From NCBI GenBank assembly GCA_018806985.1, contig JADANN010000359.1, forward strand, positions 1,302,001 through 1,366,000: DNA of 64,000 bases, in the 5' to 3' direction. This document shows positions 1 through 64,000 of the stretch, in pieces. Source of the stretch: Angiostrongylus vasorum. Its lineage: Eukaryota; Nematoda; Chromadorea; Rhabditida; Metastrongylidae. Position 1 is the stretch's first letter, and the number at the start of each line of letters is the position of its first letter. The notes beneath the pieces were generated by a model, which saw only the letters and a list, made by a program, of their open reading frames with translations, did no database searches and had not been told where the DNA came from. The translations under genes were made by a program, and so were the position numbers.

Positions 1-377
1 TAAAAACTATTAGAATCTGTAAATCCTTGTCTATAAGAACGACCCTCTTATATCACTACGGTGAAACGATGGTTTCTTGAGTCCGCGTAATATTTCACAC
101 ACCTTTTTTTGCTTCAAGGTTAATATTTCGAGGATAAGAGCAAAGGAATACATGGCATTCTTTCCAGAACAGTGATTAGTCAGAGAGAGTTAAGTTACTC
201 TATAAATCTTAAAGGTAATGGAAAAGATAACTTGCTGATACGAAGTGTTGCCTAACGTTTTTGTGAAATGACTTTCACTTAACCTTAATATGAATGGTCA
301 TACCTTGTTTCACTAATAAGCTAATCCGAAGCCGTTGCTAACGTCTTAACCGCTCAAAATTCTTTTCTTTTGTTTTT

Positions 378-745
378 ATTTTATATGGCCCGTCTTCATG
401 TCTACTGTGCGGATCCCAGCACTTCCTGCATTGGATTCGTTTCCTCGAATCCACTATCCACGATGATCTTCCAACTTTTACGTGTGGCTTCGGCTACTGC
501 TCGAGGATTTTAATTTCATCTTGAACGTCGTAGATTCCTGGTGGAGTCGATTCCCCTGGAATCCTGAGATAACCGGATTGGAGCGTTCCCAGTTGGATTG
601 CAGAGAGTGACTTTTTCCCGGACAAGTGCATTACCAATTTCCCGACCCCGGAGGGATGAGAAGCTTGGTTGGGCCGGAGCGGAATCGAACTAGCACAGTG
701 GCAGTGATGACCGACATCAATACCACTGTGCTATCCGCCTCCTCA
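378..745 (-). mobile_element. SINE D copy
   Basis: About 370 bases. Minus-strand head GGCGGATAGCACAGTGGTAT contains a perfect A box, and CTAGTTCGATTCCGC a good B box. Body and tail end in GGATCCGCACAGTAGACATG and an AT-rich end. Five copies in the window define the family. Confidence 0.8.
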
Positions 746-1429
746 TAATTCTTTCAATGTTTCAGCTCCTTTAATGTTTTGATTGTTAAACTTTTACAAT
801 GGTCTGATGAGAAGTCTGATATAACCATGCTAAACGAAACAAGACTTTGTTACCGAACATTAAATTATAGGAATGGCATGGATTTAACTCAGAACTAAGT
901 CGCCTAAAAAGAATGTCAACGAAGCCCATTTTGTGTGACATATTGACCAAATGGTAAGTGTTGCAGACACTTTGTTACATGAGGTCATAACTTTAGTTTC
1001 TCACAGAACTTTTCTTCGTCCTAAAATTCTGCAAAGAATTGTTACCCACGATCTTAATTCTCTGGAATTCAAAGTATTCAACGAAGAATTTCAAAGCTCT
1101 CCCTCATCTAAAAGTTTTTCTACAAATTTCAACAGCTTAATACAATCATTAGATGATGAAAAAGAAAACTGATTTAATATTTAGCACATGAGTGTGAAAG
1201 GAAAATAAAAACCTTTGTCGAGGACTTCCTATGAGTTTCTCTTTCACAGAAATCCTTTTTTAGAAAACAAAATTACCCTCTAGTAGACGACGGTTTTTTG
1301 ACAGAAAATGGAATTTGTACAACACTTGTAGAGTACTATCATTCTTGTTGCAAGGATTTGTAATAGCCATCAAGAAAACGAGAAATCAATTCATTTCAGG
1401 AAGAGAAAGCAGGTAATAAAAAGAAGAAA
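746..1429. other. No gene recognised
   Basis: AT-rich. A 73-codon plus-strand frame at 951-1172 matches nothing I know. I looked here for the catalytic exons of the carboxylesterase and found none. Confidence 0.5.
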
Positions 1430-1602
1430 AGATAAAGTTTTCGGCGTTGATCAATCCCTGAGGGATGCGCCATGCATTCGACTTCATTAAGCATCCTTTG
1501 GAGGTGATTGAATGCATATCTGGCCTTTACAACGACTCGCAGTGGTCTGCCGGTGTATCGAGCCAGCGCTGCTATCCTCCCAGACAAGTCTGGTACCAAG
1601 TG
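1430..1602 (-). mobile_element. SINE A (tRNA-derived), truncated
   Basis: Matches the tail half of SINE A: TCGGCGTTGATCAATCCC, then GGGATGCGCCATGCATTCGA. It lacks the tRNA-like head. It lies just downstream of the last recognised carboxylesterase exon. Confidence 0.75.
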
Positions 1603-1634
1603 TATGCATAGAAACAGATAATTGAACCACTTAC

Positions 1635-3565
1635 TAAATGCCTGCAGATGTTGACGTCTCCATACTTGGTGGTGCTGTCGCTGACGAATCCACCTCCGTG
1701 AATGAAGACGAGGACTGCGAAACCTGACGCTGAGCTGGGACTCCACACCGGTGTAAACACATTCAGATAGAGGCAGTCTTCCGAGATATTTCCAAGCTAT
1801 AAACATGGGATAACAATGACGAAAAATGTCTCAATTTGATTAGCGGTGTGTTTTTAATCTTCGTAAGTGATGATGAAGTCAGACGTATAGCTATTTCACC
1901 ATGATCGTAGAACATTCCACTTGCCGTAACTATTCAGCGTTTAATCGTTTAGTTAAAAAGGACATAGTTGTACTAAACAACGAAAATAACGACGAGTGAA
2001 AACTTTAGGCAATTCCAGAGGGTTAAGCGAGGTCCATCAGAAAACAACCTTCCTTTCCAGCAAAGTGGGCTTTTGAATTGAACTTGCTGCAAATGCCTTC
2101 GTTTCCCGTACTCCTTCCCATGGTTCAGGTGGTTCGGGTTTCTAAAACCTCATATGGCTGTTATATTTAGAATAATACACCAAACAAGTGAAAAAACCTA
2201 CTCGAAATCGTAAGTTGCCTACAGGCGGATTTGCGTATGGTACTCCTTGGAAGGCGTCCACCTATGAAACAGTTTCTTCAGAGCTTCACCGGTTCTCATA
2301 GAAGAAGAAATGATTAGTTTATGGTGCTAAATATTAGGCAAAAATAATTCGAACAACAACAGTGTTGACGTTGCGACGTGGTTACACATCACCAGTCTGC
2401 CCGGCTGTGTAGGGGAACAGCGTCACGTCTCCACATCAGGCATCAATACATAACGGGTCGTCGACCTTAGTCAAGTACAACGCAGTAATCTGGTGTTTAT
2501 TCCGACCACAGTTAGCTCCACAGTATCGCAATAGTGAGTTCTCTTTTTGCAAAGTAAGCTATCATATCAATGTGAACAGTTATGCTGGGTTTTCTCCAAC
2601 ACTTCCCTTACTCTCATCTTAACTCTCAAATAAACATTTCATCAATCCTCGTCAACATAGTTGCATGTGGCTCTCGTCCTCTACGTAGCAAGAGTTTTAC
2701 TCTTCCGTTCTCACACATTCTACTTACCTTGATAGTTTCCAGCACCGATAAATCAAGATGTTCTTCTCAAAGCTTCTGAGGTATGCTTCTGTTTTTCGTA
2801 AGTTTCCATAGAGTTTCTCACCATTCTTGTATGTGGTGTAGAAAACTTCATATGACAATTTTAGGAACTTTACAATATATAAATGAAAGACTAATTTAAT
2901 GACGCATTTCAACAGAATCGATGGACAACGTCAACTGTATGTTGCTTGTTGTTCTATATTTAGTAATTAGGTGTGTAACAGCACAGTTCTACTTACAAAA
3001 TAAGTGAAGGACGAAATAGGGAAAAGCAATCTGGCGGTGATATACTCGTTAGGGATGCGCTATGCAGACGGCTTCATCAAACATCACAGGGTGATTGAAT
3101 GTCTATTTGTCCTGTTCAATGACTTGCGGTGGCCTGCCGATGTGTAAAGTCAGTGCTGCTATCCACCCAGACAAGTCTGGTACCAATTTCCTCACTGCGG
3201 ATGGTTTACTGGTAAGTTTGGTTTATTAGGAGCACGGAAACAAACCAAAGATCAGGTGTGTATTGTAGGCCACCTCTCACCACCTCGTTGCCCCGGCTAT
3301 TAGTACCTTAAAAAATCTCTATAAATTAATGGTCAGTTAAGAAGAGCAAGCCAATTAATTTTGCGGCGCCTTTGTCCAGCTAAAACTTATCAAATCAAGA
3401 TGCAATTCATTTAATATATTAAAATAGTAACGCAACAAAGGAAATCTTAGAAACCTGCCGGTTTTCGAAAGTAAATCGTCGGCCAACGATATTACCATAC
3501 TTGGTTTTCGCCACACGAGAATCCTCCGTCGGAGGGGTGCGGTCGCTGCTTTGTCCTTGTCCCAT
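1635..3565 (-). CDS. Carboxylesterase type B, N-terminal half (4 exons)
   Basis: Four exons join without phase conflict: 3455-3565 (start codon at 3563-3565), 2202-2261, 2049-2141 and 1635-1796, all phase 0 with GT donors and AG acceptors. The read-out has the family landmarks in order: TKYGNIVG, VDAFQGVPYANPPVGNLRF, PEPWEGVRETKAF, SEDCLYLNVFTP and the oxyanion-hole segment VLVFIHGGGF. Alpha/beta-hydrolase carboxylesterases of this type cleave ester bonds of lipids or xenobiotics. The catalytic GxSxG serine, acid and histidine should lie in later exons, but none was found between 1 and 1634, so they are either beyond the left edge or lost. The first residues, MGQGQS, fit an N-myristoylation signal and no secretory signal peptide is seen, suggesting a cytosolic or membrane-tethered esterase. 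A TTGTAG acceptor at 3577-3578 just upstream of the ATG may be a spliced-leader site. SINE copies lie in the introns. Family assignment is firm; which esterase, and whether it is intact, is open. Confidence 0.82.
3020..3300 (-). mobile_element. SINE A, diverged copy
   Basis: Full-length but strongly diverged relative of the copy at 15348-15633; recognisable blocks are GATGCGCTATGCAGACG and CCCAGACAAGTCTGGTACCA. In intron 1 of the carboxylesterase gene. Confidence 0.6.
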
Positions 3566-4150
3566 TATAAATCTCCCTACAAATATTAATCTTCTAAATT
3601 AATAGTTCTCCAAGAAGAAAAAAACATGGAGTTAAGACTTTTTTTAAAGCAAGCGGATAGAGAAATACTGAGATGCACATCGAGAAAGAAAATGTCAAGA
3701 GAAGGAATTTAGAACTGCTATTCTCAAATTAAAGACAAAGGCTAAATTTTTGTAGTTTCCTCAGCAACCGCGATTGAGGGAAAATCATGGGAAAATCATG
3801 GAAACATCACAGCGTCCTGGTGGACAAAATGACGACTTTTGAGTCGATTCGGCCTTTGAAATGGAGGCTTCCAGAAGGAAAACGGAAAAGGATAAGTTTC
3901 GCCGACTCCAATAAATCAGAATTTATTCTTGTAGAATAAGCTAAAAGTATCTTTTTTTGCGAAGATTTCAAGATTCTAACGGTCTTTATTTCAAGTAGTA
4001 GACCCCACTGTGGTCCGAAATATTTTAGTCTACAGATGAGCACTCCTACGTTTTTTGGCAGCATTACGTTCACTTCGTCTGTTTTCTAATGCTGAGGTCG
4101 ATTACTGATAGACGGTTTCTGAAATTGTTACAAAATGTGCTGGAGACTGA
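3566..4150. other. No gene recognised
   Basis: AT-rich stretch between the carboxylesterase start and the small plus-strand gene end. A minus-strand frame of 88 codons (3807-4073) and a 36-codon plus-strand frame from 3826 are unrecognised. It might hold upstream exons of the gene at 4151. Confidence 0.4.
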
Positions 4151-4399
4151 AACATATTATTCTTATTATTGTTAATACTGAAAGAATGTCGTTATAGTAG
4201 CACAGCGTGGGAGAAGTGCTACCCGTCGATAACCACGCAACTTGTTCATTATGGCCATGCAGGTGGAGGTGGTGACTTCTACTTTATGATGATGGCAAAG
4301 AACGCTGTTTTGTCTCCCATTCAGGTAAATTTGTAGAAGTCGAATTCTGTTCTCATTCAGGATCCTAACAGATTCATAGATGGACTTAGTCGCGCATAG
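4151..4399 (+). CDS. 3' end of a small gene of unknown family (2 exons)
   Basis: An open frame (from 4151 at the earliest) runs through residues WEKCYPSITTQLVHYGHAG and a GGGGDFYFMMM stretch to a GTAAAT donor after 4324. A TTCATTCAG-type acceptor precedes 4361, and the continuation in the same phase encodes DPNRFIDGLSRA and a TAG stop at 4397-4399. Reading frame, donor, acceptor and stop agree, which supports a real 3' end. The upstream exon limit is unclear: AG dinucleotides at 4183, 4196 and 4199 are all possible acceptors, and no start codon in frame is visible. I do not recognise the family. It would be transcribed divergently from the carboxylesterase, whose first exon lies about 0.6 kb to the left. 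Alternatively this could be a relic of a gene whose front part has been lost. Confidence 0.4.
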
Positions 4400-4497
4400 A
4401 AATCAACACCTTAACATCTATTGAAGATCTTTTATTAGTACCATGATATCTTGTGGTAAAGTAGGAGTTATATGGTACTTTACCGCTCATGATGAAG

Positions 4498-4685
4498 AAA
4501 GGACAAAGGATAGAGCTTTCCATTGATATCCCTGCGGGATGCGCCATGCATTCGACAGTGTGATACTCCTACACCAATTTGCCGACCCCCAGAATGAAGG
4601 ACGACTTGGTGAGCTCAGAGCCTGAGATCGAACCAACGAATGTGTGTATTGCAGGTCGCCCATAACAAGCGCTATAGGCACCCTA
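4498..4685 (-). mobile_element. SINE A, internally deleted
   Basis: Begins with GGATGCGCCATGCATTCGAC and jumps after about 10 bases to CACCAATTTGCCGACCCCC, so about 100 internal bases are missing; the head end is diverged. Confidence 0.65.
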
Positions 4686-5786
4686 AAAAAAATGTAATGC
4701 ACGCCAAAAAAATATCGGTCAGCACGATAATAAAGCACAACAACAGACTTCCAAATGGGTAGGAATGAACGTGCAACAGAAAGCGATCACTATCAAACCT
4801 ATCAACGAAATCTATTGATATCAACACCAAAACAAACCAGGTTGTTTTCCCATCACTATCACTATGACCTCCAAGTTGAGGTCACCCACATTAGCTCTGC
4901 TGTGTTTCATTGCCATGCCCATAAAACTCCGCCAAATCTCACTAGTTTTTATTTCATTTACACAACATTGTAAACGAGTAACAATACAAGGAGGATTTGC
5001 GCGAAAGTATCCATTGAAATTGACAAAGACTCCAAGACCCACCAGAAAGCACCAGCACTCTCAGGAGAACGGAAGTGCCATTGAAATAAAATGTCGGAGA
5101 GATAGACCAGTAACAATACGTCATGGAATCGTTACAATTTCAATGCAAGCACCAATTCTCAACTATTTCTCTAATTTTAAGCACAGGAAAAGTGTCAAAA
5201 CACCGAATATTTGCGTATATAATCTATTGCAGCGCTTGCCAAACCCTTGCCTTGCCATGAACGACGGAAATCTTCCACCTCACATGTTAATGCAAGCTCA
5301 GAAGAATCCCGACAGTTCCATGAGGAACGCAAGGAACGCCAACTACCTACGACTGGTAGCCACGCCATTACAGAGCTAAAGCGAACTGCCCATGGCTAAG
5401 TTAAAAAACAGTGATGAAGGACAGCGTCACATCAAAAGTATGACGATCACCTTGACCTGTAAGAAGGCAAGGCCCACTGAGGAACTACGCTTTGCGAATA
5501 GGATGAATCGAGTTTACTGGATGCCTACTTGAGTTCTTTGTTGATTGACAGGACTACAGGATGTGCAGTGCTTGGAGTTACTTATAGTTTTGTCATTGAC
5601 GACGAAGCCAAATGCCGAACATTTCACAGCACCTTTGTTGTTGTCTCGTGGTTCATTGGCATCAACAATTTTACTGCTTTAGAATCTTAAATTCTCCAAA
5701 AATAGCGCCACTATTATGGAGACTGGCTGGTGCACACAAAGACCGAAAAGAGAAACGCAAAGTAAAGGCCTCGGTGGTACAGTGGG
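4686..5786. other. No gene recognised; one 171-codon frame
   Basis: A plus-strand frame at 4864-5379 starts with a hydrophobic, signal-like stretch (LALLCFIAMPI) but shows no domain I can name and no supporting splice signals. It may be chance or repeat-derived. Confidence 0.35.
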
Positions 5787-8180
5787 CAACACGAGAGCTC
5801 TGGATACCTGGATGGCCCACCTTTATTGGTTGTGAGGGCCCCACAACGATTTCCATTCGTTTGTTTCTCGCACAGTCGTCGTACATGGTGGTCGTATGCT
5901 TCAAACATGATGACGTCTGTGAGGCCCATTCCAAATTTCTAAAATCGTTCCCATATGCGAATGCAAATGGTTGACGTTAGCCACGAACACGTTCGCCAAT
6001 CATTTGGTGGTCTTTCAAGGGTATGACTCCATTCTGTCCGAGACCACTCCACTGTTCTTTTCATCCACGTGTCATCTGTTCTTATTATGTGACCGGACCA
6101 TCTGTGTTTCGCCACTGATGTGTATTCTCTCGAATCCCAAAAAATGGGATAGGTTCCGAAGATCTGAGACGCGCATTCCGTGAGTGCCGGCTAAATTTCA
6201 TAGGCACTGCTAAAGCGCTCTGTGGATGGTGCACAGTGTTCTTGACATAGTTGAGGTACTAGCCCACTTCTCTACTATGTAACAGTGCGCTGGGAGGATT
6301 GTCGAATCGGGGATGTTGGCGCAAGTTTTAGGTCCGTTACTTGGTCAGTGGCTTCTTTGAGAGGCCATACGGCCCATGTTGCTGGTCTTCTTCTTTCCCA
6401 TTCCTCATTAATGTTGTTCTCCATGTTCATTGTACGTCCAAGCTATACTTAATAGATGGCCTCTATTAATCACAGAACGATCCAGTTGCACTTACTTGCC
6501 TTTGCAGCATGCGTTCTTCATGATCTGAGTCTTCGTCTTATTTACGCCTAGTCCAATGTTTTTTCCATTTCGTTGAGTTTCTCTGTCTCTGCTTCACTGG
6601 TATTCCTCGAAAAGACGATGATTTCACCCGCAACCAAGATTTAATAAAAATTTTCCATCAATACATATGCCCTTCTCTCCCCCAGTTAAATGACCTCATT
6701 GTCCACTGTAGTGCATCAGTAAACGGCTTTGGCGATACGATGTTACCTTGTCGAACCCCCTTTACTATAGGGTATGACAAGAGCTTGATGGAAAAAGCTA
6801 CGTGGTTATGCTGAAGTTCCGATAACACTCTGTAGGTGTTCGTATATAGGACGGCTCCACTCCTTGGTGGACGAGCGCTAATAGAATTGCATTCGTTTCG
6901 ACGCTGACAAACGCCTTCTTGTAGTCTATAAAGGTTACGACAAAGGATACGTAGTACTCTAGACAGATTTCTATGACCAGTGAGCGACACGGTTTGGTTG
7001 TAGTTCATGTTGCCCAACTAGTTGTACCTTATCCAAGCTCTTTGATCTGCGCAAAAGGATAATCTTCGTGATCAGCTTGCAGACTACACTCAACAGGCAT
7101 TTCGGGCGATGGTTACGAAGATCGCTATGGTCACCTTATTTTGGGCAGGATGGCCGTGCGCAACGTCTTCCACTGGTAACTTGTCTGGGATTTTCTGCTT
7201 TTGGCGGTTAGATATTATGTGGGTTGCGAGAAAAACATGTAATTGGCGGCCTCCAACTCTAAGGAAGTTGGCGGGATTCAATTCAGGAATATTGTCGGTT
7301 TCTAGAGCAGTGTCTTTCTTCATGCTTTCTATCGCGACTCAGTTTGAAAGGGTAGAAACCTGGGCGATTCGTCCAAGGCAGAGGTAATCGAGCAGATAAG
7401 ATTGGTGCAGAACTTTTGAACTACCAACTCCAAATCATGGTACGATGTAGTGATAGTTCCATCTTCATTCATCAGTGCGGATAGCGGAACACTGTAGTTG
7501 CAAAGATCCCAACAGCAGTTCTTAGGATTAGATCGTTTTTGAGTTGCTTCGAACAACTTTTTCTATCTACGACGATGTAAATCCTCCTGCAATCATCTTC
7601 TTCAGCTAGCATTTATTATCAGGCCTGTCAAGTGTGTTGCGGTAGGATCAAGCTTCAGCATCCTTCTCTTTTCAAGCAACTCCACAGTGTTGATGGAGAT
7701 GCAGTATGAACTTCCTGTTTAAAGTAGTTCAGCACAAGTTTTAAGTCTTTCGTCGAACAGCTTGTAGCTCTCGTTCGGGTCTTGTTTTGTCTGCCAGTCA
7801 TATGAAGAAAGGATTCTACTGAGAATATCCTTTCAAATACAACGTGTTTCGTTTTCCATGGACGATAACAGGAGTTCTTTTCCAGATTATGCCTGAATCG
7901 AATCTTCGCACGGAGCAGGCGGTGATCAGATCCAGTACAGAATCCAGGTACCACAAAGGGGTCAAAGGGGCACCATTTTCTGCTCGTAAGAACATTATCG
8001 ACCTCTACATAAGTCACGCCGCTAGGAGACTCCCATGTCAACTTGTGATTTTCTGTTCTCGAGGAATTTATTCCTATAGAAGAGACATGCTGCGGATGGG
8101 AGTCCTGCAAGACGGTTTCCATTCTCATTTTCTTCCATTTCTTCCTCTCCTTTTCCGAAATTTGCCAATACTGTTTTCAT
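5787..8180 (-). mobile_element. RTE-B copy 1, decayed RTE-type non-LTR retrotransposon
   Basis: Minus-strand frames at 7655-8128 show the end of an AP-endonuclease domain (LTWESPSGVTYVEVDNV, then GSDHRLLRAKIRF). A frame at 6658-7017 shows reverse transcriptase (KGVRQGNIVSPKPFTDALQW, close to the usual GxxQGD box). Stops and frame breaks separate the segments, so it is inactive. The 3' end near 5787 carries a tail also found on the short family E. Copy 2 at 19236-24550 aligns with it over long stretches (for example 5990-6350 against 19430-19790). Confidence 0.8.
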
Positions 8181-10132
8181 TTGCCTCCTAATCTTGGATT
8201 AAGGACTCCAACAATGAATCTATAGAAGCAGTTCTCGCTGCAGATTGCTGGCGTTAAACTTTCCATAATTTGAGCCTATAAGCTCCTTCCTAATTACATT
8301 CATTCTAAGTAAGTCTGATAGCTTGCCCAAATCTGTTAATCTGTTAGTCTATTAACCAGCCAAATCAAGACCATTACTGAGATACTGTGCAAAGGTATTA
8401 CGACAAGATATTTTTACTCCGTAGGAAATCACACAAAAACTTTTCATCGCATTTAAACAATTTCAAAACAAAACAAGCTGCACGTGGTTCTCCTTAGGCC
8501 TTGACCCATCTTAACCATATGGTGGAATCTCTTTGCAAGCTACCTCGTCTTCATGAGCGCTCTCAAGAATATATTCCGTTAGTGGTAGCACAGATATGTT
8601 CACTCGGAATTATTACAGTGATACCACCACTGATCCAGGAAATGAACTGCGCAGTGAGTTATTGAATGTTCCCAGTGATACTGAAGACATAAAAATTGCC
8701 CACTAACTGATTTGCTCAGTTCCTTAGCAACGAGATATATTACCATTTGGGCATTACGAACGGAACAGACGTATGTCAATTCTTGATAAACATGACGTGG
8801 GCCAAGAATGAAATGAGTTACGGCTAAGGTTACATTCAGCTCAGCCACTTCCACGTTGGATCTATGAATTATCGGACAGTGCAGCGAATCGGCTTTTCGG
8901 TTCTATCAGCAAACGCTGGGGAACGACTAATCCACTTTCAACTTCTTACACTAGGTTTTGTAAGACACACGTTCTCCTTGGTTCGACCCCCGCACCCTAA
9001 CAAACTAAACCTCGACCCTCCGGAGTAGGTGAATTGATAGGATATGCCAAGGTGTATAAAACTGTTGACTTAGTACACATTATTATGTCACCAAATTAAT
9101 ATTAAAACTTGGTAACGACATACGACACTTCCCACAATGCTGATTCGGAACCATTGGTATCCTAAGGAATGGACTGAAGTACCAATTTTTAAAATTTACT
9201 AGGAACTGTCACCATTTTTTTGTTCGAAATTTATTCGTAGCAACATTTTGAAACGAACAATTTCCGTTCCAATTGTAAAACCACGCTCCGGTCTACTTTA
9301 TGATGAAGAATTCAACAACAGCCTGCATCAGGAGGACTGAGAACAAACTTCTAATAGGAAATGTAAATGGTAGATCACATGAATAGCATATTAATGAAGA
9401 ATATTTACCTTAAAAATAAAGGACCACATGAAATTTTCACATCAATGAACTTGTGAAGATGGTCGGGAAGCCAAATGTGCTAATGACGAAAACAAAGCTA
9501 ATATCAGTGGAATGTGTCCATTATGTCAAAAATAAGATAAGGACTATGTTTCACTACAGTTTGCTATCAGAATACGCCTTATTCCATTACCGACCTCACG
9601 AAAGACATCAGCATACAATAGCTTGTACTAAGAATAAGGAAAGAATGAAGGCGGAAGTGTTGAAAAAGAGACGAAGTGAAATAAGAAAAAAAAAGGAAGT
9701 GATTTCAATTATCATCATACCTTACGCATAGTATTTTGAACTAAATCGAACGTCTAATGCAAGTACAAGAATCAACGTAAAAGGTTTTGTTGTTAAAAAC
9801 TAACATTTATACATGTTCGATTTAAACATATAGTACATTATCAAGCGGTCCCTTGCATGAGTTAAGAAATCGATGCCTTCAACCATGCCGAGTTCCTAAA
9901 GGGAGTAATAAGAGTCTCGTTCAATAATCATGCAAAGCACAAATTCACGTTCACACAAATATCAAGCCGTCTAAAAAAATATTAATTTAACATTGCAATC
10001 TCATAAGAAGACTCGATAAAATGGATATTTATAAAAGTGGCAGCAAAATTACTGCTCTCGATTACTTGCGAGAAATTACGAAAATTGGAAACCTTACTGC
10101 CAGTACTAATTTAAGCCTTGATAAACATAATA
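8181..10132. other. No gene recognised
   Basis: About 2 kb, AT-rich. A minus-strand frame at 8600-8854 and a Lys-rich plus-strand frame at 9453-9731 are open but unrecognised. The choline kinase C-terminal exon should lie on this side but was not identified. Confidence 0.45.
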
Positions 10133-10364
10133 AAGGACAAAGCAGTCGGCGTTGATCAATCCCTGAGGGATGTGCCATGCATTCGACTTCATGAAATATC
10201 GTTGCAGGTGACTGAATGCATATCGGGCTTTTACAATGGCTCGCGGTAGCGTACCGATCCATCTGGTACGACCCCGGAGAGAAGGAAGGCTTGGTGGGCC
10301 TGCAGCACAAGGATCGACCCTATGTGTATACCAGGGCGCCTCCGACCACTGCGCCACACGCGCA
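10133..10364 (-). mobile_element. SINE A copy
   Basis: Tail TCGGCGTTGATCAATCCC at the left and tRNA-like head GTGTGGCGCAGTGGTCGG (minus strand) at the right, with a short internal deletion. Confidence 0.75.
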
Positions 10365-10639
10365 CTATAAAGCTTGGTGCAGAAGTAAAATATAAAGTCT
10401 GAACGTAATATCTGGTATTTAGTAAATAATATTACTACTATTTTACAGTTATACCTGATTGCAAAGAATATTCCAAACACCCCAAAAAAGATGAGGCAGC
10501 GGTAAAAACCGTCGATATTCGCACATAAGTAACTTGAGATCTTCTTCCCTTCGCCCAGTTAAAAGCTGTCGTTCAAGTTGAGCGGCAGTAACGTGATCCT
10601 GAAGAAACGTCAATATCTTTCCCTAGTAGGCCTGTTTTT

Positions 10640-11078
10640 ATCCATATGTACCCATACTGTTTCCCGTCTACACACATCTTACTTGGATATTTGGATATTT
10701 GGACCGCCCATCATTACTGGTTGTGTGGGCCCCAACATAATTTCAATCTTCAACTTTTTCGGAGTTTTTCTGGTTTAGCCATTGTGATTCTCTGGAGTCT
10801 TGAGGTCACCCTGACCAAAGTCTGTCGCAGGTCATCACCACCACAAGCAGTCTCAGCCCCTGTGGATTAGAGGGATTTGCCAACAAGCGACTAGTTTGAA
10901 ACAGGGACAGTCGTGGATCCTGGTATTGGTTTACTCTTAGCTAGGCTTACTGATGGAAACGCTGGACTCCCTCTCAGCTTGGGAGATCCTGCTGGGGAGA
11001 TTAATCCCCCGTTGTACATCGCAGCCCGACGCCCAGGAACACCTCTCAGCCACGATAACGCCGTAAACCGTTGGAAAA
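10640..11078 (-). mobile_element. Short non-coding family E, copy 1
   Basis: About 435 bases. Minus-strand 3' end has GGGGCCCACACAACCAGTAA and short TATCCAAATATCCAAG repeats, closely like the RTE-B 3' end at 5787-5860. Diagnostic body: CCTAGCTAAGAGTAAACCAA followed by ACCAGGATCCACGA. No coding capacity. Confidence 0.7.
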
Positions 11079-11189
11079 AAACACCTATTACTGAACAAAA
11101 ACACACCATCGAACTGTAACATTACTGCATAATGAAAAAATGTACCGTTGACAAAACATAGATATAACAAGACAGCAAACCAATGTTAC

Positions 11190-14100
11190 CCTGTAGATTT
11201 GGTCTAAATAAGCGTTGCAGAACGAAACTGCTAAGTTTTCTTCCTCCATGGTCTCGACATCTACTTCATAGTAAGGTGGATTAAGTGTTCCATAAGTCAT
11301 ACCGTACTCAGCAATATGGTTTGCAATCTCGAATGCCCTACAAATTTTTGATAAGGGGAATTATCGCCAGATACTGTGAACAAAAAAGAATTACTATCTT
11401 GATAAAAGTTGGCTTTAGCTGTTCAATACTATTTCGGCGACCATACTTTCCAAATTCAATACAAAAACATACCGGTGGTTATAACAACTGAATTCGAAGT
11501 CAATGATGAGTAATCTTTTTGCATCAACTACACCATTTTCATCAAAAACCTCGTCAACAACGTCCCTTAGAAGGATATTCGATGGCATTGTGTCCTGATG
11601 ACAGAATACGGATGGACTTTTCTGCAGATTTAGAAATCTCTCGACTTCTCCAATTTCCTTTTCAAGTTCATCCACTGTGAGTACATCGGGAAACTGAAAT
11701 AAACTTTACTGTAAACAAATGGTATAAGAGGTATTCATCGTAATGGAATGGGGGGACGCAGTGGTTGGTGATGCAGTCCATTATGAAGCAAGATGCTGGT
11801 TCGACCTATCCTCTACGCTCTAATCTAATCAACGTGGAGACGCCTTAGTTCGGCTATCCTCAAGATTGCAAGGAGAATCGAGCATGACCTGCATTCAACG
11901 ACAGTCAAAAAAAAGATGAAGTCCACAAGCAGCAGCCGAAACAATATTCGAAATATTTGAGGACTTTTGTGGAGAATGAATGCAAGGGAAACGAAATGAA
12001 TACAAGAAGTGCTGGGATCCGCACAATAGACTTGATGTGGGTCACGTACTAATTATGTTATAATTCATTTTAATATCTAACACAACTTTAGAAATTAATA
12101 ATCGAGACTAACCAATACGTCCGCTGCAACGGCCGTTTTCACCAGATTCAGTGATTCACCACCATTGCTCTTGTACTTCTGCAACCACGAATGAACAAGT
12201 GGAATGTACTGTGGGTATTTGGGCAACGGCATTTCGATATTGTTCAATTTTGCTATCAAACTCGCAATAGCAGGAACAAATCTTAAACGTTTCTATGTAG
12301 TCTGTTCAGTGAACAAGAAGTGTATACTGTGTTTATAGCTTTTTTTTTCATGGCTGACGTCTCGATTATATCAGTAAAATCGGAACTGCAATGATTTAAG
12401 ACAATTGTCCCCAACACAGTTATTCTTCAGTAAGTTTTCAGAAACGTGACCATTCACAAACTTGGTGGTTTTTCACTCTGTGAAAGCAACAACTGCGCTG
12501 GAAAAGCCCCATTCAAATCATGGTGCTCTGAAGGTAAAGATATCACCCAAACGTCACCCACAATAAAAAGCCATTTCCAACGTGTAAAAGTTCATCAACA
12601 AGTCAACATATTTTATGTGAAATCCTATCACAAGGATGCTGAGATATGAGCAAAATTCGGAACTCGGGTGGGCTTCCAACCCGCAAGTACCCTTCTGAAA
12701 ACCCATGTCCTACCCAGTACACCAATCGAAGCCCTTGCTTTGCCTTTTCATCAGACAGTTCTTTAACGTAATGTTGCGATCACCAATCACTCTAGATTGC
12801 AGCTTCAGTTTAACTGAGTTCAGCGTCGATAGTGGTCCACAGATCACTGCCGTTAACGCGTAATTGCTGGTCGCACCATTAAAGTAAAAACAGTGGTTGG
12901 AAGGAAGGCAAAGCAAGAGCCCCTGGTTGGTGTGGTGGATAGTACGCGAGCCGTCGGAGAGAATAATCGCGTGTTCGGACACTACCTGAGGTTTCGGGTT
13001 TTGCTCATATCCCGGCGCCCTTGTGGTCCTATTACACATAGAACTCTGTCATGAAGAAAGAATAGGCAATAAATTAAAAATTAAACATCGTGATTTCAAT
13101 ACATTTCAACAGGATTTAAACCACATGGAAAAAGGCTGACTACCTGCGATCGTATATTTCCTCTTTCTTAAGAGTTCGACTTGGAATAAACTCTTCAATA
13201 CGGCCTCCGGGGAAGATACCTAGAAGTTTCGGTCCATAGCCATGTGCTGAAAGTTGAGATACTCGTATAGAACACGAGATCAATGTGTTGATCCACTAAC
13301 TCATGACGATACTACTATTTCTCATCCTCTTCTCTTCTCAAGCAAACATATTCACTGTCTCAAACGTTACGCAACATTGTCTTACTATCCCTGACAAGAG
13401 CAACTTTCACTAACTGCGCCTTATAGGAGGGAGGCAGAGTGATTTCTACTAAAATGCATTAAATTACTTACTTCTCAATGAGGACAACTTTTGTAGAAGA
13501 ATAAAATGACACGAACCGTTCAATTTCATGAAAACAGCGATTTCCATCATTAATTGCATACTGCTTGTCTGTGTTTGTATTCTAAGAATGACAGAACGGG
13601 GCTCCTCGCCAATAACCGAGACTTCAGAAGAAAGCACACAGCGAAAAACCAAATTTGTTAACCCACCACTGAAAGAAAAAGAGATGCCGTGACAATGTGA
13701 ACTACTTTGTGGAACCGACTACGATGGAAAAGCCGTCAATGAATGCTCCACACCCATTTACGTAAGAAAGACAACAACTCCAGTGAGCTAGAGACATGCT
13801 TAGCAGAAATAAAGAATACAGTAAAATTCATCTCAACCTATTTCTTCAATTTCATAAAATATTTGACGTATGGGGACTATTCAATATAAAATGAAGACAA
13901 CACGCTAATTAATGTGATAGCAATGTTCGGCAAAAGGTGAAGTGTCTAAGAAAAGCCCAAATGCAAAAAGGGAAAGGGATGGATCCAAAAACTGCTGATG
14001 TCTTCTTGAAATAAATGATTCATGTGCGGACAGGTTATTCAGCCCACAGAATACTAATACTAAATTATGAGGCACTACGTTAAAGATTTAGCATCTTATT

Positions 14101-14301
14101 TTTACACAGGATGGCAAATTATACTATGCCTAATTATTTGTATAGATAGCTTGACTAAATCACTTACCTTACCTTCTGTAGGGAAAACTGTGAATTACTG
14201 ATCTGCCTCCAGACTCCACCCAAATATTCTGCACACAGTTCTCTAGCCTTATTTACAATAGAACCGTCCACATCGGTCGGTTTGAACTTAGAAAACATGT
14301 C
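11190..14301 (-). CDS. Choline/ethanolamine kinase (6 exons, C-terminus missing)
   Basis: Six exons fit in phase: 14168-14301 (ATG at 14296-14298), 13472-13668, 13144-13246, 12113-12281, 11473-11693 and 11190-11337. The product would phosphorylate choline or ethanolamine with ATP, the first step of the CDP-choline (Kennedy) pathway, in the cytosol. Landmarks in order: [24 protein letters not shown] (nucleotide-binding loop region); [20 protein letters not shown]; the Brenner phosphotransferase motif [13 protein letters not shown] with catalytic Asp and Asn; and [12 protein letters not shown], the choline kinase motif with the metal-binding Asp; then [12 protein letters not shown]. The kinase core is complete and shows no stop or frameshift. 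The last roughly 60 residues, normally carrying an HxFWGLW-like helix, were not located with confidence to the left of 11190. The second donor at 14161-14167, not the overlapping upstream one, restores the frame. The acceptor of exon 4 is AAG, unusual for nematodes. Introns hold SINE copies. Confidence 0.88.
11750..12065 (+). mobile_element. SINE D copy in a choline kinase intron
   Basis: Head GGGGGGACGCAGTGGTTGGT, B box TGGTTCGACCTATCC, tail AAGTGCTGGGATCCGCACAA. Between exons 4 and 5. Confidence 0.72.
12598..13035. mobile_element. Inverted pair of SINE C copies in a choline kinase intron
   Basis: Minus-strand copy at about 12598-12765 (GATTGGTGTACTGGGTAGGA, tail TGCTCATATCTCAGCATCC) and plus-strand copy at about 12885-13035 (GGTTGGTGTGGTGGATAGTA, B-box-like GTGTTCGGACACT), separated by about 120 bases. 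They could form a hairpin in the pre-mRNA between exons 3 and 4. Confidence 0.65.
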
Positions 14302-14312
14302 CTGAAATAGTC
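14299..14312 (-). promoter_or_regulatory. Probable spliced-leader trans-splice acceptor
   Basis: Read on the minus strand, a CTATTTCAG acceptor ends at 14302, only three bases (GAC) before the choline kinase ATG at 14296-14298. A good 3' splice site directly before the first in-frame ATG, with no coding exon recognised upstream, is the usual look of an SL1 acceptor in nematodes. It could instead be a normal acceptor following a non-coding first exon. Confidence 0.45.
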
Positions 14313-14421
14313 AAAGTGCATCAATAAGTACAACTAGCTTCCATCAGGAAGCTCTTGTCAAGTAAGCCTTAATCTACTTTGCCCGAAGGGTATCAGAAAT
14401 TATGTCGTTACCCATCTTGAG

Positions 14422-14700
14422 GGCGCATGTAGTGCAGTGAGCGGAGACGCCCTGCAATACACACGGGCTCTAGCCCGGCGCCCAAGGCTCATCAAACTTT
14501 CCATACCTCTCCGGCGTCGGCAGATTGGTACCAGAGTTGTCTAGGAGGATAACAGCACTGGCTCGACACATCGGTAGGCCACCGCGAGTCATTGTAAAGG
14601 CCAGATATACATTCAGTCACCTCTAACGATGATTAATGCAGTCGAATGCATGGCGTATCCCTCAAGGATTGATCAACGCCGAGAGCTTTATCCTTTTAAC
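14422..14700 (+). mobile_element. SINE A copy
   Basis: Head GTAGTGCAGTGAGCGG and B-box-like GGCTCTAGCCC, tail ending in GCCGAGAGCTTTATCCTTTT. Directly upstream of the choline kinase start. Confidence 0.8.
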
Positions 14701-15347
14701 CATCTTGAGGTTAACTATGTATAACCCCGCTACTATTCCCCATATTCAAATACATCTAATACAAATGAAACTGACTACATAACTGAATCGCAGCACGTTC
14801 TAACAAGGGAATAGTAGTTTACTTGGCAAGACTACTCTTACTAATTACCGTTGTTTAAATTAATAAAACTAAAACCTCACCCTTTTCCACAATATTCAAC
14901 TGAGTACTCCAATTAATTATTAAAACACGTACAATTTTCACATAGACATTACATCCCGTTTTGCAAAAGAACTTGACTGAGTGTCACTGTTTGAACACAA
15001 AAAAAGCAAACCCGTCATCCTGTTCGACAAAAGCTCTCCTTGGATACACCCTGGACACGACCTTATAGCAAATAACAGGAACATAAGCAATTCCAAGTCG
15101 GCCCATCAACTTTTTTAAGCGTTAAAGCCTTTTTGGACTTTACTCCCTTCAGATGACAAGACAGCTAACCTCAGGACTTATTTTTGAAACTGTGCCACCA
15201 TCAGAAGAGGATCGAACCTGTTTCGGTAATCTTTTTGTTAGTAAAGTGTGTCTTGCTATGTTTTTGCATCGAAACTCCTTTCAGACTACAAAAACTTCCC
15301 CCCTTAACAGTAAAAACTGGATGAAAATGCAGTGCGGTCGACTATAG
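14701..15347. other. No gene recognised
   Basis: AT-rich sequence upstream of the choline kinase gene between two SINE A copies; may hold its promoter, but no element is evident. Confidence 0.4.
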
Positions 15348-15633
15348 GATAAAGGATAAAGCTCTCGGCGTTGATCAATCCCTTTAGAGATGCGCCGTGC
15401 ATTCGACTTCATTAAGCATCGTTTGGAGGTGACTGAATGCATATTTGGCCTCTACAATGACTCGCGGTGACCTGCCTATGTATCAAGCCAGTGCTGCTAT
15501 TGTCCCAAACAAGTCTGGCACCAATTTGCCGATCCCGGAGGGATGGAAGGCTTGGTGGGCCATGGGTGCGGGGATCGATTCCACGTGTGTATTGCAGGGC
15601 GCCTCCGACCACTGCGCTACACGCGCCCTTGTG
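15348..15633 (-). mobile_element. SINE A, representative full-length copy
   Basis: About 285 bases. Read on the minus strand: head GCGCGTGTAGCGCAGTGGTC, which fits the RNA polymerase III A box (TRGCNNAGTGG), and a B-box-like ATCGATCCCC-type segment some 30 bases on. The tRNA-unrelated body holds GGTGCCAGACTTGTTTGGGA and the tail ends in GCCGAGAGCTTTATCC. Both promoter boxes at one end and a constant tail define a tRNA-derived SINE; about 17 copies or fragments lie in this window. Confidence 0.82.
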
Positions 15634-16399
15634 GTCGACTAAATCCATTAATATTGAGGATCCAAAGTAGAAAACCTGATCTCGAACTTTTACTTGGCCA
15701 TGAAAGCAAACTACACTGACCAGCAAATATCGGAAAATTCTAGAACGACCAAGAAATTACAAAAAGAGAGGACCAAAAGACCGCTGATATAACTCCTCAC
15801 CAGGACAGAAGTAGATGTTTCGTTAGGAGAGTTCGGGTCAGGTGTCATCACGTCAGAAATTTATCCAAGACTCGATTGAAATCCACGCCTAAAAATCAGT
15901 ACTTAAAATAAAAGAACACTTAGCCATTTAGTTCATCCAATATTTAAAACACGTGGTACTCGGAGACACAGGAAAATATAAATCCAAGCTCAGGAGAAGG
16001 CTAGTAAATCATCGTCCCAAAAGAGAAATATCCACTCCATGAATTAGGAGTGCATGTTCGACTACGGAAATAGTAAAGACAATAGAATGGAACACTCTAG
16101 ATAAATGGTCCCAGTCTATCCTACAACTAGTCATTATTCGTGAAGTCCGTAAGTACACAACATTAGCCAGCAAATTTCTTTTTGTGCGACCGCTAGTAAG
16201 TAACAAAGTAGTAAAAGGCTATCCTGAATTGTGTGGACTACCTGGGAGTCTCGGAACGTACGATGTTCGATGGCATACTGTCAGAGAAAGTCACAAATGA
16301 AACAGAGGACCGAAATTATCACGTACCTGGTTGTAATATAATTCTAAATCCTCTGAAGATATCCGTTAACGAAAAAAGAAGCAAAAGAAAGAAAGCATA
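15634..16399. other. No gene recognised
   Basis: Short frames only (for example 16009-16206 minus). No repeat match noticed. Confidence 0.4.
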
Positions 16400-16760
16400 T
16401 TGATTAGTCATGCCGAGATTAAAGGAAAGTCGGTTTTGAAATATTGTTATTGCTCTTTTCTAGCTGATAATCACACCGACTTCTGAAGGATGAATTGTCC
16501 GGAAAAAAACAAGTCGTTATCACCAGACAATCACTACTATCAACAGCCAGCATCTTGTATAGAAGAGCATTATGGGTCGTTCAAGAGATGCTCCGCTGAG
16601 GAAAACCGAATCGATACGGAGGAGAAGACGCCGCATCGAGAAGAGCAATAACTGTGGACCATCGACTCGAACCATCGACTCTGATGAGGACGAAGACGTC
16701 GAAACGTTAGCCGAACAAAAATTACCTATCAACCTCGTGTAAGCTTATGAAAAAAAGGAA
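16400..16760 (+). mobile_element. Short hammerhead-bearing element
   Basis: Holds the Penelope-type extension (ATGCCGAGATTAAAGGAAAG, 16410-16429) on the left and a hammerhead-like motif at 16676-16713: CGACT, CTGATGA, G, stem II GACG-AAGA-CGTC, GAAA, CGTT, AGCCG. Stem I pairs except for one C-A mismatch. No coding capacity was seen. Confidence 0.55.
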
Positions 16761-18305
16761 TATGTATTGAAAGAAAAAACAGTCAAAGGATGTGATTTCA
16801 AGAAGAGTTTCAAATGTGGTAACAGCTATCAATTCATGACGGCAGAGAGCGGCTAAGCAGTTCAAAGGCGAGAAATTTATTCGAGGGTGACCAGCACGAT
16901 CTGATCATAAACGAACCTTCCAGATGGCACTAAACTGCGATCTGGCTATAAGAGCGAATCACTCTAGATTGTTGATGCAGGATTTTCACATTGAATATAG
17001 AAAGTATAGAAGTAGGATGTATCGGACCTTGGCGTTTGGACTCCGCGGATCAAGTGCTGGATGTCACCAGACGGCGATACGGCGTGGCCGGCATGACTGA
17101 CTATTCGCGTTTCGTGAGAACGTTCCATTCCACCACTGCTCTGGTTTCACGGTTATTCTAAGGAGTAAACCAGAACTAGTAGGAAGTGAAAAAAAGGGTG
17201 AAAAGATAGGAAATAAGGAATAAAAAGGAAGACAACCGCTGGAACGGAGGATCTCAGTCGGCGGTATCACGCCACGTGCCAGCAAACAAAGTACCGCTAC
17301 AGGACGCATTGCCCACCAAATCGGGATCGTACTCGATGGCGGTAATAGACCGATATCCGTCCTCTATAAAAGGGCATTGCCGAGTGAAGTTTCTTATTCG
17401 AACGGTGCTCCATCCTCTGGATTCGACTAGATGCGGCAACCATCACCCACACCGAGACGGCGACCAGCTGTGGACCATCGACTCAGATCAACGCAGCTCT
17501 AAGGAAGCAGAAGGCGACGAAACGTTAGTCGAACAAAAGTTTCATACCATCCTCGTGTCAACTCAATCATGAAAGCCAGTTAGTAGATGTTGAAGGCGTT
17601 ACCAGCCAACATGGTTCCACTTTATAAAATTTCATTCCTTACTACTGAAACTAGTTGGAAACGATAATCAAGAAGATCAAGCATAAGAAAAAGCGGTCAA
17701 TGATACCAAGATTGTGATGAACGAGGTGGACCCAGAAAAAACAAGATGACGACAGCCTCGTAAGAGAGCGGATGCCGATGAGACGGGTGTTCGAGGATTT
17801 TCGTCAAGAGGCATGGAAAAAATAACTCTGTTTCCCTGGTGACAACTGTAAAAAGCCCATGTTATTAAGGATGTCAATCTTTAAAAAGATTCATTAACCA
17901 TGAGCTTCGAATCGAACGTTCTCGAAAGTGAGTTTGCCTCTCAACGATCACATCAGCACAGAGTTTGGAACGCTTTCAATTAGAATGCAAACTATCGGAA
18001 TTGCGAAATTTTCATCAATTAGACTGAGGTCTTATTACCCTATCAAGACAGGAATTTGAGTCTCTTACTGGAAATCCCTATTTCGCATGAATTTAAGTGA
18101 AAATAATAGTTCAGAAGAGTTATACATTCCCTTACCGCAAAAAAGTAAAGCCACTTCTATGGGGCAGCTTAAGCACCAACTCCTCAAACTGTCTAAGTAT
18201 GGGGGAAAAAAACTGAAAAAAAAGTAATGTGCAGGAGGTAAAAGTTACACATCTCAAGATCGACAAGTTATCGGAAGTTTTCAGAAAGTAGTACCCTATA
18301 TGAGG
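16761..18305. other. Mostly unassigned, apart from the decayed hammerhead element
   Basis: Beside the element at 17440-17580, a pair of overlapping frames at 17064-17440 is unrecognised. 17585-18300 is AT-rich with nothing seen. Confidence 0.4.
17440..17580 (+). mobile_element. Decayed relative of the short hammerhead-bearing element
   Basis: 17470-17575 repeats the context of 16650-16760 (CTGTGGACCATCGACTC, then GAAACGTTAGTCGAAC). The first core box is changed to CTAAGGA and stem II is lost, so no ribozyme activity is expected. Confidence 0.45.
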
Positions 18306-18584
18306 TTCCGCATGTGTGGCGCAGTGCTCGGAGGCGCCTTGCACCACACGTGGAATCCATTCCCGTGCCCATGGCCCACCAAGCCTTCCATCCCTCCGGG
18401 CTCGGCACATTGGTACCAAACTTGTCTGGGAGGATAGCAGCACTGGCTCGATACATCGATAGGCCACCGCGAGTCATTGTAAGGTCAGATATGCATTCGA
18501 TCACCTCCAACGATATTTAATGAAGTCGAATGCATGGCGCATCCCTCAGAGATTGATCAACGCCGAGAGCTTCATCCTTTTACA
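18306..18584 (+). mobile_element. SINE A copy
   Basis: Head TGTGGCGCAGTGCTCGGAGG, tail GATTGATCAACGCCGAGAGC followed by TTCATCCTTTT; near full length. Confidence 0.8.
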
Positions 18585-18599
18585 TGAGGTATACTTTTG

Positions 18600-19235
18600 A
18601 CCAGAAAAATGACTGACGTTTTATTTGCATTCGCTATGGATAAGTATAAAAAAAACAGCATAAATCGCAAGATACTTCCAAATGCTGACAGCAATATGTT
18701 CGGATGGAAAAGCACTGTAAAACACTGCAAATAGTGGTATGCACATTACAAGATCGACAAAGCAAAGCCTCTCCTACAACGCTGTGATGTTCGCGATTCC
18801 TGTAATACAAAGCTGTTCGAATATGTGAAGTACCACATAACTGAGTGAATCACGTTAAAAATACATTCGGTATCTGAGAAAGGCCTAGGTAGATCTCCGA
18901 GACCACTGGGAATCTGTTCCATTCCTTACTGAAACATACTATATTGACCAAATTTGTCATTAAACAATCCCCTGTTTAAAGAAAGATGACCTAGGCAACC
19001 TCGTCGTTTAGAACGCGACCTAATCCCAAAGGTGCGCTTGCGACACACCCACTTGTAGCCTGATAGTTTTACTCACACAGCCCGGAAATCTCCCACTAGT
19101 GCTCCGAGCGCCATTGATTTGTTCCTCTAGGTTATGCTGTATTTCGCAACCTTTTACGGAATCGGCTGAATCTTTGGGAAAATGCACTCCAGTTGTCTAA
19201 ACAACGTGAAGAAAATCGCAGTTCTGCTTACGTAC
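18600..19235 (+). repeat. Repeat X, copy 4 (partial)
   Basis: Matches the inverse complement of 45740-46215 and the forward sequence at 37960-38200, for example around GGCCTAGGTAGATCTCC and CACACCCAC. Ends where RTE-B copy 2 begins. Confidence 0.6.
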
Positions 19236-20475
19236 TTGGATACTTGGACGGTCCGTCTGCGGATCCCTGCACATTTGCCGTTCGTATCATTCCCTAGCAA
19301 TCGTCGTCCATGGTGGTGGTTTTATTCGAGCATGGTGGCGCGTGAGAGTGTCATACCGTAATCTGTAAAATAACTGCAGCTGTGTCTACATCTGATTAAC
19401 TTCTGTTATGAATACGTCTGCCCAACGTGTAGTTGGGCATTCAAGAGGACGCCTGTATTCTTGTGGAGTCCACTGTACAGTTCTTTTCATCCATCTGTCG
19501 TCCGTTCTTCTCATTATGTGACCGGCCTATATGTGTTTCGCTATCCATGTATATTTTTCTGGATCCCGAAGATGTGACAGATTTCGAAGATCAGAGCTTC
19601 GTATTCCAGCTAGATATTGCGAGTGCCGGTTGCATTTCAGAAGATATCGATCAAGCGCTCTGTGAATAGTGCGCAGTATTCTTGACGTGGTTGAAGTATC
19701 AGCCCACGTCTCTGCACCATAACAGAGCGCTGGAATCGGAAAGGCGCGTGTGCGGATTTACGTGTCCCTGAGTTGATCGTTAGCTTCTTTGAGAGGTCCA
19801 AATGCAGCCTAAGCTGCTCTCCTTTTTCTGTCCATTTATTCGTTAATTTTATTCTCTATGTTCACTGATCGTCTAAGCTGTACGTACGAAGTGGTCTCTG
19901 CAATCAGAAAACCACCAGATTCAATTTGTTCTCCTTCGCACCATGGGTTTTTCATGAACTGGATCTTCTTTCGATTTATGCGTAGTCCGACCTTTTCCCG
20001 CCTCGTTAAGCTCATCGATCATAGTCTCTGCTTCACTGGTGCTTCCTGAGAAGGTGACGTTGTTGTCGGCGGAACGAAGGTTTGATAGGAGTTTTCCATC
20101 AATATGTATGCCTTTCTCATCCTAATCAAGTGACTTCGTAATCTACTGCAGTGCGGCACTAAACAGGCTTGGCGATATTGTGTAGCTTTTTCAAACTCTT
20201 TTTCCTATGGGTATGGTAGGAGGTCGATGGGAAAGTTGTATTTCAGCAGTGCAGTTCCGATAACAGTCAAGCGGAGTTTTTATTAGAACGGATCCACTCT
20301 TTGGTCGGCGAGCGCTGACAGCACTGCATCTGTTTCGAAACTGTCAAACCCTTTTCATAGTTAACAAAAGTTGTGACTAAGGGCAAATGAATGCGTCGTT
20401 TTCTTGTTCAGCAATCGCGAGGTTGTTAAATAGCATACATTTACTTCCATAGAAAAAATACAATACAATACAACA

Positions 20476-20512
20476 GTAGCTGACGTTTCGGCAGTATCGC
20501 CTTCGCCTTCTG
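20476..20512 (-). ncRNA. Truncated hammerhead-like motif in the left Penelope terminal repeat
   Basis: On the minus strand the hairpin GGCGATACTGCC is followed by GAAACGTCAGC, as in the right-hand copy at 23401-23437, but the CUGAAGA strand is disrupted, reading CTCAGAAGGC. The inverted terminal repeat seems to stop inside the ribozyme, so this copy is probably not self-cleaving. Confidence 0.5.
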
Positions 20513-23400
20513 AGGTTAATAGAAAGTCGATCCTGGGAACTGTTACAAGATGTGCCAGCAAAATACTTTCAACTTGTGAAGGGAAGCGTTGTCACTAAGA
20601 CAAAAGACTGTCTTAGCTAGACAGCAAATCAACTTTCTCCGCCGCTGTTTTCAACATCGAGTCGTGCCAAAGTTTATAAAAAGAAAGCGACTTCACGAGA
20701 TATGACGGTCTACCAGAGGACAGCCAACAAGTACGAGGCATCGAAATGGAACTACTTCGAGCTGCACTACGAAGCAAGCAGATTGCCAGAATGAAGAAGT
20801 GTGCGACAGAAGGAACAATTTTGTGCTTTGTATTTGGAGGATCGCCTCTGGACGAGAATAGTTGGTGGGTCAATATTGATATGCGATTTTATTAGGTCTA
20901 ATGCCAAAACAACCTTGCAACGAAAATTCGGAAAGCTCTTTTGGGTAATTCACATGTCTCAGCTTCAAGAAAATTCTACCGCAAACAAATTCTTCACGGT
21001 TCTGATAATAGTCAAAATAGGGTTGATAATGCACCAGTGAAAATCTAGGGTCACCGTGATTGGGGGCATAACAATACCTGAGAGTGCGCGTTCGCTATTA
21101 GAATTGGGCCCAAGCTTTGCACCATCACAGTCCCATTTCTAAAACGACCCTGCGTAGGATAGCATGTAACCTTTATGAGCTTCAAGATCGACTCCGCTAT
21201 CAGGCCAAACAAGAAACATCAAATAGAGATAGAAAATCAAGAGGCGGCGTCACTACCACCATCTCCTTTCCCTAGAACGTTTTTAGACAGCAGGACCCCT
21301 AACGACGGAACTGACACAAAATTCCGCATGTTTTCGGACGGCGTTCTCAAGACCCTTAATCATTACCGCGATAGAAAGTTTATCTCTAACCTTACAGCCG
21401 CACAAAAAATGTGGCATGCGAGAAATTAGAGAATTAATAAACTCAAAAACAATAAGATTGTCTGTTAGTGATAAGGGGGAGAGTTCGTAGTTATTCCTCG
21501 CCAGCTGGATGTTGAGATAACAGAGGAACATCTTAGTGATGCTACCCTTCTATCGCCCATCCTCTGAAAAGGAATATAAAAGTCAATACCGAAAGCTAAA
21601 CAATCAATGGGTCAGTGTGGCAAAGGCTGCAGGTTTAAAACCATCGGTTATTTCGCACTTTAAAATCGATACACCAACATGTCCCGTCCTATACCTACTT
21701 ATTAAAACACATAAGTTGGTATCACCTGATGATCTTGCGTCAACCAATCCGTCATCATTTAAGGTTAGACCCATCATCAGCTGTGTAGACGGGCCAACGG
21801 ATAGAATAATCTGGTTTTTAAGCCTAATACTTACCCAGTTGCTTAACCATATTCCAGCTCACCTCACAAACACCCAAATGTTCCTAGAACGTCTACGTAA
21901 CGCGTCTCCTAATAACGCGTACGTGATGGAGTCCTTCGACGTTACTGCGTTGTACACCAACGTATCGAATGACTCCGCAATGCAAGCCATCTTCGAACTT
22001 CTTGTTGAACATGAAGGAAGAATAAATATGCATGGCTTGTCCATCCAGCAGCTAATGGCTCTCCTAAAGGAGTGCCTAAATTGCTCGATTTTCAGATGGT
22101 CTGGGAAATATTTCGCGCAAATAAGGGGGTTGGCTATGGGACAGCGACTGGCACCAAGCCTTGCCATTGTGTTTATGTCTAAGATAGAAGCCCCCTGCTC
22201 TCGATCTCCGGCCACTACTCTACTGCAGATATGTAGATGATTGTTTTGTCATCTTCTCTACGCAGGAGGAGATGGACAAATGCTTTGAATTATTGAACGA
22301 GCAGTCTGAGTACATTAAGTTCACCCGGGAGAAACCGAGAAAAAGACTGGCTTCCGTTTTTTAAACGTCCAAATAAACCTATCAAGTAGCGGTTACCTGA
22401 CAAAGTGGTACCGAAAAGCCAACTAACAAGAACATCCTTGTTCATTTCCTTTCTTCCCACCCTTCACACACAAAGAGGGCGCTTGTGAGAAACATGTTTC
22501 GAACAGCCACCTCTGTGTGCACAACCAGGGAACTAAAGGAAGAATCGCGAGACTTGGCTCGGCAAATAGCCATCTCCAATGGCTACGAAATAGTAACCCC
22601 ACGAGAAAAGGTTAGAAGAACAGTGACGCCCCCAAAACCAATGGTTTGGCCGAAAAAAAGAAAAAGTCCCGTTTATCTTGACCTTCATTAGCGATTAAAT
22701 AAGTGTAGCAGCAAAGCGATGCTTAAGAAAGGCAGATCTAGAGGAATCAGCAGCGATAGTTGAAATACTACCTGGTACTCTACGTCGTCAGTTAGTTCGT
22801 AACCGCCTGTATGACCGTCTGTGTGAAACACCAAACTGCGTAATCTGCCCTTACGGCAGGGGACGGTGATTGCATGAGTTCAGGTACGATATACCTGATC
22901 TCTTGTAATAATTGCGGAGATGAATCTGTTGCCGAAACGGGCAGGCCTTTTGTGTATCCGTATAAAAAGAACACCTAGATGGCAAACGAAAACTAAGACA
23001 AAGTACGCCACTAGGCACGCATAGGATACAAAAGCACAGCAGGGGACGATTATCCTCAATATCCTTGCGCAGGAGACTAGAACACCAGCGCGAAAACTTC
23101 TTGAGGCTTTTTGGATAAATGCCAAAAACCCTACAAATGAATAGCAGGGATGAATGCCCAGAGGTCATACGCGACCTGACCCCGTATGTTCGCATCAATT
23201 TCTGATGTGGGATGGTGCAGTCATCAACCTTATGCGACCATAATCAGCTGTTCTAATCTTCCTCATTGGAAGGCACGTAAAAAAGCGGTGAGTTTTTTCG
23301 AGAAGCTGTTGACCATGTAATTACCATAGAGTTTTTCGTCTTTTTGTAAGTGTCATTGAAGCGTTTGGCCTAATAAATTGTATGTCAGTATACCCTTCCA

Positions 23401-23437
23401 GGCTCTGAAGAAGGCGATACTGCCGAAACGTCAGCTA
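23401..23437 (+). ncRNA. Hammerhead-ribozyme-like motif, right Penelope terminal repeat
   Basis: The order is GGCT, CTGAAGA (matches CUGANGA), one unpaired A, hairpin GGC-GATACT-GCC, GAAA, CGTC, then AGCT. GGCU and AGCU can pair as stem I (one wobble), and cleavage would follow the GUC at 23430-23432. Stem III would be minimal (ACGU), which is known for Penelope-encoded hammerheads that act as dimers. The extra A after the first core box departs from the textbook fold. Confidence 0.68.
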
Positions 23438-23599
23438 CTGTTGTATTGTATTGTGTTTTTCTATGGAAGCAAATGTATGCTGTTTAACAACCTCGCGATT
23501 GCTGAACAAGAAAACGACGCATTCATATTCCAATGCCGAGGTTAATAGAAAGTCGATCCTGGGAACTGTTAAGGGCATATGGTATTCCCAACAAACTTC

Positions 23600-23910
23600 A
23601 CTGACCCTAAATGCATAATCACGGTCGTGCTGAGATATTTGCAAAACTCCGGACCGCTGGTGTCTGCGGTGGGGATCGAACACGCTACTACCCTTTCCGA
23701 GGGCTAACGCGTTCACCACCACGCCATGCCAGTTCTTCGTTTCATCTCAGCCGTATTATTGGCCTGTAGGAGCTCTCAGCAGTCATCATCAACGGGATTG
23801 CTGCAGACACCAGCAGTCCTTAATTTTGCGAATATCTGAGCACCATCATGGTTATATTTTTGCATAATACCTTGCCATTAAAAAAGAATAAGCAGTAAAT
23901 AAAAAGTGAC
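23600..23910. mobile_element. Inverted pair of SINE B sequences inside RTE-B copy 2
   Basis: 23600-23735 is a minus-strand head (GGCGTGGTGGTGAACGCGTT, B-box GTGTTCGATCCCC) with GGAGTTTTGCAAATATCTCA. 23795-23910 is a plus-strand body and tail ending TGCCATTAAAAAAGAATAAG and CAGTAAATAAAAAG. Together they interrupt the RTE-B reading frame. Confidence 0.7.
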
Positions 23911-24562
23911 GAGACCCTGGACACAGTTTTGATGTGGTCGATGCAGCAAAATCCTTGTCGAAATTTTGCTTGTTCTACTGGTTGCGCCTCATCCAATATC
24001 CTTGATGTGCGCGACCGGATAATCTTCATGGAGACTTGTACAGGGCACTCAACAAGCATATCGGACAGTAGTTACAAGGATCCCTCCAGTCACTTTTCTT
24101 AGGTAGGGTGAGAGTCAGGGACGTCCCGCCACTGGTCGGGGATTTCTTCCTCTTAAAAGCAGCCTATCATGTGGTTTGCCAGAACTACATGTAAATTGTA
24201 GCTTTCAGCTCTAAGGAAGTCGGCAGTGAAGGTCCTGCAGCTGTGCCTTCTTTCGTGCTTTCTACCGGAACTCGAACATCAGACCAAGGAATTCCAGGAG
24301 ATTTTTCTGTAGCGGGGATTTTAGGGTCAGAGACGTGGATTGTGGAGCAAAAAAAAAGATTGTTGTAGAAGGTCTCTGTTATCAATTCCATATTTCGGCG
24401 GGAAGTTTTGGTGATCGCATCTTCGGTCATCAGTGCTGATAGCGGAACATTGTGATGACGCAAGTCCCGACTACACTTTTTTCAGGCTGCTTCTTTTCTC
24501 TGCTCCTTCCAGTAGTTTCTCTAGGATGGATGGGATTTTTAGGACGGTGGAACTATAGAAGG

Positions 24563-24622
24563 ATGATCCCATTTATATTGCAGGGTACCTCCGACTAGTG
24601 TAAAGCGTGCACCCCGAAAAAC
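24563..24622 (-). mobile_element. SINE A head fragment
   Basis: TATTGCAGGGTACCTCCGAC and GTGTAAAGCGTGCAC match the head of SINE A. It sits where X copies 2 and 3 hold a complete SINE A, at the junction with RTE-B. Confidence 0.55.
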
Positions 24623-24885
24623 CAGTATATGGACCGAAATAAGGGCGCCAGGATCAAGTATAGCTGAAAAATCTATGGAAACGTGGAGCTTTTGCTTTTG
24701 GACGGTTAATTTACAGTTGTTAGTCTCGATGTTGACAACAGTTACTATGAGGATCTTCGTTTCTGAAAGTCATGTGTTGATTGCAAACATGTTGATTGTA
24801 GGGGTGCAGACACAATAGTAGTGTTTGTGCTCACAGTTTTATGAGCGTGTAAAGCCGTAGGTAGAATACGGCCGGCCATAGTGAC

Positions 24886-25791
24886 TGCTCTCAATCCCAC
24901 AGAGAGTAGTCGCTGTTTTATCCATATCTACAATATCTTCATTATGTTTTATGGATTATCAATATGGCTGATTCGTTGCATAGTCGACGAGTTGTGACAG
25001 GTGGCTCATATTTTTTGCTTCATCGTTGAATGGAATGCGCTTTGGAGTGTCAGTGAAAACTGATCTTCTTTCTACGACAGAACGCGCAGCTGTTACGACC
25101 AAAAGAGCTCTCAGCGAACTTAGTCACGCCCCATAGCAATGCGATTTGCCTCGCATGATTCGTCCAGATCGCTAGTACCTTTCTAAATTATTTTGGTTTC
25201 CCTAATTATATCAATGTATGCATGTTATGTATAGTTTATTCCATAACATTGTCATTACAACTTTATTATAATCTTCGCACTCATTGCTGTAGCACACTTC
25301 ATTACAAAGAAAGGCTACTTCATACCACTCAATCCAACCAATCTTATCCTCACGACCCACTTATTGTAGCACTCATCATATCGTTCAAACATATGTCGAT
25401 ATTCACCTCTTTCTCCTTATCGCATTTTTACTACAATTTTATACTGTCAAATGCTCACATGTGCTTTCTAATGTGCTAACCACTTCTACCGGCGCTACCG
25501 TATTCTCCGTCACACTCGTGCACCACATTACTCCTACAGCCTGCGCCTTAGTCGCTCTCTCATCTACAGCTGACGTCTTATGCATTACCTTGCTCTCAAC
25601 ACGCGGCACAAGGATACTGTAGCAGACTTTGTGTTGTTATGAGTACATCTCCTTAGTTGCGTCACAGCTGCCTACACATTACGCAATTGTATATTGTATG
25701 TACACAATTCTCAACTCCATTTGTGATTGCCGTTGTTTCATACTGTTCAGAAGGATTGGTTACCCATGTTTTAGGTTCGCTGCTGTACAGC
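24886..25791. other. Unique 0.9-kb segment inserted in repeat X copy 1
   Basis: X copies 2 and 3 are continuous across this point (GGGCGGCAACG at 39238), whereas copy 1 has about 900 bases between CGGCCGGC and CGGCAAAAC. No terminal inverted repeats or convincing target duplication are visible. The only frames are short (25222-25479, 25657-25926) and unrecognised. Confidence 0.4.
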
Positions 25792-26964
25792 GGCAAAACA
25801 CATAATGTACCAGTTTTCAGCCCTCATCCTACCTGTAGGTGCTTCAATCATTCCGATAATTTATGGTCTGTTTCAGAAATAAGCCGAACATTTCTAGGTA
25901 GTGGTTGTTCTGCTGAACGCAGCTAAGCTTCCACTCGTGAGTGAGTACTAAATCATATCAGGTTCCTCGTTATCATGCTCATCAGTAAGACCAATGCTAT
26001 CGAATGATACTCATTCATTGAGACAAACTATTTTCAGCGGATGAAACATGTTCTCTTAAACTAAAACACAAGCAGATGCTTGAGGAATTCCACAAACAAC
26101 ACAATTTTCCTGTGGTAAGTAGCAGTTGTTCGGTAGCCACGGCGGCTTTCAGCGATGTCATTCCGTTTTGACCAAAAATGCATGCGAAAAAGATTACGAT
26201 AGGCGTTCAAGTGAAATCTCAGTTGTGGTAATTCCCACGACCGATTTTCTATTAACTTCGGCATTGAAGAAATAATTCAGTAACATTTTGTGTCTGCTCA
26301 ACAAGAGCACAAAGAATGCTATTAGTTTTCTGGAACAATTTGCAAGAGCAAGACGTAGTTTAAGTGAGTGTTGTTGTGCTCTATGATCTGATAATACAGA
26401 ACGAGATATGCCCTTCTCTTTACGCTAAGCGTCTCTAAGAAGAGTAGGTTTATCGCTCACATCAAGGTTATTTCGAGCAGTGCTCGTGGAAATCACTGGC
26501 CTACCATTGTAAGGCGAAATTGTAAACGTGTGTGAGAAGTGGTAACCAACATTCGTCATTGATCGGATTATTGGATGTAGAACTGTGTTTGAAATGACTC
26601 AAAAGAAGTGATTCATTCGCCACCAAGGTCAGCAAACTGCGGACCAGTTCGCGGACTTCTGTAAGCACTCAAGTAAGTACCGTACCAATTACTGGACATA
26701 GGGGGTAGTACCCTTCGTGTCTACCTTCTTGTATTGTCCGATCCCACCATACGTCATTACGGCGCGATGAGAAAAGGCAGAGGGGATTTCCTGGAGCCCA
26801 TTCTATTTCCTCGATGATTGTCCCGAACTTCGGGTGACAGATGCTTCAAAAAAATGTTTCGCTGGAATCGCTTAAAAACAATTCTGGCTTGCATTTCATC
26901 AGTTCACGACTGCATTGCAGACACAAATCGCACAAAGCGGATATTGCGACAAAGGATGAGAAGT

Positions 26965-27140
26965 GTTTGGTGTTGATTCATGCAGTGACCTACCGATGTA
27001 AAAGTCACTTTGCTATCCTCTTACACAAATATGATACCAATTCAGGAGGGATACAAGGCTTCCTTAGCCCACAATGCGGAATCGAACTAGCAATCGGTTC
27101 GGGCTGTATTAGAGGACACCTTTACACCCACACCCGTAAG
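26965..27140 (-). mobile_element. SINE A, old diverged copy inside repeat X
   Basis: CAGTGACCTACCGATGTAAA and CACCTTTACACCCACACCC keep the outline of SINE A; the same old copy is at 43180-43352 in X copy 3. Confidence 0.5.
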
Positions 27141-27167
27141 GTATTGAGAATTAACAATAAGTAAATA

Positions 27168-30100
27168 ATCTTAACCTTTTATTTACTGCCTACTCTTTTT
27201 TAATGGCAGGGTATCACCTGTATCACCTGTAGTCCCGTTGGTCGTCGAGTGACTCGAGCGGGCGCCAGTAAGTCTTCCATTTTTTCCCTGTCGCGTGCAA
27301 GAGTAGCCCAGTGGGTTCTGCTCGCTCTAGGGACTCGTCGAGCATAATATCTTTCTTCAAGGCTCTTTGTGAAGAACTCTGACCATCGGGTCGGTGGTCT
27401 TCCTGCAGTATGTTTGACATCCCGAGGAATTCAGTCACTAACCGCTCTTGTCCATCGGTTGTCATTTATAAGCATTACGTGTCCGGCCCACCTTATCTTC
27501 GACTGTTTGGCGTACAGAACGGCATCTTTGATTTTTGATCGTCGACGCAGATCGGAGCTTCGAATCCCTTCCCTTACTTGTGTGGAACGGGATACTCCTA
27601 GCATCGCCCTTTCGACTGAGCGTTCAATAACGCTAAGTGACCTTTCATCCTGCCTACGCAACGACCAAGTTTCTGACGCGTATGTTAGGGCAGGAAGTAC
27701 TGTTGAGTCGAGAAAGGTGGGCACGGAGTCGAGGTGTTCCTTGTTCTCTTCACTACATCCTCGATGCTTTTGAAAGCACCCCAAGCCGCTCGTTTCCTTC
27801 TGCTCAGCTCTGGAGCTAGGTCGTTCATCATATTGATTTCCCGACCTAGATAGATATAACTGGAGCATTCGGAGATATTCGTTCCGTTGAGCATGAATGG
27901 GGCATGAGAAACCAATCCGTTCTTCACGAACATCGTTTTTTGTCAGATTTATTTGAAAACCAATCTTTCCACAGGCTTTATCAAAGTCGGTAAGCATTCG
28001 TTCCGCTTGGCCAATGTTTGGTGTTATAAGGGCGATGTCTTCAGCAAAGCGAAGATGGTGTAACTGCCGACCATCGATTTTCATTCCCATATTATCCCAT
28101 TCCAATGTTCGCATGACGTTCTGGAGGGTGGCGGTAAATAATTTTGGCGAGGTGGTATCGCTTGCCTAACTCCTCTTTTTGACGTCAATGATAATGTCGT
28201 CGTAGAATGGTGATACCTTGGTTGTGAAATTTTTGTACAGCTCACGAAGAATCTTTATGTACTGAGTAGGGATTCCTTGACTATCCAGGGCTTCCAAGAC
28301 TGCTTCTATCTCGACTGAATCAATGGCCTTTTGTAAATCGATGAAGGTGAGACAGAGCGGTCTTTTTGTACTCTCGCGATACTTCAATGAGCCTTGTTAC
28401 CGTGTGGATGTGGTCCATCGTACTGAATCCTTTTCGAAACCCTGCTTGCTCACATGGCTTTCCTTCGTCCAAACCTGTTTAGGATGACTCGAGTGAAAAG
28501 TTTGTAGACGACAAACAGTAAGCAGATTGGACGATAGTTGCCGACATCCTGTAGGTCACCGTTCTTGAACAATAACACGGTCTTGCTGGTTTTCCAGTGG
28601 GTAGGGACCTTGCATTCGGACAGGTAACATGTGAAGAGCCGAGCCAGTGTGTTTACGAGGATTGACAGAATGTTCTTCAGGTGGTCTGGTCTTATCCTGT
28701 CCGGACCAGGAGTTGTTCGATTTTTCACCGACGAAATGGCATGTCGGATTTCGGAAAGGGAGAACCGGTGGTACAACATATCCATCCTCCTTTATTTCAT
28801 ATGACGGAAGGTGGACGTGGCTATCGAAGAGATCCGAGTAGTATTCGTGAATAATTTTCTCCATTGCCTTTCCGGACGCTATAACTGTTCCGTCTGCGCG
28901 CCGGAGTGCAATCATTTTGGTCTTGTAATTGGCGAAGCTCCCGGTGGGCTTTGCGAATGCTTTTCTCCCCTCTGCAGCTTCGACCATTTCTGCTGCTGTT
29001 CTCTCTTTAAGATCTTCTTTTATCGCCTGTCTGCACTGTTTTGCAAGTTCGGACGTTAGTTCGCGGTTGTCTGCAGCTCGTGCGATTCCCGCGCTGCCGT
29101 ATCAGCTCGAGTGTTTCTGGAGACAAACGTCTCTTGGTAACTTTCGAACTCTCAGCTTTCATAGCCCTATTGTGAAGATGTTGAATGAGCCGATCGTATT
29201 CTTCGTCGATGTTATCGAGAACGGCATCTTCCCAACAGCCGGCTAATGAATTGAATAAGTCCCAGTTTGCGGTGGTTCTGGGTCTTCGGTTTTTGAATTT
29301 AGCGGCTTCTTCTCTTTTCCGCGAGAAGTAGAATCTTGCACGAAGGAGACGGTGGTCTGAATCCCGTGTAGAATTTTGGGACAAAGCGACATCGGTTAGG
29401 CAAAACCTTATATTTACTATGACGTGGTCTATTTCGTTATGGTACTCTCCATTGGGAGACTCCCACGTCCAGCGCTTAGGGTTGGGGCTTCTGGAATTGT
29501 GAGTTACCATGGATTGTCTTGGTCGCCATGATAAACTCAGCCATTCACCCTGTTCGTTCCATTTTAATCCGTGGGTCCCAATGTGACGTTCTTCAGACGT
29601 TCTTCTTGGTCCAATCTTGGCGTTGAAATCTCCAATGATGACCTTGAAGAATGTGTGGTCTTCTCTGTAGAACTTCTCCAAGTCCGTATAGAATGCTTCG
29701 ACTTCTTTTTCGTCATAGTTTGATGTCGACGCCTAAACGACGAAGATTGTCAAGGCCGGTATTGATCCACATCTTTTTAATCGTAAACGTCCGATTCGGG
29801 TTGTATGTTGTTCGAATGAATCGATGTTCATGGACAAACTCGTGTTGACCAGAACGCCGACGCTGCCAACTCCTTTACTGCCGCATGTTCCAAGGAACAG
29901 TTCTTCTCCGGTGTCATAGACGGAGTTGAAAGGCTGGCGTCTTCTCGTCTCGGCCAGGCCGATGACGTCGTACTTTATCCTTCTTGCTTGCATGAGCAAG
30001 TCTTCTATCGAGGACTCGGATGCAAGTGTACGTGCATTGTAGGTACAGATCGTCACCATAGTTCTTCGAAATTCAGGCAGCTTCCATTGACCGTGAGATT

Positions 30101-30605
30101 TTAGCAGCCTCTCCGTACTCGTCCTACCCAACGCTGCAAAATTGGGGGGCTCTTTCGGGGTCAGGGGAATGAGGCCCGTTTTTTTTTACTGTGTTTAGCA
30201 TTTTTTGATACCCACGTATAGCTTGCTGGGCTCTGAACGTGGGTTGCTGGGTATACTCACGGGTAGCTTGCCAGGCTCTCCCAGAGTGGACATGGAGCCT
30301 ATTTGTTGGAGGCGACTCCTAACCGCCTCCCATATACTTCCCTGTCACTTGATTGCAGGCTTTTGGCCGAATTGACTCGTAGAATACAATCTGCCTAAAC
30401 TAGAACGCACCCACACACGCGTGCATGAATACACCCCATAAATGTGCCAAATCGGCGCAGAAGAAACAGCTCTCAGGGAAGCTCCGCCACCTGGGGACGC
30501 GCCACGTAGCCTCGCGACTAACCGGCTCGAGATCCCTCATATGAGGGAGATCCGTGGATGGCACTGAATGGCAGGGTATCTTGCGAAATACAACGTTAAT
30601 AAATA
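27168..30605 (-). mobile_element. RTE-A copy 1, near full-length RTE-type retrotransposon
   Basis: Minus-strand frames follow in order. AP endonuclease at 29007-30131 has [45 protein letters not shown] and DSDHRLLRA, with one in-frame TAG at about 29731. Reverse transcriptase spans 28166-28987 (TTPGPDRIRPDHLKN, FIDLQKAIDSVE). The segment at 27900-28114 carries LRFAEDIALITPN, where the usual second catalytic pair DD is ED. A C-terminal IRWAGHVM region ends near 27480. Frame breaks near 29050 and elsewhere disable it. A 12-bp direct repeat AATAAGTAAATA flanks it at 27156-27167 and 30606-30617. Copy 2 lies at 34690-37935 in the same orientation. Confidence 0.85.
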
Positions 30606-31639
30606 AATAAGTAAATAGCTGTTTGCTAATGCTTCGCTTTAAACAGATTATTTTGAAACAGCTGTGTTCTGCCACTACTTGAAGATTGATGCCGATTTGT
30701 AGGTGTGAGATTGTGGTCTAGAAAACCGTGCAGAGACCGAATTCGACAGAGCTGCGGCAGCTAGTGCAAATTTCCCTCGGACGGAAAATTTCCGAATACT
30801 ACCTCATTGCAACTTCTGAGAGGAAGTATGTTCTGCACTTCTTAACATTTTAAAGTTTTCCGCACAAGCGCTGGCACGTTTTTTGTGATTTTCTAATGAT
30901 TTTAGGAACCTTAACCAGGCTATTAAAAAACTTAACCCATTACTCCTCGAGGACGTAGGTTATTTTGTTACCTAAACACTGTTCTTAATTCAATATCTCC
31001 TGCGCCTTGAGCAAGAAAATAAAACTAAAAAGCATGTTCTAGGCGAAATATATGCGACCAGGCACTAAGTACGGTTGTAACACGGAGAAAAGAGGAACAG
31101 AACTACGCCTTGCTTGCCTTTACTTTACAGCCTATGTAGGGACTTTCATCCATCGGTGTTAGCTGTTTTTTCAGCCTCTTCATCTAATTAGACATTTTTT
31201 CAGGGCGACTAAGCGATGAATCAGTGGGACAAACAGCGTAACAACCAACAAGACAAACAACATATTGATATCTTTTTAGCATGCAAATATGCTAATGAGC
31301 CTTTATTGTTTTGTAATCGTAATGAAAAAAGAAAAAGGTTGCTGTCAAAAACCTCTAGGACAATGGATTGAAGAAGTTTTCAAAGTCTGGGCATGGAAAA
31401 TTTTCATAGGGCACGAAGTCTCCCATTGAAGTTCGGCACTCTTTTTATGTTGTGTTAGAAACTCTCTCCAGTGGATTGTTTGTTTTTTTCCTCAACGCAC
31501 CCAACTAGTGGTTTAGATAGTAATTGCTGTTTTATTGTTGAGCATCGCAACAGTATCCCAAACAATGTCTTAACTTTTATTTATTCCCTATTCATTTTCA
31601 AGACAAGGTGCAATGTTAATTCTCAGAATCAGAAGTACA

Positions 31640-31790
31640 ACCACAAGTGCGCGGTGATGTGATCCAGGCTCATGACCTAATTTGGGCTTCGAACCCATGA
31701 TTAGCGTTTCCGGAGACTCACATGTCATCCGCTAGACCAACTTAAACCACTGCTTTGTCTTTTTTAGCAGTCGGCTTTTCCACCATAATT
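31640..31790 (-). mobile_element. SINE C copy in repeat X copy 1
   Basis: Minus strand: AGTTGGTCTAGCGGATGACA and a perfect B box GGGTTCGAAGCCC, ending in the CTCATGAGCC region. Confidence 0.7.
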
Positions 31791-32102
31791 TTTTCCACCA
31801 GCAATCACTTTTTGCTTATATCTCAGCATCCTTGCGGTGGTATTTCACAAAACAAATACGCTTGAAAAGTGCTTAATTTCAGGTGCAAAACTGTCGAACT
31901 CCTCACTTCTCTGATATGAAAATGCGTGTGAACTTGACTTTGCAAAATGAAAATTCTGTCGTTCCCTTTTACAGAACTTTTGGAAAATTTGATCTTGATC
32001 CCTCCAAATCTAACATACCATTGTTTCTTCTTCGTCATGTGACATATGTAACAGTATTTTTTGTAAGGTCTGGTCAAAACAGTTGACATTTAATCATCTT
32101 TA

Positions 32103-32492
32103 CATACTTACTTGATACTTGAAACGGCGCGTCCTCACTGGTTGTGCGAGCCTCAGCATAATCACCACTTTTCGTAGATTTGCTGGTTAAGCCATTGTGG
32201 TTCCCTGGAATCTCGAGCTCAGCCTGGCCAAAGTCTGCCCCGGGTCTTCACCACCAAAGGCAGTCGCAGCCTTTGTTGATCAGGGAGGGACATTTGCCAC
32301 CATGAGACTTCGATACCAGAACGGTGGTGGATCCTGGTATTAGTTTACTCTTAGCTAGACTTCCTGATGGAAACGCCGGATTCCTTTTTCAGCTTGGAAG
32401 ACCCTGCCGGGGGGACGAATCCTCCGCTGTATATCGCAGTCCCACACCCAGAAGCACATCCCAGTCACAATGAGCCGGTAAATCGTTGTTAG
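32103..32492 (-). mobile_element. Family E, copy 2
   Basis: Matches 10640-11078 throughout, e.g. CTAGCTAAGAGTAAACTAAT and GGAAACGCCGGATTCC-type blocks. Confidence 0.7.
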
Positions 32493-32499
32493 ATAATCA

Positions 32500-32682
32500 T
32501 CTTTAACAGTATCTAATTCGATAATGTTGTTAGCCCCGGAAAGGGTAATACCGAGTTCGCTCCCCACCGCAGACACCAGCGTTCCGGAGTTTTGCAAATA
32601 TCTCGGCATCATTGTGGTTGTATTTCGCATTATAGCATGCCATAAAAAATCACGCTAGGCAGCAAATAAAAAGTCGGCATTG
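32500..32682 (+). mobile_element. SINE B copy
   Basis: GTTAGCCCCGGAAAGGGTAA, B-box-like GAGTTCGCTCCCC, GGAGTTTTGCAAATATCTCG and the tail GGCAGCAAATAAAAAG. A-box end degraded. Confidence 0.7.
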
Positions 32683-33339
32683 CCACTTTTAATTCCTGCC
32701 TATTCGTTTTTCATAGCACGGTGCGAAGTAGAATACGGTGAAGATATAGGAATGCAATATTCGTGGGCAGCGGTAAGGTTAATCGCGAGTTCGAAGTTCA
32801 AATGAGGTTCCGAGTTGCACTCACAAGTCACCGCGCTTTTGGTTGTGCTCTCCCAAGTTCATTACCACATTGTGGTTGAGAGGGGACCTTAAGTTTAGGG
32901 CTTCGTTCTGCAGGGATAGTTCATTGCGTACAGCGTCCCGCAGTAAACCAGTGAAACTTCTTCATCCAGAAGCCCAGCAAGGATTGTATGAAAACCAAAG
33001 ATTGCCGCTGCCCTAGTAATGTCACAACACGACAATTCTCTCTCACATAAACAAGTCCCTGCAACTGGCATTGGTTAAAGGTGAACTCAAGGTGGGTGGG
33101 AAACTCAAGATTCTGGAGAAAAGAAGTCCCGCTCAACCAGTAAATCACCACCTGTCTTGTAAAAAAACGTGCTGGGGCTTCAACAATTTTTCATGAAGAT
33201 CAACCTTTCAGGTTTTCAACTAGTTAGAAGAATGTTATGTTTTAGCTTTGATTTACTGCCCATTATTTTTTTCATGGAGTAATATAGTGTGAAGTAACAT
33301 CATCACTGTAAGCTGTGACGTGCTTGTACTGAGGGATGT
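32683..33339. other. No gene recognised; SINE tail pieces
   Basis: Two short pieces resemble the SINE-B/RTE-A tail on the minus strand (about 32685-32715 and 33245-33280). The rest is unassigned. Confidence 0.4.
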
Positions 33340-34690
33340 ATTCTCACATCAAATTTGTTTTGGAGAACATCGAGCTTTCATTTTCACCACACAGCCACTA
33401 ATACCATATTTCCAGTGCATCATACAGTCCATCTTACGAGCACCCAGATGTTCCTGGATCACCTACGTAACGCGCGTCTTAACAGCGTTTACGTAATGCA
33501 GTCCTTCGACGTCACAGCCCTTTATGCAAGCGTGTCGAATGACTTCGTTATGCAATCCATTCTCGAACTCTCTACACAACATGCAGAAGCGATATGCATG
33601 TACGGCTTCACGAATCAGCAGTTGATGACACTCATAAAGGAGTACCTAAATTGCTCAATCCTTTAGATGGTACGGAAAGTACTACGCGCAAATAAGATGG
33701 TTGGCAATGGAAAAGCGACCGGAAGCAAGCTTTGCCATCGCATTTATGTCTAAGGTGGAAGCACCAGTAGCCGTCCTCCAGTCATTACTTTACTGTATGT
33801 ACACAGGTGATTTGTCATTCGCTAATAACAAGAGGAAGTGGACAAATGTTTCGAGTTATTAAATGAACAGTCGAAGTACATCAAATTTATCCGAGAGAAA
33901 CCAGAAGAAGACTGGCTTTCCATTTGTGAACGTTATAATTGACCTGTCCGAAAACGGCTACATTACGAAATGTTACCGAAAACCAAGTAGTAAAAGCATA
34001 CTGGTTCATCACCTCTCTCCTCACCCTTCACACACAAAAAAGGGCTCATGTAAGAAACATGTTTCGAACAGCCATTGGCGTGTGCATAGGAAGAGAGCAG
34101 AAGGAGGAGTCGCGAAAAACCTGACAATTAGCCATTTCCAGTGGAGACGAAACTTCAGCACCTCGGTTTAAGTCTATAGGAAAATTTAAGTTTCCCATCG
34201 ACAACTCTAACGATAATAAGTTTTCGTTTATCCCACCTTTCGTTTCAAGAGAAATAGTTGGAGAAAACTTTTGCTTAGGAAAGGCCGATCTAGAGAATTC
34301 GGTAACGGTAATCGAAACATCACCGATTACTCTAAGACGCCAGTTAGTTCACAACCGCCTTTATGACCGTCTATGTGCAACGAAAAATTGCATAATTTGG
34401 CCATGACTGCATAAGTTGAGATACGGTTTATCCGGAAACGGATAGATCTCTCTGCGACCGTATAAAAAATCATCTAATCGCTAAACTCAAAGCTAAAGCA
34501 AATAGGCCACTATGCGCGCATAGGACATAGAGACATGACGGGGAAGATTTTAAAGCATTGGTTGCCATCCTCGCACAGAAGTCGAAAACAACAGCGCTCA
34601 AAACTATCCAGCCATTGTGATAAATTCCAGCAATTTGAAAATTAACCGCAGGAAGCAATACCTCATAATTACGCGTGATCTCACACACCA
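33340..34690 (+). mobile_element. Penelope-like element copy 2, 5'-truncated
   Basis: Begins within the reverse transcriptase (STQMFLDHLRNA, then SFDVTALYASVSNDFVMQS at 33490-33560), continues through HVRNMFRTAIG (34040-34075) and RRQLVHNRLYDRLCATKNC (34340-34390), and ends in the C-terminal region matching 23010-23190 of the complete copy. Several frameshifts and stops. Its 3' end is replaced by RTE-A copy 2. Confidence 0.72.
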
Positions 34691-37600
34691 TTTCACCTGT
34701 ATCACCTGTAGTCCCGTTGACCGTCGAGTGACCTGAACTGGTGCCGGTAACTCCTCCAATTTTCCCTGTCGCGTGCAAGAGTAGCCCAATTGGTTCTGCT
34801 CGCTCCAAGGACTCGTTGAACATCATATATTTCTTCCAGGCTTTTCGTGAAGAACTATGATCACTGGGTCTGTGGTCTTTTTGAAGTGCGTTTGACATCC
34901 CGAGGAGTCCAGTCACTAATGGCTCTTGTCCATCAGTTGTCCTTCATACGCATTACGTGTCCGGCCCATCTTATCTTCGACTGTTTGGCATACAGAACGG
35001 CATCTTTGATTTTTGGTCGTCTACGCCGATCGGAGCTTCGAATCTCTTCCCTTACTTGCGTGACACGGGATACTCCTAGCATCGTCCTTTCGACTATGCG
35101 TTCGATAACGCTGAGTGATCTTTCATCCTGCTTACGCAGCGACCAGGCTTCTGACGCATACGTTAGGGCAAGAAGCACCGTTCAGGCGAAAAGGTGGGCA
35201 CAGAGTCGGGTGTTCTTTGTTCCCTTCACTACATCCCCGATGCTCTTGAAAGCTCCCAAAGGCGCTCGTTTCCCTTGTGCTCAGCTCTGGAGCTAAATCG
35301 TTCAACATGCTGATTTCCCGACCTAGATAGATATAACTGGAGCATTCGGAGATATTCATTCCGTTGAGCGTGAACGAGGCATACGAAACCAATCAGTTCC
35401 TCATGAGCATAGTTTTTGCTAGATCTAGTCGAAGACCCATCTTTCCACAGATTTTATCCAAAGTTGGAAAGCATTCGTTCCACTTTTGCTGACGTTTGTT
35501 GTTTGAGAGCGGTGTCATCAGAAAAGCGAAGATGATGTAACTGCCGACCATCGATTTTCACTCCCATGTTATCCCATTCCAATGTTCGCGTGACGTTTTC
35601 AAAGGTGGCGGTAAATAATTTTGGCGAGGTGGTATCGCTTGCCTAACTCCTCTTTTGACGTCAATGATAATGTCGTCGTAGAATGGTGATACCTTGGTTG
35701 TGAAATTTTTGTACAGCTCACGAAGAATCTTTATATACTGAGTAGGGACTCCTGACTATTAAGAGCATCCATGACTGCTTCTATCTCAGTTGAGTCAAAA
35801 GCCTTCTTCAAATCAATGAGACTGCGACAGAGCGGTATTATGTACTCTCGTGATACTTCAGTGAGTCTCATTATAGTGTGAATGTGGCCCATCGTACTAT
35901 ATCCCTTTCGAAACCCTGCTTGCTCACATGACTTCCTTCGTCCGGTGTTCTGTCAATCCTGTTTAGGATGACTCGAGTGAAAAGTTTGTAGACGACAGAC
36001 AGCAAGCAGATTGGGCGATAGTGCCGATATCGTGTAGGCTACCCTTCTTGAACAATAACACGGTCTTGCTGGTCTGCCACTGAGTAGGGACCCTTGCATT
36101 CAAACAGGTAACGTGTGAACAGCCGAGCCAGTGTGTTTATGAGGACTGGCGGAAGGTTCTTGAGGTGTTCAGATCACATCCAGTCCGGATCTGGTGTTGT
36201 TCGATTCTTCACCCTACGAAATAGCATGGCGGATTTCGGAAGCGAGAATCGGCGGGTACAACATATCCGTCCTACTTTATTTCATACGAGGGAAAGGAGG
36301 ACGTGGCTGTTGAAGTGATCCGAGTAGTATTCGTGAATGATTTCCTCCATTGCCTTTCTGGACGCTGTCAATGTTCCGTCTGAGCGCTGGAGTGCAATCA
36401 TCTTGGTTTTGTAATTGGCGAAGCTTCGGTGGGTTTTGCGACTGCTTTTCCCAGCCTCTGCAGCTTCAACCGTACTGCTGCTCCTCTGTCCTTTAAGATC
36501 TTCTTTTATCGCCTGCCTGCATTGTTTTGCAAGATCAGACGTCAGTTCACGGTTGCCTGCAGCTCGTGCGATTCCACGCTGGCGTATTAACCAGAGTGTT
36601 TCTAGAGACAAACGACTCTTGGTAACTTTCGATCTCTCAGCTTTCATAGCGCTAAAATGAAGATGTTGAATGAGCCGTATCGTATTCCTTGTCGATGTTA
36701 TCAACAACGGCATCTCCTCAACAGGCGACAAAGAAATTGAATAAGTCCCACTTTGTGGTAGTTCTGGGTTCTTCGGTTTCTGAATTTAGCAGCTTTTTTC
36801 TCCTTTCCGCGAGAAATGCAATCTCGCAGGAAGAAGGCGGTGGTCTGATCCCGTGTAGAATTTTGGGACAACAGCGACACCGAATACGCAAAACCTTCCA
36901 TTTACTATGATGTGGTCTATTTCGTTACGGTACTCTCCATTGCGAGACCCCGAAGTCCAGCGTTGAGGGTGGGGCTTCTAGAATTGCGAGTTACCTGGAT
37001 GGTCTTGGGCGTATGATAAACTCAGATAGCCGCTCACCCATGTTCGTTCCATTCTAAACCATGGGTCCCAATCTAACGTTCTTCAGACGTTCTTCTTGGT
37101 CCAATCCTAGCTCTAAAATCTCCAGTTATGACCTTTGAACAATATGCAGTCTTCTCTGTAGAACTTCTTCATGTGCATATAGATTGCTTCGACTTCTTCT
37201 TCGTCGTAGTTAGTAGTTGGTGCGTGAACGACGAAGATTGCCAAAGCCGCTATTGATCCACATCTCTTTAATCTTAAACTGAAACGTCCGATTCGGGTTC
37301 CCAATGAATCGATGTTCATGGCAACACTCGTGTTGACGAGAGCCCTGACGCCACCGTCTTCTCTACTGTGGCATGCTCCGAAGAACAGTTCTTCTCCGAT
37401 ATCATAGACGGCGTTGAATGGGTGGCGTCGCCTCGTATCGTCTAGGCCTATGATATCGTACCTTATCCTTCTTGCTTGCATGAGCAAATCTTCGATCTCG
37501 GTCTCGGATGCAAGTGTACGTGCATTGTAGGTACAGATCGTCATCTCAGTTCGTTGTGATTTAGGCAGCCTCTCCGTACTCGTCCTACCCAACGCTGCCG

Positions 37601-37935
37601 AATCGGGGGTTCTTTCGGGGTCAGGGAAGTGAGGCCGTTTCTTTTACTGTGCTTACCATTTTGATACCGACGTAGAGCTTGCTGGGCTCTGAATGTGGAG
37701 CTGGGTATACTCACGGGTAGCATGCCAAGCCCTCCAAGAGTGGACATGAAGCTTATTTGTTGGGGGGCGACCCCTAACCGCCGCGAATACACTTCCCTGT
37801 CACTTGATAGCAGGCTTTCGGCCGAATAGACTCATAGAACCCAATTCGCATAAGCGAGAACGCACCCACACACGCATGCATGAATACAAATCGTAACTAC
37901 AGAAAGTACGTGTCAAATCAGTGCAACAGAAACAA
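34690..37935 (-). mobile_element. RTE-A copy 2, more decayed
   Basis: It aligns with RTE-A copy 1 along nearly its whole length: endonuclease start at 37113-37592 (TICTYNARTLASETE), DSDHRLL-region remnants at 36840-36900, RT remnants at 35700-36300 and the C-terminal part at 34933-35296 (IRWAGHVMRM). Many more stops and indels than copy 1. Its 3' end abuts the end of Penelope copy 2 at about 34685, and its 5' end is followed at about 37955 by repeat X. Confidence 0.8.
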
Positions 37936-37954
37936 GGAGTCCATCCCTTGGATC

Positions 37955-39757
37955 CGCCTAGGTAGATGTCCTAGAAGACTGGAAATCCGTTCCATTGCTT
38001 AATTAAAAAGAGCCTATTTAACAAAAGATGACCTAAACAGCCTCATTGTTTATAGCACGACCTAATCGTAAAAGAGTCGCTGGCGACACACCCACATGTA
38101 GCCTGCTAGTTCTACTCACACAGACTGAGATCGTTCCACGTGGGCTCCGAGCGCCATTGAGCAGCTCCTCTAGGTTGTGCTGGATTTCGCAATCTTTACG
38201 GAATCAGCGGGATTTTCAGAAAAATATGAGATCGCTGTTCTGCTACCATAACTGTTTCGGATTTCGGGAGAAAGTGTTGCCCGCCCACTGCTACCGATGC
38301 ACAGAGTTCATTAGCGAAATGAGAAGAAAACATCTAATATACTGTTTCCATTCTAGCAATAGTAGCTGCTGAAGAACGTTCTATTGAGTTCTCCAATCCA
38401 GTAACCATTCGTCCATAATATTTTTTGTCGAGCTAAACTGTCACTGTTTGTTGTCAACAGCGGGAGCTCACGTCTCTACCAATTTATCCATGATCAGACT
38501 GCCAATTCTCCATACTCTAAAATCCTTATTTTCTTGTTCCCCACTACTTTTCGGGACTGAAAGCTTTTTGGTCATCAATGAAGTGAACATGGATCACTGA
38601 AACGGATTCTGTTCTAGTTAATATGTCAAGGCAGAATTCTTCAACACAGAAAACCAGTAAGAACAAAAGGATAAAAGCTCTCGGCGTTGATCAATCCCTG
38701 AGTGATGCGCCCTGCATTCGACTTTATTAAACATCGTTGAAGGTTACTGAATGCAAATCTGGCCTTTACAACGACTCGCGGTGGCCTACCGATGTAACGA
38801 ACCAGTGCTACTATCCTCGCCGTCAAGTCTGGTACCAATTTGCCGGCCTCTGATGCGATGGAAGACTTGGTGAACCTAGGGCGCAGGGATCGAGCCCATG
38901 TGTATTGCAGGGCGCCTTCAACCAGTGCGCTACTCGCTCCTCAGAAAAGCAGTATTTGGACCAAAGAAAGCGTACTCCGACGAAAATTTTTCAGTTTTTT
39001 AATGATAACAGGATCAAGTATAATCGAAAAAAATGATGAAAACATGGAGATTCCGCATTGAGACGATTAATTTGGAGCTGTTGATCTCAATGCCGACAAG
39101 TGTTACTGTGGGTGCCTTCGGTTCTGGAACTCATATGGTAATCGAACACATGCTGATAGTACGACGAAAGCACAATAGAAGTGTTTAAGCTCACAGATGT
39201 AGTTTTCATGAGCGTATAAAACCATAGATAGGAAACGGGCGGCAACGAACGTCATGCACCAGTTTTTGGCTCTCACCCTATCTGTAGGTGCCTCAATCGT
39301 TCCGATATTTTGTGGTCGGCGTGAGAAATAAGTCGACCGTTTTCAGGTAGTGGTTGTTCTGCTGAACGCAGCTAAGCTTCCACTCGTGAGTGAGTACCAA
39401 ATCATATCAGGTTCCTCGTTATCATGCTCATCAGTAAGACCAATGCTATCGAATGATATTCATTCATTGAGACAAACTATTTTCAGCGGATGAAACATGT
39501 TCTCTCAAAACGAGGCACAAGCAGATGGTTGAGGAATTCCACAAACAATACAATTTTCCTGTGGTGAGTAGCAGTTGTTCGGTAGCCACGGTGGATTTCA
39601 GCGAGGTCATTCCATCGTGACCAAAAGTGCATGCGAAAACATCACGAAAGGCAATCAAGTGAAATCTTTGTTGTAGTAATTCCTACGACCGGCTTTCTAT
39701 TAACCTCGACACTGATGAAATAATTCTATATCTTCTTGTTGAGCAAACACTAAAAAA
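37955..39757 (+). repeat. Repeat X, copy 2 (truncated)
   Basis: Inverse complement of 44000-45990, including the SINE A at the same internal position (38666-38943 against 44876-45143), so that SINE was present before duplication. Homology stops near 39757 (TTGTTGAGCAAACAC), where the importin-alpha retrocopy segment begins. Confidence 0.75.
38666..38943 (-). mobile_element. SINE A in repeat X copy 2
   Basis: Full length, tail CTCTCGGCGTTGATCAATCC on the left, head on the right. Shares its location with the copy at 44876-45143. Confidence 0.8.
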
Positions 39758-39949
39758 TCTTCACCTTCAGGTTCAAGCTCTAGCATCATATTTCTCAACA
39801 TCCCGAACCTCATGCATACGTTCAGGACAACATATGGGAATTGTGGTTCAGTAGTGTATACAGGGATTCGAGGATATTCGAGGCTTGACTACCCAAATTT
39901 GAAAACAGCTTTACGTTCTTCACCGGAACACAGCGCACCAAAAGCTGAT

Positions 39950-41459
39950 ACGAACTAAAGAAGCTCACCTGAAGTTGTACAAGAATATGATGGAACATGA
40001 GGATTTGCGACATCGTTCTAATGAGACCAGTGTTGAAATTCGCAAACAAAAGGGCGCGGAGCTGTTGATGAAGCGTCGAAATCAGATGATAGAAGACGAA
40101 AACGTTGACGAACTGTCCGAGTTTGATGTTGAATCCATGCCAGATACGACTCCACTTTCGTACGGCCAAATCATCAATATTCTTAGCAACAATCCTGCCA
40201 TGGAACAGACGCGCATCTGTTTTGAGGTACTCGCCGTGTATTATCGCGTTCCAGAAATCCTCCTGTTGAATGTGTTATCAAATATGGGTTCATAGTTGGT
40301 TCAGGCGCTTAGTGTTGAGGGTAGCAAGTGCAATTCGAAGCTGCTCGGGCACTCGCAAACATTGTGTTTGGTACATCAGAGCAAACTGTCGCCGTTGTTG
40401 AAGCAGGAGCTACATTGCCTTTAGTTAAACTCACTCAAAGCCCAAATCCTAACCTTTCCGAGCAGGCGCTAAGGGCAGTTGTAAACATTGCCGGAAACTC
40501 TACGCACCTAAGAGAACATGTTATTCATTGCAATGGTGTGGAAGCTTTGATGGCGTTAGAACACCGCTTGGATTCATTAGCATGGGGCTGCGTTCAATCT
40601 CTCGCTTGGGACCTTCTTCACTACGTAAAGTCATTCGAGCCCGCATGCACCCATTCCAGCGCTTGATGTGTTAAGCAAAGGATTGGCGAAAATCATCACT
40701 CATGCTGATATACGTGTTCGACAAGATGCGTGTTAGGACATTTCTTATCTCATCGATGCTCGAAACGAACAAATTGCTCTCACAAAGGAATGCATTGTTG
40801 CGGAACTTCTTCGGAACTCTTATACCTCGGCCGTGCATAGACTTCGGGTATTTGGAAAAATGAGTACGGAAGCGATGAATTAACACAGTGCGTGGTGGAT
40901 CACGGAATGTTGGGTGCAATAATTCCTCTGTTGGGCGTTCTAAGTCAACAACTATAGTGAAGGAGTTGTTGGCCAATATTGACCATCGTTGCGGTTGCTC
41001 AATCCCAAATTCAGGCAGTTATAGATGCAGGAATCATATCACTCATCATAAAAGTATTACATTCGGGAGACTTCAAGTGCCAGTTTGAAGAATCGTGAGC
41101 TGTGTCGAATCAAACGCAAGGTGGCATCTTCGGAGCAGATTCTATCTCTTCTGCAGGATAAAGCCATTTCAGCACTTTGTAGTGCACTCACACATAGCAA
41201 TGTAGATTTGCTCAGCAATATCTTTGAATCTTTGTGTACTTTAATAATCATAGTTTCCGTATGTTGCCGTGAACGTATGGATGAGGTTCGGGATGCTGTT
41301 GAGAAACATGATGGCCATAATTATTTGGAAAGTCTGCAAGAGTCCGACTCAGATGAGGTGTACGCCACTGCCTGTCGCATAAAAACAGACCTCTTTAGTG
41401 AAGAGGAGAATCAAGAAGAATCAAAGATCAGCGGGAAAAAATCACGCTTTACAATATAA
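39950..41459 (+). pseudogene. Importin-alpha processed pseudogene (retrocopy)
   Basis: Residues around 39965-40100 (LKLYKNMMEHEDLRHRSNE, then EIRKQKGAELLMKRRN) match the importin-beta-binding domain of importin alpha. From 40300 the armadillo repeats follow, with QFEAARALANIVFGTSEQT and NPNLSEQALRAVVNIAGNS, and the end at about 41340-41459 has the acidic importin-alpha C-terminus. In a living gene the protein would carry NLS cargo into the nucleus. The match runs through about 1.5 kb, close to the full family length, without introns. It is broken by a stop near 40293, frame changes near 40330 and 40650-40740, and several stops up to 41090. No introns plus disabling changes point to a reverse-transcribed copy that no longer encodes protein. 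About 240 bases of AT-rich sequence with an AATAAA at about 41696 follow before the next repeat starts near 41714. The parent gene is not in the window. Confidence 0.85.
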
Positions 41460-41999
41460 CTTTTAAGTTTTCTGACAATTCGGCGACTTCTCAAACTCGG
41501 TGTTCTGCTCAGTTCAGCTTTTTTACTCGCTTCTTGTCTTACATCTTAGGATAATTTGTACCTCTGCTTTCCCATTACTTCTGGAAAATTCTATCTATGA
41601 CATTTTTTGGACGATGTGCACGAAGAATGTTTATTTTGAGGAGATCCTCCCTACATTCGGTGGATGTGAAGACATTCTTATGTGCGTTGTTGTCAAATAA
41701 AGGTGGAGCTACTAAAAAAATGGTGTCTTAGGTTTGGACAGATAAGGATCGAGTTTTCCAAAAGTTCTTTAAAACGAAACAAGAGAATTTTAATTCTTCA
41801 AAGGTACCTTCACCCCCCATTGTAATACCAGAGAAGTGAGGAGTTCGACATTTTAGAAGCTTATGTTCCATTTCTGAAACTGAGCACTTTTCAAGCGTAT
41901 TTGTTCTGTGAAATACAACCAAAAGGATACTGAGATATGAGCAAAAGGATGATTGCCGATGAAAAAGTTATGGCAAAAAAAACCGACTGAGAAAAAAAG

Positions 42000-42195
42000 G
42001 TAAAGCAAGGGTTTCAGTTGGTGTAGCGGGATGACATGAGCCTCCGAAAACGATAATCACGGGTTCGAAGCCTAATTGACGTCTCAAGTATGGCTCATGT
42101 CTCAGCATCCTTGTGGTTGTACTTCTGATTCAGAGAATTAACATTGCACCTTGTCTTGAAAATGAACAGGGACTAAATAAAAGTTAAGACATTGT
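42000..42195 (+). mobile_element. SINE C copy in repeat X copy 3
   Basis: AGTTGGTGTAGCGGGATGAC, B box GGGTTCGAAGCC, TCTCAGCATCCTTGTGGTTG and the tail GGGACTAAATAAAAGTTAAG. Counterpart of 31640-31790. Confidence 0.72.
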
Positions 42196-43179
42196 TTGGG
42201 ATACTGTTGCGATGCTCAACAATAAAACAGCAATTACTATCTAAACCACTAGTTGGGTGCGTTGAGGAAAAAAACAAACAATCCACTGGAGAGAGTTTCT
42301 AACACAACATAAAAAGAGTGCCGAACTTCAAAGGGAGACTGCGTGCCCATGAAAATTTTCCATGCCCAGACTTTGAAAACTTCTTCAATCCATTGTCCTA
42401 GAGGTTTTTGACAGCAACCTTTTTTCTTTTTTCATTACGATTACAAAACAATAAAGGCTCATTAGCATATTTGCATGCTAAAAAAGATATCAATATGTTG
42501 TTTGTCTTGTTGGTTGTTACGCTGTTTGTCCCACTGATTCATCGCTTAGTCGTCTTGAAAAAATGTCTAATTAGATGAAGAGGCTGAAAAAACAGCTAAC
42601 ACCGATGGATGAAAGTCCCTACATAGGCTGTAAAGTAAAGGCAAGCAAGGCGTAGTTCTGTTCCTCTTTTTCTCCGTGTTACAACCGTACTTAGTGCCTG
42701 GTCGCATATATTTCGCCTAGAACATGCTTTTTTAGTTTTATTTTTCTTGCTCAAGGCGCAGGAGATATTGAATTAAGAACAGTGTTTAGGTAACAAAATA
42801 ACTTATCTCCTCGAGGAGTAATGGGTTAAGTTTTTTAATAGCCTGGTTAAGGTTCCTAAAATCATTAGAAAATCACAAAAACGTGCCAGTGCTTGTGCGG
42901 AAAACTTTAAAATGTTAAGAAGTGCAGAACATACTTCCCCTTAGAAGTTGCAATGAGGTAGTATTCGAAATTTTCCGTCCGAGGGAAATTTGCACTGGCT
43001 GCCGCAGCTCTGTCGAATTCGGTCTTTGCACGGTTTTCTAGACCACAATCTACACCTACAAATCGGCATCCATCCTCAAGTAGTGGCAGATTTCAGCTGT
43101 TTTAAAATAATCTGTTTAAAGCGAAGCATTAGCTAACAGCTATTTATTTATGGTTGATTCTCAACATATTATGGATGTG

Positions 43180-43352
43180 GGTGTGAAGGTGTCCTCCAAT
43201 ACAGATCCAACCGATTGCAAGTTCGATTCCGCACTACCAGTTAAGCAAGCCTTGTATCCCTCTGGCGAATTGGTATCGTATTTGTCTGGGACGATAACAG
43301 ACCGATTTTTCACATCGGTAGGTCACCCTCATGGATCAACGTCAAACACTTC
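43180..43352 (+). mobile_element. SINE A, old diverged copy inside repeat X copy 3
   Basis: Counterpart of 26965-27140, recognisable by GTGAAGGTGTCCTCCAATAC and GACCGATTTTTCACATCGGT. Confidence 0.5.
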
Positions 43353-44875
43353 TCATTCTTTGTTGCAATATGTCCGCTATCTGTTCTTTGTGTCTGTAAT
43401 GCAGTTGTGAACTGATGAAATGCAAGCAAGAGTTATTTTCAAGTGATTCCAACAAAACACTTTTTTTTGTGAAGCATCTTTTACCCAAATTCGGTACAAT
43501 CATCGAGTAAATCGAATGAGCTCCTGTAAATCCTTCTATTTTTTTCCCATCACACCACAACAACGTAGCGTGGGATCGGGCAAGAAAAGAAGGTAGGCAC
43601 GAAGGGCACTACCCCATTCTGCTCAGCTGTGACATTGGTTCGGTCCTCAGTCGAGTGCTCACAGAAGTGTTCGAACTGGTTCACAGCTTGCTGACCTTGG
43701 TGACGAATGAATCTCTTCTTTTGAGACATTTCAAACACAGTTCCACACCCAATAATCCGACCAATCACGAATGTTGTTTATCAGCTCCCACACAGACTTA
43801 CAGTTTCGCCTTACAATGGCAGGCCAATGGATTTCATGACCACTCCTCGAAATAACGGTGAAATAATGTGCGTGAGAAGCCATTCTTCTTGGGGACGCTT
43901 AAGCTAAAAGGGAGAGCATATCTCGTTCTGTATTATCAGATCATAGAGCACAACAATAGTCACTTAAACTACGTCTTGCTCGTGCAAATTGCTCCGGAAA
44001 ACTAACAGCATTCTCTGTGCTCTTGTTGAGCAAACACAAAATGTTACTTTATTCTCCATTAGGGTAAAGACTTCATCGTATTTGTTCAACAAGAGCATAG
44101 AGAATTATTTCTTCAATGCCCGGGTTTAATAGTAAGTCGGTCGTGGGAATAACCACAACAGATTTTACTTGATCGCCTTTCATAACCCCTTCACACGTAT
44201 TTTCGGTCACAATGGAATGACATCGCTGAAATCCGCGTGGCTACCGAACAACTGCTACTTACCACAGGAAAATTGTGTTGTTTGTGAAATTCCTCAAACA
44301 TCTGCTTGTGCCTCGGTTTGAGAGAACATGTTTAATCCGCTGAAAATAGTTGGTCTCAATGAATGAATATCATTCGATAGCATTGATCGTACTGATGAGC
44401 ATGATAACGAGGAACCTGATATGATTTAGTACTCACTCACGAGTGGAAGCTTAGCTGCGTTGAGCAGAACAGCCACTACCTGAAAACGTTCGACTTATTT
44501 CTCACGCCGACCACAAAATATCGGAACGATTGAGGCACCTACAGATACGGTGAGAGCCAAAAAACTGGTGCATGACGTTTGTTGCCGCCCATTTCCTATC
44601 TATGGTTTTATACGCTCATAAAACTACATCTGTGACACTTCTATTGTGCTTTCGCCGTACTATAAACATGTTTTCAATCACCATATGAGTTCCAGAATCG
44701 AAGGCAACCACAGTAACACTTGTCAACATCGAGATCAGCAGCCCTAAATTAATCGCCTGAATGGAGAATCTCCATGTTTTCACCATTTTTTTCAATTGTA
44801 CTTGATCATGTTGTTATTAAAAACTTCGTCGGAGCATCCTTGTTTTGGTTCAATACTACTTTTCTGAGGCGCGAT

Positions 44876-45143
44876 TAGCGAACTGGTTGAAGGCGCCCTG
44901 CAATACACATGGGCTCGATCCCTGCGCCCTAGGTTCACCAAGTCTTCCATCGTTCAGAGGCCGGCAAATTGGTACCAGACTTGTCGGCGAGGATAGTAGC
45001 ACTGGCTCGATACATCGGTAGGCCACCGCGAGTCGTTGTAAAGGCCAGATTTGTATTCACTAACCTCCAACGGTGTTTAATAAAGTCGAATGCAAGGCGC
45101 ATCACTCAGGGATTGATCAACGCCGAGACTTTTATCCTTTTGT
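44876..45143 (+). mobile_element. SINE A in repeat X copy 3
   Basis: Full length with tail GATTGATCAACGCCGAGACT; inverted counterpart of 38666-38943. Confidence 0.8.
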
Positions 45144-46234
45144 TGTTACTGGTTTTCTGTGCTGAAGAATTCTGCCTTGAGATATTAACTAGAACAGGAT
45201 CCGTTTCAGTGGTCCATGTTCACTTCATTGATGACAAAAAACTTTATTACAGTCCCGAAAAATAGTGGTGAACAAGAAAATGAGGATTTTAGAGCATGGA
45301 GAATTTGCAGTCTGACCATGGGTAAATTGGCAGTGGTCTTCCGCTGTTTACAACAAATAGTGACAGCTTAGCTCGACAAAAAATACTAGGGACGAATGGT
45401 TGCACGATTAAAGAACTCAATAGAATAGGTTCGTTCAGCAGCTACTATTATTAGAATGGAAGCAGTTAACTGGATGTTTTCTCACTTCGCTAATGAAATC
45501 TGTGCACCGGCAGCAGTGGGCAGGGCAAAATATGCCATCTTCTCCCAAAATCCGAAAAAAGTTATGGTAGCAGAGCTGCGATCTTCTTTGTGTTATTTAG
45601 ACAAGTAGAGCACATTTTTCCTGAAAATCCTGCTGATTCCGTAAAGGATTGCGAAATGCAACGCGAATGAGGGGAACAGTTCAGTGGCGCTCGGAGACCT
45701 CGTGGGACATTCCCACGTTCTGTGAAGTAAAACTACCAGACTACGTGTGGATATGTACAAGCGTGTCTTTGGGATTAGGTCGTGTTCTAAGCAACGAGGT
45801 TGTTTAGGTCATCTTTTGTTAAATAAGCTCTTTTTCGTAAGGGCAGAATTTTTTGAATTTAGCACTCTTATTCCCTATGCTTATGATTCCCTTTGATTTG
45901 TTTAGTGTCAGATTTGTTCAATATGGTGTGTTTGAAAAAGGAATGGAGCAGATTCGTCTAGGACATCTACCTAGGCTTTTTCTCAAACAGCGAATATACT
46001 TTAATATGATCTACTCGGTTATTTAGTAAATCACACATTCGAACAACGAATTCGAATATGTTTTCCGAGGATCGCGAACCAGTTTTTACAGTGTTTTACA
46101 ATGCTGTTCCATACGAACACATTGCTTTTCAGCGCTTGGAAGTATCTTAGGATTTTATTGACTCCTTTTTTATACCTATCCGTAACGAATATTTATCTAA
46201 ACGAATGCAACTGAAAAACCAGGATTGTTGGAAT

Positions 46235-46905
46235 TAATCTGGAATGTCTCGAGGGATTTGCGCGCTCGTGTTTTCGATTCCTGTGCGAGGATCGTAATTT
46301 CTACCTCAAAATCCTCCCCTGTTATGTCTCTGTGTCCTATGCGCGCCTAGTGGTGTATTTGGTTTAACTATAAGTTTACTGGCTAGATGTTCTTTTATAC
46401 GGACGCAGAGTAGTCTACCCGTTTCCCTACAGTTTTATCAATGTAGTCGTCCCCGAACGCTTTACAAGAGATCAGATAAACTGCACCCGAACTCATGCAA
46501 TCAACGTGTCTACCGTTGTAGAATATTATAAAGTTTTTGTGTTGTACATAAATGGCCATATAGGTGATTGAGAACTAACTGGCACCTTTAAAGTGCTCGG
46601 TAGTATTTCAATTACTGTTATCGAATTCTCTAGACCGGCCCTTCTTAAGCAACGTTTAGGGGCTGCATTTTTCAAGATGGAAGGCAGAATAAGCGGAATT
46701 TCATTTTCGCTAAAGTTATCGTTTGGTACTTGGGTTTTCCTGTACACTTATCCTGAGGAGTTAGGGTTTCGTAGCCATTGGAAATGGCTATTTGCCAAGT
46801 CATTTTTAAAGAATCCTCCTGTTCTCTTTCTGTGCACACATACAACCCAGGAAAATAAGACTGTAAAGAAGTATCCTTTAAAGAGAACACAGAGCCTAGG
46901 TGACG
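46235..46905 (-). mobile_element. Penelope-like element copy 3, 3' fragment
   Basis: On the minus strand 46720-46900 encodes QIAISNGYETLTPQDK, as at 22560-22620 of the complete copy, and 46330-46480 encodes a GIY-YIG end (GRLLCVRIKEHLASKL, NTPLGAHRTQRHN). Interrupted by stops and joined directly to repeat X at about 46230. Confidence 0.7.
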
Positions 46906-47144
46906 TTTAATAACAAGTTTTCACAGCGTCATTGCTCTACTGCAGCTATTCAGTTCCTACTAAATGCTTCCTATCTCTTTATAAAGCAAACTTAAAAATA
47001 TCAACAGCATCAGAATCCACTCCAGTTTCGTTGACATGCCTTCTACACAAGTTGAACTCACGTCTGTTGCCGCAGGAAAGTGATCAATTCGCCAACTCTT
47101 TCTCTCATTCTTTCATAATCTCCATAAACAGTTAGCATTTTTAG

Positions 47145-47440
47145 GAGGGAGTTCGTCCAAAGCATCCATACATCAGATTTAGTCGAGCAGCAATTAATTG
47201 GCAGTATTTCTGGAAGTCGGGCGACAGCACCGAGTCCACCGCACTATTGCGCTGGCTGGCCGACCAGTTGTGCAAGTGCTTTCCGAATCTCGTTCTTTCG
47301 AATCTCTCCACCGTCATGCTGCTGGCCGACCACGACCATGCACTGCAGCAGTACCTCATACTGCCGCTGACGTCACTACCGTGTCCTGCCAAGTCACCAT
47401 TCATTCTTATCGACAACGTGCAACCGCATATGAAATACTA
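47145..47440 (+). other. Possible exon or gene remnant with a FILID segment
   Basis: A TTTTTAG acceptor ends at 47144 and is followed by one open frame of 97 codons to a TAG at 47438-47440. The frame encodes an AINWQYFWKSGDS segment, then ALLRWLADQLCKCFPNLV, then SPFILIDNV. The hydrophobic FILID followed by polar residues resembles a Walker B strand of STAND/NACHT-type P-loop proteins such as the TANC group, but this is a weak resemblance from memory. A good donor (GTGAGT at 47443) sits just after the stop, so the stop may have truncated a once longer exon, or the frame may end here. No Walker A exon was found to the left. It is read as a candidate exon or remnant, not as a gene with known function. 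Confidence 0.3.
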
Positions 47441-47767
47441 GCAGTGAGTAATTTCTGTTGTTACTATCGCCTGATTATTTCCAATGAAAAACGAAAGCTG
47501 TAATGGCAGTGATTTATGAACGCTTTAAAAACAAATTTGAAGAATTGTAGGATGTATGAAAAATACTTAGGAAAAAAAACCATAGAACAGGTTATCTGTC
47601 TGACAGATTTCATCAAACCGCGTAAATGAACACAAAGATACTGTATTGATCCTTATCTAGTAAGAAGGCTGGCAGAAATTTGCTTAAACAAACGGAAATA
47701 TTTCTCAGAATTCTCCGGGATGCGATTATTATGACGTTATTATGGAGATAATGGCCGAAAAATGGAC

Positions 47768-48040
47768 GCATGTGGCGCAGTGGTAGGAGGCGCTCTGCAA
47801 TACACATGAGATCGATCCCCGCGCACATGGCCCACCAAGCCTTCCATCCCTCCGGGATCGGCAAATTGCTACCAGACTTGTTTGGGAGGATAGCAGCACT
47901 GGCTCGATACATCGGTAGGCTACCGCGAGTCATTGTAAAAGGCCGGATATTTATTCAGTCTCCTCCAAACGATGCTTAATGAAGTCGAATGCATGACACA
48001 TCCATAAAGAAGTGATCAATGCCGAGAGCTTCGTCCTTTT
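47768..48040 (+). mobile_element. SINE A copy with clear A and B boxes
   Basis: Head TGTGGCGCAGTGGTAGGAGG and GAGATCGATCCCCGCGC, tail GATCAATGCCGAGAGCTTCG followed by TCCTTTTT. One of the best-preserved polymerase III promoter regions in the family here. Confidence 0.82.
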
Positions 48041-49455
48041 TGTTTGGCTGAAAATTTGTTGTTTTGCTTGCAACCCTCGAAGCCTTCTGTTTTTCTTTGC
48101 AAAACAAAAAAGTAAAAAAGAATATGGAAACGAGATTTCTCTAGCTTCGATGATTTTCGTGATCTACTTCTTATAGCTTCTTTTCCACAATTTATACGCA
48201 AATTGTTCTCGATGGAGCGGGTTGTTGCCTTTGTCACACGCATGGACAGAACATCATCGGTGATGAGCTCGACCACGATTCTGTTCCAGTTCAAAGTAAA
48301 GAGTCCTCATTAGTGGCTTAGAACTATCGTAACCATGTCACAGTGCTACTTGTTTGAGTGAACAGTGAAAAGGTGCTAGTAAAAACCGAAACGATGGTAG
48401 TCTGGAGAAATTCTGATTCTACATTATTAAAGCTCAGGTCGTTTTTTCTTCCTAGATGATTTTAAATGCATCAATATTCTACGTATTGTTTTAAAGGTCA
48501 AAAATTTGCTCTTTCTATGTTTATTGACAAAACGGGAATGTCTCTATTAGCTTTTTAAAACCATGAAGCAGGTTTATATTTTCGTTCATTTTTTTGTATT
48601 AATGGAGAAGTAGTGAAGTAACTGCTCAGAACATTAATGCGCCTTGACGGACAGCTTCATCAACGAATTTTTTGGTTTCAGAATTTTGAATGGGATGACA
48701 TAAGCCCAACAAATGGTGGCAGAATCGAGACTTTTGTTATTGAAGACGAAGATGAGATTGGTTGTAAAAGGAACCACTCCAATTTACTCCATAACCAGCA
48801 GGAAGGTTGGCCAGTACTTTGGAACAACTTCTCACTAACTATTATTGCTAGGAAAATCTTAAAACTCAACAAATAGAATCCCTGCGACCTCAAAAATAGG
48901 TAGAAACAACAGTGCCAAAAAAATCTACAACTTGTTGTTTAACTGAAACTTCAACTGGCATGGGAAATTTAGTACGACGGCCAACGATGCTGGTGAGAAT
49001 GAGGCTATATCCCTAGGCCAATTCCTCAAGCTAAATCGTTTTTTTTACACTATGCACTACAACTGTTTGAACGAGGGGAGGCTGTGACAGAAAAAAGTTT
49101 TGCGCTAAAGCTAGTTTTCATCGCCTAGTAGCAAAGGACGATCCTGCTGCACGTCAGCAGTGAAGTACGTATTCCACTGGTGCTGGTTCAGAGGCTGAAT
49201 GTGGTGGACTACGGTATCCTGCCTTTGTCTCCACTCCTCACCAAACACATCAACGGCTTTTCACTTTTTCAGATATTCGGACAACTTCTCCTGCAAACGG
49301 AAGTTCGCCATGCAGTCAAAAAATGCTTTCGATAACATGAGGAAACCGAGGATCCAGTAATTTTTGTTGGTACTGTATCTGTGCTTCTAACACGTTGACA
49401 AGAGTCTATTCATTGCATTCGCTGAGAAATGCTCACTTTGACCGACGAATAAAAG
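48041..49455. other. No gene recognised
   Basis: A plus-strand frame at 48637-48876 and frames near 48170-48300 are open but unrecognised. If the candidate exon at 47145 is real, further exons could lie here. Confidence 0.4.
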
Positions 49456-49775
49456 TCATTGTAAAGGCCGGATATGCATTCAATCACCTCCAACGGTGCT
49501 TAATGAAGTCAAATACATGGCGCATCCCTCAGGGATCTATCAAGGCCGAGAGATTTACCCTTTATCCTTTACCAGTCACCTGGCGCGTGTAGCGTAGTGG
49601 TTAGAGGTGCCTTGGAATACACATGGGTTCTATACTGCGCCCCCAGGCTCACCAAGCCTTCCATCCCTTCGGGGGTCGGGAAATTGGTACCAGACTTTTC
49701 CGGGAGGATAGCAACACTGGCTCTATACATGAGTAGGCTACCGTGAGTCATTGTGAAGACCAGATATGCATTCAA
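49456..49775 (+). mobile_element. Two tandem partial SINE A copies
   Basis: 49456-49570 is a tail half (CATTGTAAAGGCCGGATATG to the CGAGAGATTTACCC end). 49578-49775 is a head-to-middle part (GCGTGTAGCGTAGTGGTTAG to CAGATATGCATTCAAAG) without the tail. Confidence 0.75.
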
Positions 49776-51029
49776 AGAGCACCATAAAAGTTGCAGTACC
49801 CATAAAGTTTCGTTTCATTAAACTCTTCGAAACACTTCCATAAATTAAGTAAACTTCAGTGACTACGACCAGCCCAGAAAGACGGTCCGCAAGATCTCTC
49901 TTCTGCAAATAGAACTATAAAGCGTTCAATTCCTTTCAGGAAAGTATGGAAGCCACACACTACACGCACTTCTCCCCAACCTGCATGAGATCTCAACTTC
50001 ACGACAACAAATCTCCAGACTAATGCAGCACCTCGCGCATGGTTATCCTGAGCACAAACAGTGACCAGAAGAATCTCCGTAACCATAATCCCGTTTTCCT
50101 TTTTGAATGTATGCTACAAGTTGACCAAGTAGGATTGCGACAGAGACTCTAATGCATGGACTATGTCCAAATCGTGTTATAGAACTCCTTCGGGGAAAGA
50201 ACGTGCTTTTTATCGTAACCCATTCCGATTACAAAAAGCCTTTCATACCGTCGGAATCAATCGGATCACCATTCGTAGACCATTTTGTCGTCGCTTTGCT
50301 GGTAACACTGCCATCTTTTCGAAATGTAACAGCGAACCATTCAAGGAGTTCAGCGAGTCGGAAGAAAGGATAGTGCTGCGCTTAAACCGGAACACTCAAG
50401 AACTCCGTCCATTAGGAACACCATGGTGAGGATGTAAACAAATCACACCGATGTTGCACGTGTACGCCTCTTCAATGAAGATGGTTAATAACATAACGGA
50501 GGATTTCTAAAGTTGACCATAAAAATATACGCCATTTTGAAGTCCAGCTAAAACATCGAAATCCCAGTGTTGGTCCTTAAATACTTTCGTAACGAAGCTA
50601 GCTTTTCGACAAAAGACGTAGTTTCCCGATGATTAGAGTAGTTTAGTAGCTCAGTCTTTATGGATTTATAGAAGAGACTGCCCGAGCGCATTCATCGCAC
50701 ATGTAATCTTTGTACAGTGTCTTCCAAATTTAAACATGTTTAGGAACAAAACCTTCGAGAAATTCAAAACGAAATCTAAGTTTGTAGAATTTCCAACGAA
50801 AGAGTGGCATCTTGTTCCGCGAGACGAAATTTTGCTTGTCCATCTGCTTCCTCGCTCGAGCTATAAACCTTCAACCTAGAAGGTGGAAGGAATATACGCC
50901 ATTGGGTCCAGAGAACTAAAATTTCATTGCGGTAAATACAGCCTCTCACCTTTAAAAAAAAGATTCTCGGACTCCAGTAGCTACCATACTCACCATCGGC
51001 TGTGATATTTTCTTTATTTTTGCTTTACA
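49776..51029. other. No gene recognised
   Basis: Overlapping frames at 49856-50086 (minus) and 50152-50430 (plus) look somewhat gene-like, but no family could be named with confidence. Confidence 0.35.
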
Positions 51030-51448
51030 CGACTCGTCCTTTCACATTGCCGGTCCCAGCAGTTCCCACATTCGGTTCGTTTCCATCATACAGTCCTTCA
51101 CGTCTACTGTGCGGATCCCAGCACTTCCCATATTCGATTCATTTCCACCATACACTACCAACTAAAGTCATTCAGCTTTTATGTGTAGCTTCGGTCGCTG
51201 CTTGACGATTTTCATCTCATCTCGAATACCGTAGAATGTTGGTCGATACGAATCTCCTGGAGTCCTGAAATAACCGGACTAGAGCATTCCCACTCGGATT
51301 AAAAAGAGCAGTTTTCTCCGGACAAGTCCGATATCAACTTCGCGGCTAGGGAGACGGGAACCATTGTGGGCCCAAGGCGCGATCGAACCAGTGCCATGCT
51401 CGTGATGATCGACATTACTGCCACCGTGCTATCCCCCCCACCTAAACA
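51030..51448 (-). mobile_element. SINE D copy, slightly expanded
   Basis: Head GGGGGATAGCACGGTGGCAG (minus strand) with B box CTGGTTCGATCGCG. A tail segment (GGATCCCAGCACTTCCCATA) appears twice, so the 3' part is partly duplicated. Downstream of the ADAM gene. Confidence 0.75.
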
Positions 51449-52192
51449 TTCAAAGAATCCGATAAATCTATGTCCCACCTTTGGTAGTGGATTATCCAAG
51501 ACTCACATATCTGAACGATGAATTTATTTCAAACAAGATACAACATGAAACTGCATGGAACCAAAACTGACTTTATTATCGGAGCAGTAATCTTTATCAT
51601 AAAAGTTATCGAAAACCTATAATCAATAGTTGAAAAAATCCAAGATGTATTTCACCTTATCAGTATTATTAGCGTGGTTCTACCAACATAAGATACATCC
51701 AATAAATTGGAAACGTCATTGTCACTGAAATGAATTGAGACGATAGAAATGGCAGGCACTGATAACAAAATGGATAACAACGCCTTCGGCAGTATAGGAA
51801 TACCTATTACTTAACTGAGTATTAGATGACTGCGCAGAATGAACAAACACGAATACTTTGAGCAGACAACAGTTCAAATACTAAGTAACATATGGTGAGA
51901 TCATCTGTTTAAGGATATAATAAAGTAAAAAGAGCATTTAAGTCAGCTTCCAAACTACAGAAGAATGACATAGGTCACCTTCGAAACAAACCTCCACTTC
52001 AACAGTTTTTACACTCAAGTGAAAAAAATACAAAGTATAACAATAACAAGAATTTCTTGCACAACATCCTTCACTAATAAGTAAATCGGATATCTCTTAG
52101 ATATTAACAAAAAAAAAAATTACGACCCCTGACTTTGGAAAAGAATTTCCTGATCAAAAATAGAGATATTTTTAGTAGGGTCACTTCCGAAA

Positions 52193-55100
52193 TCATGTAT
52201 GTATTGAAGACGACATCTCAAGTTTAAAGGAGTCGTTGAAAAGTGAAGGACTTTGCCGGAAATCACAAGTATTGCGACCAACGGGTGAGGATATAGCATC
52301 ACCGTTCTCCTGTGCGATCTCTGCACGAGGCTCTTGGTCGTAGCCACGGCTGGATTCCGTGTTAGAACCAAGGTCGTGATCCGCTTCCACGCCTGATAGT
52401 TCTTCTTCACCACAACCTTCGACTAATGGTTTGTAAGAACTCCCGTATGCCTCTAGAGGACAGCGTGTATTGAGCAATTCCATGCCTTCCTCACAGAAAT
52501 TCTCCGTCAAGTCATCACTTTGCAAATTGCGCAGCAGTTGTTTAATATTATTTAGACGTAGTGGAGTTGGTGCAAGACGTTCTGCACTAGTACTCGGTGA
52601 TTTCGACCAACTATGCAAAGACCCCATAGAGTGGTCCAAGTGATATGGAGAACTGTTTGACATCATAACTGAATCAGCATAGACGTGCTCGTGCATACGC
52701 TCCGAACATGGAACACTCATATCAGTGCGACTATAAGGAACAGTATGATGAGACTCGAAAAGTACTTGGCTTCCAGCATTCTGGCTTCCGCTTTCTCGTG
52801 ACCTCACACTTGCTGAATCTCTTTCATCTGCCTCGGTAATGCGATTAAGAGCACCATATACGTGCTTGTTACTCTTTCGCCGACGCTTCTCATCTCTCCA
52901 ACTAGGCATATTGCCGAACTTAATTGAACGTTGAGTCTGATTTGGAAGACTTTCATCCAACTTTTCATCAGAAGAGGTGGGAATCTCCACAACTGATCGA
53001 CGGCGATAGCAAAAGAGAAGACAGACAAGGAGAAGAAGCAGAATAACACCAACAATCAGCAAAATACCTAGAAGTGTGGCAGTGTCAAGAGTTTTCCCTT
53101 CGGCTATCGATGGCACAATGACAATATTACGAGAGAGACCATGGTTTTTTGACAAAGTGGTGTTTGATCGAGTATCACACGCTACGCCTATCCATCCAGC
53201 GAAGCAGACGCAGACAGAGGTAGTGGTACAGTCGCCATGACCTGAACATTGCAAGGCATGATTGTTGGAAGGACAGTTGACTGGTGTTGAGACAGAGGAC
53301 ACTTCGACGCATGAACCAGCGACACAAACTCGACTAGGCCCACATGTAGATCCGTCTTGCACAAGACCTACACTGTCATCCGCGACTGATTTACACTGCA
53401 CCTGCTTCTCATCCTGTTGAAATTGAAAGGTAAAGGCTCTCAGAGAAGACTTCGATGGTGTAATCGAGCCGTCTTGGCAATGTAGCGTCCCACATCTAAT
53501 GTGCTCAGGTTGACAGGAGCGATAGGACCCACTACTATCACTCGAACCACAATTTGCGTACTCGTGACCACGAGTATTCTGCTTGAAACATTCTTCATCC
53601 GCGACTCGGGCACCTGTACATCTATGTATTAATGGCACTAGAACAAAAAGTAAAACAATATGATGGTATGACATTTGCCGCTTTTACCTACAATTTTTTT
53701 ACACGACACGTCATCACATCTACTGTGCGGATCCAGCACTTCTTGCATCCGATTCGTTTTCTACGAATCCATAAATGGTCTTTGGACATTTCGCGTGTTC
53801 TTAAGGTGCTGCTCGAGGAGTTCGGCTTCTTTATTTTTGCCGTAGAATGATGGTCGAGTTCACGTTTCTTCCACGCTTTGAGATAGCCGTGCGAAAGCAT
53901 CCCCATGTGGACTAAAGGAGAGCTTTGGGGCGAACGTCGAACTACCTACCGCCTTTGCTTCCTCTTCTACGGCAGCAGTAACCAATGCGCTATCCCCGCT
54001 TACTAATATTCGCCAACTACAAGAACGGAATTGTTTTCAGGGTAAGGACTTCTCGCGATATATTCGAATTATAGACATTCAAATAGATGATGGATGCATG
54101 ACAGAAAACTCCATCAAATACAACAAATAAAGAACACAGATAGCATACGTCTGTTCATTTACAAAAACGACAAATCATTGATCCAGAATTCCACTGGGCA
54201 CGATCACTATGCGAGAAGATCTCAACAAAAAACCTACCTTCTCCCCAGATTTCCTGGCATTGATGATAAAGATCGCTGCAATTGCCTCGCCAGCATTGCC
54301 CGTCTCGACCGCAGGCTGTGCCGTCGACCAAGTGTCCATCTGCAGGACAGTTTCCCGACCTTCCATCGCAAACTTCAGCGACATCACATGGCGAGTGAGC
54401 ACTTCGACACACTTCACCGGCTTTTCGTAACTAAAAACTATATTGCATAAGGATTAAGCTTTACAAACAATCTTAAGTAGAACTAGTTCCTGTTTTAAGC
54501 ATTTTGGAACCCGAAACCTCCTACCGTTATAACAATTCCTGCCACGCATTTATTTCCATTCATTCGTGAGGATGCTTTTTTATAACTACAGAACTGCAGA
54601 ACTTGAGTAGTTGGGACTAACAAATTTGAGACTTTCGTCCTAAAAGAGGTCTTTGCAGAACTTGAAACGTGAACCTGACACTTTGGCAATCAATATAGGA
54701 GCACACATCCTTCTTCCGAAATATTACGTTCTTTCTAAAATTTGGCCCTTTTTCAACGCAAGCGAGGTAACCGCACAAACTGACGATACATTCAAGGACA
54801 CCATCTTTATACTATACGAACGAAATTTTTTCCTTTCGTTGAACCGCTTTGCATTTGGTGATACGACTCTCGACGAGAAACAAAAAAGGGTTTAAGGCTT
54901 TCAAAAGAAGTTTACCATGCTAATACAATAGAACAACTATTCTACTGCAAAGATCTGTAGACTCCAATGGTTTTCATTTATACTGGCAAAGATCATTACG
55001 AAATAAGATAAAATTGCTTAGTTGAGAACTGAATACCGGCCAAGTATGAGTTGAAATCAATTCGTATCGCTAAGAACATGTCAAAGAACCAGTAAAACAA

Positions 55101-57819
55101 ACACAACGTAAAAATTTTTTCCCATTCTTGCTTTATCTAAGGATAAAAACTAGTTGGTCCATTGCCAGATCTGCCGGAAAAACCATACCTCGCATCTGTA
55201 GCAACACTGATGATGACCTGCACACTGAGCATGAGCTCGTAGCGTGCATGTAAGCGGATCACAGCACGGATCAGTGCAAGTCTCACGTGTTCCACAATCA
55301 CACTCTTCTGATCCGTCCACCACACCATTTCCACATTCGCGAAGTTGAGAAGGCTAAACCAATGAAACATACGACCAGATGAACAGATTCCTTCAGAATT
55401 CAAACTATCAAGAACACTTTTCTTGCATCAACTCAATGATCTTCAGTGAAAAATATGCTCATCCACTGTAAACTATGCCTATTCATTATGGATAAGAGTA
55501 GGCCGTCATCAATTGCTTATCATTAAAATCGTGTTGTGGATAAGTCTCCTTTATTAACTTTTTTGTTCGTGTTTTTGAGGAATGGACGACGCCCAACTTT
55601 TCGATGCACTCGCTGTGACACCTATAGGTGTCGTACCGGCCATTCTAGAATGGCTTTTGTAGCCCCGCCCTTTTTATGTGATTTCCGTTTTAGAAATCGG
55701 ATTATCTCTTCGTCCTGGAAAAAATATCTGCGATTCTCCTTTCCTATCCTATTTAACGCTCCACGTTCCTTTACACTACTCCCATGTTTTTGTGCATATA
55801 CAACACTAGTGCATGAAGAAAAAAAACTCGTCCATGCAGACGTATTCCTATAGGGAGATTACGATGTTTTCCTTTTAGTTTTGATATCGTCTCATTCCAA
55901 ACAATACTCAACAGCTATCTTCTTTTTATTTCATATGAGCCGTCACCACGTCTATCGTGTGGATCTCAGCACTTTCTCACATTCGATTCGTTTCCTCGCA
56001 CCCACTGTCCACGAAGATCTTCCAACTTTTACGTATGGCTCCGGTTGCTGCTTGAAAATTTCCACTTCATCTTGAATACCGTAGAATGCTGGTCGAGCGA
56101 TTCTCCTTGGTGTCCTGAGATAGCCGGGCAGGAGCGTTCCCAATTCATTGCAGAGAGTGATTTTTCCCAGACAAGTCCACCACAAATTTCCCGACCCCGG
56201 AGGAAATCATAGGTTTGGTTGGCCCGAAGTGGAATCGAACTAGCAACATGCTCGTGATAACGGACATCACTATCACTGTGCTATCCACCCCCCTAAACGA
56301 TTGAAAATTGCAAAACAACGAACTGCTTATCAAAAATGATGATGCACACTGCATGTGATGTTACTTCTTCGACAACTCTCCACAATTTTTTCGATTATTA
56401 GTGTGCATCAGGAGTTGGAACATCAACAAATCTATAGAAAAACCTCTGCATCACCGTTCTATGGGTGTCAATGTTTCTTTGTATCCCCTCGTTCCGTAGC
56501 ATTACCATGATTCATCGTAGAGATTGTAAAGACTTCTCCACTTAGTCGAACGGTGGTGCCCGCACTTCGCCTTTGAGTATCAGTAGTTGGCAAAAAGAAA
56601 CCACTGTTTAGAAATGGTGAGCATTGCTACAGGTTTCGCCTGACATGCTGAGCGCCTATTATAGAATAAAGAATATCCTAAATTTGCCTATGTTGGATAT
56701 ATATTGTATGTTATGCATAATATTATACGCATATTAGAGATATCAAACCAACTCTTAGTACATTAAATGCTTCCGAGAACAACTTCCAACACAACGTTAT
56801 GGTTGTATTAAAAGACTTCACAGGTGTCTATAAGATTAAACTCTGTTGAACTATGAATTCGTCGTTTTCTCTCTCAGCAATCGCGAGGTTGTTAAACAGC
56901 ATACGTTTACTTCCATATATAACTCACATACAACACAATCGTAGCTGACGTTTCGACTCGGCAGAATCGCCTTCTTCAGAGCCGTTTTTTTCCACCTGTC
57001 TTCCATCGAGGAAGAACAGCCGCTCAGAGTCGCACATGGTTGACGACTCCTCCGTTGAGTCATATTGACGAATGCATGGTCTGCAAACATCTGGCTACTC
57101 TGGAAGAAGTCTTCTCGACTTCTCTTCCTTATTTCATTCTGGCGAAAACCTCTCCCCAAGTGTCGATTCCCATTGCACAGGTCGAGGTGTTTCTGCGCCT
57201 CTCCAAAAGGCCACACTCCCCACGCTGCACACTCTTCGGCAGCAATGGTCCCTCACCGAAGAAAGATACTCATCCAAAACAAGACTTTTTGGTGAATTAT
57301 TAAATGAGGGGATTATTAATGGGATATTCTCCCATCAACCACGCGCGCTACAACATCTGCATTGAATGAGCTACCGAATGACTACAACCAGAAAGAAAAT
57401 GACACCTTTAGGTGCCAGTCTTCGTGGGAATGTAAATAATGTCAGATTTACATCAGAAGAAAGTGCAACGTACTTGAAACGGTTTGTTCAATAAGCAGTG
57501 AACATGTCCGGATTGCCATACACCGTGCATTCGAGCAATTGAACATTTCGAAAATTGCCAAGCAAATGCGACATCGGGTTTTCTAAAAGAACATTAACAC
57601 GTCATAATGATATATTTATGAAAACAATGGCAAATACTATAGCAGTGGAGATCCAGAAGGCAAAAACCTAACCCCTGGTTTATCGTTCATGATACACTGC
57701 TGGTTCACTGCATCCGTGTCACATTGACAGGAAGGCGTATCGTGCTCGAGGCCAAGTAAATGTCCTAAGGAATGTGCCAACATCTGACCGGACCACTGTG
57801 CACCGAACATGTCCACACT
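52193..57819 (-). CDS. unc-71: Transmembrane ADAM protein, UNC-71/ADM-1-like (5 exons, 5' part missing)
   Basis: Exons in transcript order: 57668-57819, 57474-57582, 55189-55353, 54238-54430 and 52193-53613 (stop at 52193-52195); all junction phases agree. They encode the end of the metalloprotease domain, then WQFSKCS and HCLLNKPF, a disintegrin domain ([32 protein letters not shown]), the cysteine-rich region ([20 protein letters not shown]), an EGF-like module ([20 protein letters not shown]), a hydrophobic transmembrane helix ([20 protein letters not shown]) and a cytoplasmic tail of about 240 residues, rich in Ser and charged residues. The expected HExxHxxGxxHD zinc site reads [12 protein letters not shown], so the catalytic Glu is Ser and proteolysis is not expected. 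C. elegans UNC-71/ADM-1, which guides motor axons and sex myoblasts, is a known ADAM with a degenerate active site; orthology is inferred from that and the architecture. Prodomain and first metalloprotease exons were not found up to 64000. An AATAAA on this strand at 51572-51577 could be the poly(A) signal. Confidence 0.85.
53690..54005 (-). mobile_element. SINE D copy in the last ADAM intron
   Basis: Tail region TCTACTGTGCGGATCCAGCA at left and head GGGGATAGCGCATTGGTTAC (minus strand) at right; the middle is diverged. Confidence 0.7.
55925..56292 (-). mobile_element. SINE D copy in an ADAM intron
   Basis: Full length: GGGTGGATAGCACAGTGATA with B box CTAGTTCGATTCCAC (minus strand). Confidence 0.78.
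56846..56990 (-). mobile_element. Solo Penelope terminal repeat with hammerhead-like motif
   Basis: 56846-56985 matches the terminal repeat at 20386-20511, including the segment AACAACCTCGCGATTGCTGA on the minus strand. The hammerhead-like motif at 56941-56985 reads GGCT, CTGAAGA, hairpin GGCGATTCTGCC, then an extra GAGTC before GAAACGTC, so stem II is altered. No reverse transcriptase is recognised beside it. It lies in an intron of the ADAM gene. Confidence 0.6.
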
Positions 57820-57859
57820 CTGAAAAAAAAGTAGACTACAACCCTGAATATGTGTTTAA

Positions 57860-58116
57860 ATTGTTGAGCTTTACATGAGGTTAATAAAGATATTTATTCG
57901 ACTAACGTTTCGACGTTTTCGTCTTCATCGGAGCCGATAATACGAGTCGATAGTCCACAGCTGTACTTGTTCTACTTGATTCGGATCATCGGCTCTGATG
58001 AAGACGAAAACGTCGAAATGTTAGCCGAATAAACAGCTTCACCAACTTCGTGTAAGCTCAACAATTTAAACATATGTTCATTTGTCATACCGAGGTTAAA
58101 GGAAAGTTGCTTTTTG
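57860..58116. mobile_element. Palindromic unit with two outward-facing hammerhead-like motifs
   Basis: Plus-strand motif at 57990-58026: CGGCT, CTGATGA, A, stem II GACG-AAAA-CGTC, GAAA, TGTT, AGCCG; stem I pairs at all five positions. Minus-strand motif at 57898-57939 is the same with CCGATGA instead of CTGATGA. The flanks are also inverted: TGTTGAGCTTTACATGAGG at 57862-57880 mirrors the region ending TGTAAGCTCAACA at 58043-58064. A Penelope-like extension (CATACCGAGGTTAAAGGAAA, 58076-58095) follows. It lies upstream of the last recognised ADAM exon. Confidence 0.62.
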
Positions 58117-58154
58117 AATTAGAATCCTGAACAGTTCGAACAGTTAAAACCTAA

Positions 58155-58436
58155 AGGATAAAGCTCTCGGCGTTGATAAATCTTTGAGGGATGCGGCATT
58201 CATTAAACTTCATCAACCATCGTCGAAGGTAAATGAATGCATATATATCTGTATATCTGGCCTATATAACTAGTGGTGGTCTCACGATGCATCGAGGCAA
58301 TGACGATATTCTATCAGACGAGTCTGGTAGCAATTTGCAGATCCCGAAGAACTGAAAGACTTGGTGAGCCCGGAATGCCAGATCGAACCCACGTGTACCG
58401 CAGGGTACCTCGAACACTGTGCTACACGCGTCCTTT
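58155..58436 (-). mobile_element. SINE A copy
   Basis: Tail AAGCTCTCGGCGTTGATAAA at left, head CACTGTGCTACACGCGTCC at right (plus-strand letters). A small insertion is present near 58240. Confidence 0.75.
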
Positions 58437-58871
58437 TCGAACAATTACAATCCAGTAATCTATTCATGGAAACTCCCGCGATCTGTTAACGAAAGCAACT
58501 ACGAAATCTTTCAGATAACCATACAAACATTGCACGTCGAATAGTCATGAATGGTTTTCCACACAAAGAGCGCAGAAATAATGACCGCTTTCAACACTAA
58601 CACAACGTCCAGAGTTGGTTTCCCATAGCTGACTGATTTCTCGATAACTTTAGTATTTAGGGAATTGACAACCTCGCAGATTTATCACGGAGACTTCGTT
58701 GTACCGTCTTATTCGTACATATAATTTTTATGTAGTGTTCTTCCAGTTCTAAATGTCTAGAACTATAACAAAACCCCCAAGAATGACGAAATCTAAGTTT
58801 TACTTTTTTATTTGAATTCCCAATGGAAGGACAGCTGTAAAAGTAAATGGTACATTGAGAAACATCAGAGT

Positions 58872-59180
58872 TTAAGTTCTTCATTTACTGCCTACTACAA
58901 TTTTTCACCGCAGGGTATTATATGGAATTCAACCATAATGATACTGAGATATTTGCAAAAGTCCGGACCGCAGATGTCTGCGGTGGAGACCAATCGTGTT
59001 TTTACCCTTTCCAGGGGGCTAAAATAGAAAACAATCTGAAAGAAAGGCGAAACGAAGGATCCGTATGGTGTGGTGGTGAGCGTTAGCTCCCGGAAAGGGT
59101 AATAGCGGGTTCCGTCCCCAGCGCAGACACCTGCGGTCCGGAGTTTTGCAAATATCTCAGCATCACTGTGGTTGAAACAC
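58872..59180. mobile_element. Head-to-head SINE B pair
   Basis: 58872-59030 is a minus-strand copy with tail ACTGCCTACTACAATTTTTC (plus letters). 59062-59180 is a plus-strand copy with head ATGGTGTGGTGGTGAGCGTT and B-box region GGGTTCCGTCCCC. Confidence 0.7.
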
Positions 59181-60429
59181 CATAGTATCAAGCTGTACGA
59201 AAGCTCACTTGTTCATTTGCTTCTGTGTTCAAAGTAAAATACGCGTCAGCAGCAGAAAATCTCGATTCAAATATTTTTATTCCAACTAATGGGATCTAAT
59301 ACGAACCGAGAAACGTTGGTTTAATGTTGGAAACAGCCAATATTTTCGCATCAAATGTATTGTATACAATACATCACAGGCGCTACGTGTTAAACGAAAG
59401 TAAAAAACTTTTTCAATTGAACTAATGACCATTAGAGTCCAAAGAGATTTGCCAGTAAAATGCAGGTCACCTTATTCTACCAAGGTGAAAATCTCATTGA
59501 TCGTACGGAAGCCACAAATTTATAACTGAAATAACATTCTTCCAACCAGGTTTACTCTTCAACAAATCAGTGTCATATCATTCTCTGCAAACAATTTCAT
59601 CGTCGCTATAAAACAGAATCTAGTTCACGACTACGCCCAATTACCGTAATCCTGAGAACAAAGTGTAATCTAAAGGTCTGAAAAGAATAAAGACATGAAA
59701 CTTTAACACCCAAGTCGTAATTTCCCATGTGTTTCCGACAGAATACCAGTAGTTATTCCTCATTAGTTTAAGAACTAAAACAGCAAAATTCTCTAAGGGT
59801 GGAATGTTTTTCGAGAAGCACGACAATCACCGCAGTTAATCCGAGTCTCTACTGGCAACCCCTCCTCATTCTCAACTCTAATCTATCGTCATTGAATCTA
59901 ATTTAAGCGTATAATTTCTGTGACGGACGAATTGACAGAAATAACATATGGCAGTCGACCACTCAATCCATGGGCTACAAATAAAATCCTTCGAAATGAA
60001 AAAAAAGATTAAGGAGGACAACTCCGCTCCAAACAAATATACAGATGAGTTCGCAAGAAAATTTTCAGCCAGCAGAAGAATCATCTGTTGCGAATTATAT
60101 AATCGATCAAACCACAGAGTTACAACATTCAAGACTTTCGGAACCGGATATGGTGATAGGTGGGATAATGAGGTATGGCGACTAAAAGTATTATTGAATG
60201 TGTGGATAGAAGCATTTTTTTACTGGGTATGACCCAATTCCTTCCACATTCTACCACAACAGACAGTGGTACTTAAATTCAGAAAAGTCTAACAGAATAC
60301 CGGCTTATAAATAGATCCAGATAAAGACAAATCACAAAAACTACTACGTCTACCAAACAATCCATTTAGCACCACATCTGGTTCCTAAAGTCTTGGACGT
60401 TGTAAATTAGAAACTCACAATTTCTTGGA
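59181..60429. other. No gene recognised
   Basis: AT-rich. A plus-strand frame at 59948-60232, with a GTATGG donor-like site after GYGDRWDNE, could be an exon of unknown family. The missing ADAM 5' exons were searched for here on the minus strand without success. Confidence 0.35.
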
Positions 60430-60640
60430 TTGTTATGCTTACATGAGCTTGTTATATAAAATTTATTCGGCTAACGTTTCGATGCCTTCGTCTTCATCAG
60501 AACCGATTATCGAGAAGACGAACAACTGTGGACCATCGAGTCGGATCATTGGCTCTGATGAAGACAAAGACGTAGAAACGTTACCCAAATAAAACTTATA
60601 TAACAACCTCGTGTAAGCTTAATAATCCAAGATATTGAAT
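60430..60640. mobile_element. Second palindromic unit with paired hammerhead-like motifs
   Basis: Minus-strand motif at 60468-60506: CGGTT, CTGATGA, A, a four-base-pair stem II with one mismatch, GAAA, CGTT, AGCCG. Plus-strand motif at 60550-60588: GGCT, CTGATGA, then a decayed stem II, GAAA, CGTT, ACCC. Flanks TTACATGAGCTTGTTATAT (60439) and ATATAACAACCTCGTGTAAG (60598) are inverted copies. Same layout as 57860-58116. Confidence 0.58.
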
Positions 60641-61905
60641 ATTACTGCTGAAGTACAAAAACCCAGTTTCTTGTTGAACGACGAACTAGGTTTTCTTTTG
60701 CCCCATGGACCCAGGGATTGATGATGACAACATAGGTGACGTTAAATTCAGAAAAAAAAGAGCTCACATGTTACAAAAGTGTGATCGGCCAACTGGTCGA
60801 TTCCTCCTTCTCATGTGGGTCAATAAGATTTCACAAACATTATTGTCTCAGCAATACTACCCTCAACATGACACTGGTTCTCTCCACGTACATTCTACCT
60901 TCTACATGATGCACAAAGGAAAATATAATCCGCAAGAACAGATACAAAACCCAGAAACTCATTTTGTGGCCGTTACGAACCATATGGCACAAATGCCATT
61001 TCAGCGTAAATGAGGTAGTCAACCATATGAGCTTCGAAGGAATTTGAACTCTTGTACTAAAATTCCTCCAACGAACGTAGAAATCTCCACAGAAATTATA
61101 TCCACTAATGTTGCTCCATTCCTTTGCGTGAGGGAAGTCTCTTGTACGAATACAAAGACAAGACCCTCGAAGTGTTTCCTTGGTAATAATACAAAGAAAG
61201 CAACAAAGAGGACCTTTGTTAATAAAGCTACTCGATGTCTCAGTCCTTTTTTCAGCCGGTGCTAAGGCCGCTATGAGTAAAAGATGACCCACACACGACA
61301 TTTCCATTTTGAAGGCTGCCTGGAATTGAACGTATGCCAGAGCAAGGTCCGGCTAACAATCTGTGCCCATCTCCACACCAGTGAAGGAAAACAGAGGACT
61401 TTCCACGGCGTCAATCGAGAACGTTGGGCTAACGAAGCTCACACTACCTCTGACGCGAGAAGAACATGGACAGACACCTGGCTAGTGTCCGACAGACTTA
61501 ATAGGTGGTGAGATTGCAGATGATATGTGGCACCAACAATTCGTGACAAATATGTGGTCACATATGGCTCTCGTTTAACAGCAATTTACTACCTTAAGGT
61601 AAAAAATCTGTCGAATAATTGGTTGATGATTAATTAATTTAATCGATTGATGATCCTGCACACGATGGAAATCCACCATAAAAAAAGAAGCAATCAGGGA
61701 ACATGAACGGCGAAAAATTTTTTTAAACAAATTAGGGGAAATATAAAGCTCTAGCTGAGCCTGAATATGAACAATCGAAACATGCACTTCTGATCTCGAT
61801 GACCGAAAATCCCTTTTTTAAAGAAAAAACTACCTCATACCATCCCATTTACGATAACTCCGCAAATTCCACGCTGTTTGTAATGGAGATAGCTGAACAG
61901 TTAGT

Positions 61906-61909
<4 letters not shown>
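60641..61909. other. No gene recognised
   Basis: Frames on both strands at 60705-61013, 60840-61307 and 61284-61511 are unrecognised. The minus-strand frame begins with a secretion-signal-like stretch (LLLIAALAPA) but has no clear donor. Confidence 0.35.

Positions 61910-61984
<75 letters not shown>
61910..61984. repeat. (TA)n microsatellite
   Basis: About 75 bases of alternating T and A with one GA interruption, directly before the diverged SINE A copy. Confidence 0.95.
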
Positions 61985-61986
<2 letters not shown>

Positions 61987-61988
61987 AT

Positions 61989-62275
61989 AAAGGTGTGTAG
62001 CGCGATGGTTAAAGGTGCACTGCAATACATACACATGCACTGGTTTAACCTCGAGCCTGGTAAAAACCATATCATTCTTCCTTAGGGGTTGCAAAATTCC
62101 ACCGGACTTGGTCGAGAGGATAAGAGCATTGATTTGAAGAATCGTTGGGTTCACACAAATCACTGTATAGGCGAAATATTCATCCCATTACCACGACGCC
62201 CCTAATGGAGTCGAAGGTATAATTTAAAGCGAAGAGGTTGATCAACAGTAAACATTTTGCTCTTTGTATCCTTTT
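61989..62275 (+). mobile_element. SINE A, diverged copy
   Basis: Head GGTGTGTAGCGCGATGGTTA next to a (TA)n run; the tail CCTAATGGAGTCGAAGGTAT then GAAGAGGTTGATCAACAG is diverged. Confidence 0.55.
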
Positions 62276-62394
62276 ATCATTAAGGCATATAAAGCTAAGA
62301 CATACATTTAGTTTAATTATAAACAGGTGAAAATAACAAACGAATCTTCTCTCAGGCATCGACAACCATTAACCCAGATGAAGTCATTCGAAAA

Positions 62395-62668
62395 CAGGAA
62401 TGTTTGTAGTCACAATGATGCTGAGATATTTACAAAACTCCAGACCGCTAGCAGATAGAAAACTAGCTGAGAGAAAGCCGAAACGAAGGACTCGCATGGT
62501 GTGGTGGTGAACGTGTTAGCCCCTAGAAAAGGTAACGGCGTGTTCGATCTCCATCACAGACACCTGCAGTCCGGAGTTTTGCAAATATCTAAGCACCACT
62601 GTGGTTGCATCACATACACTAACTTGCCGTGAAAAATTGTAGCACGCAGTAAATAAAAAGTTAACGTA
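62395..62668. mobile_element. SINE B fragment and full SINE B
   Basis: 62395-62455 is a minus-strand body piece. 62490-62668 is a plus-strand copy with head ATGGTGTGGTGGTGAACGTG, B box GTGTTCGATCTCC and tail CGCAGTAAATAAAAAG. Confidence 0.7.
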
Positions 62669-62994
62669 GTGTTTATAGGGTTTATAACGTATTTCTTTAT
62701 GAGAAAACGAGTACCTGTTATGGGAGTGAAGAGCCGTGGAAACATGCATTCGGGATCTGGGCTTAACTTGTCTGTTGCAGCACGCAAATTCATTGCGCTC
62801 ATGCATTTACTACATGAACATCACTCGAACATTGTCACATGTGCAAATATGTAGGATGGTACGTAAATGACATCTTTTTCCTGCCGTGACAATTGTTTGG
62901 AAGAATCAGCAATATTTGTTGCTTACACTGTTTACTTACATCATTTCTAAAGGTACTTGTTACTTTACTATTTGTCACGTGGTAACTAATTCTA

Positions 62995-63375
62995 ACCTCA
63001 CAACGATTTACCGCCTCGTCGTGGCTGGGAAGTGTTCCTGGGTTTCGGGTTGCGATGTACAGAGTGGGGATTCGTCCCCCCCGGCAGTCTTCCAAGCTGA
63101 CTCCGGCGTTTCCATCAGGAAGCTTAGCTAAGAGTAAATCAATACCAGGATCCACCACCGCCCTGGTATCAAAGTCGCATGGTGGTAAATCTCCCTTTTA
63201 TCCACAAGGGCTGCGACTGCCTGTCGTAGTGACGACCTGGGGCAGACTTTGGCCAGGCTGTCCTCGGGATTCCAGGGAACCACAATGGCTTATCCAGCAA
63301 ATCTCCAAAAAATGGTGATTATGCTGGAGCCCGCACAACTAGTGATGACGGGCCTTTCAAGTATCAAGTATCAAC
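62995..63375 (+). mobile_element. Family E, copy 3
   Basis: Forward copy: TAGCTAAGAGTAAATCAATA, ACCAGGATCCACCACCG, ending CTTTCAAGTATCAAGTATCA. Confidence 0.7.
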
Positions 63376-64000
63376 TAACTAATTCTAACAAAACTGAGAA
63401 CGATTTTAGAAGCTGGCTGAAAGGGTGCTATTACAGCATCGCTTTACCTTTATGGGTTCAAATTTAACGATAAGATAACGGTGGTAACTACAATTGTCAT
63501 AAAACCATGACAATTAAGAAGGCTTTCGAATACGCAATACTCAAATGGTTCCTAAGGCGTCATGCTGGAGACATGAATACTTATGAAGGAGCAGATCGCT
63601 GACGTCTAACAGCAGCTAATGCCTAGAGCTGATAATCCACGTTGCCGTTCCAAAAACTACACTAGGGGATGCAAAAAAAACTAATGGAAAAAGCAAAGCT
63701 AAAGATGGAAAACTCGACATTCAGCATCCAAAAATCGATTGACATTTCGAAGACAAGGTGGAGAACCTGGACAGTTGGGTGCCATATGAACTGAACGAGA
63801 ACGAAGAAGACCATATACCATATGACTCTCTGTGCTTTTTTACATAAAAAAAAAGAAAAAAAAACATCCATTTCTCAGTCGCATTATGATGTGCGATAAA
63901 AAATGGTTCGCATACGATAACCTATTCCACGAAGTAACTGGCCCGATAGGAAGCTCACAAACACTTTCCAAGGGCGAATGCACACCAAAAGGTGGTTATA
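63376..64000. other. No gene recognised
   Basis: AT-rich right edge of the window with only short frames. Confidence 0.4.

What the first reader, a model, noticed from the sequence alone, without database searches (positions are those of the whole stretch)
57860..58116. Palindromic element with a hammerhead-like ribozyme in each arm
The plus-strand motif at 57990-58026 has CUGAUGA, a GACG/CGUC stem II, GAAA and a five-pair stem I (CGGCU with AGCCG). The opposite arm holds an outward-facing partner on the minus strand, with one core change. Arms and flanks are inverted repeats and a Penelope-like extension follows, yet no reverse transcriptase is attached. Hammerheads in Penelope-like elements and in non-autonomous retrozymes are known; a unit made mainly of two opposed ribozymes would be a compact non-autonomous parasite. 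Stem III is only ACGU, so activity may need a dimer.
Basis: partly seen in the sequence, partly recalled or inferred. Interest (0 to 1): 0.8.

Follow-up and report, generated by a model that had tools for sequence, protein, structure and literature searches.

The report
Fold-back copy of ribozyme-bearing Penelope retroelement
The palindrome with a hammerhead-like ribozyme in each arm is most likely an old head-to-head insertion of a small, gene-less relative of Penelope retrotransposons in a roundworm genome; the palindrome is ordinary Penelope behaviour, and the interesting part is the gene-less, retrozyme-like repeat unit it was copied from.

Summary

It is not an element built from two opposed ribozymes. 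It is one copy of a high-copy, ORF-less unit (tail, TATA-like box, hammerhead; 383-384 nt in one tandem locus) in a strongylid nematode, inserted with PLE hallmarks: head-to-head inverted pLTR, tail on exactly one arm (37 of 45 palindromes), TSD-like repeats ≥8 nt (8 of 37, against 2.9% of mismatched pairs). Arm starts vary, own arms are on average more alike than arms of different copies, and there are no arm-specific groups; this favours repeated fold-back formation. The RT-bearing PLE at 20390-23571 in the same window has the same ends; a palindrome of that PLE type (L100) has 98%-complementary arms.

In a palindrome transcript the hairpin (−136 kcal/mol, against −84 with the hammerhead enforced) should bury the ribozyme, and no second sense ribozyme lies in cis; the palindrome is probably an inactive by-product. 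The unit links PLEs to metazoan retrozymes. Catalysis was not tested; no Rfam hammerhead model matched.

The parts
57845..58080 (.). Palindrome P1 (inverted pLTR arms, head-to-head)
   Evidence: Inverted repeats I2 and I3
57990..58027 (+). Minimal type I hammerhead motif, right arm; predicted cleavage after 58022 (inferred from the motif)
   Evidence: Sequence; pattern match with 1 mismatch
57899..57936 (-). Hammerhead motif, left arm, core CCGATGA (U4 to C), ACGU kept
58087..58121 (+). PLE tail, present on the right arm only
   Evidence: Pattern match; tail scoring (WIN57: R only); conserved extent
60418..60637 (.). Second palindrome P2, CTGATGA intact in both arms (minus motif 60468-60505, plus motif 60550-60587); no tail detected on either arm
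16410..16760 (+). Direct (non-palindromic) copy of the same ORF-less unit: tail 16410, hammerhead 16676-16713
17269..17528 (+). Second, more decayed direct copy of the unit (hammerhead pattern at 17499 with 5 mismatches)
   Evidence: Profile match E 4.7e-26
20390..23571 (+). PLE copy with RT, bounded by inverted pLTR 20390-20504 and direct pLTR with tail 23538-23571; flanks AAGGGCAAATG / AAGGGCATATG (10 of 11) as likely TSD, seen by eye
21536..22240 (+). Open RT fragment of that PLE
   Evidence: Pfam RVT_1 E 4.5e-4, below the curated cut-off; 150 scored matches of 8684 candidates in the genome
23400..23437 (+). Hammerhead motif of the PLE (CTGAAGA A GGC GATACT GCC GAAA CGTC AGC)

Best explanation
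P1 is an old insertion of a non-autonomous, ORF-less unit related to Penelope-like elements (PLEs). The unit carries a tail, a TATA-like box and a minimal type I hammerhead, and occurs in direct copies, in tandem (383-384 nt per unit in one locus) and as head-to-head fold-backs. Shown: hallmarks, copy number, architectures, and the same ends on an RT-bearing PLE in the same window. Inferred: PLE protein supplies RT and endonuclease in trans; reverse transcription starts in the tail; after partial copying, self-priming or fold-back synthesis makes the inverted arm, so the palindrome forms during insertion. Inferred: in tandem transcripts two hammerheads can pair through the self-complementary ACGU and cleave as a dimer; in a palindrome the ribozyme is buried in the hairpin and has no sense partner in cis, so P1 itself is probably inactive.
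For: Tail on exactly one arm in 37 of 45 palindromes (3 both, 5 none; 22.5 expected if independent). Exact flank repeats of 8 nt or more in 8 of 37 against 2.9% of mismatched pairs; one of the 8 (L034) is the unit's own sequence, leaving 7 of 37, P 7e-5. Arm starts vary: long arm 225 +/- 9.5, short arm 247 +/- 9.6 in model positions, 37 of 45 used. Own arms 72.8% identical against 67.4% between copies, 0 of 5000 permutations; no long-arm or short-arm groups, 207 of 1000 permutations. Adjacent hammerheads within 500 bp in the listed first 100: outward 7 of 7 in the PLE-type list, 2 of 2 in the unit's list. RT-bearing PLE with the same inverted ends in the window. L100, a young PLE-type palindrome with 98% complementary arms; tail on one arm and AACCATTG on both flanks by eye. 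L099, tandem ORF-less units with an inverted arm bearing the tail and no tail after the last unit. No PLE protein hit in 31 of 31 unit loci L069-L099. Published PLE traits match: head-to-head inverted pLTR, tail on one inverted pLTR, 8-10 bp TSD, self-priming (PMC3846280, passages). Folding energies.
Against: P1 has no exact TSD (only AACCCTGAA / AATCCTGAA by eye). The own-arm excess does not control for subfamilies; the own partner is the closest arm in only 11 of 45 and ranks 23rd or worse in 10. Arm starts cluster (near 225 and 247), some copies share coordinates (e.g. L031 and L049), and decay adds noise, so a partly shared junction is not excluded. Within 1000 and 3500 bp the PLE-type list also has inward (1, 2) and same-strand (1, 4) neighbours beside 10 and 15 outward. 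Two of the 70 loci L029-L098 have RT fragments at 48-55% identity beside unit sequence (L054, L067); in L054 the unit splits the RT, read as a nested insertion; L067 is undecided. The control (22 of 22) includes the queries' own loci. Flanks of at most 1.5 kb were searched for PLE protein. No Rfam hammerhead hit. Most palindromes were chosen by a palindromic query.
Confidence: 0.88

Rival explanations
1. One reading: a compact non-autonomous parasite whose working form is the palindrome, with one ribozyme per strand, amplified as such.
For: Outward pairs are consistent in orientation and similar in spacing; arm starts cluster around the same two places; CTGATGA is intact in both arms of P2.
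Against: Arm starts vary and there are no arm-specific groups; own arms are on average more alike than arms of different copies; the hairpin beats the enforced hammerhead by about 52 kcal/mol; 19 of 30 loci found by the hammerhead alone have no head-to-head partner in the flanks held; the RT-bearing PLE type makes the same form.
Confidence: 0.05
2. A palindromic MITE or fold-back DNA transposon that merely captured PLE sequence.
For: Long inverted repeats, short size, high copy number.
Against: Tail on one arm only in 37 of 45; direct and tandem copies; truncation at variable points upstream of the hammerhead; same ends on an RT-bearing PLE.
Confidence: 0.02
3. The unit is the pLTR of an undetected autonomous PLE family of its own rather than a stably ORF-less lineage; the copies are truncated or internally deleted relics.
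For: The unit has pLTR features; PLE-type hammerheads and RTs in this genome are many and diverged; two of 70 loci have diverged RT fragments beside unit sequence.
Against: No PLE protein hit in 31 of 31 loci L069-L099; 0 of 100 listed unit hammerheads within 4 kb of 80 of the 150 listed RT places, though the PLE-type hammerheads themselves score only 4 of 100 in that test; L099 has tail-to-hammerhead tandem units with no room for an RT.
Confidence: 0.25

Closest known systems
Penelope-like elements with inverted pLTRs (Adineta vaga Pen2 and others; PMC3846280, passages read)
   Different: No RT or endonuclease found in the unit; P1 has nothing but the two arms and the tail
Minimal hammerheads of PLEs that cleave as dimers (Lunse, Weinberg, Breaker 2017: title and citation seen only, not held; Cervera and De la Pena 2014: citation seen only, not held; reviewed in PMC7761336 and PMC6155905, passages read)
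   Same: Type I layout, helix III lacking or minimal, seat in the pLTR
   Different: Activity not shown here; P1 arms carry changes (U4 to C; ACGU to AUGU)
Metazoan retrozymes (PMC7229834, passages read)
   Same: Small ORF-less tandem units with type I hammerheads, coexisting with PLEs (published circRNAs about 170-400 nt)
   Different: Here the hammerhead is the minimal PLE type and the unit carries PLE tail and inverted pLTR; circular RNA not tested

Membership tests
Penelope-like element (autonomous) | RT (with GIY-YIG endonuclease) encoded | tested here: not met
   No hit of 12 PLE open-frame queries in 31 of 31 unit loci (control 22 of 22 includes the queries' own loci); GIY-YIG was not searched with its own model
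PLE-mobilised non-autonomous element | Head-to-head inverted pLTR | tested here: met
   11 of 30 loci found by hammerhead alone; outward 9 of 9 adjacent pairs within 500 bp in two listed sets of 100
PLE-mobilised non-autonomous element | Tail on one end only | tested here: met
   37 of 45 palindromes, P 7e-6; one of the 37 (L060) would count as both at one more mismatch
PLE-mobilised non-autonomous element | Short variable TSD | tested here: met
   8 of 37 with exact repeat of 8 nt or more against 2.9%, 7 of 37 without L034; P1 itself inconclusive
PLE-mobilised non-autonomous element | Mobilised by PLE protein | not testable with these tools
   Needs a transposition assay. Indirect: similarity to the window's PLE pLTR exceeds 300 shuffles for the 16.4-kb tail (31 against 23 at most) and P1's right arm (30 against 26) but not for the 16.7-kb downstream part (24 against 26)
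Hammerhead ribozyme, type I | Core CUGANGA / GAAA with stems I and II | tested here: met
   Plus arm of P1, majority of 118 motifs, 30 loci of which were found by the exact motif; minus arm of P1 fails at U4
Hammerhead ribozyme, type I | Match to the Rfam hammerhead models | tested here: not met
Hammerhead ribozyme, type I | Covariation of stems | tested here: inconclusive
   Across 122 distinct strings 29 two-sided standard cells against 17.5 shuffled (2 of 2000), 23 of them at one stem II pair; within the unit 16 against 5.8, but slid registers reach 8-27
Hammerhead ribozyme, type I | Self-cleavage | not testable with these tools
   Needs an in vitro assay
Metazoan retrozyme | Tandem ORF-less units with hammerheads | tested here: met
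   L099: 2.4 units of 383-384 nt; one locus examined
Metazoan retrozyme | Canonical type I hammerhead with loop-loop contacts | tested here: inconclusive
   No monomer stem III is possible in the family motif; loop contacts were not tested
Metazoan retrozyme | Circular RNA | not testable with these tools
   No RNA data
Fold-back or MITE DNA transposon | Matching terminal inverted repeats at both ends | tested here: not met
   Tail on one arm only in 37 of 45

The most novel reading that the evidence does not exclude
The unit behind P1 is a retrozyme-like RNA parasite that is copied by PLE machinery: ORF-less tandem units with minimal dimer-type hammerheads that carry PLE insertion marks. That would be the missing direct link for the published suggestion that PLEs mobilise metazoan retrozymes, and the fold-back copies would be natural records of PLE self-priming, possibly also sources of long hairpin RNA.
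Probability: 0.5. Interest if true: 0.6.

Novelty: new member of a known kind. Interest (0 to 1): 0.4.

Why it matters
PLE transposition is still poorly understood, and published work only suggests that PLEs move metazoan retrozymes (PMC7229834, PMC8969392, passages). A genome with 5016 matches to a PLE-type hammerhead pattern, an ORF-less tandem unit and many fold-back insertions with tails and TSD-like repeats lets both questions be tested: where reverse transcription starts and turns back, and whether hammerhead units travel on PLE enzymes.

Tried and rejected
Rfam search for hammerheads at gathering and at relaxed thresholds: no hammerhead family; the best hit in the area was a miRNA model (MIR1861) on the P2 hairpin, below its gathering score, taken as a hairpin match. 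Master-palindrome amplification: tested by arm-specific groups and spread of arm starts, not supported. Covariation as proof of a ribozyme: modest only; one search used a hand-picked part of the strings (34) and is superseded, which uses the distinct strings that searches listed (50 and 72, 122 in union; one search listed 100 of 5016 matches, all 91). The fold of a direct copy was not decisive.

Rows dropped: L029 as a duplicate of the window copy (46 to 45 pairs); 8 of 45 palindromes with an arm start below 190; 8 of 45 without exactly one tail. The opposite-strand entry that one search counts as tail-to-tail (L086) lies inside the unit itself; one search has one possible inward neighbour (L093, 5 mismatches).

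Full report
Host and setting. The window lies in a 280-Mb genome (G000:C359:1302001-1366000). An ORF at 52193-53674 (ADAM cysteine-rich and EGF domains) has its best relatives in strongylid nematodes: 81% over 96% to Ancylostoma ceylanicum, 90% over 85% to Parelaphostrongylus tenuis, 94% over 56% to Angiostrongylus costaricensis. A metastrongyloid host is inferred.

The observation. P1 spans 57845-58080. The plus hammerhead motif is at 57990-58027, its minus-strand partner at 57899-57936. The minus core has U4 to C. The plus motif reads GAAAUGUU; the family form GAAACGUU is in the minus arm. A 30-nt motif finds both arms of P1, both arms of P2 and the 16.7-kb copy with 0-2 mismatches, while 20 mononucleotide-shuffled windows give none at 5 or fewer. 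The full motif has 310 exact genome matches and none for the reversed control; a looser PLE-type pattern with CTGAAGA has 5016 against 7. No Rfam hammerhead model matches, so the assignment rests on core, stems and PLE context.

What the repeat is. Alignment of 40 fetched copies shows conserved arms that end in unique flanks, usually with a longer end on one side. The first 30 of the 310 exact-hammerhead loci (L069-L098) show the source unit: tail, TATA-like box, hammerhead, then the next tail. Of the 30, 11 have a full upstream unit and 19 are truncated; 11 have a head-to-head inverted partner. The one entry that one search lists as tail-to-tail (L086) lies within the unit itself; one search shows one possible inward neighbour in L093. 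L099 has 2.4 direct units of 383-384 nt with no room for an RT, plus an inverted arm with the tail and no tail after the last unit. None of the 31 loci L069-L099 is hit by 12 PLE open-frame queries; the control hit 22 of 22 loci but includes the queries' own. Among the 70 loci L029-L098, two (L054, L067) have diverged RT fragments beside unit sequence; in L054 the unit lies between two RT pieces, as a nested insertion would, and L067 is undecided.

PLE hallmarks. In PMC3846280 (passages) PLEs have a head-to-head inverted pLTR, a tail optionally on one of the inverted pLTRs, TSDs of 8-10 bp, and palindromic junctions read as self-priming. Here the tail is on exactly one arm in 37 of 45 palindromes, on both in 3, on none in 5 (P 7e-6). 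Flanks of the 37 share exact direct repeats of 8 nt or more in 8 cases against 2.9% of mismatched pairs (P 8e-6); one of these, L034, is the unit's own sequence, leaving 7 (P 7e-5). The PLE at 20390-23571 shows the same plan: inverted pLTR on the left, direct pLTR with tail on the right, and flanks that agree at 10 of 11 positions. Of 20 RT loci, each has a PLE-type hammerhead match, and 7 have an outward pair around the RT, two of these with a weaker partner (6 and 8 mismatches of the pattern). In the first-100 lists, adjacent hammerheads within 500 bp are outward in 7 of 7 (PLE type) and 2 of 2 (unit type) cases; within 3500 bp the PLE list has 15 outward, 2 inward, 4 same-strand. L100 is a young palindrome of the PLE type itself: 123-nt arms 98% complementary, with the tail on the left arm only and AACCATTG on both flanks by eye.

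Recurrent formation. The long arm starts at model position 225 +/- 9.5 and the short arm at 247 +/- 9.6 in 37 of 45 palindromes. Own arms are more alike (72.8%) than arms of different copies (67.4%; 0 of 5000 permutations), though the own partner is the closest arm in only 11 of 45 and subfamilies were not controlled for. Long arms do not form a group of their own (207 of 1000). Repeated formation is favoured; a preferred turning place is also visible, and some copies share coordinates.

Ribozyme. The family's stem III, ACGU, has no loop and cannot close in a monomer; a dimer in trans or in tandem is needed (inference, and the title of Lunse et al. 2017, not held). For P1 the hairpin has a predicted energy of -136.1 kcal/mol against -84.2 with the plus hammerhead enforced, and a palindrome transcript holds one sense and one antisense copy, so no dimer in cis. 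Within the unit, two-sided standard changes exceed shuffles (16 against 5.8) but not slid registers (8-27). Across families, 29 against 17.5 (2 of 2000), 23 of them at the second stem II pair, mostly G-C in PLE types and A-U in the unit. This is support, not proof. A PLE study found hammerhead cleavage not needed for insertion in vitro (PMC11167929, passages).

Novelty. Minimal hammerheads in PLEs, inverted pLTRs and tails are known (passages only), and dimer cleavage by a cited title and review passages. The searches listed no paper that by title or abstract start describes an ORF-less hammerhead PLE unit with tails and inverted pLTRs; I opened passages of only some of the hits, and key papers are not held. 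The palindrome is a new copy of a known kind; the ORF-less unit is the part worth following.

Noticed in passing
58928-59176; similar pieces at 62411-62500 and, by eye, about 23618-23850: Another inverted-repeat family (88-nt arms, 83% complementary) beside P1, with further pieces in the window; no link to the hammerhead unit was seen.
   Followed up: no
60475-60580 (-): Rfam miRNA model MIR1861 matches the P2 hairpin at E 2.6e-5 (37.2 bits, gathering 88); probably a match to a long hairpin, but such hairpins could make small RNAs.
   Followed up: partly
56950-56985 (-): Another PLE-type hammerhead motif with a small insertion before GAAACGTCAG.
   Followed up: no
27431-30131 and 34470-37592: Two clusters of minus-strand ORFs that look LINE-like (RTE-like) by eye; a Pfam scan of one of them (29736-30131) found no family.
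   Followed up: no
L069-L098, model about 226-260: Eight of 12 truncated units without any inverted arm begin just upstream of the hammerhead (my reading), as if reverse transcription tends to stop there.
   Followed up: partly
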